A DNA stretch of 48,984 nucleotides. It comes from Candidatus Rifleibacteriota bacterium (GTDB taxonomy: Bacteria; Muiribacteriota; Ozemobacteria; Ozemobacterales; Ozemobacteraceae). Location: the NCBI GenBank assembly GCA_012517355.1, contig JAAYVD010000137.1, positions 1 through 48,984 on the forward strand, read 5' to 3'. This document shows, piece by piece, positions 1 through 48,984 of the stretch. The notes beneath the pieces are model-generated. The model saw only the letters and a program-made list of their open reading frames with translations, searched no databases and was not told the origin of the DNA. Every line of letters begins with the position of its first letter. The stretch's first letter is position 1. The position numbers and the translations under genes were made by a program.

Positions 1-400
1 CTGCTTGGTGAAGCCGACTTGAAACAGGAGGAAAGCATGGAAGGAAAGAAGGAAAAAAGAGGAGGAAAAGGAGAATGGGAGAAGATGGGGAAGGGGAGAG
101 TTGCTTGGTGAAGCCGACTTGAAACAGGAGGAAAGCATGGAAGGAAAGAAGGAAAAAAGAGGAGGAAAAGGAGAATGGGAGAAGATGGGGAAGGGGCGAG
201 CTGCTTGGCGAAGCCGACTTGAAACAGGAGGAAAGCATGGAAGGAAAGAAGGAAAAAAGAGGAGGAAAAGGATAATGGGAGAAGATGGGGAAGGGGCGAG
301 CTGCTTGGTGAAGCCGACTTGAAACAGGAGGAAGGCATGGAAGAAAAGAAGGAAAAGAGGGAAGGAAAGAAGGGCAAAGAAGGAGGAGGAGGAGGAGAAA
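1..400. repeat. 100-bp purine-rich tandem repeat, about 4 copies
   Basis: A unit opening with (C/T)TGCTTGGTGAAGCCGACTT begins at 1, 101, 201 and 301, a period of exactly 100 bp. Copies 1-3 are nearly identical; the fourth diverges after about 60 bp. The plus strand is almost all purine after the first 20 bp. Open frames through it are repeat artefacts rich in Lys, Glu and Gly. The array may continue left of the window. It lies downstream of the minus-strand reductase gene. Confidence 0.95.
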
Positions 401-442
401 CAGACCGTGACCGGTCGTCAGGCCGCCGGGGTGGCCGCGGTC

Positions 443-1024
443 TCAGGAATGCAGTTTCTGGGCCAACCAGAGCAGGTTCTCGGCGAACCGGTCGACGGTC
501 TGGATGCCCTCCTCGTCGGCGGTCACCTCGCCGGGGGCGCGCCCGAAGGTGACGTTCCAGTAGCTCGAGCCGGGGACGACCATGTCGTTGATCATGAACC
601 AGAACAGGAGCTGCGCGAACGTGAAGTTCTGGCCGGCACGCCGGGCCACGACGACCGGGCCGCCGATCTTCCGCGAGAACAGGTGGCCATTGGCGCGGCC
701 GACGTAGCCCGCGCGGTCGAGCAGGGCCATCAGGTTGGGGGTGGCCGACCCGAAGTAGACCGGCGAGCCCACGATGATGATGTCGGCCTCGACCATCTCG
801 TTGAAGATGGGGTGGAAAGCGTCGTCGCGAATGGCGCAGGTGCGGTTCTTCATCTGGGAGCACTTGCCGCAGGCGATGCAGGGCTTGACCAGTTCGCTGC
901 CGACAGACCGGTAGGTCACCTCGACATCGGCGGTCTGGAGATGGCCCAGGCAGCGTTTCAACAGGGTCTGGGTGTTGCCCTCGGCGCGCGGGCTGCCGCT
1001 GATGGCGATGGCTTTGATGGTCAT
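443..1024 (-). CDS. Flavodoxin-like NADPH-dependent FMN reductase family protein
   Basis: A 193-aa protein of the FMN_red / iron-sulfur flavoprotein type, probably a cytoplasmic FMN-binding redox enzyme; the substrate cannot be told. The N terminus ISGSPRAEGNT is the FMN phosphate-binding loop, CIACGKC is the cysteine cluster typical of this subfamily, and GSPVYFGSATPNLMALLDR is the second flavin-contacting loop. The ATG at 1024 is chosen over an upstream in-frame start because the flavin loop follows at once and GAGGAG precedes it. It is transcribed away from the aminotransferase, with its own promoter at 1053-1081. Whether the cysteines bind a 4Fe-4S cluster is uncertain. Confidence 0.88.
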   Translation of the reverse strand: MTIKAIAISGSPRAEGNTQTLLKRCLGHLQTADVEVTYRSVGSELVKPCIACGKCSQMKNRTCAIRDDAFHPIFNEMVEADIIIVGSPVYFGSATPNLMALLDRAGYVGRANGHLFSRKIGGPVVVARRAGQNFTFAQLLFWFMINDMVVPGSSYWNVTFGRAPGEVTADEEGIQTVDRFAENLLWLAQKLHS

Positions 1025-1052
1025 GGCATGGCTCCTCTCGGTGGATGTTCCG

Positions 1053-1081
1053 ATTGTAGAGGAAGGGGAAGCCGGGAGCAA
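1053..1081 (-). promoter_or_regulatory. Sigma70-like promoter of the FMN reductase gene
   Basis: Read on the minus strand: -35 TTGCTC (1076-1081), a 17-bp spacer and -10 TACAAT (1053-1058), ending 28 bp before the start codon. Same architecture as the other promoters marked in this window. Confidence 0.6.
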
Positions 1082-1209
1082 CAGGGATTCGGCGGGAAAA
1101 TCCGCAGATGACCCGGGCGGCGGGGCGTTGTATCATGCCAACAGTCTCCCGACGGGCGGTTTCATCGAGGAGTGGAGCGGCGGGATCGGGTGACGCGGGA
1201 GGGTGACGG

Positions 1210-2484
1210 GTGAATCGGAACGTCCTGGAAACCCCGATGCCGGGGATCTTCGAGGTGAACGCCCGGGCGGCGGCCTGCCGGCAAGCCGGAGCCGCCCTGA
1301 TCAACCTCGGGCAGGCGGTTCCCTTCTTCGGCCCCCCCGACTACGCCGTGCAGGCCTGGCGCCCCCTCCTGGAATCGACCGCCCTGCACCGCTACTCTCC
1401 CGACCCCGGGCTGCCGGGGCTGCGCAACGCCTGGGCCTCCCTCCTGGGAACCCTGGACGGCCGGCCGGTCGACTCCGAGCGCGAAATGCTGATCACCGCC
1501 GGTGCCAACGGCGCCTACCTGACCGCCGTGCTGGCCCTGCTCGACCCCGGCGACCGAATGGGCCTGCTCACCCCCTTCTATTTCAACCATGCCATGGCCG
1601 TCCGCATGGCCGGCGGCGAGGTCGTGGAGATTCCGGTCCGGCCCGCCGACGGCTACCAGCCTGACCCCGACGAGGTCCTGCGCATCGCGGTGGACCAGGG
1701 ACTGAAGGCGGTGACCCTGGTCAATCCCAACAACCCGACCGGCGCCACCTGGGCTCCCGAGCGGGTGTGGGCCATGGCCAAGGGGCTGACCGACCGCGGC
1801 ATCCTGGTGGTCAGCGACGAGACCTACCGGTTCTTCCCCGACCCCCATGTCGAGTTCCAGGCCGCCGGCAGCGTGGAGGAGCATCCCGACCGGATCATCA
1901 CCATCGGCAGCTTTTCCAAGACGTTCGGTATCACGGGCTGGCGGGTGGGCTACCTGACCGCCGCCGCCCCGCTGATCGCGCAGATGGTCAAGGTGCACGA
2001 CACCATGGTCATCTGCGCCCCCACGCCCGGCCAGCGCCTCGTGCAGGCCTGCCTGGAAGGCCCGTGGGAGGCCTGGCTGGCCGACCGGCGCGCCGACCTC
2101 GACTGGCGGATGGGCATGGTGCGGAAGGCCGGGCCCATGCTGGGGACCTGGCGGGTCGGCGTGGTCGGCCGCTTCTTCGCCTGGCTGGACGGCCCCGGCC
2201 CAAAGGACGACCTCGACGCCGAGCGGGCCTTGCTCGCCGCCGGGGCCTCGAGGGCGGCCGGCGGCCCGGCGGGGTCCCCCACCCCGGGCTCCGTGGCCGG
2301 CCCCCCGGCAACCCTGGCGCGGGCCATGGTCAACCGTCTGATGGACGGGCAGGGCCTGGTGATGATCCCCGGCGACATCTTCGGCCGGGGCTGGGACCGC
2401 TCGCTGCGGCTGTCCCTGGGCGGAACCAGCGGCGAGGACCTGGCGGAAGGCCTGCAGCGCCTGCAGCTGGGGCTGTCGGGGTAG
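1210..2484 (+). CDS. Pyridoxal phosphate-dependent aminotransferase, class I/II
   Basis: A 424-aa fold-type I aminotransferase that would move an amino group between an amino acid and a 2-oxo acid in the cytoplasm; substrate unknown. NPNNPTG (residues 172-178) and the Schiff-base lysine K237 in SFSKTFGITGWRVGY are intact. The start is GTG with GGGAGGG six bases upstream. Near residues 345-375 there is a Pro/Ala/Gly-rich insert (GGPAGSPTPGSVAGPP) not expected in the C-terminal small domain. The cyclase gene follows after only 25 bp, so the two may be cotranscribed, although no functional link is obvious. Confidence 0.92.
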   Translation: MNRNVLETPMPGIFEVNARAAACRQAGAALINLGQAVPFFGPPDYAVQAWRPLLESTALHRYSPDPGLPGLRNAWASLLGTLDGRPVDSEREMLITAGANGAYLTAVLALLDPGDRMGLLTPFYFNHAMAVRMAGGEVVEIPVRPADGYQPDPDEVLRIAVDQGLKAVTLVNPNNPTGATWAPERVWAMAKGLTDRGILVVSDETYRFFPDPHVEFQAAGSVEEHPDRIITIGSFSKTFGITGWRVGYLTAAAPLIAQMVKVHDTMVICAPTPGQRLVQACLEGPWEAWLADRRADLDWRMGMVRKAGPMLGTWRVGVVGRFFAWLDGPGPKDDLDAERALLAAGASRAAGGPAGSPTPGSVAGPPATLARAMVNRLMDGQGLVMIPGDIFGRGWDRSLRLSLGGTSGEDLAEGLQRLQLGLSG

Positions 2485-2509
2485 CCCCCCCTCCTCTCCC
2501 GGGACGACG

Positions 2510-5506
2510 ATGGGAACGCGCTGGCAGGGGATCTTCCTGTTCCTGCTGCCCTTCTGCCTGACCGCGGCCCTGCTGGCCGTGACCCTGACCGCCCGCCCCT
2601 GGCGGGAATCCCTGCGCCAGGAGCGGGTGCGGGAGCAGTGGCTGACCCACGCCCGGGGGGCGCTGTCCCATCTGGCGGCCGGCCACTCCCTCGAGGGGCG
2701 TTTCGAACTGCTGGCCTTCGCCATGAACGAGCGATGGCGGGAGGAACTGGCGCGCCGGACCCCGCCCCCCCCGCTGCCTGCCACCGGCGTCCGCCCGGCC
2801 GTCCCGGGAGGGACCCGGGAACGTGAGTTGGAAACCCGCCTGCGCAACACCTTCCGGCGGGTGTTCACCCCCCGGTTCCGGCCCCCGGGCAGTTCCATTC
2901 TCGGGTTCGTCCAGGAAGCCGACGGCCAGGTCCGCTTCCTGCCGGGGGCGGTGGTGGGGTCCCCGCCCGGGGCCGGCCGCGCGCGCATCATGGCCGGGTT
3001 GCTCGAAGGCTTCCTGGCCCACGATGCGGGAAAGACGCTGCCCGCGGCGCGTGAGGAATCCCTGAAGGCCCGCTGCCGAGGCGTGTTCGGCACCCATATC
3101 TCGCCCCGGTTCATGGGCACCGAGCGGCGCGGCCGGCTGACCCCGGTCGTGATGAACAGGAAGCGCGGGTATGTCCAGTGGAACCTGCTTCCCGGGCGCT
3201 CCCGCCGCCGGGCCGGGTATCTCGCCCTCTTCCCGGCCACCCTGCCGTGGCACGTCCGGGCCCGCGCCTCCTGCCTCGAGCTGGTGGCGCGCGAAAGCCG
3301 CGGGGCCATGGTTCCCCTGCTGGTGCCCATCCACTCCGCCCTGCCGCCGCGGCGGGCCCTGGTCCACCCGGCCGCCCGCCGGATCCCGGGCCTGCGCCGG
3401 CTGTTGGCCGAGGTGGTGCGCCGTCCCGACCGCGAAGCCGTCTTCCCCCACGGCCAGGTCTTGACCACCCCGGACTTCTGGGCGCTCCGCGGGTTCGTGT
3501 CCCACGACATCCCTTACGAGGGCTGGATCGTCTCCCGGCCGCCCTTCCGCCCCACCGGCCGGGACCTGCCCGCCGGCCTGGCCTGGGGCTTCTTCCTGGC
3601 GGCGTGGGGCGTGGTGGCGCTGGCGGCGGGATGGCGGGGGGCTTTCCCCGCCCTGTCGATCCGGGTGACCTTTCCGCTCCTGTTCTTCCTGCTGGCCGCG
3701 ATCCCGCTGGCCATCATGTTCCAGCTCGGGTCCTACCAGATCGATTCCTGGCGGATGCGGACCATCCAGGAAATGGGGCGCGCCACCCTCGACGAGATCG
3801 GGCAGGTGAACAACGAGATGTCGGACGTGGTGTTCGGCTTCTCCCTGTGCGGGCAAGCCCTGATGAACGGGTCCTGGCCCGCCCGCCTCGCCTCGTCCGA
3901 TCCCGTGGTGGAGGCGGCCGCCGCCAGTGAAGCGCTCCGGTTCTTCCGCGAGAAGACGCCCTACGGCCTCGACATGATCCTGGTCTTCAAGCCCGGAACC
4001 CCTGCCCACGGGTATCTCCGCGATCCCGCCCTGCACCAGTCCATGCAGGCCGGCCTGGACCTGTTCGCCCCCATGGCCCGGGCGGTCATCGCCAGGAGCG
4101 AACTGGACCGGTCGGAGGAGGAGATCTTTCCTTTGACCGAGCGCCAGAAAGGGTTCCAGCGGGCGTTCAAGGAAGGGGCCTCGGTGTTGTCGGCCGGCCT
4201 GAAGGGAACGACCGAAGCCGGTCAGATCGTGCAGGTCACCGGCAGTCACCGCTTTCTGAGCTTCTCCCAGACGATCCAGGAGAAGGGGCGGGAACGCGTC
4301 TTCTTCTTCCTGCTCGTGCGGGCCGATCACGCCTTCGCCCGGCACCTGACCACCCGCATCGCCCAGCGGAACCTCGACGGGCGCGACCACCAGTATGCCC
4401 TGGCCTGGCGGCACGGCGGCGCGGCCCAGGAACTCACCCCCCCACCCGGGGCCCCCCTCTGGAGGACCCGGCGGGGCCTCGGTCTCCGCCGGATCATCAG
4501 CCGGTCGGCCATGCTCTCCTCCCCGCTCGTCTGGGAATCCTCTTCCCACCTGCGGGTGGCCCGGCACTGCCCGAAGCTCGGGGATTTCCTGATCGGGGTC
4601 GATCTCGACCTGGGGCCGGTGCAGGCGGCCACCCTGCTGCAGCGCCGGGCCCTGACGGGAGGGATCCTGCTGCTGCTGGTGATCGCCCTGATCATGGGCC
4701 ATTTCACGGCCCGCTTCCTGATCCTGCCGGTGGTTGCAGTCGAGGTCGGGATGCGCGAACTGGTGCACGAGCGGTTCCCGCCGCCGCTGGCCCTCGACCG
4801 CCAGGACGAACTGGGAGAGATGACCCACGCCTTCGATGCCATGGTGCAAGGTCTGAAAGAGCGGGTCAAGCTGGGACGCTTCGTCTCGGGGACCCTCGAG
4901 CACAGCCTCGAGGGGGCGGCCGACACGGCCGCCCTGCACCAGGAGGGGACGGTGTTGCCCGCGGTGGTGCTGGCTTCCGACCTGCGGTCGTTCACCACGC
5001 TGTCCGAGCGGTTTCCCCCCGGCGAGGTGGTCGAGATGCTCAACCAGCACCTCGAGACCATGTCCGCCGCGATCCGGGCGCGGGGGGGCCAGATCGACAA
5101 GTTCATCGGCGATGCCATCATCGCCGTGTTCCGGGGGCCGGCGGCGGCCGCCGCCGCCGTCGATGCGGCCCTTGCCATGCGGGCCAGCCACGACCGTCTC
5201 CAGGCCGAGCGCCTGGCCGCCGGCCGGTTCCCCTACGAGATGGGGGTGGGCATCGATGCCGGGGAGGTCTTTCTGGGCACCATCGCCACCCGCGACCGGG
5301 CCGAGTTCACCGTCCTCGGGCCGCCACGCGAGCGGGCCGAGAACCTGGAGGCCGCCTCCAAGAAGGGGCGGGCGACGAGGGTCATGGTGTCCGACGCGGT
5401 CCGCGACGAAGTGGCCGGCCGGTTCGCCTTCATCCCGCACCGGCCCGACGTCCACGAACTCGCCGGGCCGGTCGCGCCCCCGGCCGCCCCGGAGGCCGCG
5501 CCATGA
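2510..5506 (+). CDS. Membrane class III nucleotide cyclase, metal-binding (C1-like) subunit
   Basis: A 998-aa membrane protein. Predicted order: TM1 (about 5-28), an extracytoplasmic region of about 320 aa, TM2 and TM3 (about 354-374 and 386-406), a second extracytoplasmic region of about 300 aa, TM4 (about 717-742), a HAMP-like linker, and a class III cyclase domain (about 815-985). The catalytic domain keeps both metal aspartates, D824 in SDLRSFT and D868 in KFIGDA, plus K864. Its transition-state pair is lost: where VIGDxVNLAAR is usual it reads VLGPPRERAEN, giving E941 for Asn and N945 for Arg. Alone it should be inactive or weak. It overlaps the next cyclase gene by 4 nt (ATGA), and I infer that the two form a heterodimer. 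The sensory regions were not recognised. Confidence 0.88.
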   Translation: MGTRWQGIFLFLLPFCLTAALLAVTLTARPWRESLRQERVREQWLTHARGALSHLAAGHSLEGRFELLAFAMNERWREELARRTPPPPLPATGVRPAVPGGTRERELETRLRNTFRRVFTPRFRPPGSSILGFVQEADGQVRFLPGAVVGSPPGAGRARIMAGLLEGFLAHDAGKTLPAAREESLKARCRGVFGTHISPRFMGTERRGRLTPVVMNRKRGYVQWNLLPGRSRRRAGYLALFPATLPWHVRARASCLELVARESRGAMVPLLVPIHSALPPRRALVHPAARRIPGLRRLLAEVVRRPDREAVFPHGQVLTTPDFWALRGFVSHDIPYEGWIVSRPPFRPTGRDLPAGLAWGFFLAAWGVVALAAGWRGAFPALSIRVTFPLLFFLLAAIPLAIMFQLGSYQIDSWRMRTIQEMGRATLDEIGQVNNEMSDVVFGFSLCGQALMNGSWPARLASSDPVVEAAAASEALRFFREKTPYGLDMILVFKPGTPAHGYLRDPALHQSMQAGLDLFAPMARAVIARSELDRSEEEIFPLTERQKGFQRAFKEGASVLSAGLKGTTEAGQIVQVTGSHRFLSFSQTIQEKGRERVFFFLLVRADHAFARHLTTRIAQRNLDGRDHQYALAWRHGGAAQELTPPPGAPLWRTRRGLGLRRIISRSAMLSSPLVWESSSHLRVARHCPKLGDFLIGVDLDLGPVQAATLLQRRALTGGILLLLVIALIMGHFTARFLILPVVAVEVGMRELVHERFPPPLALDRQDELGEMTHAFDAMVQGLKERVKLGRFVSGTLEHSLEGAADTAALHQEGTVLPAVVLASDLRSFTTLSERFPPGEVVEMLNQHLETMSAAIRARGGQIDKFIGDAIIAVFRGPAAAAAAVDAALAMRASHDRLQAERLAAGRFPYEMGVGIDAGEVFLGTIATRDRAEFTVLGPPRERAENLEAASKKGRATRVMVSDAVRDEVAGRFAFIPHRPDVHELAGPVAPPAAPEAAP

Positions 5507-8445
5507 ACGGCGGGATCGGCAAGGCGGTGCTGCTGGCGCTGGTGCTGGCCCTTCCCCTGGCCGTCTTCGAGATGGCCAGGCGGGAAGGGGCCCGGCTGGA
5601 GGGGGAGGACCTCTTCGCCGAGCAGGAGCGCCAGATGGTCTTCCTGCTGGACCGCACCCGGTCCTTCGCCTACGAGGAGTTCCAGCTCGCCGAGGTGCTG
5701 GCCCGCTTCACGCGGCCCCTGCCGGCCACCTCGACGGCGCGGGCCGAGGAGCTGCTGCGTCGCCGCGAGGAGACCCTCCTGCGGCCCCTGCTGCCGCCGC
5801 ACGACCTGGTCGTGTTCCGGGCCGGGCACCCCTGGTTCGTCCGGGTGCTGAGCCGGGACGCCGGACTCGGCCTGGACCGCGTCGTCGAGGCGTTCTGGAG
5901 AGTGCTGTCCTGGCGGTTCTACGGTTCGGCCGTCCCCACGACCCCGGCCGATGACGCGGCCTTCGCCAAGGCCCTCCGCGAAAAGCTCGGCCTGGCCTGC
6001 CTGGTGGAATGGCAGCGGCGGCAGGAAAGTGCCCTGAGCGTGCTGCGCGCCCTGGAAGGGCCGCGAATCCTTTTCTGGGACAGGATCTTCTGCCGGTCCG
6101 ACCTGAGCCACGCCCCCTTCGGGGTCATCGCCCTCCTCGACAAGGCCTCGCTCGATCCCGCCTTTCCCTTCCGCACCCAGGTCAGGACCTGGAACTGGCC
6201 GGAATACGGGCTGGTCTTCCTGGCCGGCGACGGCAGGCCGCCTCTGGCCTCGGCGTGGTTTCGCCGCCATCCACAGATCCTGGCCCGGCTGGTGGCGCAT
6301 CCTCCGAGGCGGAACGGCCGGGCAAGCGCCGAACGGCTGGACGACTACCTGGTCACGGCGGGGCCCGAGGCGGGGCCGGGTTACCGGCCGGTCGTGGTCT
6401 CTTCCCTGGCCGACCTGCGGCGGGGCGAGGCCAGGAGCGACCAGGCGGTCTTCTTCCTGCTCCTCGGCCTGGCCCTGGTGGCATTCCAGGTGGGGGTGGA
6501 GCGGTTCGTGTTCGGCCGGCGGGTGCGGATCGGGGTGGGGCCGCTGCTGGTGGGCACCTTCGTGGTGGCCACCCTGTTGCCGCTGACCAGCGCCCGCTTC
6601 CTCCTCGAACGGTTCCTGACCGAAACGACGCGCCGCGAGGAACACCTGCTGGCGGGCAACCTGTCGGCGGACCTGCAACGGCTCGACGAGGGCAGCCGTC
6701 TCGAGCAGGCCTCGTTCACCGCGTGGCTGCGCGGGTTTCCGACCCTGCCCCAGGTCCAGCAGGAGATCCTGGCCGCCCGCCGGGCCGCCCCGACGCTCGC
6801 CTCCTTCTCCATCTGGCTCACCGAGCGCGTCAACCGGGCGATGCCCGGCGGCGTCTCCTGGGGCATGGTCGTCGACACGACGGGAACCGCCGCCGCGGTC
6901 AACCCGGCCCGCGAGAAGATGCCGCTGACCCTGTGGAAGCCCAACCTCCTGACGCGGGTCATGTCGCGGCTGAGCTACGAGCACCTCCGACGCCTGGATC
7001 CCCGGCTGCCCCCCCCGCCGTGGGAGAGCCCGCGGAAGGCCAGGGCCGGCCCCGACCGCGACAGCCTGGAGGCGGAACTGTTCCTCGACAACCTGAACGA
7101 CCTGCTCGGGCCCAGCGCCTATGCCATCCTGGTCTTTGCGCCACAACGGACCTTTTTCTACCGGTCGCTGGGCGAGGTGAGCGGCCAGATGGGCACCACC
7201 CTGGCGTTGGAGGGCCGCCCCGCCTGGTTCCTCCGCTGGTTCTGGCGCGACCTCTTCCAGAACGAGATCTACCTGGGCCGGGTCCTGCCGCGGTCCCTCG
7301 GCCGGATCGACGGCGCCAACCTCACCTGGTCGGGGCTGGGGTTCCGCGATGCCAAGCGCGGCTTCCCCTTCCCGCGGCTGGCGATGGAAGCCCGCTTTCC
7401 GCGCCTGTACCGCCAGATCCAGGAGGCCTTCCGTTACAGCCATTCCCTGCGCCTGAAGGACCTGCAGGCTCCCGGCCGGCCGCTGGTCGAGATCAGCGCC
7501 GCCGAATACTACGTCGGCATGCTGGTCGGCCAGCGGTCGACCGGGCCCCTCGAGGAGCGGGCCCGGCTCCGGCGGTCGGCGGCCTACGCCGGCCTGGCCG
7601 CCGGCGTGGTGGTGGCGGCCCTGCTGGCCTGGCTCGGCGCCGCCTATTTCCTGGGGCCGCTCTCGGAACTGATCCGCGGGGTGCAGGCCATCCGGACGGG
7701 CCGGTTCGACGCCCGGCTCGACGACGGCCGGGGGGACGAGTTCGGTTCCCTGGCGCGGGTGTTCAACCGGCTGGCCCGCGGCCTGCAGGAGGGGAAGGTG
7801 CTGGAGCGGTTCGTCTCTTCGTCGGTGCGCGAGGCGGTCCGGCGCGGCAGTTCGGCGGTGGTCGACAAGACCGCCGAGACGTGCGTCGCCACCGTCGTCT
7901 TCTCGGCCCTCCACGGGTTCGCGGAATGGGCCCGCGGCCGGCCCGGGTCCGAGGTGGCCGGGAGGCTGCGCGAGCATCTCGAGGCCTGCCGGGCGGCGGT
8001 GGCGCGGTCCGGCGGCGAGATCGACAAGATGATCGGCGACAAGGTGATGATGGTCTTCCGGCACGCCGGGTTCGCCGACGACCGGGCGGCGGTGACGGCG
8101 GCGGTGGCGGTGGCGCGGGCGATCCGGGCCGACCTGGCCGCCGGGTCGGGGGCCGCCCCGGTCATCGGCCTGACCACGGGCACCGTCATCTCGGGAATCC
8201 TCGGCGCCGCCGAGGTGCGGCTCGACCACACCGTCATCGGCGACCCGGTCAACCTCGCCGCCCGGCTCTGCACGCTGGCCCACACGACGGCGGGAACGCG
8301 CACCGTGATTTCGGGCGGGAGCCTGCGGTTCCTCGACCCGGCCGCGGTTCCCGTCGAGCCGCTTCCCTTCAGGCACGTGAAGGGAAAGACCCAGCAGATC
8401 ACCGCCTTCCTGCTGCTGGAAGGCGGGGAGGAAGGACGAGAGTGA
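5503..8445 (+). CDS. Membrane class III nucleotide cyclase, transition-state (C2-like) subunit
   Basis: A 980-aa paralogue with the same plan: TM1 (about 5-23), extracytoplasmic region, TM2 and TM3 (about 314-334 and 345-366), a second extracytoplasmic region, TM4 (about 692-720), HAMP-like linker and cyclase domain (about 793-955). Here the first metal aspartate is replaced by A802 (FSALHGF for FADIRGF), while D846 in KMIGDK and K842 remain. The other half-site is canonical: T910, N917 and R921 in TVIGDPVNLAAR. The spacing A802-D846 (44 residues) equals D824-D868 in the upstream protein, so the alignment is secure. Its losses are the mirror image of its neighbour's. ATP versus GTP preference cannot be settled; Lys with Thr in the purine pocket resembles some bacterial adenylate cyclases. 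Confidence 0.88.
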   Translation: MNGGIGKAVLLALVLALPLAVFEMARREGARLEGEDLFAEQERQMVFLLDRTRSFAYEEFQLAEVLARFTRPLPATSTARAEELLRRREETLLRPLLPPHDLVVFRAGHPWFVRVLSRDAGLGLDRVVEAFWRVLSWRFYGSAVPTTPADDAAFAKALREKLGLACLVEWQRRQESALSVLRALEGPRILFWDRIFCRSDLSHAPFGVIALLDKASLDPAFPFRTQVRTWNWPEYGLVFLAGDGRPPLASAWFRRHPQILARLVAHPPRRNGRASAERLDDYLVTAGPEAGPGYRPVVVSSLADLRRGEARSDQAVFFLLLGLALVAFQVGVERFVFGRRVRIGVGPLLVGTFVVATLLPLTSARFLLERFLTETTRREEHLLAGNLSADLQRLDEGSRLEQASFTAWLRGFPTLPQVQQEILAARRAAPTLASFSIWLTERVNRAMPGGVSWGMVVDTTGTAAAVNPAREKMPLTLWKPNLLTRVMSRLSYEHLRRLDPRLPPPPWESPRKARAGPDRDSLEAELFLDNLNDLLGPSAYAILVFAPQRTFFYRSLGEVSGQMGTTLALEGRPAWFLRWFWRDLFQNEIYLGRVLPRSLGRIDGANLTWSGLGFRDAKRGFPFPRLAMEARFPRLYRQIQEAFRYSHSLRLKDLQAPGRPLVEISAAEYYVGMLVGQRSTGPLEERARLRRSAAYAGLAAGVVVAALLAWLGAAYFLGPLSELIRGVQAIRTGRFDARLDDGRGDEFGSLARVFNRLARGLQEGKVLERFVSSSVREAVRRGSSAVVDKTAETCVATVVFSALHGFAEWARGRPGSEVAGRLREHLEACRAAVARSGGEIDKMIGDKVMMVFRHAGFADDRAAVTAAVAVARAIRADLAAGSGAAPVIGLTTGTVISGILGAAEVRLDHTVIGDPVNLAARLCTLAHTTAGTRTVISGGSLRFLDPAAVPVEPLPFRHVKGKTQQITAFLLLEGGEEGRE

Positions 8446-8768
8446 TGTTCACCGAGGAGATGCTTCCGGTCCTGCTGTTCGCCTGCTGGATTCCCGCCAT
8501 CGTGGTGCACCTGAGGAACCTCGCGACGTCCGCGGGAGGCCCGCCTCAGGGATACCTCCGGGAGCGGGTGTGGCATGTGGTCCGGGTCACCGTGATGGCT
8601 GGGCTGCTCATCCTGGTGGCGGCCTTCTTCGACCAGGTGGTCGGCCTGGGAAGCGAGATGGGTCTGGTGGTGGGAAACGCCGTCCTGGCCCTGGGAGTGG
8701 CAGTCTGGCTGGCCTGGCGCGGCAGCGGCTCAGGGGGCGTCGGGGTCGGCCCCACTGGTCCTGCCTGA
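8445..8768 (+). CDS. Small membrane protein of the cyclase operon
   Basis: A 107-aa protein with three hydrophobic segments: about 6-24, about 45-66 and about 73-93. Its ATG shares a base with the stop of the second cyclase (TGATG), so translation is probably coupled. No family recognised. Tight coupling to two four-TM cyclases makes an accessory or membrane-partner role plausible, but this is inference. Its last 39 bp overlap the convergent gene on the other strand. Confidence 0.7.
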   Translation: MFTEEMLPVLLFACWIPAIVVHLRNLATSAGGPPQGYLRERVWHVVRVTVMAGLLILVAAFFDQVVGLGSEMGLVVGNAVLALGVAVWLAWRGSGSGGVGVGPTGPA

Positions 8769-9074
8769 GGGGGACACTGTCTCCTCCATGGCCTCGTCGC
8801 CGCGGTGCAGGATGACCCGGCGGGCGATCGGCCAGGCGAACAGGTACAGGCAGAGCGCGGCGATCAGGACCAGGACGAGGTAGAGGACCCAGCCGGAGCG
8901 GCGGAAGCGGACCGGGGGTCGGGCTTGCCCCCGGGTCTGGGACCCGGTCAGAAGCAGGGTCTGCGCCCGGGCTTGGGATCCGGCCAGGGTCGGCGGCTGC
9001 GACCGAGCGTGAGATCCGGACAGGGTCGGCACCTGCGGCCGGGCCAGGGAGCGACCCACCGTGCCGGTCTTCAC
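8730..9074 (-). CDS. Small single-pass membrane protein with 12-residue repeats
   Basis: A 114-aa protein starting with GTG that overlaps the stop of the M48 protease gene by 4 nt. The N-terminal half holds three degenerate 12-residue repeats (type PTLAGSQARAQ), produced by 36-bp DNA repeats at about 8935-9042. One TM segment follows (WVLYLVLVLIAALCLYLFAW), then a short polar tail. No family recognised. Coupling to the M48 gene suggests a partner of the protease. The 3' end overlaps the cyclase-operon membrane protein on the opposite strand, so one of the two ends may be mis-assigned. Confidence 0.55.
   Translation of the reverse strand: MKTGTVGRSLARPQVPTLSGSHARSQPPTLAGSQARAQTLLLTGSQTRGQARPPVRFRRSGWVLYLVLVLIAALCLYLFAWPIARRVILHRGDEAMEETVSPSGRTSGADPDAP
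8935..9042. repeat. 36-bp tandem repeat, 3 copies, in frame
   Basis: Three 36-bp units (8935-8970, 8971-9006, 9007-9042) share GGGAYCCGG and CAGGGTC-type cores. They encode the 12-residue repeats of the small membrane protein on the minus strand. Confidence 0.8.
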
Positions 9075-10282
9075 GGTTCCCTCTCGGCGGGCGGTTTCTG
9101 GCCGGCCGGCGGCACGATGGCCGCCGGGGAGGCGGGGCCCGCGGTCACCGCGGCGGGCGCTCCAAGCGCGGTCTTCAAGGCGGGCCAGTCGATCCCGATC
9201 GGCTCCCAGCGGGTGGCCGGCAGGGTGCGGAACCGCGCCTGCAGGGCCTCGTCGCGCTCCTCGTGGCCGGGGTGGGTCGACAGGATCGACAGGGCGGCGG
9301 GGAAGGAGTTGCCCTTGGCGTGCAGCCGCCGGAAGAACTCGGGGAAGCGGGTCGGGTCGATGTCCGCCTTGACCAGCAGGTCGACCGCCAGCCGGTCGGC
9401 TTCCCGCTCCTGGTCGCGGCTGTAGGACAGTTCGGCCAGCTTGCCGCCGTATTCGCGGATCACCACGGCCAGCGCGCCGGCGTCGCCGAAGATGGTGCCG
9501 AGCACGACGGCCAGGCCGGCGCTCTGCATGATGCCCTTCAGCGGGTGCTTTTTCAGCACGTGCTGCAGCTCGTGGGCCAGGATGCCCGCCAGCTCCTCGG
9601 CCGAGTCGAGTTCTTTCAGCAGGCCGGTGAAAACCATGACGTGGCCGCCGGGGGCGGCCAGGGCGTTGACCATCGGGTCGTCGTAGACGTAGATCTTCAG
9701 CGTGTAGGGCTGGCCGGCGGGAATGCCCGCCTGCAGCCGGTTCCAGACCTTCATCACCGCTTCGTGGGCGGGGCCCTGCTTCAGTTCCTTCTTGCCCGAC
9801 CCGATCGACTGGACGACGATTTCGCCGAGGCTCGTCTCGAGGGCAGGCGGCACCAGGCCGACGGCCCGCTCGACCAGCCAGCCGAACCCCAGCCAGAGGC
9901 CAAGGCCGCAGGCGGCCAGGAATCCCAGGAAGACCAGGAACGACACCTGGCCCCAGGTGCGCGTCGAACTTCCCTGCTTGAGCAGGTCGCGGGCGGCCAG
10001 CCGGAGTTCGGCGGGACCGAGGTGGGCGAGGTGCTCGAGCACCAGTTCGCCCTGCACCGAGAGGTAGAACCGCTCACCGGTCTCGGCGGGGCCCTCGACG
10101 ATGACGTGCAGCCCGTCGAACCCGCCACGGGACAGCTTGATGCCGCCGGTGGGCAGGGTGAACGAACGGCCGTCGTCGAGGGTGAGCCGGAAGGCCTCGT
10201 AGACGACCTCCAGGGACCCCGGGCTGGACTGCCCGGGGTCCCCGGGGCCGAACACGTCGCAACGGAAGGTGCCCGCCGGCAT
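9071..10282 (-). CDS. M48 family zinc metallopeptidase with N-terminal extra domain
   Basis: A 403-aa membrane-anchored protease. The N-terminal 110 or so residues form a small beta-rich domain of the kind that precedes the protease in some M48 proteins. A TM segment follows (about 113-137), then the peptidase domain: HELQH at 237-241 (zinc ligands H237 and H241, catalytic E238) and the third ligand E294 in EREAD. The C-terminal tail of about 35 residues is Pro/Ala-rich. The family includes HtpX/BepA/Oma1-type quality-control proteases. It lies 6 bp after the AIM24 gene and overlaps the next gene by 4 nt, forming a three-gene operon. The AIM24 and Oma1-like pairing is also familiar from mitochondrial membrane maintenance; that parallel is only suggestive. 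Confidence 0.92.
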   Translation of the reverse strand: MPAGTFRCDVFGPGDPGQSSPGSLEVVYEAFRLTLDDGRSFTLPTGGIKLSRGGFDGLHVIVEGPAETGERFYLSVQGELVLEHLAHLGPAELRLAARDLLKQGSSTRTWGQVSFLVFLGFLAACGLGLWLGFGWLVERAVGLVPPALETSLGEIVVQSIGSGKKELKQGPAHEAVMKVWNRLQAGIPAGQPYTLKIYVYDDPMVNALAAPGGHVMVFTGLLKELDSAEELAGILAHELQHVLKKHPLKGIMQSAGLAVVLGTIFGDAGALAVVIREYGGKLAELSYSRDQEREADRLAVDLLVKADIDPTRFPEFFRRLHAKGNSFPAALSILSTHPGHEERDEALQARFRTLPATRWEPIGIDWPALKTALGAPAAVTAGPASPAAIVPPAGQKPPAEREP

Positions 10283-10288
10283 CGGTCG

Positions 10289-10972
10289 TCAGCCCTTGGA
10301 GGGGATGAACTGCCGAATCCAGGAGCCGAAGGCGCCGGGGTTGCGGGTCTGGAACCAGACGTCGCCGGGGCCGTTCACCTTGCAGACGAGGCCTTCGCCC
10401 GACCCGATGCTGCTGAACCAGCCCGAGCTGGCCTTCTGCACGTCGTAGGTGACGGTGCCCGACCAGGCCACGAGATGGGAATTGTCGACGATGTACTGCT
10501 GGCCGGGGGCAAGGGTGATCTTGTGGATGGCGCCGAAGCTGGAGATGGCCAGGGTGCCCTTGCCCGACACCTTCTGGATGAACATGCCCTCGCCGCTCAG
10601 CAGGCCCTTGAAGAACCCCTGGGAGACGGCCTCGATGGTCAGCCCATCGTCACCGGCCAGGAATGCCTGCTTCTGGAGGAAGAAGTGGTTGGCGCCGTTC
10701 AGTTCCATCACCGTGACATCGCCCGGCACGCCGGGGGCCAGGTAGACCTCGCCGGGGCCGCGGGTGGCCTTCAGGGTCTGGAAGAACACGCTCTCGCCGG
10801 TCAGGACGGCGCGCTTGAGAGCGCCGAACATGCCTCCGTCGACCTTCGCCTCGACATCGATGTTGGGATGCATGGCCACCATGGCGCCTGACTCTGCCTT
10901 CATCACCTCGTTGGCCGCCAAATCGACCTTGATCATGGCGTAGGAACCGGGTTGCATGATTTGGTATTTCAT
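10289..10972 (-). CDS. AIM24 / TIGR00266 family protein
   Basis: A 227-aa all-beta protein. Family hallmarks are the start MKYQIMQPGSYAMIKVDL, the ESGAMVAM segment, the paired Gly-rich turns (GSGEGLVCKVNGPG), and the C terminus WFQTRNPGAFGSWIRQFIP. Biochemical role is not established; mitochondrial homologues affect inner-membrane organisation. The ATG at 10972 is preceded by AGGAGG, and a longer in-frame extension has no support. First gene of an operon with the M48 protease, driven by the promoter at 11016-11044. Confidence 0.9.
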   Translation of the reverse strand: MKYQIMQPGSYAMIKVDLAANEVMKAESGAMVAMHPNIDVEAKVDGGMFGALKRAVLTGESVFFQTLKATRGPGEVYLAPGVPGDVTVMELNGANHFFLQKQAFLAGDDGLTIEAVSQGFFKGLLSGEGMFIQKVSGKGTLAISSFGAIHKITLAPGQQYIVDNSHLVAWSGTVTYDVQKASSGWFSSIGSGEGLVCKVNGPGDVWFQTRNPGAFGSWIRQFIPSKG

Positions 10973-11015
10973 TCTATCCTCCTGGCATTTCGTGAGGGCC
11001 GACCGGCCCTTCCCT

Positions 11016-11044
11016 TTGATACCATGAGGGGGAAACGTTGTCCA
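11016..11044 (-). promoter_or_regulatory. Sigma70-like promoter of the AIM24-M48 operon
   Basis: On the minus strand: TGGACA (11039-11044), 17-bp spacer, TATCAA (11016-11021). A 6-bp-stem hairpin (AGGGCC and GGCCCT, 10995-11010) lies in the leader before the start codon. Confidence 0.5.
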
Positions 11045-11119
11045 CGCTCCCGCCCGGCCGGGGGATCTCCCGCGGTGGCCGTTCCCCCTCCTCGAGCCGG
11101 AATTGACGGCCCGATCCGG

Positions 11120-11191
11120 GACCGACCGGCAGAAGGTCGGAAGGGCCACCTGGCCACCTGGATGACGGTGCGAGAAGCCCGTGTTCGGCCC
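11120..11191 (+). repeat. Copy 1 of the ~72-bp dispersed repeat
   Basis: Contains CCGACCGGCAGAAGGTCGGA followed by AGGGCC, GGATGACGG and GCCCGTGTTCGG. It aligns over its full length with copies at 19522, 19605 and 39819. It lies in the leader of the tlyA gene. Confidence 0.65.
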
Positions 11192-11244
11192 CGGCAAGGG
11201 GCCCGTGGTTGGCCCCTGGAAGGAATGGAACGGAGGTCCTGCCC

Positions 11245-12045
11245 ATGAAAGTCCGCCAGACGAGGTTGGACGAGCGCGTCGTGGCCAGCGGCCTGGCCCC
11301 CGATCTCGACACGGCCCGGCGGCTGATCATGGCCGGCGAGATCCGCACCGGCGATCGGGTCTGGGACAAGGCCGGCGAGAAGGTGCCCGCCGACCAGCCG
11401 CTCGAGCGGAAGGAACGCGGCCTGCCGTGGGTGTCGCGCGGCGGCCGCAAGCTGGAACGCGCGCTGGAGCTGTTCCCCGCGGCCGGCCTGCCCGGCGTGG
11501 CCGGGGCCCGGTGCCTCGACATCGGCTCCTCCACGGGCGGGTTCACCGACGTGCTGCTGCAGCACGGGGCCGCCGCCGTGACCGCGCTCGACGTGGGCTA
11601 CGGCCTGCTCGACGCCCGCCTGCGCGCCGACCCACGCGTGACCGTGCGCGAGCGCACCAACTTCCGGACCCTGCCCGACGACGCCTTTCCCGACCCCTTC
11701 GACCTGGTGGTGACCGACGTCTCGTTCATCTCGCTACGGCTCATCGTGCCCCGGGCCTTCCGCTTCCTACGCCCCGAAGGCGCGGTGGTCGCCCTGATCA
11801 AACCCCAGTTCGAGGCCCCCCCCGACCGGGTGGAACCGGGCGGCCTGGTGCGCGACCCGGCCGTCCACCGCGAGGTCATCACCGGCCTGCAGCAGGCCTT
11901 CGCCGCCGACGGCATCTTCCTGCACGCCCTCGCTCCCGCCCCCATCGTCGACGACCACAAGAACGTGGAATACCTCTCGCTCTGGAAGCGGCAAGAAATG
12001 TTGCCACCATACGATTTTTCTTTTCCGCTCCTGGAGCGGGTTTGA
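11245..12045 (+). CDS. tlyA: TlyA family rRNA (cytidine-2'-O)-methyltransferase
   Basis: A 266-aa SAM-dependent methyltransferase of the TlyA / hemolysin-A family, known for 2'-O-methylating cytidines of 16S and 23S rRNA. An S4 RNA-binding domain (about 1-65, with RLDERVVASGLAPDLDTARR) is followed by an FtsJ-type domain with SAM motif I LDIGSSTGGFTD around residues 91-102 and the family-typical LIKPQFE. ATG chosen for the GGAGG eight bases upstream. The length matches the family. Monocistronic, convergent with the PP2C gene, ending at a strong hairpin. Confidence 0.95.
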   Translation: MKVRQTRLDERVVASGLAPDLDTARRLIMAGEIRTGDRVWDKAGEKVPADQPLERKERGLPWVSRGGRKLERALELFPAAGLPGVAGARCLDIGSSTGGFTDVLLQHGAAAVTALDVGYGLLDARLRADPRVTVRERTNFRTLPDDAFPDPFDLVVTDVSFISLRLIVPRAFRFLRPEGAVVALIKPQFEAPPDRVEPGGLVRDPAVHREVITGLQQAFAADGIFLHALAPAPIVDDHKNVEYLSLWKRQEMLPPYDFSFPLLERV

Positions 12046-12052
12046 CAAAGCC

Positions 12053-12083
12053 AAGGTGTCCCCGAGGAAAAGGGGGACACCTT
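12053..12083. terminator. Bidirectional hairpin between tlyA and the PP2C gene
   Basis: Perfect 11-bp inverted repeat, AAGGTGTCCCC (12053-12063) and GGGGACACCTT (12073-12083), with a 9-base loop, between two convergent genes. No long T-tract follows, so the termination mechanism is inferred from position and stem strength. Confidence 0.7.
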
Positions 12084-12112
12084 GCCCTCCGCCAGCCTGC
12101 TCTGGATGAGGG

Positions 12113-12766
12113 TTACAAAAATGGTATGGGGGCGCTCTTGTCCCGGAGGTGGAAGGCCACCGCCGTCATGTCGTCGGCGTGGCCGGTCCGGGCGGCGGCG
12201 GTGAGGAGGGCGTCCGGCAGGTCGGCGGGCCGGGTCGCGGGCAGGGCGGCGACCACGGCCTGCAGGCGGGCGGGCAGTTCGAAGGGGGTCCAGGCCCCGT
12301 CGGTCAGCAGCAGCAGGCACATCCCGGGGGCCGCCGGCGCGGTGAAGGGGCTGCCCCGCGCCCGGCCGCTGCCGAGGCGGGCCCCGCGCGAGCCGGCGGT
12401 CACCAGGGCGGCCTCCCCGGCGGGGCCCAGCCGGTAGGCGCGGGAGTCGCCGCACCAGACCCCCAGGAACCGGTCTCCCACCAGGCCGGCGGCCAGGAAG
12501 GTGGTCTCCTCGAGGCCGATGAGGTGCGAGTCCAGGGGTCCGGCGAAGGCCGCCCAGGTGGCGGGGTCGGCCAGAGAGTCGACAGGGGTGGCGACCAGAA
12601 GCCGCCGGAACAGGTCGAGGGCCCGCCGCGCGCTGCCGCCGGCCCGCCCGGCCCCGTCGGCGACCGCTCCCCAGGGAAAAGGGGCCGTTCCGGTCAGGAA
12701 GGCGTCCTCGTTGACCGCTCCGGCACCGCCCGCGGGGCGGGTGGCGCCCGCGATCTCACACCTCAC
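12113..12766 (-). CDS. PP2C-type protein serine/threonine phosphatase
   Basis: A 217-aa metal-dependent phosphatase. Motifs in order: NEDAF (19-23), VADGAG (metal-binding D37), WCGDSRAY, LLLTDGAW and the terminal DDMTAVAF. These are the aspartates of the PPM/Stp1 family, so it should be active. It is slightly shorter than typical Stp1 (about 240-250 aa) and has no membrane segment. The start is GTG, 24 bp after the deoxyhypusine-synthase-like gene, suggesting one transcript with it and the GAF-PAS gene. No partner kinase is seen. Confidence 0.88.
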   Translation of the reverse strand: MRCEIAGATRPAGGAGAVNEDAFLTGTAPFPWGAVADGAGRAGGSARRALDLFRRLLVATPVDSLADPATWAAFAGPLDSHLIGLEETTFLAAGLVGDRFLGVWCGDSRAYRLGPAGEAALVTAGSRGARLGSGRARGSPFTAPAAPGMCLLLLTDGAWTPFELPARLQAVVAALPATRPADLPDALLTAAARTGHADDMTAVAFHLRDKSAPIPFL

Positions 12767-12790
12767 GCGGCCGGGGCTGGGGGGGCGGGG

Positions 12791-13981
12791 TCAGTCCCGG
12801 CCCGACGAGCGACGGGCCTTCTCGTATTCCCGGGAGAGGTTGGTGACGAGCGCGGGGAGGCGGTCGTAGAGGCGCTTCGACGGGCGGGGCTTGACGGTGC
12901 CGAGCGCGTAGGCCCCGAGCAGGGGCAGGGCCACGGTGGAGTCGAGGTAGCAGACCACGGTGTCGGGCAGGCTCTCGGGCCGCACCTTCCCCCAGCTGAC
13001 CGCCTCGGACGGCGTGGCGCCCGACAGTCCGCCGGTGTCGGGCCGGGCGTCGGTGAACTGCAGGAAGTAGTCGTGGCCCTCCTCCTTGATGCCGAGCACT
13101 TCCTGGATCTGCGGCTCGGTCTGCAGCATGAAGTTCTTGGGCGACCCGCCGCCGCAGATGAAGACCGCACTCTTGCCCGGAACCCGCCTGGCGCCCGCGC
13201 CAGCGCCAGCCCGTGCCCCGCCGCCGGCCTTGGTGCCGCCGGCCCGCTTGGCTTCGAGAACGATGGCCGCCGTCTGGTTGACGTCGATGTTGGGGTCGAG
13301 GGTCAGCCCGTACCCTTCGAGGGCCAGGGCGGCGATGTTCATGCCGATCGAGCTGTCGCCCGGGCTGCTGGTGAAAACCGGCACCCCCGCCTCGTAGGCG
13401 GCGGCCAGCAGGCTCTGGTCCTTCAGACCCAGCTTCCGTTCGCGCTCGCGCACGTATTTGCCGCACAGGTGGTGGAACTCGGCGGTGCCCATCGACCGCT
13501 GGAACTCGGGCGCCCGCATGATCTGCCGGAAGAAGGCGTCGGTGTTCAGCAGCACGGTGTAGTCGAAGACCACGTCGTAGATGCGCACCACGCCCTTCTG
13601 CCGGAGGTCGATGTCGCTGAAGAAGGGGGAGCCGGCATAGAGCTTTTCGCCGATGCCGAAATGGGTGTCATGGTACAGGTTGGCCCCGGTCGAGACGATC
13701 CAGTCGACGAACCCGGCCTTGATCAGCGGGATGATGACGGACTTGCCCAGCCCGGCGGGGGTCAGGGCCCCGGCCAGGCTCAGCCCGATGGTGACCTCGG
13801 GCCGCAGCATCTTCTCGGCGAACAGGCGGCAGGCCTCGCGCAACCGGCCCGCGTTGTAGGCCACGAACGCGGAGGAGATGAGCTCCGGCACGGTCACGCC
13901 GCGGGTCACGCCGGCGGGATCGATGGGGGCGCCGGCCAGGTAGGGGTTGACGGGGGTCTTCTTGGCGGTCTTCGTCTTCAT
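12791..13981 (-). CDS. Deoxyhypusine synthase-like protein
   Basis: A 396-aa NAD-dependent enzyme of the deoxyhypusine synthase family. The catalytic lysine is present as K332 in AVSWGKVR (K329 in the human enzyme), with [22 protein letters not shown] and DINxD-like NAD/spermidine-site segments. Bacteria lack eIF5A, and known bacterial members instead use putrescine or agmatine (homospermidine-type chemistry), so I infer a polyamine role. Around residues 248-268 there is a Gly/Ala/Arg insert ([14 protein letters not shown]) absent from normal homologues. ATG preceded by GGAGG. Confidence 0.88.
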
Positions 13982-14065
13982 GGGCTCCTCCGCGGGGGGG
14001 AATGGGCGATCGGGCCTCCGGGGCCGGGCGCGAGCCAGGGGGGCGGGTGCGAGGGGGGGGGACGG

Positions 14066-14965
14066 TCAGGCCGGGTCTTCGGGGGTCGCCGGGGGCGGCC
14101 CGGGCGGCTGGTTGTTGACCGGTTCCTTGATGATCAGGATGACCTTCTCGATGGCCTGGCGGGCATTCTTGGCGGTCAGGATGACGTAGGGCATCTTGCC
14201 GCCCGAGAAGGTCTTGTCGAGGTTGTGCTCGATCACCTTCTTGACCTCGCCTTCGAGGCCGGCCAGCATCGGGAAGATCTCCATGACCTTCTTGCCCTTG
14301 GCGTCGCGGGCCGACATCCCGGCGGGAAGGTCTTCGGTGGCGCGGTGGTTCAGGCTGAGGATGCGGCCTTCGAGGTCATGGATGATGACCTTCTCGGCGA
14401 TGTGCTCGATGATGTCGTTGGCGTTCGACTGTTCCTCGACCACCCGCTCGACGAGGCGGGCGTTGAGGATGGCGATGCCGGCGATCACGGCGAAGTTGCG
14501 CAGGATGCGCAGGTCGTCGTCGTCGAAGGCGCCGCCCTTCTTGTTGACCACCTGGAACACGCCGATCAGCTCCCCCCGTAATTCGAGAGGATGGGTCAGG
14601 ATCGACTGGGTGTGGGTATGGAACTTCTCGTCGATCTCGCGGTTGAACTTGAGCGCCGGGTGATACTGCGACAGGTCGCCGTAGGCGTCGGGGATGTTGA
14701 GACTGCGGCGGTTGAGGGCCGTGTAGCCGGCGATCGAATCGTTGCCGACCTTCAGGACGATCTCCTCGACCCGGTCGCTCAGGATGACCTGGGAGATCAT
14801 CAGCTTCTCGATCGGATCGACCAGGTACAGCGTGGCCCCGTCGGCCCGGAGGAGGTCTTTGACGTTCGACACGATCTGGGTCAGCAGCCCCTCGATGTCG
14901 AAGGTGGTCAACAGTTTCTCGCCCAGGGCGATGATGCGCTCCAGGCTGTCGATCGTACGTTGCAT
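14066..14965 (-). CDS. GAF-PAS domain signalling protein
   Basis: A 299-aa soluble protein. The GAF domain spans about 20-165 (with GATLYLVDPIEKLMISQV and GELIGVFQVVNK), and a PAS-like domain about 180-285 (VIIHDLEGRILSLNHRATE). A Pro-rich tail ends it. There is no output domain, no kinase and no cyclase, so it is a stand-alone sensor or adaptor; the ligand is unknown. ATG chosen for GGAGAGG about 8 bases upstream. First gene of a probable operon with the deoxyhypusine-synthase-like and PP2C genes (84-bp and 24-bp gaps). Confidence 0.82.
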   Translation of the reverse strand: MQRTIDSLERIIALGEKLLTTFDIEGLLTQIVSNVKDLLRADGATLYLVDPIEKLMISQVILSDRVEEIVLKVGNDSIAGYTALNRRSLNIPDAYGDLSQYHPALKFNREIDEKFHTHTQSILTHPLELRGELIGVFQVVNKKGGAFDDDDLRILRNFAVIAGIAILNARLVERVVEEQSNANDIIEHIAEKVIIHDLEGRILSLNHRATEDLPAGMSARDAKGKKVMEIFPMLAGLEGEVKKVIEHNLDKTFSGGKMPYVILTAKNARQAIEKVILIIKEPVNNQPPGPPPATPEDPA

Positions 14966-15025
14966 ACGGGCCTCTCCTCGTGCAAATGGGCCGGCGCGGG
15001 CGATCCGGGCCGAACCGGGGTCCCA

Positions 15026-15041
15026 GGCTGGCATGCCAGCC
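15026..15041. promoter_or_regulatory. 16-bp perfect palindrome upstream of the GAF-PAS gene
   Basis: GGCTGGCATGCCAGCC reads the same on both strands. It sits between the promoter (15051-15079) and the GAF-PAS start, about where an operator or leader hairpin would act. Function unproven. Confidence 0.4.
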
Positions 15042-15050
15042 CAACCGGGA

Positions 15051-15079
15051 ATTCTACCCGGAAACCCCCCGCTTGGCAA
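15051..15079 (-). promoter_or_regulatory. Sigma70-like promoter of the GAF-PAS operon
   Basis: On the minus strand: TTGCCA (15074-15079), 17-bp spacer, TAGAAT (15051-15056). One of the best matches to consensus in the window. Confidence 0.65.
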
Positions 15080-15239
15080 ATCAATTGTCCCGTTTTCCGG
15101 GGATTCTCCCTCGGTGATCCATGGGTGCCACATTGGGCGGGGAATCCGGCCGGATTTTTCCCACCAGGAAGTCCGACCGAAGCGGATTGGAAATCGCTTC
15201 AGCGCTCAAGGTGGGAAGGGTTGACCGTTTTCCCCTCTC

Positions 15240-16460
15240 CTAGGAAAAGGCGGTCTCCAGGCGGTCGACCATGCCCTCCCGGAGGAACTCCCGGCGCACG
15301 ATCTCGCGATTGCGGGCCGCCGTGGCCAAAAGGTCGGGCGGGGCGGCCAGCAGGCGCCGGACCGCGTCGGCCAGGGAGGCAGCCGAGGAGGGGGAGAACT
15401 CCAGGTTGGCCGGGACGCGCGCCAGGATCTCGCGGCCCTCGCCGCGCAGCCCGAACAGCACCGGCCGGCCGGCGGCCAGGTAATCGAACACCTTCGAGGG
15501 GATGGTCTTGTCCATGGTGCCGTCGTCCTTCAGCAGCAGGACCAGAGCGTCGCACTCCCGCATGCGGCGCAGGGCCTCTCTCTTGGCCAGGACGCCGGTG
15601 AAGGCGACCCCGGTCAGGCCGAGGGCCCGGGCCTGCTCCTGCAGGGCGGCCCGGCGTGCCCCTTCCCCGACCAGGGTGAACCGGACGCCGGCCACGCCGC
15701 CGTCCTGCAACAACTTCGCCGCTTCGAGTACCAACTCAAGATTTTGTACATGGCCGAAATTTCCGACATACAGGATCTCCCGTCCCCCTGCCGTGGGGCG
15801 GGCGGCCGGATCGGCCCCTGGCCCCGGGGCTTCCATCAGGTCGACGCAGGCGGCGGGGATCCCGTTGTAGACGACGACGGGCATCGGCACCCCGGCGGCC
15901 GCGGCGATGTACTCCGCCATCGGCCGGGCCACGCAGGTGATGCGGTCGGCCGCCCGGTAGAGGCCCAGTTCGACCTGCTTGGCGGCCCGGAACAGGAACC
16001 CCTGCGGGGACAACTGGCCGGCGACCACCGCCGACTCGGGCCACAGGTCGCGGATGTCGAGCACGAAGCGGGCCTTCTTCAGCCGCGCGACGGCGAGGCC
16101 GGCGACCCCGGTGAACAGCGGGGGGCTCGAGGCCCAGACCACGTCGAACCGTGACGGGTGCCGCCAGGAGGCGGCCACCGCCCCCGCCATGAACGACAGG
16201 TAGTGGCGGATGTAGTTCCAGGTCCCCTTCCCTTCGCTCTTGTATAGTGGGACCCGGGTGACCCGGATCCGCCCGTCGTCCAGGGGGCCCTCCCCCGGGG
16301 CCCGGGCCTTGTGGGGCTCGCCGGCGATGACGTGCACCGAGTGCCCGCGGGCGGCCAGCAGGTCGGCCGTCTCCTTGATGCGGAAGGCGGCCGCCGTGAT
16401 GTCGGGGTGGTAGAACTGCGAGACGATCAGGATCCGTTTACGGGTTCCAGGTGATGGCAT
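15240..16460 (-). CDS. Glycosyltransferase family 4 (WbuB-like)
   Basis: A 406-aa GT-B glycosyltransferase that would transfer a sugar from a nucleotide donor at the inner face of the membrane. The N terminus KRILIVSQFYHPDITAAA and the central VLDIRDLWPESAVVAG are characteristic of the WbuB-like GT4 group. The donor-site region reads IPSKVFDYLAAGRPVLF. Acceptor unknown. The only good start (ATG at 16460) lies 23 nt inside the heparinase-like gene, so translation is probably coupled. Capsule, O-antigen or exopolysaccharide assembly is the natural context. Confidence 0.9.
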   Translation of the reverse strand: MPSPGTRKRILIVSQFYHPDITAAAFRIKETADLLAARGHSVHVIAGEPHKARAPGEGPLDDGRIRVTRVPLYKSEGKGTWNYIRHYLSFMAGAVAASWRHPSRFDVVWASSPPLFTGVAGLAVARLKKARFVLDIRDLWPESAVVAGQLSPQGFLFRAAKQVELGLYRAADRITCVARPMAEYIAAAAGVPMPVVVYNGIPAACVDLMEAPGPGADPAARPTAGGREILYVGNFGHVQNLELVLEAAKLLQDGGVAGVRFTLVGEGARRAALQEQARALGLTGVAFTGVLAKREALRRMRECDALVLLLKDDGTMDKTIPSKVFDYLAAGRPVLFGLRGEGREILARVPANLEFSPSSAASLADAVRRLLAAPPDLLATAARNREIVRREFLREGMVDRLETAFS

Positions 16461-18501
16461 ACCGGATGACCTCGTGGTGGGTTCCCTGGCAACGGATCGC
16501 CGTGGCGGGGCAGCCGTCGCCGAAGGTGGGGTAGACCCGCGTCCCGCGGGCCTCCCAGGGGACCGTGGCGGAGAACTGCAGCTCGAGCGGACCCGCGGCC
16601 AGGCGCGCGGTCTGCGGGCCGGTGCGGGTCAGTGCCACCGCAGGATGCAGATGCAACAGGGAAAGGAAGGCCCCCCGGCTGACCGCGGCCTCGAGAGTGT
16701 CCTCCACCTCGAGGCGATGCTCGCCGGTGGTGACCGTCCGCCGGTAGCGGTTGCCCAGCCAGTCGCGCAGCGTGGCCGCCACCCGGTGGCGCACCGGGTC
16801 GTGGTCGACCGCGACGATCCGCCACCGGCGGCCCAGGCGGAATCCGCCCCAGAACTCGCCCTGGTCCGTCCCCTCGACGAGGGGGACGTTGTGGGCGGCG
16901 GTGCCCCGGCAGGCCTGGCGAACCGCGGGGTCGTGGTAGGAGCCGACGCCGGTGTCGACGACGACCCGGCGTCCGGCCACCGACAGTTCGTAGGAGAGGG
17001 CGCTGCCGTGGGAATGTCCGCACTGGTGCGGGGGCGACGGGATGCCGACGTCGATGGCCAGGTAGTTCCCCGTTTCCCACCGGCGGACGACGTAGCCCGA
17101 CTCCCGCAACCACCGGTCACACGGGAAGGAGATCGGTCCGGGCGAGGGTGGGTGGCCGCGGGGGAGGCTGGGGCTGGACTCAGGCAGGGGCACGGGTTCA
17201 GGCCGTGGGTCGGGATGGGGCGCAGACATTGGCGCAAAGGCGGGTTCGGGAAGGGCGCTGTCGTGGAACTGGGCGAACCCGCCGTCGGGGTGGGTGAGGA
17301 GGTCAAGCCAGTCCTGCATGTCGCCAATGACCGGAAGGAGGGCCGCCTGCACCCGGTCGAGAACCGGCAGGACCCCACCGGGGACCTGGGCCTGCCTGGT
17401 GGCAAGCACGGTGGCCTGCACCTGCCGCAGGGTGGTCAGCATGTCGAGGTGGTACATCGGGCTCCGCTCATAGTGGCCGCCGTCAGGCAGCACCTGCTCG
17501 GCGACCTGACCCAGCAGGCCGGCAGCCGCCTCCTCCAGCCAGGCCACAAGGCGGTCGGGTCGCCTGGGCTGGCGGTTGTCGAAGACCTTCCCACAGATCC
17601 CGCCGGATTCCGGGGAGCCGGCGACACCATCGCGCGAGCGGGCGAGCTGACCGGCCGACGTCGTGGCCGCCGGCCTCGTGGCAGTCGGGGCAAGGGCCGA
17701 CGGGCGGGCGGGGCTCGGGAGAGGCCCACCAGCCGGAAAGCCGGCCTCGCCCGACGACCTGGGATCGGCAGGCAGGTCAGACGGGCCGGGTGTCCTCCCC
17801 CAGGCCGTCGTCGCCCCGCCGACCGACAACAGATGGCAGGTGCCGACGACCAGGGCGGCGTAGTTTTCGAGGAGGTGATTGGCCTGCAGATGGTGTTCGA
17901 GGTCGAGCCACAGACGTTTCAGGTGATAGTACACCGCGGCATCGATCAGCCCCGCCAGGCCGCGATCGGCCGCCCGGCCCCGGTTGGGGCAGTTCCGCCA
18001 CCGGACCCAGTTGCGGATGCGGCGGGACACGACGTAGGGTTCCCACGGTTCGGCGTGCTCGTCGTCGTTGGCCGCGAGCCAGTCGACGATGAGGAAGGCC
18101 TCTTCCGCGCCCGTGAACCGGCCGGGGGGGAACAGGAAATCGAAGTAGTTGAGGGAATAGCGCCAGAGCTTGTCCTGGAGGGGATTGGCGCCCGGTCCCA
18201 CGGCATGAGTCCCGCCGGCGGCCGGCCGATCGGCCAGGCCAGCCGGAACCAGGCGCCTTGCGCGGTCGGGGTCCCAGGGGATGGAGTGGACCGGGGTGGT
18301 CAGCGACCGCCCGATGAACCGCCAACCGAACTCCGGCCGCACCGTCCCAAGCAAGGCCTGCCGACAAGCCCGTGCCGCGCGCGGCAAGGCGGCGGGGTAG
18401 CCGATCGACCAGAACCGGCGATGCAACCAGTGCCACGGCCGCCCCCAAATCTGGACCGGCCGCAGAACTCGCAGCGTATGAAACAGGCGGACAAGGCTCA
18501 T
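16438..18501 (-). CDS. Heparinase II/III family protein
   Basis: A 687-aa protein with an N-terminal alpha/alpha toroid (about 30-390) and a C-terminal beta-sandwich (about 460-680) of the heparinase II/III-like fold. The HSHGSALSYELSVAGRRVVVD segment bears the His/Tyr-type signature. Members next to glycosyltransferases are thought to act on polysaccharide as lyases during synthesis. Two Pro/Ala/Ser-rich insertions, at about 240-305 and about 440-480, interrupt the fold. I use the ATG at 18501; a TTG at 18531 would add 10 residues. No signal peptide is evident, which is usual for the biosynthetic-cluster type. Confidence 0.85.
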   Translation of the reverse strand: MSLVRLFHTLRVLRPVQIWGRPWHWLHRRFWSIGYPAALPRAARACRQALLGTVRPEFGWRFIGRSLTTPVHSIPWDPDRARRLVPAGLADRPAAGGTHAVGPGANPLQDKLWRYSLNYFDFLFPPGRFTGAEEAFLIVDWLAANDDEHAEPWEPYVVSRRIRNWVRWRNCPNRGRAADRGLAGLIDAAVYYHLKRLWLDLEHHLQANHLLENYAALVVGTCHLLSVGGATTAWGRTPGPSDLPADPRSSGEAGFPAGGPLPSPARPSALAPTATRPAATTSAGQLARSRDGVAGSPESGGICGKVFDNRQPRRPDRLVAWLEEAAAGLLGQVAEQVLPDGGHYERSPMYHLDMLTTLRQVQATVLATRQAQVPGGVLPVLDRVQAALLPVIGDMQDWLDLLTHPDGGFAQFHDSALPEPAFAPMSAPHPDPRPEPVPLPESSPSLPRGHPPSPGPISFPCDRWLRESGYVVRRWETGNYLAIDVGIPSPPHQCGHSHGSALSYELSVAGRRVVVDTGVGSYHDPAVRQACRGTAAHNVPLVEGTDQGEFWGGFRLGRRWRIVAVDHDPVRHRVAATLRDWLGNRYRRTVTTGEHRLEVEDTLEAAVSRGAFLSLLHLHPAVALTRTGPQTARLAAGPLELQFSATVPWEARGTRVYPTFGDGCPATAIRCQGTHHEVIRYAITWNP

Positions 18502-18539
18502 CAGCCGTGCCCACCCTTGCGCGGGGAACAACCGCCATT

Positions 18540-18900
18540 CATCCCATCGCCCATCTTCACATCAAGAAATCCCCCGCCCGCCGCACCGTCCACTGCATTC
18601 TCTTTCTGCCCTTGACTCCCGTAGTCCAGCTCTCTCCCGCCCGCTGCACCGTCCCCGTTCTCCCCTGCTTTCTCCGATCTTCAAGTCCAGCATTCACAAA
18701 GACGGCTACTCCGTCCCCGCTCTCCCATTCCCCCGATTCTCCATTTCCCCGACAGCCTCTTCCCGTCACCGTTCCAAAAGTCCAGCTTCCTCCCGCCCGC
18801 TGCGCCGTCCCAGCTCTCCCCTTCCCCCGCTTCTCCCCTTCACCTGCGGCCTCCGTTCCTGAAAAACCGTCCGCCACCGTCAGACAGCTATCTCCTGGCT
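18540..18900. repeat. Degenerate pyrimidine-rich repeat array
   Basis: This gap of about 400 bp holds no gene. On the minus strand it repeats GCTGGACTT, GGGGAAGGGGAGAGC and GCAGCGGGCGGGAGG-like blocks (three to four units of roughly 110-130 bp). The first two blocks also occur in the array at about 24.6 kb, so the two arrays are related. Confidence 0.75.
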
Positions 18901-18905
18901 CTCCT

Positions 18906-19493
18906 TCACTTCCCGGCCAGGCGCTCGATCTCGGCCACCACCCGGTCGAGCTCCTCGACCAGCGCCTTCCGCTGTGGGCATACCTCGGCGAAGCGAGTCT
19001 GGAAGGCTGCGACGAGGCTGCGATAATACCAGAGGGAACCCTCCTTGCCCCCGGCGAAGCGCTCCCAGAGAGCGTCCCCGATCGCCCGCAGATCGGCCAG
19101 GATCGCCCGGGCGTTGTGCAGCTTGTCACAGGCGGACACCAGCACCACGTCGGCGGACGCCCCGGCCAGGTGGGCGATGTAGGCCTCCTTGCGCTGCCGC
19201 CAGGGCGGCTTGGGCTTGACCTCGGCGTCGGTGCAGCCGGCGACGATGTCGGCCACCCGGTCGCCGAACCGTCGCCGGATCTTCTCGGACATCTCCCGGC
19301 CACCCTGGTCCTCAACGGCATCGTGCAGCAGCGCAGCAACAGCGGTCTCCTCGTCGGCCCCGTTCTCCAGGGCGAGGGCGGCCACCGACATCAGGTGCGA
19401 GAAGTAGGGAATGCCCGTCCCCTTGCGTTCCTGCATCCGGTGCAGGTCGAAGGCGAAGGTCAGCGCGTCGGCGAAGCGGGGACTCAGTTCCAT
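18906..19493 (-). CDS. HD-domain phosphohydrolase, small SpoT/MESH1-like
   Basis: A 195-aa metal-dependent hydrolase. The HD set is complete: H33, H57-D58 in LLHDAVED, E61-D62, and D123 in SACDKLHNARAI. This arrangement matches (p)ppGpp hydrolase-type HD domains (SpoT N-terminus and MESH1). No synthetase domain is present. The substrate could be (p)ppGpp or another nucleotide, which the sequence does not decide. ATG at 19493 with AGGAG nearby. It sits between the polysaccharide genes but is separated by repeats on both sides. Confidence 0.85.
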   Translation of the reverse strand: MELSPRFADALTFAFDLHRMQERKGTGIPYFSHLMSVAALALENGADEETAVAALLHDAVEDQGGREMSEKIRRRFGDRVADIVAGCTDAEVKPKPPWRQRKEAYIAHLAGASADVVLVSACDKLHNARAILADLRAIGDALWERFAGGKEGSLWYYRSLVAAFQTRFAEVCPQRKALVEELDRVVAEIERLAGK

Positions 19494-19521
19494 CTCATTT
19501 CTCCTTTGGGGGTGCAGCGGG

Positions 19522-19593
19522 GCCGACCGACACGAGCTCGGAAGGGCTTCCCCTGTGCCGCCATGGATGGCGCCGCGAAACGCCCGTTTCGCG
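19522..19593 (+). repeat. Copy 2 of the ~72-bp dispersed repeat
   Basis: Begins GCCGACCGACACGAGCTCGG, then AAGGGCTTCCCC, GGATGGCG and ACGCCCGTTTCGCG. It closely matches the minus-strand copy at 39819-39891. Confidence 0.8.
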
Positions 19594-19604
19594 TATCGCA
19601 CAGG

Positions 19605-19672
19605 GGCCGACCGGCAAGATGTCGGGCGGGCCTCCCGGTCGTCACGATTGGCCGCACGAAACGTCCGTTTCG
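19605..19672 (+). repeat. Copy 3 of the ~72-bp dispersed repeat
   Basis: In tandem with copy 2. It opens with GGCCGACCGGCAAGATGTCGG and keeps the downstream AACGTCCGTTTCGGG block. It overlaps the last residues of the oxidoreductase gene, whose stop is at 19642, so the repeat supplies the C-terminal codons. Confidence 0.7.
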
Positions 19673-21813
19673 GGCGGGGAAAGGGGGCCGGCGGCGCCCG
19701 CCGCCTCGAGCGTGGCGCGGGCGATCTCCACGAGCTCGTCCATGGGGATGGGGCAGGGCTGCCCGGCGGTGAGCGCTTGCAGGAAGGCGGCGGCGCCCGC
19801 CTGGTGGCCCTTGTCCTGCGACCACAGGCACTCGCTGGTGAAGTTCGGCCAGCCGAACCCGTGCAGGCTCTTGAAGTTGTCGAGCTGCAGGATGCGCCCT
19901 CCGCCGAAGATCTCCAGGCGCTCCTTGGGGAAGTCCTTGTGCCCGTTGGCGAAGTAGTGGACCGTTCCGATCGAACCGTCGGCGAAGGACAGGGTGATCG
20001 TCACCACGTCGGGCGGGTGCTGCTCCTCGGTCGGCTGCCGGGCCGCCAGCGTGCGCACGCCGGTGATCGGGTGGCCGGCCAGGAACCTCAGCAGGTCGAG
20101 GAAATGGCAGCCCTCGCCCAGGATGCGGCCACCGCCGGCCAGCGGGTCCTGCGTCCAGTGTTCGGGAGGAATGGCGCCGGCGTTGACCGTCATGACCAGG
20201 CTCTTTGGCCCGCTCAGCCCTTCCAGCAGCCGCTTCGCGGTGCGGATGAGCGGCGAGAACCGGCGGTTGAACCCCACCATCAGCAGGGTGGGTCGCGCCT
20301 CGTTGGCCTTCTTCCACGCCGCCGTCACGGTCTCGAGTTCCTCCGCGGTCAGGCACAGGGGCTTTTCCACGAAGACGTGCTTGCCGGCGGCCAGGGCCTC
20401 GGCCACGAACCTCGCATGCGAATTGTGCTGCGTGGTGATCACCACGGCCTGGATCTCGGGGTCGTCGAGGAGCTGCCGGTGGTCGGTGGTGGTGGTCGAG
20501 AAGCCGTGCCTGGCGCCCAGGTGGGCCCCCGACACCCCGCCCGCGCAGGCGATCGTCTTCAGCCGGGCCCCCGCCTCGCGGAAGGCCGGGATCAGCGTCG
20601 AACCGGCGAAGTTCCCCGCCCCCAGGAAGCCCACCGTGACCTTGCCCCCGGTCGGGGCGGCCGCCGGGTTGCCGAGCGACACGGCGCGGCGGGTCAGGTC
20701 GACCGACCCGTCGTATTCGAGCACGATGCCCAGCAGGTTCTCCCCGGCCGCCACGGCGGCATAGGCCTCGTGGGCGGTGGCGATGGGGAAGGTGCGGCTG
20801 ACGAGGTCCTTGGTGCGCAGCTGCCCGCCCGCCATCAGGTCGAGGACGGCGGCGAAGTTGCGGCCTTCCGTCCAGCGCACGAATCCGATCGGGTAGTCGA
20901 GGCCCTTCTGCTCGTAGGCGGGGTCGTAGCGGCCGGGCCCGTAGGAGCAGGAGACCTGGAAGGTGATCTCCTTCTTGAAGAAATCGTCACGGGACAGGTT
21001 CAGGCCGACGACCCCGACCAGCACCACGCGGCCGCGCTTGCGGCACATCTGCGGGGCCTGCTGGATGGGATCGTTGCTGCGGGTGGCGGCGGTGATCACC
21101 ACGGCGTCGACCCCGAACCCCTGCGAGAAGTCGCGCGCCGCCTGCACCGGGTCGGTCCCGTCGGCCAGGCTGAAGGCCTCGGCCCCGAGGGTGCGGGCCA
21201 TCGCCACCTTGGCCGGGTCGAAATCGAACCCGAGCACGCGGCAGCCGTTGGCGCGCAGGATCTGCACGCTCAGCAGGCCGATCAGGCCCAGGCCCAGCAC
21301 GGCGACGCTCTCGCCGAGGGTGGGCTGCACCAGCCGGATGCCCTGCAGCGCGATGGCCGAGACCACCGTGAACGAGGCGGTCTCGTCGTCGACGCCGTCG
21401 GGAATGCGGGCGCACAGGTTGGCGGGAACGCTCACCACCTCGGCGTGGTTGCCGTTGCTCACGACGCGGTCGCCGACCCGGAACCCGGCCACCTCGGGCC
21501 CGGTCTCGATCACCACGCCCGCGTTCGAGTAGCCCAGCGGCAGCGGCTGGTCGAGCTTCTGGAAGACCGCGTTGACGGTGGGGAACAGGCCGTCGGTGCG
21601 GATCTTCTGCAGCACCTGCCGCACCTTGTCGGGCTGCTGGCGGGCCTTGTCGATCCAGCCGGCGCGGCCGAAGTCGAGGAGCATCCGCTCGGTGCCGAGC
21701 GAGATCAGGCTGCGGGTGGTGCGGATCAGCAGGTGTCCCCGGCGCCGGATGGGCACCGGGACGTCGGCGAGGAGGGTCTCGCCGCTTTTCATGTTTTGCA
21801 GGATCTGTCGCAT
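19642..21813 (-). CDS. Fused zinc-type alcohol dehydrogenase / Gfo-Idh-MocA oxidoreductase
   Basis: A 723-aa protein joining an MDR-type dehydrogenase (about 1-385, nucleotide loop VAVLGLGLIGLLSVQ) to a Gfo/Idh/MocA oxidoreductase (about 400-715, Rossmann start VGFLGAGNFAGS and the EKP motif in HVFVEKPL). Such bi-domain oxidoreductases are often found beside heparinase II/III and glycosyltransferase genes, as here, and probably modify a sugar or sugar nucleotide. ATG chosen with AAGGA upstream. The last 20 or so residues (after GAAGP) derive from inserted repeat DNA and are unlikely to matter. Confidence 0.9.
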   Translation of the reverse strand: MRQILQNMKSGETLLADVPVPIRRRGHLLIRTTRSLISLGTERMLLDFGRAGWIDKARQQPDKVRQVLQKIRTDGLFPTVNAVFQKLDQPLPLGYSNAGVVIETGPEVAGFRVGDRVVSNGNHAEVVSVPANLCARIPDGVDDETASFTVVSAIALQGIRLVQPTLGESVAVLGLGLIGLLSVQILRANGCRVLGFDFDPAKVAMARTLGAEAFSLADGTDPVQAARDFSQGFGVDAVVITAATRSNDPIQQAPQMCRKRGRVVLVGVVGLNLSRDDFFKKEITFQVSCSYGPGRYDPAYEQKGLDYPIGFVRWTEGRNFAAVLDLMAGGQLRTKDLVSRTFPIATAHEAYAAVAAGENLLGIVLEYDGSVDLTRRAVSLGNPAAAPTGGKVTVGFLGAGNFAGSTLIPAFREAGARLKTIACAGGVSGAHLGARHGFSTTTTDHRQLLDDPEIQAVVITTQHNSHARFVAEALAAGKHVFVEKPLCLTAEELETVTAAWKKANEARPTLLMVGFNRRFSPLIRTAKRLLEGLSGPKSLVMTVNAGAIPPEHWTQDPLAGGGRILGEGCHFLDLLRFLAGHPITGVRTLAARQPTEEQHPPDVVTITLSFADGSIGTVHYFANGHKDFPKERLEIFGGGRILQLDNFKSLHGFGWPNFTSECLWSQDKGHQAGAAAFLQALTAGQPCPIPMDELVEIARATLEAAGAAGPLSPPETDVSCGQS

Positions 21814-21950
21814 GGTGGGTCGTTCCTTGTCTGGGGTCTGGGATGTCCGCCCGCCCCGCCGTTTCCGGGGGGGGTGGCAGGGGGGAAGGGACGGTCCTGG
21901 AGCGGTCAACGGAGCTTGTTCCCCGGGCGGCAGCCCGGGCCGCCCCCGCG

Positions 21951-21979
21951 ATGATAATGCCTTCCCCGCCGGGACGCAA
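21951..21979 (-). promoter_or_regulatory. Sigma70-like promoter of the fused oxidoreductase gene
   Basis: On the minus strand: TTGCGT (21974-21979), 17-bp spacer, TATCAT (21951-21956). The leader to the start codon is about 137 bp and contains a GC hairpin (CCCGGGC and GCCCGGG, 21922-21938). Confidence 0.55.
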
Positions 21980-22236
21980 GGCGCCCGGCCGGCTCCCCCG
22001 GGCAGGCTGGTCCCTTGCCCCTTTCCTGTCCGACCAGCGCAAGAACCTCGATCAACCCATTCTTCCGCCCCTCCTATCCCCGAATCGGCCGGAGGATCAC
22101 CTGCCCCGGCCACCCCCATCCATGGTGGGCTTTGCCGGCACTGCCCTCGTGGCCGGCTCCTAATGCCGAGCATGGCGGGCGCACCCATCCCTGGCCCGAT
22201 CGATCCGACGGCCCTCGGCGGGACTCCACGGGGGCC
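21980..22236. other. Gap between the GspF gene and the oxidoreductase promoter
   Basis: No gene or repeat recognised. The open frames here look like out-of-frame noise (Pro/Arg-rich, no start signals). Confidence 0.5.
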
Positions 22237-23373
22237 TCACTCGGCGGACATCAAGGCGGTGAACGTCATGAAGAGCGACAGGCTGACGACCACCAACAGC
22301 AGGACCGTCACTCCGGCCACCAGGAAGGGGATCCGCCGCACCGCCCGTTCGAGGACGGGACGCACCTCCGCCGCATACAGCCCGGCCATCCGGTCGAGCG
22401 AGACGTCGACCCGGCCGGTCTGCTCGCCGATGGCCAGAACCTGGGAGAACAGGAAGGGAAGGTCACGACCGAACCGGACCCGATCCCCCAGCGGCTCCCC
22501 ATGGCGCAACGACCGCCGGAGGACCTCGGCCGCCCGGACGATCCGTGGGTGGGCCGCCGCGTCGGTGGCCGCCCCGATGGCGGCCAGGATCGGGACCCCG
22601 CCGGCGACCAGCGTGCCCAGGGCCCAGGAAAAGCGGGACATGGCGTGGGAAAAGGCCAGTTTCCCAACCCAGGGCAGGCGCCGGACCACCGGGTCGAGCA
22701 GCACGCGACCCGCTCCCAGCGCGTGCAGGTCCTGCAGGAGGAACCCCAGCCGCAGGGCCAGGGCGGGAAACCCGAGATAGAGGAGGAACGACAGCGGCTT
22801 CCACGCCATCGTCACCTCGGTCAGCTGGAGGGCGACGCCCACCACCCAGGGGATGTCCAGTTTCATTCCCAAAAAGATCACCCGGGCCCGGCTGAGAACG
22901 ATGACGACGAACAGGTAGAACACGAAGCCCGCCAAGGCCCCCGGAATCAGGAACGCCTGCCGCACCCGGATCCGGAAGCGTTCCATGGTCTCCATCTCGT
23001 CGGCCAGGCGGTCGAGGAAGGGTGGCAGGCCGCCCCCGACCTCGCCTGCCCGCACCATGCCAAGAAAGACGGCGGGGAAGACCTCCGGGTAGCGGCCGAG
23101 GGCATCGGACAGGGAGGCCTCCGCGGCCACCGCCTGCCGCACCTCGGCCAGCACCTTCCGGAAGGCGGCCGACTCGGCGAACTCCTCGAGCAGTTCGAGC
23201 GCGCGTTCGAGCGGAATGGCCGATTTGAGCAGGGAAGCCAGTTGCCGGGCGAACGCCGCCAGTTCCCCCGTGCTGACCCCCGACCGGACCGCGGCCTGGG
23301 CCTGGTACAGGGCCTCCGGCAGCGGCGGCAGCCAGGCGGGAGGCAGGGAGGATGGCCGGGAGGAATCGGTCAT
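22237..23373 (-). CDS. Type II secretion / type IV pilus GspF-like membrane protein (second)
   Basis: A 378-aa inner-membrane platform protein with two T2SF modules: about 25-170 (ARQLASLLKSAIPLERALE) and about 235-365 (RFSWALGTLVAGGVPILAA). TM segments lie near 147-168, about 190-215 and the C terminus (VAGVTVLLLVVVSLSLFMTF). The ATG at 23373 overlaps the stop of the upstream GspF gene (ATGA), so the two are coupled. No ATPase, pilin or secretin gene is adjacent. It belongs to a pilus or secretion machine whose other parts are elsewhere. Confidence 0.85.
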   Translation of the reverse strand: MTDSSRPSSLPPAWLPPLPEALYQAQAAVRSGVSTGELAAFARQLASLLKSAIPLERALELLEEFAESAAFRKVLAEVRQAVAAEASLSDALGRYPEVFPAVFLGMVRAGEVGGGLPPFLDRLADEMETMERFRIRVRQAFLIPGALAGFVFYLFVVIVLSRARVIFLGMKLDIPWVVGVALQLTEVTMAWKPLSFLLYLGFPALALRLGFLLQDLHALGAGRVLLDPVVRRLPWVGKLAFSHAMSRFSWALGTLVAGGVPILAAIGAATDAAAHPRIVRAAEVLRRSLRHGEPLGDRVRFGRDLPFLFSQVLAIGEQTGRVDVSLDRMAGLYAAEVRPVLERAVRRIPFLVAGVTVLLLVVVSLSLFMTFTALMSAE

Positions 23374-24452
23374 GGCCCGTACCACTGTTGGGTGACGAGC
23401 ATGTAGTACAGCCAGGCCCCGGTGCCAAAGATGAAGAACGCGGTGAGCAGGAAGGGAACGGTGTTGCCGAGACCGTCGAGGAACCCGTCGACCTCGGTGT
23501 CACAGGTCTCGGCGACGATCAGCAGCAGCCGGCCCAGGTCGCCCGTCTCCTCGCCGACCGCGATCATCTGCACCGCGTAGAAGGGAAAGCGCGAGTCGCC
23601 CTTCAGCAGCCGCGCCAGCGACTTCCCCGCCCGCAGGGCGGGCAGGTGCCGGCGGAGGTCCTGGGTCACGACCGCGTCGTCGGTGGCATCCATGGCCGCC
23701 TCCACGGCGGTGACCAGCGGCAGCCCAGTCTGGATCAGGGTGCCGAGGGTCCAGCAGAAGCGGGCGGTGGCGCGTTTGCGCATCAACGGCCCGATCACCG
23801 GCAGGCGGGCGGCCAGGTTCCCCGACGTCGCCGGACCAAGCAGGCTCCCCAACCCCCGGCCGGCCAAGGCCAGTCCCTGGGCGGCGAGCCCCCCTGCGGC
23901 GAACAGGGCGAACATCCCCCCGGTCGGCACCAGCACGAAGACCAGCAGGGCGATCCCCACGACGAACAGGTCGGTTTCCAGCAGGGCGGTGGCGATGATG
24001 CCCAGGATGACCAGATACAGGAAGTTCCGCCGCGTCAGAAGGGCGGCAACCCCGGTCAGGCGGCCGGTGAACTGCTGCCAGACCTCCAGGCGCCCGGCAA
24101 GGTGCAGCAGGAACCGGCCCGGGTCCCCGCCCAGTTCCCCCGCCCGCACCGTGGCCCCGAAGCCCGGGGGGAAGGCATCGCGTTCGGCGGCCAGGGCCCG
24201 CGACAGGGGCAGGCCGGCGCTCACCCCTGCCTGAACCCTGGTCACCACCCGGGCGAAGGCGGGGGTCTCGGCGTTGGCGCGGATCAACTCGAGGCCTTTG
24301 CCCAGGGGGACGTTCGATTGCAGCAAGGTTCCCATCTGGCGGGCGAAGCCGGCCGGTTCGCCCGCGTTGATCCGGTCCTCCCCGGTGAGGAACCGCCAGG
24401 CCTGCCGGAAGGTGGGCAGGGATGGGGCGGGGCCGGGCTCGGAGGAGGTCAT
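23370..24452 (-). CDS. Type II secretion / type IV pilus GspF-like membrane protein (first)
   Basis: A 360-aa GspF/PilC-type protein, again with duplicated T2SF modules: GFARQMGTLLQSNVPLGKGLE near residue 35 and RFCWTLGTLIQTGLPLVTA near residue 230. Predicted TM segments lie at about 145-190 (two) and near the C terminus (TVPFLLTAFFIFGTGAWLYYM). I use the ATG at 24452; a GTG 81 bp upstream would add a Pro/His-rich leader lacking support. Two different GspF proteins encoded back to back suggest a heteromeric platform. Confidence 0.85.
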   Translation of the reverse strand: MTSSEPGPAPSLPTFRQAWRFLTGEDRINAGEPAGFARQMGTLLQSNVPLGKGLELIRANAETPAFARVVTRVQAGVSAGLPLSRALAAERDAFPPGFGATVRAGELGGDPGRFLLHLAGRLEVWQQFTGRLTGVAALLTRRNFLYLVILGIIATALLETDLFVVGIALLVFVLVPTGGMFALFAAGGLAAQGLALAGRGLGSLLGPATSGNLAARLPVIGPLMRKRATARFCWTLGTLIQTGLPLVTAVEAAMDATDDAVVTQDLRRHLPALRAGKSLARLLKGDSRFPFYAVQMIAVGEETGDLGRLLLIVAETCDTEVDGFLDGLGNTVPFLLTAFFIFGTGAWLYYMLVTQQWYGP

Positions 24453-24587
24453 GCGGGAATGGTGCTCCGGGTGGGAAGGTGAAGCGGGGGGCGAAGGGGG
24501 GAGATCGGCGGCATGGTTCCCTCTTTCTGACACAGACGGGGCTTTCCTGCAAGCAGGAGGCGATCGGCCAAGGCGAGCGCAGGGGAA

Positions 24588-24880
24588 CGGACGCCGGCGA
24601 TAATGTGCTGGACTTCAGGAACGAAGGAGACAGGAGAAAGGGAGAAACAGGGGAAGGGGAGAGCGGGGTTTGAAGGAAAGCCGGCGATAATGTGCTGGAC
24701 TTCAGGAACGAAGGAGACAGGAGAAAGGGAGAAATGGGGGAAGGGGAGAGCGGGGTTTGAAGGAAAGCCGGCGATAACGCGCTGGACTTCTGGAACGAAG
24801 GAGACAGGAGAAAGGGAGAAACAGGGGAAGGGGAGAGCGGTGATTGAAGGGAGCCGGCGATACTGTGCTGGACTTCAAGA
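24588..24880. repeat. 87-bp purine-rich tandem repeat, 3 to 4 copies
   Basis: GCCGGCGATAATGTGCTGGA followed by CTTCAGGAACGAAGG recurs with starts of the TAATGTGCTGG core at 24601, 24688, 24775 and 24861 (87, 87, 86 bp). The units are nearly identical. The array fills the gap between the divergent GspF and histidine phosphatase genes. It shares the GGGGAAGGGGAGAGCGG block with the arrays at 18.5 kb and, more weakly, at 1-400. Confidence 0.95.
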
Positions 24881-24921
24881 GCGAGAGAGGCGCGCGGGTT
24901 TCCCTCCGGGGGCGGCTGGGG

Positions 24922-24927
24922 TAGAAT
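24922..24927 (+). promoter_or_regulatory. Possible -10 element of the histidine phosphatase gene
   Basis: TAGAAT lies 35 bp before the ATG. The matching -35 position (TTTCCC, 24899-24904) is weak, so this is a tentative call. Confidence 0.35.
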
Positions 24928-24962
24928 CGTCGGCAGAGGGTGACACCCCGAGGAGGAAGAGG

Positions 24963-25493
24963 ATGCCGCGATTTCTGGAAGTGCGCCGCCACAGCGCCCG
25001 GGCCAAGCCCGGGCCGCATCTGTCACGCGAGGGCGTGGCCCTCGCGCGGAAGCTGGGAGAAGGGCTCGGCCCGTTCGCCCTGGTCGTGACCAGCTCCAAG
25101 CCGCGGGCGGTCGAAACCGCCGTGGCGATGGGCTTCGCCGTCGACCGCGAGATCGAGGAGCTCAGCGAACTGGGCCGGGGCGTGGAGGAGGAGGTCGACT
25201 GGGATGCCGGCTTCGCCGCCTTCGCCAAGGTCCTGCCCAGCCAGGGAGCGACCGCGCAGTTCGCCGCCCGGCTGGCCGGCCTGTGGGCCAGGCTGGTCGA
25301 GGAGGTGCCCGAGGGGGGAACCGTGCTGGTCGTCACCCACGGCGGCATCGTCGAGGCCGGCGCCCTCGGCTGCCTGCCCGCCTCGCCCATCGCCGAGCGG
25401 GGCTCCTGTTGCGGCTTCTGCGAAGGCGTCCGCTTGTCCTGGGAACACGGCCGCTGGACCGCCGCCACCTTCCTGGAGGTGCCGCGCCCGTGA
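24963..25493 (+). CDS. Histidine phosphatase superfamily protein (SixA/PGM-like)
   Basis: A 176-aa single-domain phosphatase. The N-terminal motif is RRHS (nucleophile H10) instead of the usual RHG. TSSKPRAVETA carries the second arginine, and VLVVTHGGIVEA carries the second catalytic histidine. Size and motifs resemble SixA or small cofactor-independent phosphatases. Substrate unknown. The ATG follows GAGGAGGAAGAGG. Single gene, convergent with tex. Confidence 0.85.
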   Translation: MPRFLEVRRHSARAKPGPHLSREGVALARKLGEGLGPFALVVTSSKPRAVETAVAMGFAVDREIEELSELGRGVEEEVDWDAGFAAFAKVLPSQGATAQFAARLAGLWARLVEEVPEGGTVLVVTHGGIVEAGALGCLPASPIAERGSCCGFCEGVRLSWEHGRWTAATFLEVPRP

Positions 25494-25700
25494 CCAGGCC
25501 GCGGGCCCCGACTCTGGGCCTTTTTCCCGGCCCCCGCGCCGGGAAGCAGGCGGCTGGTCATGGTCGAGCCGCCGGAAGGAATCCAGCGAAGGGATCGACG
25601 GAAGCGTCGGGCCCGGGGAAGGATCCCGCCTGCGGCCTCCTCTATCCTTGACGGTGGTCAGGGTCTTCGGGAGCATCGAGTCCGGGGGGGGATCCCGTCC

Positions 25701-27863
25701 TCAGGACCCCCGTTCCGGCTGGGGTTTCGTGCGCAGCGACAGCGAGATGCGGCGGCGCTCCTGGTCGACCTCCAGGACGGTGACGAGCACCTGCTGCCGC
25801 ACCTTGACCACCTCGGCCGGGTCCCGGACGAAGCGGTCGGCCAGCTGGCTGACGTGCACCAGGCCGTCCTGGTGGACGCCGATGTCGACGAAGGCCCCGA
25901 ACTTCGTCACGTTGGTGACGATGCCGGGAAGCCGCATGCCGGGCCGCAGGTCGGCCAGGGTGTGGACCCCCTCGGCGAACGAGAACGCCTCGAAGGCGGG
26001 GCGCGGGTCGCGGCCCGGGCGGGCCAGTTCGGCCAGGATGTCGCGGAGGGTCGGCAACCCGACGTCCTCCCCGACGTAGGTCTCGGGCCGGATCTGCGCC
26101 CGCAGGTCCTCGCGGGCCAGCAGGTCGGTCACGCCGCACCCGAGGTCGGCGGCCATGCGCCCGACCAGCGCATACCGTTCGGGATGAACGGCGCTGGCGT
26201 CGAGGGGCTGCTTCCCCCCGCGCACCCGCAAAAAGCCCGCGCACTGTTCGAAGGCCTTGGGACCGAGCCGGGGCACCTTCTTCAACTGGGCCCGCGCCGT
26301 GAACGGGCCGTTCGCGTCGCGCCAGGCGACGATGGCGCGGGCCAGGGCGGGGCCGAGGCCCGAGACGTAGGTCAGCAGGCGCGCCGAGGCAGTGTTGACC
26401 TCGACCCCGACCGCGTTGACGCAGCTGGTCACGGTCTCGTCGAGGGCGGCCGCCAGCCTCTCCTGGTCGACGTCGTGCTGGTATTGCCCCACCCCGATGG
26501 CCTTGGGGTCGATCTTCACCAGTTCGGCGAGCGGGTCGAGCAGCCGCCGGCCGATCGACACCGCGCCGCGCACCGTCACGTCGTGGTCGGGAAACTCCTC
26601 GCGCGCCACCTCGGAGGCCGAGTAGACCGAGGCCCCCGCCTCGTTGACGAGGACGACGGGCAGGGCGGGGTCCAGGCCGGCGGCCCGCACCGCCGCCTCC
26701 GTCTCGCGGCTGCCGGTGCCGTTGCCGATGGCGACCGCCGCCGCGCCGAACCGTCCGACCAGCTCGCGCAGCTGGCGGCAGGCCTCCTGCCGGGCGCCGT
26801 CCGACCCGGTGAAGAACAGCACCGTGTGGTGCAGCAGCCGGCCCTGCGGGTCGAGGCAGACCGTCTTGCACCCGGTGCGGAAGCCGGGGTCGATCGCCAC
26901 CACGCCCTTCTGGCCGAGGGGCGGCGCCAGCAGCAGTTCGCGCAGGTTCTGGGCGAAGACCCGGATCGCCTCCCCGTCGGCCCGTTCCTTGGCCTCGTGC
27001 CGGATCTCGGTCTCGAGGGAAGGGGCCAGCAGGCGCCGGTAGCCGTCGTCGACCGCCTCGCGCACCTGCGCCGACACCCCCGACGCGCCCGTTCCCCGCA
27101 CGAACCGCCGCTGCAGCAGCGCCAGCGCGTGCTCCTCCGGCTGCCGCACCGACACCTTCAGGAACCCTTCGTTCTCTCCGCGCAGCAGCGCCAGCAGCCG
27201 GTGGCTGGGCACCCGCGCCAGCGGCTCGCGCCAGTCGAACCAGTCGCGGAACTTGGCCCCTTCCGCCTCCTTGCCCTTGGCCACCCGCGACTCCACCACC
27301 CCTTCGCGGGCGAACAGGGCGCGGATCTCCTGCCGCGCCTCGGCCTGCTCGCTGACCGTCTCGGCGAGGATGTCCCGCGCCCCCTGCAGGGCCGCCTCCA
27401 GGTCGGCCACGCCCTTCTCCTGGTCGAGGAAGGGCCGGGCGGCGACGACCGGGTCGGTGGCGGGATCCTGGACCAGCAGCAGGTTGGCCAGGGGCTCCAG
27501 GCCGCGCTCGCGGGCGATGCCGGCCCGGGTGCGACGCTTGGGCCGGAACGGCAGGTACAGGTCCTCGAGGACGGTCAGCGAATCGGCGGCGGCGAGCGCC
27601 TTCCCCAGCTCATCGGTCAGCAGATTCCGTTCGGTCAGCGATTCGCGAATGGCGGCCCGCCGGTCGTCGAGCGCCTTCAGTTGCCCGAGGCGGTCCCGGA
27701 TGGCCTGGATGGCCACTTCGTCGAGCGACCCGGTCCGCTCCTTCCGGTAGCGCGCGATGAAGGGGATGGTCGCCCCCTCGTCCAGCAGTTCCCCCACCGC
27801 CCGCACCTGGCTTTCCGCCAGGCGCAGTTCGCCCGCCACCCGGGCCCAGGACGCCGCGTTCAT
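25701..27863 (-). CDS. tex: Tex family S1 RNA-binding transcription accessory protein
   Basis: A 720-aa Tex protein of family-typical length. Order: N-terminal HtH region (IPFIARYRKERTGSLDE near 33-49), YqgF-like RNase H fold (VVAIDPGFRTGCKTVCLD, about 325-460), helix-hairpin-helix segments (VSGLGPALARAIVAWR; KKVPRLGPKAFEQCAGFLRV), and an S1 domain at about 643-712 (KFGAFVDIGVHQDGLVHVSQ). Known members bind nucleic acid and affect transcription and RNA turnover. The ATG is 1 nt after the stop of the beta-lactamase-like gene, so they share a transcript. Confidence 0.96.
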   Translation of the reverse strand: MNAASWARVAGELRLAESQVRAVGELLDEGATIPFIARYRKERTGSLDEVAIQAIRDRLGQLKALDDRRAAIRESLTERNLLTDELGKALAAADSLTVLEDLYLPFRPKRRTRAGIARERGLEPLANLLLVQDPATDPVVAARPFLDQEKGVADLEAALQGARDILAETVSEQAEARQEIRALFAREGVVESRVAKGKEAEGAKFRDWFDWREPLARVPSHRLLALLRGENEGFLKVSVRQPEEHALALLQRRFVRGTGASGVSAQVREAVDDGYRRLLAPSLETEIRHEAKERADGEAIRVFAQNLRELLLAPPLGQKGVVAIDPGFRTGCKTVCLDPQGRLLHHTVLFFTGSDGARQEACRQLRELVGRFGAAAVAIGNGTGSRETEAAVRAAGLDPALPVVLVNEAGASVYSASEVAREEFPDHDVTVRGAVSIGRRLLDPLAELVKIDPKAIGVGQYQHDVDQERLAAALDETVTSCVNAVGVEVNTASARLLTYVSGLGPALARAIVAWRDANGPFTARAQLKKVPRLGPKAFEQCAGFLRVRGGKQPLDASAVHPERYALVGRMAADLGCGVTDLLAREDLRAQIRPETYVGEDVGLPTLRDILAELARPGRDPRPAFEAFSFAEGVHTLADLRPGMRLPGIVTNVTKFGAFVDIGVHQDGLVHVSQLADRFVRDPAEVVKVRQQVLVTVLEVDQERRRISLSLRTKPQPERGS

Positions 27864-27864
27864 G

Positions 27865-29103
27865 TCAGCGGTCGAAGGCGCCCTGCTCGATCAGGCCGAC
27901 GAGCCGCAGCACGAGTTCGTTGAACCGGTCGGTCTCGACCGCCTTGGCGGGGTCGTTGACGGTCGCCGACAGGCAGAAGGTGGCCGAGGCCGGGGCCTTG
28001 CGCAGAAGCATGGTGTAGTTCAAGACTCCGGGTTCCGAGCCGCCCTTGAAGCAGACCTTGAACCAGGCGTCCTTCTGGACGAGGCCGGGGTTGATGCCCA
28101 GCGCGGGGGAGTGCTGCAGGTCGAAGATGACCCGGCAGAGGTCGCGGGTGGGGATGAACCATTCCACTGAATCGACGAGGAAGGGCGAGGTGCGGACGGC
28201 GGCGATGCGCACCGGCTCGGTGGCGATGCCGTCGAGGATCTGGCGGCGGCCGGCGGGGTCGGCCTTGGCGAAGGTCTCGGCGCGGGCGGGGTCGCCGTAC
28301 TTGATGCGGAACATCTCCATGGTGGTCAGGAAGGGGAGCGAGCCCGCCGGGGCCAGGGCCTCGACCGCCTCGCGGCCGAGGAAGTCCATCAGCAGGTCGG
28401 TCGCGGTGTTGTCGCTGATCGAGATCATCAGGTTGGCCAGCGTCGACAGGGTCAGCGGGGTGCCGTCGGGCCACTCCTGCAGGATGCCCGAGGGCAGAGA
28501 CTTTTTCGCGCCGTCGAGCGGGATCGTCTGGCCGGGGCGGGCCTTCCCGGCGGCGATCCGCTCTTCGAGGGCCTTGAGCACGTAGAGTTTGAAGGCCGAC
28601 CCGACGCCAAGGGGTTCGGCGGGGGCCAGCTCGAACACCGGCTCGCCGCCGTCGCGGGTCAGGGCCACCGACACCTTGCCCGGGAGCTTCTTGAACTCGG
28701 CCAGCAGCGTGTCGGGCTGGTCGTCGAAGAAGGTCCACTGGCCGAGCCAGAGACCGTCGACCTTGCCGGCGGCGTCGAGGTGCAGCTTGCAGGGCGCCTT
28801 CCCCTTGGCGAACAGCAGGTCGTAGGAACCGGCGGCCCCGGTGGTCTCGCGGAACCTCCCCAGCTTGTCGAGGTACATCTGCCGGATCTCGTCGATCTTG
28901 GCCGGCGGCACGGCCTTCAGGAAGGCCTCCTGGAAAGCCCCGGCGTGGTCCTTGATGCCGTCCTGGAAGAACGTGCGCAGGAAGGCCACCTCGGGGCCGT
29001 CCGACCCCGGCGCCGCCATCACCGCCACCGGCGTCCAGGCCAGCCCCAGAGCGCCAGCCAGCACCAGCAGGACACCCACCAGGCATGGCTTCATCTGTTT
29101 CAT
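27865..29103 (-). CDS. Secreted class A beta-lactamase-like serine hydrolase
   Basis: A 412-aa exported protein. The signal peptide is CLVGVLLVLAGALGLAWT, cleaved near AVMA. An N-terminal domain of about 110 aa (helical, then beta, NTF2/DUF3887-like in appearance) precedes a penicillin-recognising fold with S169-x-x-K172 (SAFK), S230-D231-N232 and K353-G354-G355. All three active-site elements are present. It may be a beta-lactamase or a peptidoglycan-directed hydrolase; the latter fits the extra domain. ATG at 29103 chosen for GAGGGGACGG upstream; an ATG at 29094 is possible, and the frame stays open through the MKS/MKR repeat further upstream. Confidence 0.85.
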   Translation of the reverse strand: MKQMKPCLVGVLLVLAGALGLAWTPVAVMAAPGSDGPEVAFLRTFFQDGIKDHAGAFQEAFLKAVPPAKIDEIRQMYLDKLGRFRETTGAAGSYDLLFAKGKAPCKLHLDAAGKVDGLWLGQWTFFDDQPDTLLAEFKKLPGKVSVALTRDGGEPVFELAPAEPLGVGSAFKLYVLKALEERIAAGKARPGQTIPLDGAKKSLPSGILQEWPDGTPLTLSTLANLMISISDNTATDLLMDFLGREAVEALAPAGSLPFLTTMEMFRIKYGDPARAETFAKADPAGRRQILDGIATEPVRIAAVRTSPFLVDSVEWFIPTRDLCRVIFDLQHSPALGINPGLVQKDAWFKVCFKGGSEPGVLNYTMLLRKAPASATFCLSATVNDPAKAVETDRFNELVLRLVGLIEQGAFDR

Positions 29104-29195
29104 CCGTCCCCTCGATTTCATCCGTTTCATCGATTTCATCCGTTTCATCGATTTCACCCGTTTCATCGATTTCATCCGTCCCGTCGACTCGATCC
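29100..29195. repeat. 9/18-bp tandem repeat upstream of the beta-lactamase-like gene
   Basis: ATTTCATCCGTTTCATCG-type 18-mers (on the minus strand alternating ATGAAATCG and ATGAAACGG) are repeated for about 95 bp. The repeat is in frame with the gene, would encode alternating Met-Lys-Ser and Met-Lys-Arg, and offers an ATG every 9 bp. Confidence 0.85.
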
Positions 29196-29399
29196 GATTC
29201 ATTCGCCCCCCCCTTTCACCTGCGCTGCCCTTCCGGGTCGCCTGGGGGCATCCTTCGCCCCAGGAAGGCATAGACGCGCGTTTTTCCTGCGTTGCCATTC
29301 CAGGTCTGCCGGGCACAACCCCGGCGGGACCACGGTTCCGACAGTCCCCATGCGGGCCCGCTGCCCCACCGTATCCCATCCCGCCACCCATGTCAAAAC

Positions 29400-29630
29400 C
29401 CCGCCAAGCGTCCCCTCCACCACTCGCTCTCCCTCGTCCTCTGTTTTCTCTTCCTCATAATCCTCTCCTCTCCACCTTCCCCTTCCTCACCACCGACTCC
29501 TCTTCTTCGATTCCTCTCCTTTCTCTGTGCCTCTGAGCCTCTGTGGTGAATTCCTTCTTTGTCCTTCCTTACTTTGTTCTTCCTTCTTTTTCCTTCCTTC
29601 TTTTTCCTTCCTTCTTTCCTTGCCCGCAAA
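29400..29630. repeat. Pyrimidine-rich tract with CCTTCCTTCTTTTT repeats
   Basis: A tract of more than 200 bp, nearly all C and T on the plus strand. It ends in three or four copies of TTCCTTCCTTCTTTT at 29570-29625, preceded by CTCTGTGCCTCTGAGCCTCT. The reverse complement resembles the GGAAGGAAAGAAGGAAAA core of the array at 1-400. No gene. The stretch 29200-29400 before it shows nothing recognisable. Confidence 0.75.
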
Positions 29631-29636
29631 AACCCC

Positions 29637-29665
29637 TTGACAGCCACCCTCGTTTGGACTAGTGT
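29637..29665 (+). promoter_or_regulatory. Promoter of the YtrA-type regulator / ABC operon
   Basis: TTGACA (29637-29642) is a perfect -35. With a 17-bp spacer the -10 is TAGTGT (29660-29665), a poor match that lies inside the operator palindrome. Confidence 0.6.
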
Positions 29666-29685
29666 ATTAGTAGAGTAATACACTA
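29660..29685. promoter_or_regulatory. Operator palindrome for the GntR/YtrA-type regulator
   Basis: TAGTGTATTA (29660-29669) and TAATACACTA (29676-29685) form a perfect 10-bp inverted repeat around GTAGAG. It overlaps the -10 region. The AGTGTA and TACACT ends resemble the described operator of Bacillus subtilis YtrA, with nearly the same spacing. A further half-site, ACACTA, follows at 29689-29694. Autorepression by the gene directly downstream is the simple reading. Confidence 0.8.
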
Positions 29686-29719
29686 AAACACTAGGACGCA
29701 ACCGAAAGGGGGTGCTCGG

Positions 29720-30121
29720 GTGATCAAGGTGGACGAAACAGCCCCGGTTCCCATCTACGTCCAGATCGTCCAGGGGTTCAAACGCGAGATCCTGCGCGGG
29801 GTGTTCGGCCCAGACCATCGGCTGCCGTCGATCCGCGACCTGGCGGTCGAGCTGAAGGTCAACCCCAACACCATCGCCAAGGCCTACCAGGAGATGGAGA
29901 CGCAGGGCATCATCTACTTCAAACGTGGACAGGGCGCCTTCGTGGCGCCCGGCACCGAGGAGGAGCGCATGAAGGAAGCCAGGACCGAGATCAAGCGGCT
30001 TTTCGGGGAGATCCTCGCCATCGCGCGCAGCCTGAACCTGACCGACGAGCAGCTGCAGAGCCTGCTGAACGACCTGCTGGCCGGCCGGACCCACGGCCCC
30101 AAGGCCCGCAAGGAGGCCTGA
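29720..30121 (+). CDS. GntR family (YtrA subfamily) transcriptional regulator
   Basis: A 133-aa regulator with an N-terminal winged helix (about 8-75: PVPIYVQIVQGFKREIL, LPSIRDLAVELKVNPNTIAK) and a short helical tail (about 85-120), the YtrA-type layout without a large ligand domain. Such regulators usually repress an adjacent ABC transporter operon. Start is GTG with GAAAGGGGG upstream. It is 2 bp before the ABC ATPase gene and behind a perfect palindromic operator, so autoregulation of the whole operon is likely. The inducer is unknown; envelope-active compounds are typical. Confidence 0.92.
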   Translation: MIKVDETAPVPIYVQIVQGFKREILRGVFGPDHRLPSIRDLAVELKVNPNTIAKAYQEMETQGIIYFKRGQGAFVAPGTEEERMKEARTEIKRLFGEILAIARSLNLTDEQLQSLLNDLLAGRTHGPKARKEA

Positions 30122-30123
30122 CC

Positions 30124-31020
30124 ATGGACAACACCATCGCCTTCACCGGGCTCACCAAGTCCTTCGGCCGCCTGCCGGTCCTGCGCCAGGTCGGCACCAC
30201 GATCGGCAGCGGCCAGGTGGTCGGCCTGTTCGGCCGCAACGGCGCCGGCAAGACCACCCTGATGCGCATCCTGTACGGCATGATCGGGCCCGACGCCGGC
30301 CAGGCCTCCCTGCTCGGCCTCGACCCCCAGGCCCATCCCGTCGAGGTGCGGCAGCGCGTCGGGCTGGTCAGCGAGGAATGCCACCTCTACCCCTGGATGG
30401 ACGCCAACGCCCTCGAGACCTTCCTGGCGCCCCTCTACCCGAAGTGGGACCGCGAGCTGTTCCGTCGCCACCTGGCCTCGATGGAGGTCCCGCCCGACCG
30501 CCGCGTCGACGCCCTCAGCCGCGGCACGAAGCGCAAGCTGATGCTGAGCCTCGCGCTGGCCGCCCAACCCGAGGTGCTGCTCCTCGACGAGCCGCTCGGC
30601 GGGCTCGACGCCGTGGTGCGCGAACAGATCGTCACCACCCTCATCCATTCCCTCACCGACCACGGGGTCACCATCTTCCTGTCGACCCACGAGATCGAGC
30701 AGTTCGCCAAGGTCTGCGACCGGGTCATCATCCTCTCGCACGGCGGCTTCCTCGTCGACCGCGAGACGGCCGCCCTCACCGACCAGGTGCGCCGCGTCAC
30801 CGCCACCCTCGAGCACCCCGTCGAGGCCGTGCCCGCCCACCCGCAGATCCTGTCCGCCCGCGCCCACGGCACCCAGGTCGAGTTCGTCCTGAACGGCTTC
30901 ACCCAGGAAACCGCCGACGCCATCCTGGCCAACTGGAAGGTGCGCGAGGTGGCGGTGTCGGGCCTGACCCTGCCCGAGATCTTCATCGCCTTCACCGCTG
31001 GGAAGGAGGAAGTGTCATGA
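30124..31020 (+). CDS. ABC transporter ATP-binding protein
   Basis: A 298-aa ATPase. Walker A is GRNGAGKT (37-44), followed by a Q-loop variant in GLVSEECHLYPWM, the signature LSRGTKRKL, Walker B EVLLLDEP, and the switch histidine in STHEIEQ. The signature departs from LSGGQ, as in many YtrB/CcmA-type exporters. A C-terminal extension of about 80 aa follows. It energises one or both of the ABC-2 permeases downstream; its stop overlaps the permease ATG (ATGA). Confidence 0.94.
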   Translation: MDNTIAFTGLTKSFGRLPVLRQVGTTIGSGQVVGLFGRNGAGKTTLMRILYGMIGPDAGQASLLGLDPQAHPVEVRQRVGLVSEECHLYPWMDANALETFLAPLYPKWDRELFRRHLASMEVPPDRRVDALSRGTKRKLMLSLALAAQPEVLLLDEPLGGLDAVVREQIVTTLIHSLTDHGVTIFLSTHEIEQFAKVCDRVIILSHGGFLVDRETAALTDQVRRVTATLEHPVEAVPAHPQILSARAHGTQVEFVLNGFTQETADAILANWKVREVAVSGLTLPEIFIAFTAGKEEVS

Positions 31021-33209
31021 TGTCGATCTTGTACAAGGAATACCTCGAACACCGCCTCTTCTTCCTCCTGATGGTCCTGACCGGCTTGGGCTCCCTGGTC
31101 ATCGCCCGCTGGGCCCGGGTGCTGGACAACGGCACCGGCATCGTCCTGCTGTTCCTGCTCGAGGCCCCGATCCTGACCTACGTGGTCGCCCACCAGGCCG
31201 TCTTCCGCGAGTTCCAACAGGGAACCCTGCCCTTCCTGGCCGGCCTTCCCCTCGGCCGCAGCCGGGTCTGGCTGGCCAAGGCCCTGTTCGCCGGCCTGTT
31301 CGCCGCCGCCCTCTACCTCGCCTTCGCCCTGCTGGGAACCGCTTTCGGCCTGACCCTCGAACCGATCCGGTTCGACCGTCTCGACCTGTTCGTGTTCCGC
31401 AACGCCATGGCGTTGTGCGGAATCCCCGTCCTGGTCGTGGCTGTCGGCCTGTTCACCACGCTGCTGCTGCCGGAGGGCGGGGCCCTGCTGGCCATCGTCT
31501 TCACGGCCACTACCGCCCTGGTGGGCTACGCCACCCACGCCCTGGCAGGCATGAACCTGCTCCTCCTCGAGGTCCTGGTCGTCGTCGCCCTGCTGGCCAC
31601 CTCCTGGTACACCTTCGTCACCGGCAACCTGTTCTCCGCCTGGCGCCTGGCGCTGCGGGCCGTGCTGGTCCTGGCCGCCTGCGTGGCCGCGGGAACCCTG
31701 CTCTGGGTGGGCATCGATACCCTGGCCGAAGGGGCGGTCCGCCTGGAGATCCCTGAGCAGTTGAGGGGATCCGTCACCGAGGACGGCCGGAGGTTCTTTG
31801 GCCAGGTGTCGGCAACGGCCGCCCTCTGGGACACCATCCCCGCCGACAGCTACCAGCGGGCGGTGGAGATCGACCTCGCCACCGGCCGCGGCCGGCCGGT
31901 CGCCCGCCGCACCACCGCGGCCGGAATGCCGACCCGCGACGGCCGCGGCCTGTTCGCCTACGATCCCTGGGTCTGGCCGGGCGTGGCCGCGCGCCAGGAC
32001 CTGCTGTTTTTAGACCTGGCCGACGGCGGCCGGGAGCGACGGGTCGACCGGGAGGCGGTTCCCCACTTCCTGCTGCCCGACGACACCCTCCTCTACACGC
32101 GTTTCAGCACCCCCGGGGGTCACTCGCTGTCCGAGATCTGCCGCTGGAGCCCGGCTCGGGGAACACACCCGCTGACCGCCTTCCCCACCCGCGAATTCCG
32201 CGGCCCCTGGCCGGTCCGGTTGTTCTCCGCCATGCTGCTGGTCGCCCGCGAGGGGAAGACACCGTCCCGGCTGCTCTCCCTCGCCGACGGGGCCCTCCTG
32301 CCCATCCCGCTGCCGCCCGGGGCCACCCTGGCCGCCGAGACCTCCCGGTTCGCCGTGTTCGGCATCCATCGCAGCGGCCGGCTCTGGAACACCAGCGCGG
32401 GGACGACCTGGTTCGCCCTCGACGCCTCCGGCACCCGGCGCGACCTTCCCGGCCTGCCGCCCCAGGCCGAGCTGCGCGGAACCCTTCCCGACGGGCGGCT
32501 GCTCGTGCGCACCGAGAGCGCGGAACGGGTCGCCATGGGCCGGCCCCGCACGACCACCCTGTCCACCTACCGGGTGGAGGACGGAGCCAGCCAGACCCTC
32601 GCCGTGTTCCAGGACGTCACGGTCGTGACCCACCTGGCCCCCGACGGCGGCTACGTCGTCTGCGAGCTGGTCGCCGAGAACCGCGCCTGGACCTGGCTCG
32701 ACCTCGCCGCTCTGCCCCCGGCCGGATCGGCGAACGACCGGGAGTCCGGCCACGCCGCGCCCCTCAGCGGATCGACGGTCACGCCGGCCAAGGACCTGGT
32801 TGGAAACCGACCGGCAGGCGGCGACCAGGCCGCGACCGAAAGCCGACTCCCGAGCGGCGGTCAGCCCACCGGGGCAGGCCAACCTGGGAACCCCGACCAA
32901 CCAGCCACCCACCGCCAACTCGCGCCTGGCGGCCAGCTGGTGCCTGGCGGCCAGGCCGCGCCGGAGCCGGCCACCACCCCGGTGACCACCCCGCCCGCGA
33001 CGGCCCTGTTCCCCGCCCCGGTCACCGGCGAACCCGCGCCGGCCCTTTCCCCCACCCCGATCCGGCTCCCTGGCGACGGGTTCCGGACGGTGATCTGCCG
33101 CCCGGGCCACCAGGCCCTGTTCTACGGGAAGGTCGGCGCCGCGGGCGAACTGTGGGAGGCCGACCTGCGCCAGGGATCGACCCGGCGGCGCTGGGCCCTC
33201 ACCTTCTGA
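31017..33209 (+). CDS. ABC-2 type permease fused to a C-terminal beta-propeller-like domain
   Basis: A 730-aa protein. Residues 1-245 form a six-TM ABC-2-type permease (MSILYKEYLEHRLFFLLMVL; GTLPFLAGLPLGRSRVWLAK). The rest is a large soluble region with repeated blade-like segments (YQRAVEIDLATGRGRPVAR; SEICRWSPARGTHPLTAF; LPDGRLLVRTESAERVAM) that looks like a beta-propeller. Around residues 570-680 a Pro/Gly/Ala/Gln-rich linker (GGQLVPGGQAAPEP type) interrupts it before a last blade. The domain follows the final TM segment and I infer it lies outside the cytoplasm. ATGATG start overlapping the ATPase stop. Confidence 0.82.
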   Translation: MMSILYKEYLEHRLFFLLMVLTGLGSLVIARWARVLDNGTGIVLLFLLEAPILTYVVAHQAVFREFQQGTLPFLAGLPLGRSRVWLAKALFAGLFAAALYLAFALLGTAFGLTLEPIRFDRLDLFVFRNAMALCGIPVLVVAVGLFTTLLLPEGGALLAIVFTATTALVGYATHALAGMNLLLLEVLVVVALLATSWYTFVTGNLFSAWRLALRAVLVLAACVAAGTLLWVGIDTLAEGAVRLEIPEQLRGSVTEDGRRFFGQVSATAALWDTIPADSYQRAVEIDLATGRGRPVARRTTAAGMPTRDGRGLFAYDPWVWPGVAARQDLLFLDLADGGRERRVDREAVPHFLLPDDTLLYTRFSTPGGHSLSEICRWSPARGTHPLTAFPTREFRGPWPVRLFSAMLLVAREGKTPSRLLSLADGALLPIPLPPGATLAAETSRFAVFGIHRSGRLWNTSAGTTWFALDASGTRRDLPGLPPQAELRGTLPDGRLLVRTESAERVAMGRPRTTTLSTYRVEDGASQTLAVFQDVTVVTHLAPDGGYVVCELVAENRAWTWLDLAALPPAGSANDRESGHAAPLSGSTVTPAKDLVGNRPAGGDQAATESRLPSGGQPTGAGQPGNPDQPATHRQLAPGGQLVPGGQAAPEPATTPVTTPPATALFPAPVTGEPAPALSPTPIRLPGDGFRTVICRPGHQALFYGKVGAAGELWEADLRQGSTRRRWALTF

Positions 33210-33309
33210 GGCATCCGGACGGCCGGGCCCCGCGCCTGCCCAGGACGGGCGGGCAACGGGGCCGGCCAGAGAAGCGGCGGGCCGCCGGCCTGCCGACGAG
33301 GAGGAACCC

Positions 33310-35220
33310 ATGAAGACCCTGATCATGAAGGAACTGCGGGAGCACGCCCTCCACCTGGGGCTGTTCATCGCGGCGGGCGTGGCTTCCGTGCTGATGCTGG
33401 CGTGGTTCAACCAGTTCGACCACGAGACGGTGTTGACGCTGCTGTTCCTGTTCGAGGCGCCCCTGTTCACGATCATGCTGGGCGGCCACCTGGTCGGGGC
33501 TGAGGTCCGGACGAACACCTTCCCCTTCCTGGCGGCCCTTCCCCTCTCGCGCTCGGCAATCTGGTGGGGAAAGGCGGTGGCCGGCCTGGCCATCTGCCTG
33601 ACGGTCTACGCGGCCTTCGCCGGCCTCGCCTGGACGGCGGGCATCCCCGAGCTGCTGCTCGATTTCGGCATGGGCAACCAGACCGGCGGCGCCGAGCCGT
33701 GGTTCCAGCTCCGGGGGTATCCCTTCCTGACGGCGGGCATCCTGCTCTTCGGGCTGCCGATGGCCCTTTTCGCCGCCGCCTACTGGGGAACCATGCTGCC
33801 CAACGGCCTGCCCGTGCTGGAAACCCTGGTCGCCGTGGTCGCCCTCTGGCTCCTGTGGTCCGGGCAGGCCCTGTCGGCCCTGCACCTGCCCCTGGCTCTC
33901 GGGCTGCTGACCATCGTCTTCCTCGCCTCGTCCTGGCTCACCTTCCGGCGGGGAGAGCTGATGACCGGCTGGCGGAGGGCCTGGTGGGCCATCGGCTCGC
34001 TGGCGGTCGGCCTGGGCTGCGCCGGCCTGCTGTGGGGCGCCCTCGACGGGCTGGCCGACCGGCGGCTGCCCAAGGGGGAGATGAAGGAACTGCGGGTGAC
34101 CGACGACGGCACCTCGGTGCTGTGCGCGGTCGAGACCCAGGCGGAATGGTTCGACCCGTTGCAGGGCATGGGCCTGCGCCCCTGGAGCACGACCGACCCC
34201 GACCGGACGGCCCATTCCCGCCTCCTGCGCCTCGATCCGGCCACCGGCCGGTTCCACCAGGTCGGGCGGCGCGGCCTCGTCTGCCCCGAACCGTCTCCCG
34301 ACGGGAAGACCCTCGCCGCCGTCGCCCTGACCTCCTGGCCGGGGCTGCGCACCACCCCGCGCCTGGTGCTCGCCGATCCTGTCACTGGTGACATCCGGCG
34401 GGTGATCGATACCAACGCCTCCCCGAAGGGCTTCCTGCCCGACGGTCGGCTGCTCTACGAGCGGTACGTGCCCGGGGGCGGCGACCTGATCACCACCGAA
34501 CTCTGCGTCTACGAACCGGGCAGCGGCTCCCGCGGCCTGTTCGCCATCCAGCAGGACCGCGGAGGCGGGCTGTTCCCCCTGGCCCTGACCTGCCTCGACG
34601 CCGTCATGGTCTACACCCCTGACCGGGCAGAGCCCCTGCTGGTCGCCCTGTCCACCGGCCGGACCGCCTCCCTTCCCCTCCCCGTGTTCCTGCATTCCCC
34701 CTACCAGGACGAAAAGCTGGCCATCCTGACCGCCTACAACCAACCCTTCCATCTGGTGCGGCCCGGCGCCGCCCCGCGGGTGCTCACCGGCCTCGCCACC
34801 GATACCGAGTTCCTGGGGCGCCTGCCCGACGGCCGGTTGCTGGTCGTGATGAACGCCACCACCACGGTCGACGGGTTCGACCTGGAGGGACGGGTGCTGG
34901 GCACCTTCGACGCCGACGCCGGCACCTGCCGGCCCCTGGCAGCCTTCCGAAACCTGCGGCTGAACGCCATGAACACCAGCCTCAGCGGCGACGGCCGCAC
35001 CCTGCTCGCCTCCATGAATTCGCCGGGGCCGGGAGAGGCCTTCCTGCTCGACCTGGAAACGGGCCGCCGGCAGACGGTCAACCTTCCGACGAGGTCGATC
35101 CGCCATCTGCAACCCGCCGGCCGGCGGGCCTTCGCGGTCTCCTTCTACGAGGACCTCTGGCGCGTCGACGCCGACACCGGCGCCGCCACCCGCCTGGTCG
35201 CCGTTCCCTCGCCCTTCTGA
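33310..35220 (+). CDS. Second ABC-2 permease-beta-propeller fusion
   Basis: A 636-aa paralogue of the preceding permease: six TM segments in residues 1-250 (KTLIMKELREHALHLGLFIA; TFPFLAALPLSRSAIWWGK) and a propeller-like region from about 255 (SRLLRLDPATGRFHQVGR; LVLADPVTGDIRRVID; LWRVDADTGAATRLVAV). It lacks the Pro-rich linker. ATG with GAGGAGG upstream, 100 bp after the first permease, in the same operon. The two probably form a heterodimeric permease with the single ATPase. Cargo unknown. Confidence 0.82.
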   Translation: MKTLIMKELREHALHLGLFIAAGVASVLMLAWFNQFDHETVLTLLFLFEAPLFTIMLGGHLVGAEVRTNTFPFLAALPLSRSAIWWGKAVAGLAICLTVYAAFAGLAWTAGIPELLLDFGMGNQTGGAEPWFQLRGYPFLTAGILLFGLPMALFAAAYWGTMLPNGLPVLETLVAVVALWLLWSGQALSALHLPLALGLLTIVFLASSWLTFRRGELMTGWRRAWWAIGSLAVGLGCAGLLWGALDGLADRRLPKGEMKELRVTDDGTSVLCAVETQAEWFDPLQGMGLRPWSTTDPDRTAHSRLLRLDPATGRFHQVGRRGLVCPEPSPDGKTLAAVALTSWPGLRTTPRLVLADPVTGDIRRVIDTNASPKGFLPDGRLLYERYVPGGGDLITTELCVYEPGSGSRGLFAIQQDRGGGLFPLALTCLDAVMVYTPDRAEPLLVALSTGRTASLPLPVFLHSPYQDEKLAILTAYNQPFHLVRPGAAPRVLTGLATDTEFLGRLPDGRLLVVMNATTTVDGFDLEGRVLGTFDADAGTCRPLAAFRNLRLNAMNTSLSGDGRTLLASMNSPGPGEAFLLDLETGRRQTVNLPTRSIRHLQPAGRRAFAVSFYEDLWRVDADTGAATRLVAVPSPF

Positions 35221-35228
35221 ACACGGCC

Positions 35229-35261
35229 GGCCGGGAAGGGGATCTTCCGCCTTTCCCGGCC
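35229..35261 (+). terminator. Hairpin after the ABC operon
   Basis: GGCCGGGAA (35229-35237) pairs with TTCCCGGCC (35253-35261), starting 9 bp after the stop codon. No T-run follows, so termination is inferred from position. Confidence 0.45.
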
Positions 35262-35452
35262 CTGCCTTCCCGGATGCCACCCGGCCACCCCGCTGGTTCA
35301 CCTTTGCACAAGCGGGAGGCCGGAGCCGGCCGGAATCTATACACCCCGGGGCACCGACCCGCTGCCGCGACTTTCTTCCGGAGTCGACAATCCCTGTTCA
35401 TCAGAAACGCTTCGGAACGATGAGGGAGAATTCCTGGGTTCCCCCCGACTGG

Positions 35453-35481
35453 TTGACACCCCCCGGGCCCGCCCATAGAAT
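35453..35481 (+). promoter_or_regulatory. Consensus sigma70-like promoter of the Na/Pi cotransporter gene
   Basis: TTGACA (35453-35458), 17-bp spacer, TAGAAT (35476-35481); start codon 30 bp downstream. The strongest promoter match in the window. Confidence 0.75.
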
Positions 35482-35510
35482 GCGGGAAAGAGTTCGAGAA
35501 GGAACGTGGA

Positions 35511-37535
35511 ATGATGCGACGGGTCGGCCTCGCCCTGGTGGTGTTCTTCCTGGTCTTCTCCCCCGGGGCGGCCGGGGCGGCCGCACCGCAGTTGAGGCTG
35601 CTTTCCGGGGGGAATCAGGTCCTGCTGGAGGGGGGCCGCAGCGCCCCCGTGGTCCTGCAGGTCCTCGACGCCGCCAGCGCCCCGGTGGCCGGCGAGCGGC
35701 TCAACCTGCTGGTCGGGCACTGCCCGACGAAGGCCGTCGACTTCCGGTTCGACCCACCCGTACTGGTGACCGACGCGCAGGGGCAGGCTTCGGTCACGGT
35801 GCAGGTCTCCCACGCCGGGGAGTATGACCTGCTCGTCCAGCTGAACGCCGACGCCGCCCAGGTGGTCAAGGCCCAGTTCGTGGTCCACGACACCGCCTGG
35901 ATCATGTTCCTGCTGTTCGGCCTGGCGGGCGGCCTGGGCATGTTCCTGTTCGGCATGACGCTGGGCGCGGAGGGGCTGCAGAAGATCGCCGGCAAGCGCA
36001 TGAAATCGATCCTGGGGGCGTTCACCGCCACCCCGACCCTCGGCATCCTGACCGGCATCGTGGTCACCGCCATCACGCAGAGCTCTTCGGCGACGACGGT
36101 CATGCTGGTCGGGTTCGTCAACGCCTCGCTGATGACCGTGCAGCAGACGCTGTCGGTCATCATGGGCGCCAACATCGGCACCACCCTGACGGTGCAGCTG
36201 ATCGCCTTCGACATCTCGCACTGGGCGCTGCTGCTGATCGGGCTGGGCTTCCTGCTCAAGCAGTTCGCCAACCGCACCACCGCCTACGCGGGCGACATCG
36301 TGCTGGGCTTCGGCCTCATCTTCTACGGGATGAAGGTGATGAGCACGGCCATGGCCCCGCTCCGCTCCTTCCCCGCCTTCCGCGAGATGCTGATCTCGAT
36401 CGGCCAGTATCCGGTCACCGCCATCGTGGGCTCGATGCTGTTCACCTCCCTGATCCAGAGCAGCGGGGCCACCATCGGCCTGCTGGTCGTGTTCGCCAGC
36501 CAGGGACTGCTCTCGTTGCACGCCGCGGTGCCGCTGATCCTCGGCGCCCATATCGGCACCTGCATCACGGGCTGGATCGCCGCGATCGGCGGCTCCATTC
36601 CCGCCAAGAAGACGGCCCTGCTCAACATCGTCTACAACGTCATCGGCACCGTCATCTTCCTGCCCTTCCTGTACGACCGGGCCAACTTCGGCGACCTGGT
36701 GGCCTGGCTCTCGGCCCCGCTGGGCGCCACCCCCGCCCGCGAGGTGGCCAATGCCCACATGATCAGCGCCGTGGCCAAGGTGATCGTCCTGCTTCCCTTC
36801 TACGGGCGTATCGTCGCCCTCACCGAGCGGTTGCTGCCCGAAGCGCCCGTTCCCGAAGACCAGGTGCTGAAGGTCAAGTTCCTCAGCGAGGGCCTGCTGC
36901 GCACCCCCGAACTCGCCCTCGGCAACGTGGCCCGCGAGATCGCCCGCATGGCCGGCCACGTCGAGGTCATGATGCACAGCGTGCCGGCGCTGATCAGCTA
37001 CGCCGAGGACAAGCTGATCGAGGATCTGACCCTGCGCGAGCGGAAGGTCGACTTCCTGCGCCTGCAGATCACCCGTTACCTGTCGCGGTTGTCGGAAGCC
37101 ACCCTGACCACCGAACAGACCGCGACGATGATGCAGTACATGAACGTCATCAACGACCTGGAGGGACTGGGAGACATGATCTACAAGGCCATCCTGCCCT
37201 GCTCGAAGGTCAAGAAGGCCGGGGAACTGCGCTTCTCGGAAGAGGGATTCCGCGAGCTGATGAAGATGTTCGACGCCGTCAACGCCGTCTTCCTGCAGGC
37301 CATCAACGGGTTCGCCACCCACGACCTGCATCTCGTCGAGGCGGTCGTCGCCTCCGAGCCGGCCATCGCCCACCTCGAAGACGAACTGCGCACTTCGCAC
37401 ATGAAGCGGGTCTTCGAACAACGCGACCAGTCCGTGCAGACCTCGACCCTGCACCTCGACCTGCTCTCGACCCTGCGCGGCATCCACATCCAGTCGGTCA
37501 AGATCGCCCGCGTCCTCGCCCCCCACCCCGCCTGA
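35511..37535 (+). CDS. Na+/phosphate cotransporter family protein with PhoU-like C terminus
   Basis: A 674-aa PNaS-type transporter. Order: signal peptide (1-24), an Ig/Big_1-like extracytoplasmic domain (about 28-127), then the duplicated Na/Pi cotransporter core with both QSS motifs (TQSSSATTVM and IQSSGATIGL) and the GANIGTT / GAHIGTC loops, and a PhoU-like helical domain (about 465-670). Most bacterial homologues lack the N-terminal Ig-like domain, so this is a modest novelty. Phosphate is the presumed substrate. ATG with GAAGGAACG upstream and a consensus promoter. Confidence 0.9.
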   Translation: MMRRVGLALVVFFLVFSPGAAGAAAPQLRLLSGGNQVLLEGGRSAPVVLQVLDAASAPVAGERLNLLVGHCPTKAVDFRFDPPVLVTDAQGQASVTVQVSHAGEYDLLVQLNADAAQVVKAQFVVHDTAWIMFLLFGLAGGLGMFLFGMTLGAEGLQKIAGKRMKSILGAFTATPTLGILTGIVVTAITQSSSATTVMLVGFVNASLMTVQQTLSVIMGANIGTTLTVQLIAFDISHWALLLIGLGFLLKQFANRTTAYAGDIVLGFGLIFYGMKVMSTAMAPLRSFPAFREMLISIGQYPVTAIVGSMLFTSLIQSSGATIGLLVVFASQGLLSLHAAVPLILGAHIGTCITGWIAAIGGSIPAKKTALLNIVYNVIGTVIFLPFLYDRANFGDLVAWLSAPLGATPAREVANAHMISAVAKVIVLLPFYGRIVALTERLLPEAPVPEDQVLKVKFLSEGLLRTPELALGNVAREIARMAGHVEVMMHSVPALISYAEDKLIEDLTLRERKVDFLRLQITRYLSRLSEATLTTEQTATMMQYMNVINDLEGLGDMIYKAILPCSKVKKAGELRFSEEGFRELMKMFDAVNAVFLQAINGFATHDLHLVEAVVASEPAIAHLEDELRTSHMKRVFEQRDQSVQTSTLHLDLLSTLRGIHIQSVKIARVLAPHPA

Positions 37536-37542
37536 ACCGACC

Positions 37543-37989
37543 ATGGCGGTTCTTGGAGACGATGGCCGGGTTTCGGTTCTTCGCATCCTGGGCCTGGTGG
37601 CCGTGATCGTCGCCTGGTTCTGGCCCGGCCCCTTCGATTGGGCCCGGCACACCCCCGCGGAAACCGCCCAACGTGTGTGCTATGCCAGCCAGCGGGTACT
37701 CCTGGGGGCCATCGAGATGTACGACCAGGATCACCCGGGCAAGCCCCTCACCGTCTTCGATGCCTCCACCGTGGAAGAACTCCGGCGCCTGGGATACCTC
37801 CATCGGCCCGAAACCCTCACCTGCTTCCGCCCCAACCGCTCCCGCCAGACCCGGTACAGCGTCGAGATGCTCCTCAGCCTGGTCTTCCCACTGTATTCGC
37901 CGGTCCCAGGAAACATCGAGGGGTTCTTCCCCCCAGGCTCGTCGACCCTCCACCTGCGCTGCCGCACCCACGGCTCACCCGATCCCTGA
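37543..37989 (+). CDS. Small membrane-anchored pseudopilin-like protein
   Basis: A 148-aa protein with one N-terminal TM helix (VLRILGLVAVIVAWFW) and a body reading CYASQRVLLGAIEMYDQDHPG and RRLGYLHRPETLTCF. This Cys-containing 'xNQRxLxxAIExY' and 'GYL...C' pattern is like the globular part of G-type pseudopilins, but the canonical prepilin cleavage site (G-F-T-L-I-E) is missing. It could be a degenerate pseudopilin or an unrelated lipid-side protein. It starts 7 bp after the transporter stop, so it is probably cotranscribed. Confidence 0.6.
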   Translation: MAVLGDDGRVSVLRILGLVAVIVAWFWPGPFDWARHTPAETAQRVCYASQRVLLGAIEMYDQDHPGKPLTVFDASTVEELRRLGYLHRPETLTCFRPNRSRQTRYSVEMLLSLVFPLYSPVPGNIEGFFPPGSSTLHLRCRTHGSPDP

Positions 37990-38022
37990 CCGGCGCGGGA
38001 AGAGGGTCTCCCGAGTCTGCCG

Positions 38023-38286
38023 TCACAGCCAGGAAACGAGGTAGTGCAGCACCAGGCAGACGAAGATGGCGGCCACCGACAGGAGGTCGTCGGGGGGAAG
38101 GCAGAGCAGGGCGGTGCCCGCGCTGACGGTCATGAAGAAATACCGCCGGAAATCCCAGCGGAAGCGCCAGCACCTCTCGTCCTCCGCCGACATCCCGGGC
38201 TGGGACCGCATCTGGCGCCGCCAGGAGAGGCCGAGGAAGGTCGGGGTGGGCGAGGGTTCGGTCGGGTGAAGCGGGTCAGCTGCCAT
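38023..38286 (-). CDS. Hypothetical 87-aa membrane protein
   Basis: A small protein with a polar N-terminal half (RCWRFRWDFRRYFF) and two hydrophobic segments (FFMTVSAGTALLCLP; LLSVAAIFVCLVLHYLVSW). Start fixed by a strong TAAGGAGGAG box. No family recognised. It converges on the pilin-like gene with a 33-bp gap. Confidence 0.65.
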   Translation of the reverse strand: MAADPLHPTEPSPTPTFLGLSWRRQMRSQPGMSAEDERCWRFRWDFRRYFFMTVSAGTALLCLPPDDLLSVAAIFVCLVLHYLVSWL

Positions 38287-38427
38287 CGGTGATCTCCTCC
38301 TTACCCTGAACCGGGGCGCCTGGGGAAGGCCGCCATCGGCGGCCACGCGGAACCCGTCTGCTTCTTGCCGGTCGGTGGGTGGGGCGGCCACGGGGGGCCG
38401 CCCCTACGGGTGGTCGTGCAGGCCGTG

Positions 38428-38979
38428 TCATTCCCCCGCGTCCGCCTTGGGCCGGCCGGCGTGGCCGCTGGCCAGTCCGGCGGTGATGGCCGCCTTCAGT
38501 TCGGCCAGACGGCACGACCGGTCACTCTCCGAAAGGTCGATCGCCGCCTCCAGGTTCAAAAACCGGGGAAGGGCCGCCGCCCCCACGGTGGCCACGAGGT
38601 TGACCTGGGCCCGCTGGTAATGCAGGCGGCAGAGGGTGAACACGGTCGTCTCGGCGAACAGGTCCATCAGCACGGCCCCGAGCGGGTCGTGGGTCAACCC
38701 GGTCAGGGCCTCGGGAAACTCCGCCCAGTCGCGGGAGACGAGCCCGTCGAGAAACAGGAAGACCTCCCAGCCCGCCCGCAGGGTGGCCAGGACCGCCTCC
38801 CGCAGGGCTTCAGCCAGGGGCGGCCCCCCGTTGTCGCCGGCACGGGCTGCCCCCGCCCGGGGCACCGTTTGCGCCTCGACCCAGGCCTCGGCCATCAACC
38901 TGGCGAACCCCCGGGCAGCGATGGACTGGCCGACGATCCGCCGGGCGGCGGGCCCCCGGTCGCTGGTTCCCTCGTTCAT
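38428..38979 (-). CDS. Hypothetical protein, 183 aa
   Basis: A soluble, largely helical protein; no TM or signal. The core reads LRAGWEVFLFLDGLVSRDW and DPLGAVLMDLFAETTVFTLCRL. No family recognised. GGAGG precedes the ATG. It has the look of a distant relative of the two small proteins at 39110 and 41135 (aromatic-rich helix, then a DPxGL/LM..LF helix), which I cannot establish by eye. Confidence 0.6.
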   Translation of the reverse strand: MNEGTSDRGPAARRIVGQSIAARGFARLMAEAWVEAQTVPRAGAARAGDNGGPPLAEALREAVLATLRAGWEVFLFLDGLVSRDWAEFPEALTGLTHDPLGAVLMDLFAETTVFTLCRLHYQRAQVNLVATVGAAALPRFLNLEAAIDLSESDRSCRLAELKAAITAGLASGHAGRPKADAGE

Positions 38980-39109
38980 CCGGTTGCCTCCTCGCCGCGC
39001 CGGTCCGGCGGCGGCGGCACGCGTGGCCGGTCACCGCGGCCCGCTTCCCCCCTGGCGGGGTTCGCGGGCCGCTCGGGAAATCCTCTCGTGACCAAGAACG
39101 CGTCCCCCC

Positions 39110-39454
39110 TCAGAACGCGCTTCTCGGCGTGTTGCCGGTCCCCCGGTCCCGGGCGGGCAGGTGGGCGATGGTCTCCACCCAGGTCCACCAGGTGGGTTCG
39201 ATCTCGGTCACCGGCTTCCCGTCGATCTCGAGAAGGGTCGCGGCCATCTCGTAGAGGTCGCCCGTCTCGAGCCAGGGAAGATGCCGGGTCCGGATCCAAG
39301 CGAGGAGCGTCTCCCAGCACCGGGCAAACTCCTCCCGGTCGATGACCACCCGGTCCCCCGCCGGCGACAGGGTGGCACAGGTGTTGAAGAACCTCCGCCA
39401 CAGGTTCCAGGTTTTCCTGGCGATTTTCCGTTCCATCCGATGTCCGACGTCCAT
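39110..39454 (-). CDS. Hypothetical small helical protein, paralogue A
   Basis: A 114-aa Trp-rich soluble protein (KTWNLWRRFFNTCATL; DLYEMAATLLEIDGKPVTEI). Start supported by AAAGGAGG at good spacing. Its second half matches the protein at 41135-41515 (DLYEMAATLLEIDGKP versus GLMEIVADLVALDGRP). Function unknown. A competing longer frame on the same strand (38976-39542) lacks signals and is Arg/Gly/Pro-rich, so I reject it. Confidence 0.65.
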   Translation of the reverse strand: MDVGHRMERKIARKTWNLWRRFFNTCATLSPAGDRVVIDREEFARCWETLLAWIRTRHLPWLETGDLYEMAATLLEIDGKPVTEIEPTWWTWVETIAHLPARDRGTGNTPRSAF

Positions 39455-39595
39455 GGCCCGTCCTCCTTTCCCCTTCGATCAGAAGACCCGCCAACCCGCC
39501 CGGTTCAAAGATTGGTGCAACCGCCGCCAGCTCCTTTCGCATGGCCGTCTCCAGCCGGTCGATGACCTCCGGGGAAAGGAAGGTTCACGGCCCAT
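39455..39595. other. Gap upstream of the small protein, no gene seen
   Basis: Nothing recognised beyond the ribosome binding site of the minus-strand gene. Base composition is slightly less GC-rich than the flanks. Confidence 0.5.
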
Positions 39596-39755
39596 CAGGG
39601 TTCAAAAGCGGAGCCTCCGCGAGGGAAACGCGTCAGCGTTCCCCTCGCCAGAAGAAAGGGGTCCAGGGCCATCGGCCCTGGTGGGGTGAAGGGGCAAAGC
39701 CCCTTCGGCAAGCCTTCATGCGGATCTTTGGCCTTTTTGAACCAACCCGACCCCG
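39596..39755. repeat. Cluster of short hairpins flanked by imperfect inverted ends
   Basis: Successive small inverted repeats: GCGGAG/CTCCGC, AACGC/GCGTT, CCAGGGCC/GGCCCTGG and GGGGC/GCCCC. The block begins with GGGTTCAAAAG and ends with CTTTTTGAACC, an imperfect terminal inverted repeat. No coding potential. It looks like a small non-autonomous repeat element. Confidence 0.55.
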
Positions 39756-39818
39756 CCGCCTTTGTCGGTGAAAGGTCTCGTTCCACGCCGGATCGCGAAC
39801 GGACGGCTCCTTTGTGGA

Positions 39819-39891
39819 GCGCGGAACGGGCGTTGCCCTACGCCATCCGTGACGGCACCGGGGAAGCCCTTCCGACCCCGTGTCGGTCGGC
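39819..39891 (-). repeat. Copy 4 of the ~72-bp dispersed repeat
   Basis: On the minus strand: GCCGACCGACACGGGGTCGG, AAGGGCTTCCCC, GTGCCGTCACGGATGGCG and AACGCCCGTTCCGCG. Roughly four in five bases match copy 2 at 19522-19593. Confidence 0.8.
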
Positions 39892-39945
39892 ATCGCCCGT
39901 CCCCCCGCATCCTGTCTCTGGAACCAATTTGCCGGAGGTCGACCC

Positions 39946-40809
39946 ATGATCAGACTCTCGTTTTTCCCGCCCTCCCCGTTGCCAAATGGCTGGGTTGGCC
40001 CGACCATGGAGGAAATGGACATCCACCCCGACCTGCTGGCCATCTGCCGCGCCGATCGGCCTTCCGAGCCGTTGTGCGCCCGGCTCGCGCAGGGAACCCT
40101 GCCCGCTCCCCTGCCGCGGTTGCAGGGCATCCCGCAGCCGGCGGACAAGCATCCCGAGGGCGACGTCTGGAACCACACCCTGCAGGTGGCCGACCAGGCG
40201 GCCCGCCTCGCCCGGCGCGAGGGGTTGCCGCCCGACGAGACCGACCTGCTGGTGCTGACGGCCCTGGTTCACGACCTGGGCAAGATCACGGCCACCACGG
40301 TCGGGGCTGACGGCCGCGTCCGCTCCTGGAGGCACGAGGCCCCGGAGGTCTTCCTGCCCCTGTTCGCGCAGCTGCAGGAGACCTGGCCGGTCTCGCCCGC
40401 CATCGCGGAGAAGGTCGCCACGCTGGTCGAGCTCCACCTGCCGAACGCCCGTCTGCAGGAGGAGGTTCCCTCCTCCCGCGAGGTCAGGCGCTTTCTGCGC
40501 CGGCTCGACGAGGCGGGCGTTCCCTTCCACCTGGCGCGGTGGCTCGTCGCCGCCGACGTCTCCGGCCGCGACCGGGGCGAGGCCGACCCGCTGGCCGCCT
40601 GGCTGCCCGTCATCGCCGACCTCCCGGGGAAGGCGGCCGCCCGCCCGGCCTGCCCGATCACGGGCAGGGACCTGGTCGCCCTCGGCGTGCCGCCCGGCCC
40701 GCGGTTCCGCGAGCTGCTGGCGCTGGCCGCCGACCAGGCCGCCCAGGGCTGGGACCACGACCGCATCCTCACCGCCCTGCGCGCCAGAATGGGACCGCCC
40801 CCCGCCTGA
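39946..40809 (+). CDS. HD-domain phosphohydrolase (tRNA nucleotidyltransferase HD-like)
   Basis: A 287-aa protein. The HD core is VWNHTLQVADQ (first His) and LTALVHDLGKITATTV (HD pair), followed by a helical tail like the C-terminal half of bacterial CCA-adding enzymes or poly(A) polymerase relatives. The nucleotidyltransferase half is absent. Likely a metal-dependent phosphohydrolase of unknown substrate. ATG at 39946 chosen for GGAGG nine bases upstream; the frame opens further upstream only through repeat DNA. Confidence 0.82.
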   Translation: MIRLSFFPPSPLPNGWVGPTMEEMDIHPDLLAICRADRPSEPLCARLAQGTLPAPLPRLQGIPQPADKHPEGDVWNHTLQVADQAARLARREGLPPDETDLLVLTALVHDLGKITATTVGADGRVRSWRHEAPEVFLPLFAQLQETWPVSPAIAEKVATLVELHLPNARLQEEVPSSREVRRFLRRLDEAGVPFHLARWLVAADVSGRDRGEADPLAAWLPVIADLPGKAAARPACPITGRDLVALGVPPGPRFRELLALAADQAAQGWDHDRILTALRARMGPPPA

Positions 40810-41134
40810 GTCCTTCCCCCACCGCCCGGACGAACGCTCAATCCACGGCGTGGAGCCCCTCAATTCCGGTGACCGCGACTATCCCGCCCTTTTCCCCAGG
40901 AGGATTTCGAATCCCGCTTGGGAAAAGGAATGGTCATACGTGAGGGCTTTCTTCATCTTCTCGGCTTTCATCAAGACGAACGAGACGCAATTTCCGCCAA
41001 AGAATTCCTGGCCCTGGCCGGAAAGACCCTTTCGTCATCCCGTTCTCCCTGGGGTTCCCGTGCTTCCAGCCACGAACTTTGAACCGGAGCCCGGGCGCGG
41101 CCTTTTTGGGCATATCCCCGAAAGGAGGAAGGCC
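40810..41134. other. 325-bp intergenic stretch, lower GC
   Basis: No convincing gene. GC content drops visibly (TTTTCCCC, TTTCTTCATCTTC stretches), unlike the neighbours. The last 20 bp hold the AAAGGAGG ribosome binding site of the next gene. It may contain that gene's promoter, but none was clear. Confidence 0.5.
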
Positions 41135-41515
41135 ATGAAGGTCAATCGCGACGGACGGGTGGAGATGCGGATGATCGACGAGACGCCGGGCCCCGGGAAG
41201 CGCGAGGAAGTGATGCGGTCCCTGAGCGAGCGGTTCCTCGAGCAGTGCCTGCGGGTCACGCAGGACGGCCTGCGGGCCGTCGTCAACCGGCGCCGGGTGC
41301 AGGAGTGGTGGACCTTCTTCCAGAACCTCATCAAGGAGGGGAAGGCCGGCCTCCTCGACCCCCAGGGGCTCATGGAGATCGTCGCCGACCTGGTCGCCCT
41401 CGACGGGCGGCCCCTGGCCGACCTCCCCGCGGAGCTGGCCGACCTGGCCCGCCTCCAGGCCCGGATCGACCGCCGCCTGGTCGTGCCGGGGAACTCCGAC
41501 TGGTTGCCCTGCTGA
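41135..41515 (+). CDS. Hypothetical small helical protein, paralogue B
   Basis: A 126-aa soluble helical protein (VQEWWTFFQNLIKEGKAGLL; GLMEIVADLVALDGRPLADL). Related to the minus-strand gene at 39110-39454 in the aromatic helix and in the DGRP/DGKP segment. AAAGGAGGAAGGCC precedes the ATG. No known family. Two diverged copies flanking an HD hydrolase hint at an accessory module. Confidence 0.68.
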   Translation: MKVNRDGRVEMRMIDETPGPGKREEVMRSLSERFLEQCLRVTQDGLRAVVNRRRVQEWWTFFQNLIKEGKAGLLDPQGLMEIVADLVALDGRPLADLPAELADLARLQARIDRRLVVPGNSDWLPC

Positions 41516-41589
41516 CCTGGGGCAAATGGCCTCCTTCCCTGAAAGGCCTCCGGCTTTGGGCCGGGCGGCGGGCCGTTCGGGCGGGGCCG

Positions 41590-41607
41590 GCCCACCTCCG
41601 GAGGTGG
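41590..41607. terminator. 18-bp perfect palindrome after the small helical protein gene
   Basis: CCCACCTCCGGAGGTGGG, about 75 bp after the stop. Possible terminator or repeat part. Confidence 0.35.
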
Positions 41608-41723
41608 GTCGGTTCCCTTCGTGGAGGGTGAAGGCGTTACCAGGGCGGTTTCGCTCCAGCTCGCGATTTCATGGAACAGGGAGCTGCGGAGGCCGAGGGG
41701 CAATTCCATCGGTGAAGAGAGAA

Positions 41724-41748
41724 GGACGGGGGCGGCCAGCCCCCGTCC
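41724..41748. terminator. Strong GC hairpin
   Basis: GGACGGGGGC and GCCCCCGTCC form a 10-bp perfect stem with a 5-base loop, between convergent genes (41135-41515 plus, 41974-42648 minus). No T-run. The rest of the gap 41516-41973 shows no gene. Confidence 0.45.
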
Positions 41749-41973
41749 GGATGCAGTTCCGGGCCCGGGAGGGGAAACAACCTCTCAATCAGCCCGTTGT
41801 CGGGCCATTGATTGGCAACCAGCAATGGGAACCGTACCGCCTGCCATTGGACGTCGCGGGCGCTGAGACCCCTTGGTCCATGGTTGGGCGCTGGGTTTTT
41901 CGGTCCCGGGCCGCCGCCTTGCTCTGGATGGGCGCGGGAGGGCGAACCCCCGACACCCCTTCCCATTCCACGA

Positions 41974-42648
41974 TCAGACCCCGACCAGCCGGGCGATGTC
42001 CTCAGGGAGATCGAGGGTCAGCCGGGTGACGTTCAGCTCCGCCAGTTCGTCCTGCGCCTGGTATTTTCGAGCCTGGAGGTCCTCCAGTTCTTGCCGGAGC
42101 ACCGCCAGCTGGTCGCCGGTGAGCATCCGCAGGTCGACCCCCTCACCCGTCTGCTGGTAGTCCGAGATGAACAAGACCTCGGCTCCGCGACTCCGAAAGG
42201 AGTTGGGCGGGTCAATCCGCGCTTTCACCCGCTTTTCCTCGGTGGAAGTCCGGGCGAAGACCATCTCCACTTCCTCCGGGGCCACCCGGTTGGCGTGCTG
42301 CGCGGTCAAGATCTCCTGCAGAATCCCGGTTTGGCGCTGAATCGCCTCGATCTCGGTCAGCCGGCTGGAGATGCCGATGAGCACGTTCTGCTTGCCGACC
42401 TCCTCCCGGATCATCCGCTTGACCTGAAGGAGCCGCCGGTGTGCCTGGAACTCCTCCCACCCCTGGGCAGCCAGTCGTTTCCAGTCTTCCACCTGGGCCT
42501 GGCCCAGGAACTCGCAGGTGGAGATCTCCGTGAAGATGCGCTTGAACACCTGCTCCTTCTGCTCGAGCAACTTGGTGATCCGTTCCACCACCTTGTGCCA
42601 CCGCGCCAAGGGGATGTTGACCGATCTGGACTTCTCAATTTGTTCCAT
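41974..42648 (-). CDS. Hypothetical coiled-coil protein, 224 aa
   Basis: A soluble, almost fully helical, charged protein with long heptad-rich stretches (WHKVVERITKLLEQKEQVFK; LAVLRQELEDLQARKYQAQD). No TM, signal or recognised domain. ACAGGAGG precedes the ATG. It is less GC-biased and richer in Lys, Gln and Ile than neighbouring proteins, which may indicate recent acquisition. Function unknown. Confidence 0.7.
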   Translation of the reverse strand: MEQIEKSRSVNIPLARWHKVVERITKLLEQKEQVFKRIFTEISTCEFLGQAQVEDWKRLAAQGWEEFQAHRRLLQVKRMIREEVGKQNVLIGISSRLTEIEAIQRQTGILQEILTAQHANRVAPEEVEMVFARTSTEEKRVKARIDPPNSFRSRGAEVLFISDYQQTGEGVDLRMLTGDQLAVLRQELEDLQARKYQAQDELAELNVTRLTLDLPEDIARLVGV

Positions 42649-43610
42649 TGCTTCCTCCTGTCAGGTTTTCCTTGAGACCATCAGGGCAGGGACCTCCCCA
42701 CGGGGGTGTCCCCCTGTTTCCGAATCTTCGGATGCATGGAGGGGAACCACGCGCCGCTCCCCTGCTTCCGCCAAAGGCCAGAAGACCGTTTGGCCCGGAG
42801 ACACGATTCGTGTCGCGGTCGGCAAGATCAGGGGGCAAGAGCCTGGTCGAAATGCGTTGATGGAGGTGGCGGTTGGCCGGTTCCCTTTCTGCCGGCGGTC
42901 CCATCGGGGGAACGCCGTCCCGGTCGCCCCCCCGGCCCGGCCTGGACCTCGGTGGTGAGGGGCCGCCGTCGCCGGCGGCCTCACCGGGGGGGGACCGGAT
43001 TCAGTTGTCAAACACCGGTTGACGCAGACAGCCGTCCGATTCACGGTGAAGCGAAGACACTACGGGTGTGGCTTCAGTCAGGCTTCACAGGAATCGGACG
43101 GCTGTTCTGGCTTCCGGTCTTTGGCAACCTCCACGCGGACATTCGTCGGTGGTCATGATAAACGATAACCCGCCCGGGATCGATGTCAAGGCCGATTTCC
43201 CCGTTTAAGGAGGGGGCGGGCCCCTCACCGACAACCTTTCCCCTCCGGTAGGAACACCCACCCGGTCCCTTGCCATGCATCTATGATGGCCATGCGGGAG
43301 ACCATGTCGTCGGGCCGGCCGGGCACCGGTTGTCCTGGTTTTCGAACCGCCCTGCCCTGGAGAGGCCAGTTTCGGCCGGAGCCGCGAGTGCCAGACAGGG
43401 TTCTCCTGACTCACGGCCTGCCCGGCCCGGGCGCGGGCCCCTGGTTGGGGCGCCCTTCGGGCCGGGTTGTCCATGGAAAGACGCCCAACCCCTGCCGTTC
43501 AAAAAACTGTATCGGGGGTCAGCAATCGGCCCTGGAATGCGGCTTCCGGGTTGGCGGAAGGAACCCGACCCAGGGCGAAGGGTCACCCCCAAACGTCGCC
43601 CCCCAAAAGG
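42649..43610. other. About 1 kb without a convincing gene
   Basis: Open frames on both strands are short, Arg/Gly/Pro-rich and lack start signals. GC content is uneven. The stretch holds several inverted repeats: GACACGATTCGTGTC (42800-42814), a GGCCGCC/GGCGGCC stem near 42962-42981, and the nested structure at 43030-43103. One frame around 42790-42850 (VWPGDTIRVAVGKIRGQ) looks faintly protein-like and could be a gene remnant. Confidence 0.5.
43030..43103. ncRNA. Candidate structured RNA: three nested stems
   Basis: Outer stem AGCCGTCCGATTC (43030-43042) with GAATCGGACGGCT (43091-43103), 13 bp perfect. Middle stem TGAAGC (43047-43052) with GCTTCA (43082-43087). Inner stem GAAGACAC (43053-43060) with GTGT-GG-CTTC (43066-43075), closing on a 5-base loop. 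All three nest properly. Either strand could be transcribed. It could equally be a transposon end or a terminator-type hairpin. Confidence 0.45.
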
Positions 43611-43639
43611 TTGCATCGCCCTACGGCGGGTCGTACAAT
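43611..43639 (+). promoter_or_regulatory. Sigma70-like promoter of the sigma/anti-sigma/protease operon
   Basis: TTGCAT (43611-43616), 17-bp spacer, TACAAT (43634-43639), 35 bp before the first start codon. It matches the window's other promoters, so basal expression by the housekeeping sigma factor is likely. Confidence 0.65.
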
Positions 43640-43674
43640 GGGCCGGTCAGCCCAGCCCCAGGAGAGGAACAGGC

Positions 43675-44364
43675 ATGGCCCGGCCCAAACACCACACCAG
43701 CAAGGGTTTTCCCCCACCCGAAGCGGACTTCGATCCGGAACGCGGGTCTCCCCCGGCCGCTGGCCGTCGCCCGGAACGTGGACGGAAAGCCAGACCTGGC
43801 TCCGGACCGGTTCGGCCGCCCCCCTCCCCCGGAAAGCGTGGCCACGCGGATTCCCCGCGCCGCCGCCCGAGGGTGGGCGAAACCGGCTACCTTCTCGACA
43901 CGGCCCTCGCCATGGCCCTCACCCAGCTTGGGCAGCCTGGGGACCTGGCCTCCTTCACCTTCGTCCCCGCCCCCCTGCTCCGGTTCGGGCAGGTGGCCTT
44001 CATCAAGAACCGCTTCTGGAGCGCCCTGCCCGAGTTCCAGGAAGAGACCTGGGATTCCTCCGACGCCCACCCCGGCCTGTGCGTGTCGGACGGCCCCGTC
44101 GAGGTGGCGTTCGGCACCTCCCGCCTGGGGCGGCCCCGGCCGGCCGCGGCCGAGCCCTTCCGGGTCGACCCGCCCGATTGTGACGTCCTGAAGAAGAGCG
44201 CGGTGTTCCTGCTGAAGGAACGGCGCCCCATCGTCCCGGGCGTCCTGCACCTGCGCGAAGAGGGCCCGGGCATCCTGAAGGAACGCCGCCTGAAAGACCT
44301 GGCGCGGCGCCTGCAGCGGTGCCACCAGATGGCCCTGCCGGGGCGGGGGAGCGACCATGGCTGA
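43675..44364 (+). CDS. Possible MazF/PemK-fold protein with disordered basic N terminus
   Basis: A 229-aa protein. Residues 1-68 are Pro/Arg/Gly-rich and probably disordered. The rest contains RFGQVAFIKNRFWSALPEFQ (103-122), a HPGLCVSDGPVEVAFGTSR segment, and DVLKKSAVFLLKERRPIVPG followed by a C-terminal helix. That order (GxV strand, then RPxxVxS-like strand, TS turn, LxKxSxV strand) resembles MazF/PemK proteins. The match is by eye and modest. ATG at 43675 with GGAGAGG. First gene of the operon; its stop overlaps the next start by 8 nt. If it is MazF-like, it could be a toxin-derived regulator and not an RNase. Confidence 0.55.
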   Translation: MARPKHHTSKGFPPPEADFDPERGSPPAAGRRPERGRKARPGSGPVRPPPSPGKRGHADSPRRRPRVGETGYLLDTALAMALTQLGQPGDLASFTFVPAPLLRFGQVAFIKNRFWSALPEFQEETWDSSDAHPGLCVSDGPVEVAFGTSRLGRPRPAAAEPFRVDPPDCDVLKKSAVFLLKERRPIVPGVLHLREEGPGILKERRLKDLARRLQRCHQMALPGRGSDHG

Positions 44365-45508
44365 CACCCGGTCCATGTGGGACAGCTTCCGCATCTGGGC
44401 GAAAACCCGCTCCGACCGCCACCTCGCCGTGTTCCAGGCCTGGCTCCAAGGCCTGGTCGCCCGGCAGGTCCACTCCTTCTGCCGCCGGCTCGACCGGCCC
44501 TTCGACGATGAATTCGCCCGGGACATCCTGCAAACCACCTGGCACTGGCTGAGCCAGGAGGAAGGCGCCGACCAGATCCTCGGCCTGCTCGCCGAAGGGG
44601 CGGCCGACGGCCAGGTGGCGGCCTACCTCGGCAAGACCATCCGTTCCCTGTGCTGGAGTGCCTTCAACCAGGAACACGGCCGCGACTTCCGCCGCCTGAT
44701 GGACGCGGTCGGCCGCCGCCTGCGGGCCCTGGCCGCCGACGGCACCCTGCAGGTCTTCGAACGGGCGGGCCAGAGCCGCACCCAGCAATGCTTCCACCTG
44801 CCCGCCCCCCGCCCCCCGACCACCCCGGCCCGCGAGGCGGAGATCACCTCCCGCGTCTTCGCGGGCATCAGCGTCACCGCCGAAGCCAACCCCACGGCGA
44901 AGACCGGGCGCACCACCTTCAGGAACCTCGACCTGGCCGTCCGCGCCCTGATCGAGCGGCACCCGCACCGCGACCGCTACTGGACGACCGTGCTGGCCAC
45001 CACCGCCATCAACCGCCGGTTCCGCCTGACCTTCCAGACGGTGTACCTCGACGAGCAAGTGAAGGGCCGCGGGGAAACGGCGTGCTGCCGCGGCGACCTG
45101 ATCGCCGCCCCCCCCGGCCGCGAAGCCCTCGACGACGCCTGCCTGGTCGACTGGGTGGCCGAGAGCCTCGCCGAGTTCCGGTTCCGGCGCGACTGGCAGC
45201 GCCAGGCCCAGGTGGCCGTCCTCTACTACCTGGCCAAATATGATGCCCAGGCCCTCGCCCTCCTCGCCATCCCGCCCGCCTGGAACGGTCTGTTGCTGGA
45301 CGACGAGCCGGCTACCGACCAGATCATGAAAATTCTTGAATGCAGCCGGGGAAGCGTCTCCATCTGGAGGACGGCCTGCGAATCCTTCCTGCTGGCCCGG
45401 CTCGACCTGCTCCCCGCCGCCCTGCGCGGCCGCGGCTTCGTCGGGTTCATGAAGGCCCTGGTCGTCGATCTTCCCCTCCCGCGAGGGGAAAGGAGTCCTC
45501 GCGCATGA
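44357..45508 (+). CDS. ECF-like RNA polymerase sigma factor with large central insertion
   Basis: A 383-aa protein. The N-terminal part (about 24-115) resembles sigma region 2: DDEFARDILQTTWHWLSQ parallels the DAEDLxQexFxxxW helix, and VAAYLGKTIRSLCWSAF parallels the WLxxIAxNxxxD helix. A C-terminal helix-turn-helix (about 315-345: DQIMKILECSRGSVSIWRTA) fits region 4. Between them lie about 200 residues of unknown structure, so it is twice the usual ECF length. Its stop overlaps the next ATG (ATGA). The downstream zinc-finger protein supports the sigma call. Not a standard family member, and promoter recognition is unproven. Confidence 0.6.
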   Translation: MADTRSMWDSFRIWAKTRSDRHLAVFQAWLQGLVARQVHSFCRRLDRPFDDEFARDILQTTWHWLSQEEGADQILGLLAEGAADGQVAAYLGKTIRSLCWSAFNQEHGRDFRRLMDAVGRRLRALAADGTLQVFERAGQSRTQQCFHLPAPRPPTTPAREAEITSRVFAGISVTAEANPTAKTGRTTFRNLDLAVRALIERHPHRDRYWTTVLATTAINRRFRLTFQTVYLDEQVKGRGETACCRGDLIAAPPGREALDDACLVDWVAESLAEFRFRRDWQRQAQVAVLYYLAKYDAQALALLAIPPAWNGLLLDDEPATDQIMKILECSRGSVSIWRTACESFLLARLDLLPAALRGRGFVGFMKALVVDLPLPRGERSPRA

Positions 45509-46545
45509 AAAGCAAAGCGAACGGCTGCCCCTCTCTCGAACGGCTGGTGGAGTATGCCAACCGCCCCCGCTCCGCGGCCAGGGATCCCGCCCTGGAAAAA
45601 CACCTGAAGACCTGCCCCACCTGCCGGTTCACCGTGACCCCAGCGCCCCTTCCCCGCCCCGCCGACCTGGAGGGGAAACTGGACGCCCTCAACGATGCCA
45701 TGCAACGGCAACCGCCTGACAGCCTCGCGTTCGGCCAGCTCTGGCGCATCGCCTTCCCCGGCGGCAACCGCGCCGGTGTGATCACCTTCGACACCCGGGA
45801 GTCCGCCGACCCCGACCAGCCGGACGTGCGCGTCGTGCCCGTCTGCTTCACCGCCGAACCCGCCGAGATCGATGCCGGCACCGACCTGCTCCTCGCCCCG
45901 CGCGACTCCACGCTCGGCCTGCGCGGCCTGCTGGAAACCTGGAACGAGCGACCCGTCCTGGCCCGCCAGCTGACCGTGTTTCTGGGCACCATGACCGCCG
46001 CCGCCGCCCGCCGCCTCCACCAGGCCCTGGCCCCCGACCGCGCCCGGGCCACGGTCTCTCCCACCATCGAGTGGTTCCGCCAGGCCCGGATCGCCGAAGG
46101 GGAACGGATGTCCGCCCCCTACTTCGCGGCCCGCCGCGGCCTGCCCGTTCCCCTGCCCGACGACCTCGACCTGTTCCCGGCCCGGAAGGCGACACCCAGG
46201 ACCTCCCGGACGGCCCGCCCCGCCCCCGCCGCGGCCAACGCCCGGGAAGCCCTGGCCGCCGATGCCGACTCCGGGGCGCTGGCCGACCTGCAGTTCCGGT
46301 TCCTGAAGGCCCAGGCCGCCCCCGGCGCCCCCCGCTTCGTCGTCCGCCCGACCACGCATCCCCTGGGCCTGCGGGTCGCCTTCGGCCCGAAACACGGGGA
46401 GCTGGCCGTCGCCCTCCTGCAGCGGGGCCGGATCGTCGCCCGCTTCCTGACCACCGGCGGCGAACTGGCCTTCCAGCTGACCCCTGAGGGCTGCCTGGTT
46501 CCCGCTTTCGACGAGGTCGTGACCGTCCCCTATGGGGAAGACTGA
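45505..46545 (+). CDS. Zinc-finger anti-sigma-like protein, soluble
   Basis: A 346-aa protein. The N terminus CPSLERLVEYAN ... EKHLKTCPTC places H33, C37 and C40 (with C8 a possible fourth ligand) exactly as in zinc-binding anti-sigma (ZAS) domains. Unlike typical ECF anti-sigmas it has no TM helix. The C-terminal part (about 250-346) is beta-rich (PLGLRVAFGPKHGELAVALL). The middle is unrecognised. Encoded directly after the sigma-like protein and overlapping it by 4 nt, and overlapping the protease gene by 14 nt. I infer it holds the sigma factor until released, possibly by the protease. Confidence 0.65.
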   Translation: MKSKANGCPSLERLVEYANRPRSAARDPALEKHLKTCPTCRFTVTPAPLPRPADLEGKLDALNDAMQRQPPDSLAFGQLWRIAFPGGNRAGVITFDTRESADPDQPDVRVVPVCFTAEPAEIDAGTDLLLAPRDSTLGLRGLLETWNERPVLARQLTVFLGTMTAAAARRLHQALAPDRARATVSPTIEWFRQARIAEGERMSAPYFAARRGLPVPLPDDLDLFPARKATPRTSRTARPAPAAANAREALAADADSGALADLQFRFLKAQAAPGAPRFVVRPTTHPLGLRVAFGPKHGELAVALLQRGRIVARFLTTGGELAFQLTPEGCLVPAFDEVVTVPYGED

Positions 46546-48984
46546 CCCCGCCGCCCCGCCCACCCCCCGCCAGCTCAAGGCTCTTCGGAACCAGCTCCGA
46601 AAGGCGTTCGCCGGGCCCCAGGCCCCGGGTGACCCCTGGCTGGACGGCTCATTCGCGGCCGCCCTCGAACGGCTCGTCCCCCCACGCCGCGACGACCCCC
46701 TGCGGCGGTTCCTCGACGACCTCTGGGCCCAGCGGCCCAGCCGGCTGCCCTGGCTCCTCCGGCCGACCGCCGGCCGCGACCGCGCCCGTGACCTCGACTG
46801 GCAGCAGGCCATGCAGACCGAACTGGAACGGTTCACCCGGCGCCCCGACCTGCTCCTGCTCGCTTCGGAAGCCCTGGCCGGCCTGGAGGAACAGGCCCGG
46901 CGCCTCGGGGAAGGAGACGCCGTCTTCCACCTGCGGGCCAACCGCGAGCGCCTGGCGCAAGCCACCCGGGAAGAGCCCGCCCCCGGGCCGGTGACGGGCC
47001 TTCCCCTTCCCTCGCCCGGCGTCCTCCTGGTGCAGCGGAAAGCCCGACGCCTGTGGCTCGCCGGGTTCCAACTCCTCGAGCCGGGCCTCCAGCGGCAGGT
47101 GTTCGGCACCCTGTGGTATCCCTCAGACCGCGAGGCAAAGACCGCCTGGGAGGATGCCCTGACCGCGGCCCACGCGGGAGTCGACCCGGGCATCCGCGTC
47201 GACCCCGTCCTGCCCGTGCTCGACCTGGGGGGCGCCGACATCGAGGGGAACTCGTTCGGCCTCGCCCTCTGGCTGTTCACCTGGCTCCACCTCCAGCGGG
47301 CGCCTCTCCCGGGACGCCTCGCCGCCACCGGCAACGTCCGGCCCGACGGTCAGGTCACCGCCGTCAGCCCAGCCACGTTCGACCTCAAGGTCCGCCTCGC
47401 CCTGCACGCCGGCTACGACCACCTGTTCGTGCCCGCCGACAACGTGGGGCCGGCTTCGCCCTGGCGCGGCGACCCGCGGGTCGTCCCCGTCACCGACGCG
47501 GCCCAGGTCCGGGACTGGCTGGCCGACCACGACCCGGCCGTCCGGGCCCGCCGGCGCGTGACCTGGTTCCTGCGCGACCGGACCGGGGCGGCCCTGCCCC
47601 CGCTCGCCCCCCTGATCCGGCGCCAGGTGACCGGCGACGGCCTGCCCGCCCTGATCCGCGACTGGCTGGCCCTGGCCCGGCGGCACGGGACCGGCCGGGA
47701 AGCGTTCCTCGAGGTGCTCAACCATCTGCGCCGGGAGTTCGCCGGGCTGTTCCGCGAAGGGAACGCCGCACCCGGCACGGGGCCCGACCCCGGCGAACTG
47801 GCCGCGCTGCAGGCCATCCTGCCCGAGCGGGTCTGGCTGGTCTTCCTGCCCTCCCTGCTGTTCGCGCTGGCCCGGGACCGCACCGGACAGTTCTCCGCGG
47901 AATCCCTGTATCAGAAGGCGCGCGAGCGGTTCTTCGACCACGACGCCGACCTGCAGATGGCCGGGCGGGTTCTGGAGCCGCTGTTCGACCGGGCCGCCGC
48001 CGCCCCCGGCCGGGGGGACATCTGGGTCCAGACCTGGTTCCGGCGCCGGTTCCCCGGCCTGGTCTGGCTGTTCTTCCATGAGCCTCTCGAGGCGGTGGCC
48101 CGCCTGCTGAGCCTGCCGGAACGGACCCCCGATGAGGACCGGGCTCTGGCGGGGTTTTTCGACACCCTCGCCGCGACCGATGCCGCCCGCTACGCCGCCC
48201 TGGACGTGACCGAACGGGACCTGCATCACCACCCCATGCGCCAGGCCGTCGCCCGCCACCTGGGGGAGTTTCAACCCGCCATCGCCCCGCCCCCGACCTT
48301 CCGGGAGCGGCTGGCCCTCCTGTGGCGCATCCTGGTGCGGCTGCCCGCCCGCCCTTGCGTGGACGGCCGGGAGCCGGCTCGGCGGGAAACCTGGCCACCG
48401 GCCACGGGGGCCGTCCCCCCCCGGACCGCGGCCGGGTCCAGGTCCGCACCAGGGACCACCCGGCCGGCGGCGGGGAAACCAGCGACCCAGGCGGCGGCAG
48501 AAGGGATACCCCGGACCGCGGGAGGGGCCGCCACCCCGGCCGCGGAGGGCCCGGTCCTCCAGTCGCCGCCGGCAGCCGCACCGCCCGCTGCGGCGAACGG
48601 GAAGAACCCCCGCCTGACCGTCCTCGCCTGGCTGGAGGCTCATCTGCGGGCCCCCCGGCCCTATGGCCGCCCGCCCCTCGCCGACCTCTTCCCGACCCTG
48701 CTCCCCCTTCTGCGGCAGGTCCCGACGACGGCGGCGGCGGCCGAGGCCCTGGCCGGGGAGGTGAAAGCCCTGGCCGACCGGCCCGGCGGAGCGGTGCTCG
48801 ACACCCTGCACCGGGAGATCCGCCACGAGGCCCGGCGGCTGGCCGATGCCTCCCGTCCCCCGGCCAGCGCCGGCGGACTGGCCGCCGCGGGCCGGACCGG
48901 TCCCGCGGCCGCCGGCGCCGGGAAGCCCCCCGGCCAGCCCCCGCAGGGAGACCTGGCCGGGAAGGTCTTTTTGCAGGCCCTGGC
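46532..48984 (+). CDS. Lon-type (S16) protease-domain protein, 3' end beyond the window
   Basis: At least 817 aa with no stop before the window ends. Residues about 195-310 look like a Lon proteolytic domain: EGNSFGLALWLFTWLHLQR (catalytic S241), LAATGNVRPDGQVTAVSPA, and FDLKVRLALHAGYDHLFVPADN (split here only by domain; catalytic K286). The S241-K286 spacing of 45 is close to Lon's Ser-Lys dyad. There is no Walker A/B upstream, so it is not a canonical AAA+ Lon. Residues 1-190 and 330-600 are unrecognised helical regions. A Pro/Ala-rich linker spans about 610-690. ATG at 46532 overlaps the anti-sigma gene. Its sensor domain, if any, may lie off the window. Confidence 0.7.
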   Translation, partial: MGKTDPAAPPTPRQLKALRNQLRKAFAGPQAPGDPWLDGSFAAALERLVPPRRDDPLRRFLDDLWAQRPSRLPWLLRPTAGRDRARDLDWQQAMQTELERFTRRPDLLLLASEALAGLEEQARRLGEGDAVFHLRANRERLAQATREEPAPGPVTGLPLPSPGVLLVQRKARRLWLAGFQLLEPGLQRQVFGTLWYPSDREAKTAWEDALTAAHAGVDPGIRVDPVLPVLDLGGADIEGNSFGLALWLFTWLHLQRAPLPGRLAATGNVRPDGQVTAVSPATFDLKVRLALHAGYDHLFVPADNVGPASPWRGDPRVVPVTDAAQVRDWLADHDPAVRARRRVTWFLRDRTGAALPPLAPLIRRQVTGDGLPALIRDWLALARRHGTGREAFLEVLNHLRREFAGLFREGNAAPGTGPDPGELAALQAILPERVWLVFLPSLLFALARDRTGQFSAESLYQKARERFFDHDADLQMAGRVLEPLFDRAAAAPGRGDIWVQTWFRRRFPGLVWLFFHEPLEAVARLLSLPERTPDEDRALAGFFDTLAATDAARYAALDVTERDLHHHPMRQAVARHLGEFQPAIAPPPTFRERLALLWRILVRLPARPCVDGREPARRETWPPATGAVPPRTAAGSRSAPGTTRPAAGKPATQAAAEGIPRTAGGAATPAAEGPVLQSPPAAAPPAAANGKNPRLTVLAWLEAHLRAPRPYGRPPLADLFPTLLPLLRQVPTTAAAAEALAGEVKALADRPGGAVLDTLHREIRHEARRLADASRPPASAGGLAAAGRTGPAAAGAGKPPGQPPQGDLAGKVFLQAL

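Follow-up and report, generated by a model that had tools for sequence, protein, structure and literature searches.

We describe a four-gene operon of Candidatus Riflebacteria that we judge likely to be a proteolytic signalling relay linked to type III CRISPR, one that resembles the Calp system but has a sensor other than SAVED. The window analysed is the whole 48,984-bp contig C37 of a 7.1-Mb genome (G000), and the operon lies at its 3' end. We infer that, in the resting cell, the product of gene 3, a zinc-finger/MazF-like protein, would keep the sigma-like product of gene 2 inactive; detection of foreign RNA by a Csm or Cmr complex would then switch on the Ser–Lys protease encoded by gene 4, which would cut gene 3, probably in the linker between its MazF-like domain and its C-terminal segment, and gene 2 would be released for a transcriptional response. 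Since gene 4 has no AAA+ motor, a specific cut would be expected rather than processive degradation. Input to the protease is likely received by its long helical region, most simply through contact with the type III complex.

Operon layout and conservation

The four ORFs overlap end to start, by 8, 4 and 14 nt in succession, as first described, and their order is kept in other Riflebacteria genomes. The operon and its upstream signal are laid out as follows.

43611–43639, + strand: promoter-like TTGCAT-N17-TACAAT, found by reading, below the threshold of the consensus scan
43675–44364, + strand: gene 1, small conserved protein
44357–45508, + strand: gene 2, probable divergent sigma factor
45505–46545, + strand: gene 3, probable anti-sigma factor and CalpT counterpart
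46532–>48984, + strand: gene 4, Lon-type serine protease, open at the contig end

The single promoter of the preliminary description corresponds to this promoter-like sequence, whose match falls under the scan threshold. An AGGAG at 43660–43664 precedes the gene 1 ATG at 43675, and the orthologous copy L011 of G003 has TTGACA-N17-TAGAAT in the equivalent upstream position. We also looked for an ECF-type promoter motif common to the gene 1 upstream regions and found none.

The preliminary description had proposed a search for the four-gene neighbourhood in other genomes. With a gene 4 profile searched against 40 genomes of the phylum, we recovered relatives of full or nearly full length in G003 (two copies), G006, G009, G011, G016, G018 and G037. 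Shorter versions of the gene turned up in G015 and G018. Around these relatives the same order, gene 1–gene 2–gene 3–gene 4, returns in closely spaced or overlapping form, in several cases beside type III CRISPR; the start positions given for relatives are approximate because the gene calls come from a simple ORF scorer. Other family genomes keep this order at a protein identity of roughly 15–30%, and its recurrence exceeds chance. Two genomes of the same genus, G001 and G002, lack gene 4, and the operon is therefore accessory. Relatives in the named genome collection belong to Candidatus Riflebacteria and to MAGs filed under other labels, and searches of plasmid and viral collections returned no relatives. 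Spread beyond the phylum was addressed by a gene 1 profile scan with a narrow peptide pattern, which overlooks some known copies and so may also overlook copies outside the phylum; it retrieved 5 loci, all on contigs from this phylum, some of them under other MAG labels.

Gene 1 is a near-constant additional small partner of the operon. Homologues occur in 7 other operon copies, while none is seen in G016 and G003:C17, where the contigs are short; the family shares the motifs FGxVAFIxxxxW, HPGLxxS and AFGTS, and the window copy carries a ∼70-aa N-terminal extension absent from its relatives. There was no convincing match to gene 1 in Pfam, NCBIfam, PADLOC or PHROGs, no match among CARF families, and nothing in a PDB sequence search. 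Gene 1 had initially been taken for a MazF-fold protein, an assignment we abandon: against the PemK/MazF profile it reaches an hhalign probability of 0.7%, weakly above permutations, and the MazF-like signal sits in gene 3.

A Lon-type protease without a AAA+ motor

Gene 4 runs off contig C37 at 48984 after 817 codons; the contig ends there, and the remaining gene therefore cannot be read in its own genome. Full-length relatives are 892–1098 aa. The following features could be placed on the window copy.

47024–47527, + strand: Lon proteolytic domain, approximate limits taken from the orthologue model
47252–47254, + strand: catalytic Ser codon, S241, invariant in 11/11
47387–47389, + strand: catalytic Lys codon, K286, invariant in 11/11
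47528–48984, + strand: start of the C-terminal all-helical region, from the model of orthologue L013

The gene 4 family profile matches Lon proteolytic domains in the PDB (A. fulgidus Lon, hmmsearch E=8.6e-8). An AF2 model of L013, the gene 4 orthologue of G006 (904 aa), has a single alpha/beta domain at about residues 93–255, which retrieves Lon protease domains in Foldseek (prob 1.00, TM to target about 0.6). The domain is preceded by about 90 residues in the modelled orthologue and about 165 in the window copy; past it, the model consists of helices to the C-terminus with essentially no strand, and this helical region amounts to ∼650 aa in full-length relatives. The model was built from 11 sequences and has a mean pLDDT of 70 and a pTM of 0.61; the small alignment and this pLDDT are counted against the relay.

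The preliminary description had reported a Lon Ser–Lys dyad with no AAA+ motor in view, and had named loss of S241 or K286 in orthologues as grounds for giving up its reading; the Lon fold is now supported by the model, and both residues are kept in all 11 sequences. It had likewise noted no SAVED domain, which holds for the full-length orthologues too, where ∼650 helical residues are found instead. Across the 11 members, Pfam and PADLOC gave no match to AAA+, CARF or SAVED beyond a weak one in the Lon part. We considered a hidden SAVED or CARF domain and rejected it, as none appears by Pfam, by PADLOC or in the model. The PADLOC Lon-SAVED model, run across the 40 genomes of the phylum, matches nothing but the Lon part of gene 4 in G006, and so no classical CalpL is seen in the phylum. 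The adjoining AAA+ ATPase that marks the S16 Lon family is also missing, the flanks of the Lon domain being helical.

Linkage to type III CRISPR

No CRISPR had been visible in the first reading of the window, an impression that the relatives overturn: in them the operon is linked to type III CRISPR of both subtypes, III-A and III-B, standing beside complete sets of the genes or beside arrays. On a 21.7-kb contig of G006, a short array, a CARF-like gene, csm5, csm4, csm3, csm2, cas10, a CARF gene and cas6 accompany the operon. A single contig of G011 carries an array, a CARF gene, the operon and convergent III-B cmr genes. For G018, the operon contig and a contig starting at the gene 4 C-terminus overlap by exactly 99 nt at their ends, and the second continues with a CARF-like gene followed by csm5–csm2–cas10. 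In G037, gene 4 is followed after about 200 bp by a repeat-spacer array, and the array on the G003 operon contig has the same repeat as the array on a contig with csm genes and cas10 (III-A). The window's own genome has a type III-A locus on the 8.6-kb contig C65, comprising csm5–csm2, cas10 (HD, GGDD) and an apparent cas6. We looked for an end overlap between C37 and C65, found none, and discarded the joining of the two; the separate contig of the own-genome CRISPR genes is a point we hold against the relay.

Cas10 is present in 7 of the 8 genomes with gene 4 and in 4 of the 32 without it (p=1.3e-4) at a line of 80 bits, which was chosen after weaker matches proved to include GGDEF-type proteins; counting all matches over the Pfam cut-off gives p=0.004. 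G009 has the operon and no detected Cas10, which also weighs against the relay, and some operon copies lie away from cas genes. In a concatenated operon tree the three III-B genomes form one group (support 84), and two members of a single genus, G009 and G016, are separated. This is suggestive of operon clades that follow CRISPR subtype (n=7 typed genomes), a pattern that physical co-transfer would equally explain.

The GGDD motif is kept in the Cas10 of G000, G006, G011 and G018, and cells with these loci would therefore probably make cyclic oligoadenylate (cOA). This bears on the strongest alternative to the relay with a contact-based input, namely that the protease responds to cOA, whether sensed by gene 1, by a divergent fold within gene 4 or via a CARF protein encoded nearby; the operon would then be an ordinary cOA effector whose sensor has gone unrecognised. 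It is a possibility that we take seriously while leaning against it. CARF genes do occur within the same loci, and gene 1 is small, conserved and unexplained, as a sensor in such a scheme might be; yet the CARF genes stand outside the four-gene unit, gene 1 matches no CARF family, and gene 4 is free of CARF and SAVED by HMM and of strands after the Lon domain in the model. We count against the relay that the link might come from CARF-type sensors at other places in these loci and not from gene 4.

The same loci speak to a second alternative, which we consider unlikely: a stand-alone stress or defence circuit whose helical region senses phage or stress directly, its CRISPR linkage reflecting a shared defence island. 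Direct sensors often have large helical regions, and this reading would accommodate both G009 and the copies far from cas genes, but several loci immediately adjoin type III genes or arrays, and neither the co-occurrence with Cas10 at the 80-bit line nor the tracking of CRISPR subtype by operon clades is in its favour.

For the type III-associated relay, we can tentatively take the input step one stage further. The ∼650-residue helical region might dock on Csm or Cmr, so that binding of target RNA, and not a cyclic nucleotide, would trigger cleavage of gene 3, with operon clades specialised for III-A and for III-B. In this full form the proposal is somewhat doubtful; docking as the input step seems to us about as likely as the cOA-dependent alternative. 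In type III-E, TPR-CHAT docks on the effector complex (PMC10028731, PMC9729208).

A zinc-finger and MazF-like anti-sigma candidate

Gene 3 encodes a protein of 346 aa (37.4 kDa) laid out as a zinc finger, a MazF-like domain, a linker and a C-terminal tail of ∼9–10 kDa.

45505–45636, + strand: zinc finger C8...H33xxxC37xxC40 (zf-HC2, E=0.0028)
45724–46029, + strand: MazF/PemK-like domain, aa 74–175, by hhalign
46147–46281, + strand: low-complexity, length-variable linker, from the alignment
46282–46542, + strand: C-terminal segment, ∼9 kDa, from alignment and size

What had been described as a separate MazF protein and an added ZAS anti-sigma factor are therefore one protein. The H33–C37–C40 zinc finger noted at the outset is of the zf-HC2 type, with C8 as a further residue; the window copy scores under the Pfam cut-off at the E-value above, and 4 of 9 orthologues are matched. 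The Hx3Cx2C zinc-finger domain of ZAS proteins is present, but two of ten orthologues do not keep it intact: copy L011 of G003 has a broken motif, and the G016 copy lacks it. These two copies are counted against the relay.

Residues 74–175 match a profile for PemK/MazF, made with 18 bona fide PemK proteins from the phylum, with an hhalign probability of 83.6% (P=8e-6, score 42.2). The control of 150 column permutations gave a maximum of 20.0, with a few permutations of spurious score near 133 over 4–18 columns set aside, and the reversed alignment gave about 0.1%. A PDB sequence search with gene 3 returned nothing. The catalytic RP motif and Ser/Thr of MazF are not conserved in the alignment, and so the domain is probably not an RNase; gene 3 was accordingly dropped as a candidate active toxin of the PemK/MazF kind.

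Toxin release, with gene 3 as a MazF-type RNase held by its zinc finger and tail and freed by the protease, and gene 2 as an unrelated helical protein, is quite improbable: it can draw on the MazF-like domain, on the lack of a firm sigma match for gene 2 and on early work on CRISPR-T that proposed such release (PMC9704534), but it is opposed by the poor conservation of the residues expected in active MazF enzymes, by zf-HC2 domains being typical of anti-sigma factors, and by sigma-2- and sigma-4-like segments that stand in order in gene 2.

The relay instead takes gene 3 as a probable anti-sigma factor. Cutting of CalpT/CRISPR-T yields two fragments, a MazF-like one of 23 kDa that remains with the sigma factor and another of 10 kDa (PMC9704534, PMC11417357, PMC12751052). 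Residues 1–215 of gene 3 amount to 23.6 kDa, and because the sizes of its zinc finger plus MazF-like part and of its tail match the published CalpT layout, gene 3 is likely the CalpT counterpart, the likeness being one of layout. Its linker would be the candidate cleavage zone.

A probable divergent sigma factor

Gene 2 encodes a very divergent protein of 375–440 aa and overlaps the zinc-finger gene 3 by 4 nt.

Gene 2, aa ∼24–65: sigma-2-like segment, weak profile match
Gene 2, aa ∼320–350: sigma-4-like HTH, weak profile match

Against ECF-type sigma profiles from its own genome, the N-terminal part of gene 2 aligns with region 2 and the C-terminal part with region 4, the order expected of a sigma factor (permutation p=0.02 and 0.007). 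Pfam gave nothing convincing, and a PDB sequence search gave nothing. Modelled with AF2, the G009 orthologue comes out largely helical (pLDDT 78); the model has no significant match among PDB structures, with three sigma chains among the weak matches. Of the earlier sigma-2/sigma-4 reading, the ordered profile matches stand, weak as they are, while a significant fold match is wanting; we regard gene 2 as a probable divergent sigma factor. The weakness of its sigma profile support, together with the failure of the fold search to give a significant match, is counted against the relay.

Comparison with known systems

In the open literature, with subscription papers and preprints outside its scope, our search found Lon-SAVED, CARF-Lon, TPR-CHAT and SAVED-CHAT, and no system in which a CRISPR-linked Lon protease lacks a nucleotide sensor. 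If correct, the relay would be one more architecture by which CRISPR controls the freeing of a sigma factor through proteolysis. It would do without the customary second-messenger sensor, even though the messenger itself can probably still be produced by Cas10, and its Lon protease would be motor-free, triggered by RNA and directed at a specific substrate. The operon makes it possible to test whether standard type III-A and III-B complexes activate a protease by protein contact, as in type III-E.

The analogy with CalpL-CalpT-CalpS drawn in the preliminary description survives in its type III linkage, its Lon domain and the CalpT-like plan of gene 3, but its assignment of genes was wrong. Calp (CRISPR-Lon/Lon-SAVED; type III-B, Sulfurihydrogenibium) shares with the operon a Lon-type Ser–Lys protease domain without AAA+, a MazF-like anti-sigma protein of 23 + ∼10 kDa layout (published sizes, PMC9704534, PMC12751052), the likeness of gene 3 in this respect being one of domain only, a neighbouring sigma-like gene, and linkage to type III CRISPR, here in the relatives. 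Unlike Calp, the operon has a protease with a helical region in place of SAVED or CARF, a Lon domain preceded by an N-terminal segment, an HC2 zinc finger in its anti-sigma candidate, the extra gene 1, and association with both III-A and III-B. We do not place it in Calp because the SAVED feature was examined and is absent.

Pairs of ECF sigma and ZAS anti-sigma factors resemble the operon in that a sigma-like gene overlaps an HC2 zinc-finger gene; they differ from it in the great divergence and length of gene 2, in the MazF-like domain of its anti-sigma candidate and in its dedicated protease. The SAVED-CHAT protease cascade of type III-B is likewise a type III CRISPR-linked form of proteolytic signalling, but its CHAT protease is activated by cA3 through SAVED, and it includes no Lon protease.

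Craspase/CASP (type III-E; Csx29 TPR-CHAT, Csx30, Csx31 and CASP-sigma) offers the other close parallel, having a protease with a helical regulatory part, a cleavable sigma inhibitor and a sigma factor, together with one additional small gene. The operon differs in its Lon Ser–Lys protease where Craspase has a CHAT Cys–His protease bound to Cas7-11, in its multi-subunit Csm or Cmr loci, and in an inhibitor candidate of zinc-finger/MazF-like type. Craspase works without a second messenger.

Shortened operon copies and sigma content

Two copies of the operon in related genomes are short:
L039:6459-9836, genome G018, contig C62
L038:6413-10480, genome G015, contig C202

In both, a large part of the helical region of gene 4, the Lon-type protease, is gone, with the Ser-Lys dyad and C-terminus still present; genes 2 and 3 are likewise reduced in length in the G018 copy. 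Both copies are apparently in decay. The bacterium's own genome has 31 sigma-70 region 2 matches, indicating that it relies heavily on sigma-based regulation.

Repeats and surroundings of type III loci

The window has tandem repeats, which are not CRISPR:
1-368, 100-bp unit
24593-24884, 87-bp unit
29090-29202, 18/36-bp unit

TPR-like genes repeatedly flank the type III loci in these genomes (L013:10694-13666, L018:8180-8605 and L092:3117-7059), accompanied at the L013 edge, in G006, by a DUF463 GTPase gene. A further divergent type III-like gene set (G003 contig C169, L090:5009-16479), with RAMP-like proteins and a Cas10-like protein of ~509 aa, adjoins a type III-A locus, and the repeat of its array is identical to that of this neighbor.

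Two genes of similar look lie near csm5:
L040:844-1944, CARF-like gene, G018, between gene 4 and csm5
L093:407-1486, G006, adjoining csm5

The G018 CARF-like gene had no match in an NCBIfam search; by eye, its end carries a possible nuclease motif, Card1/Can2-like.
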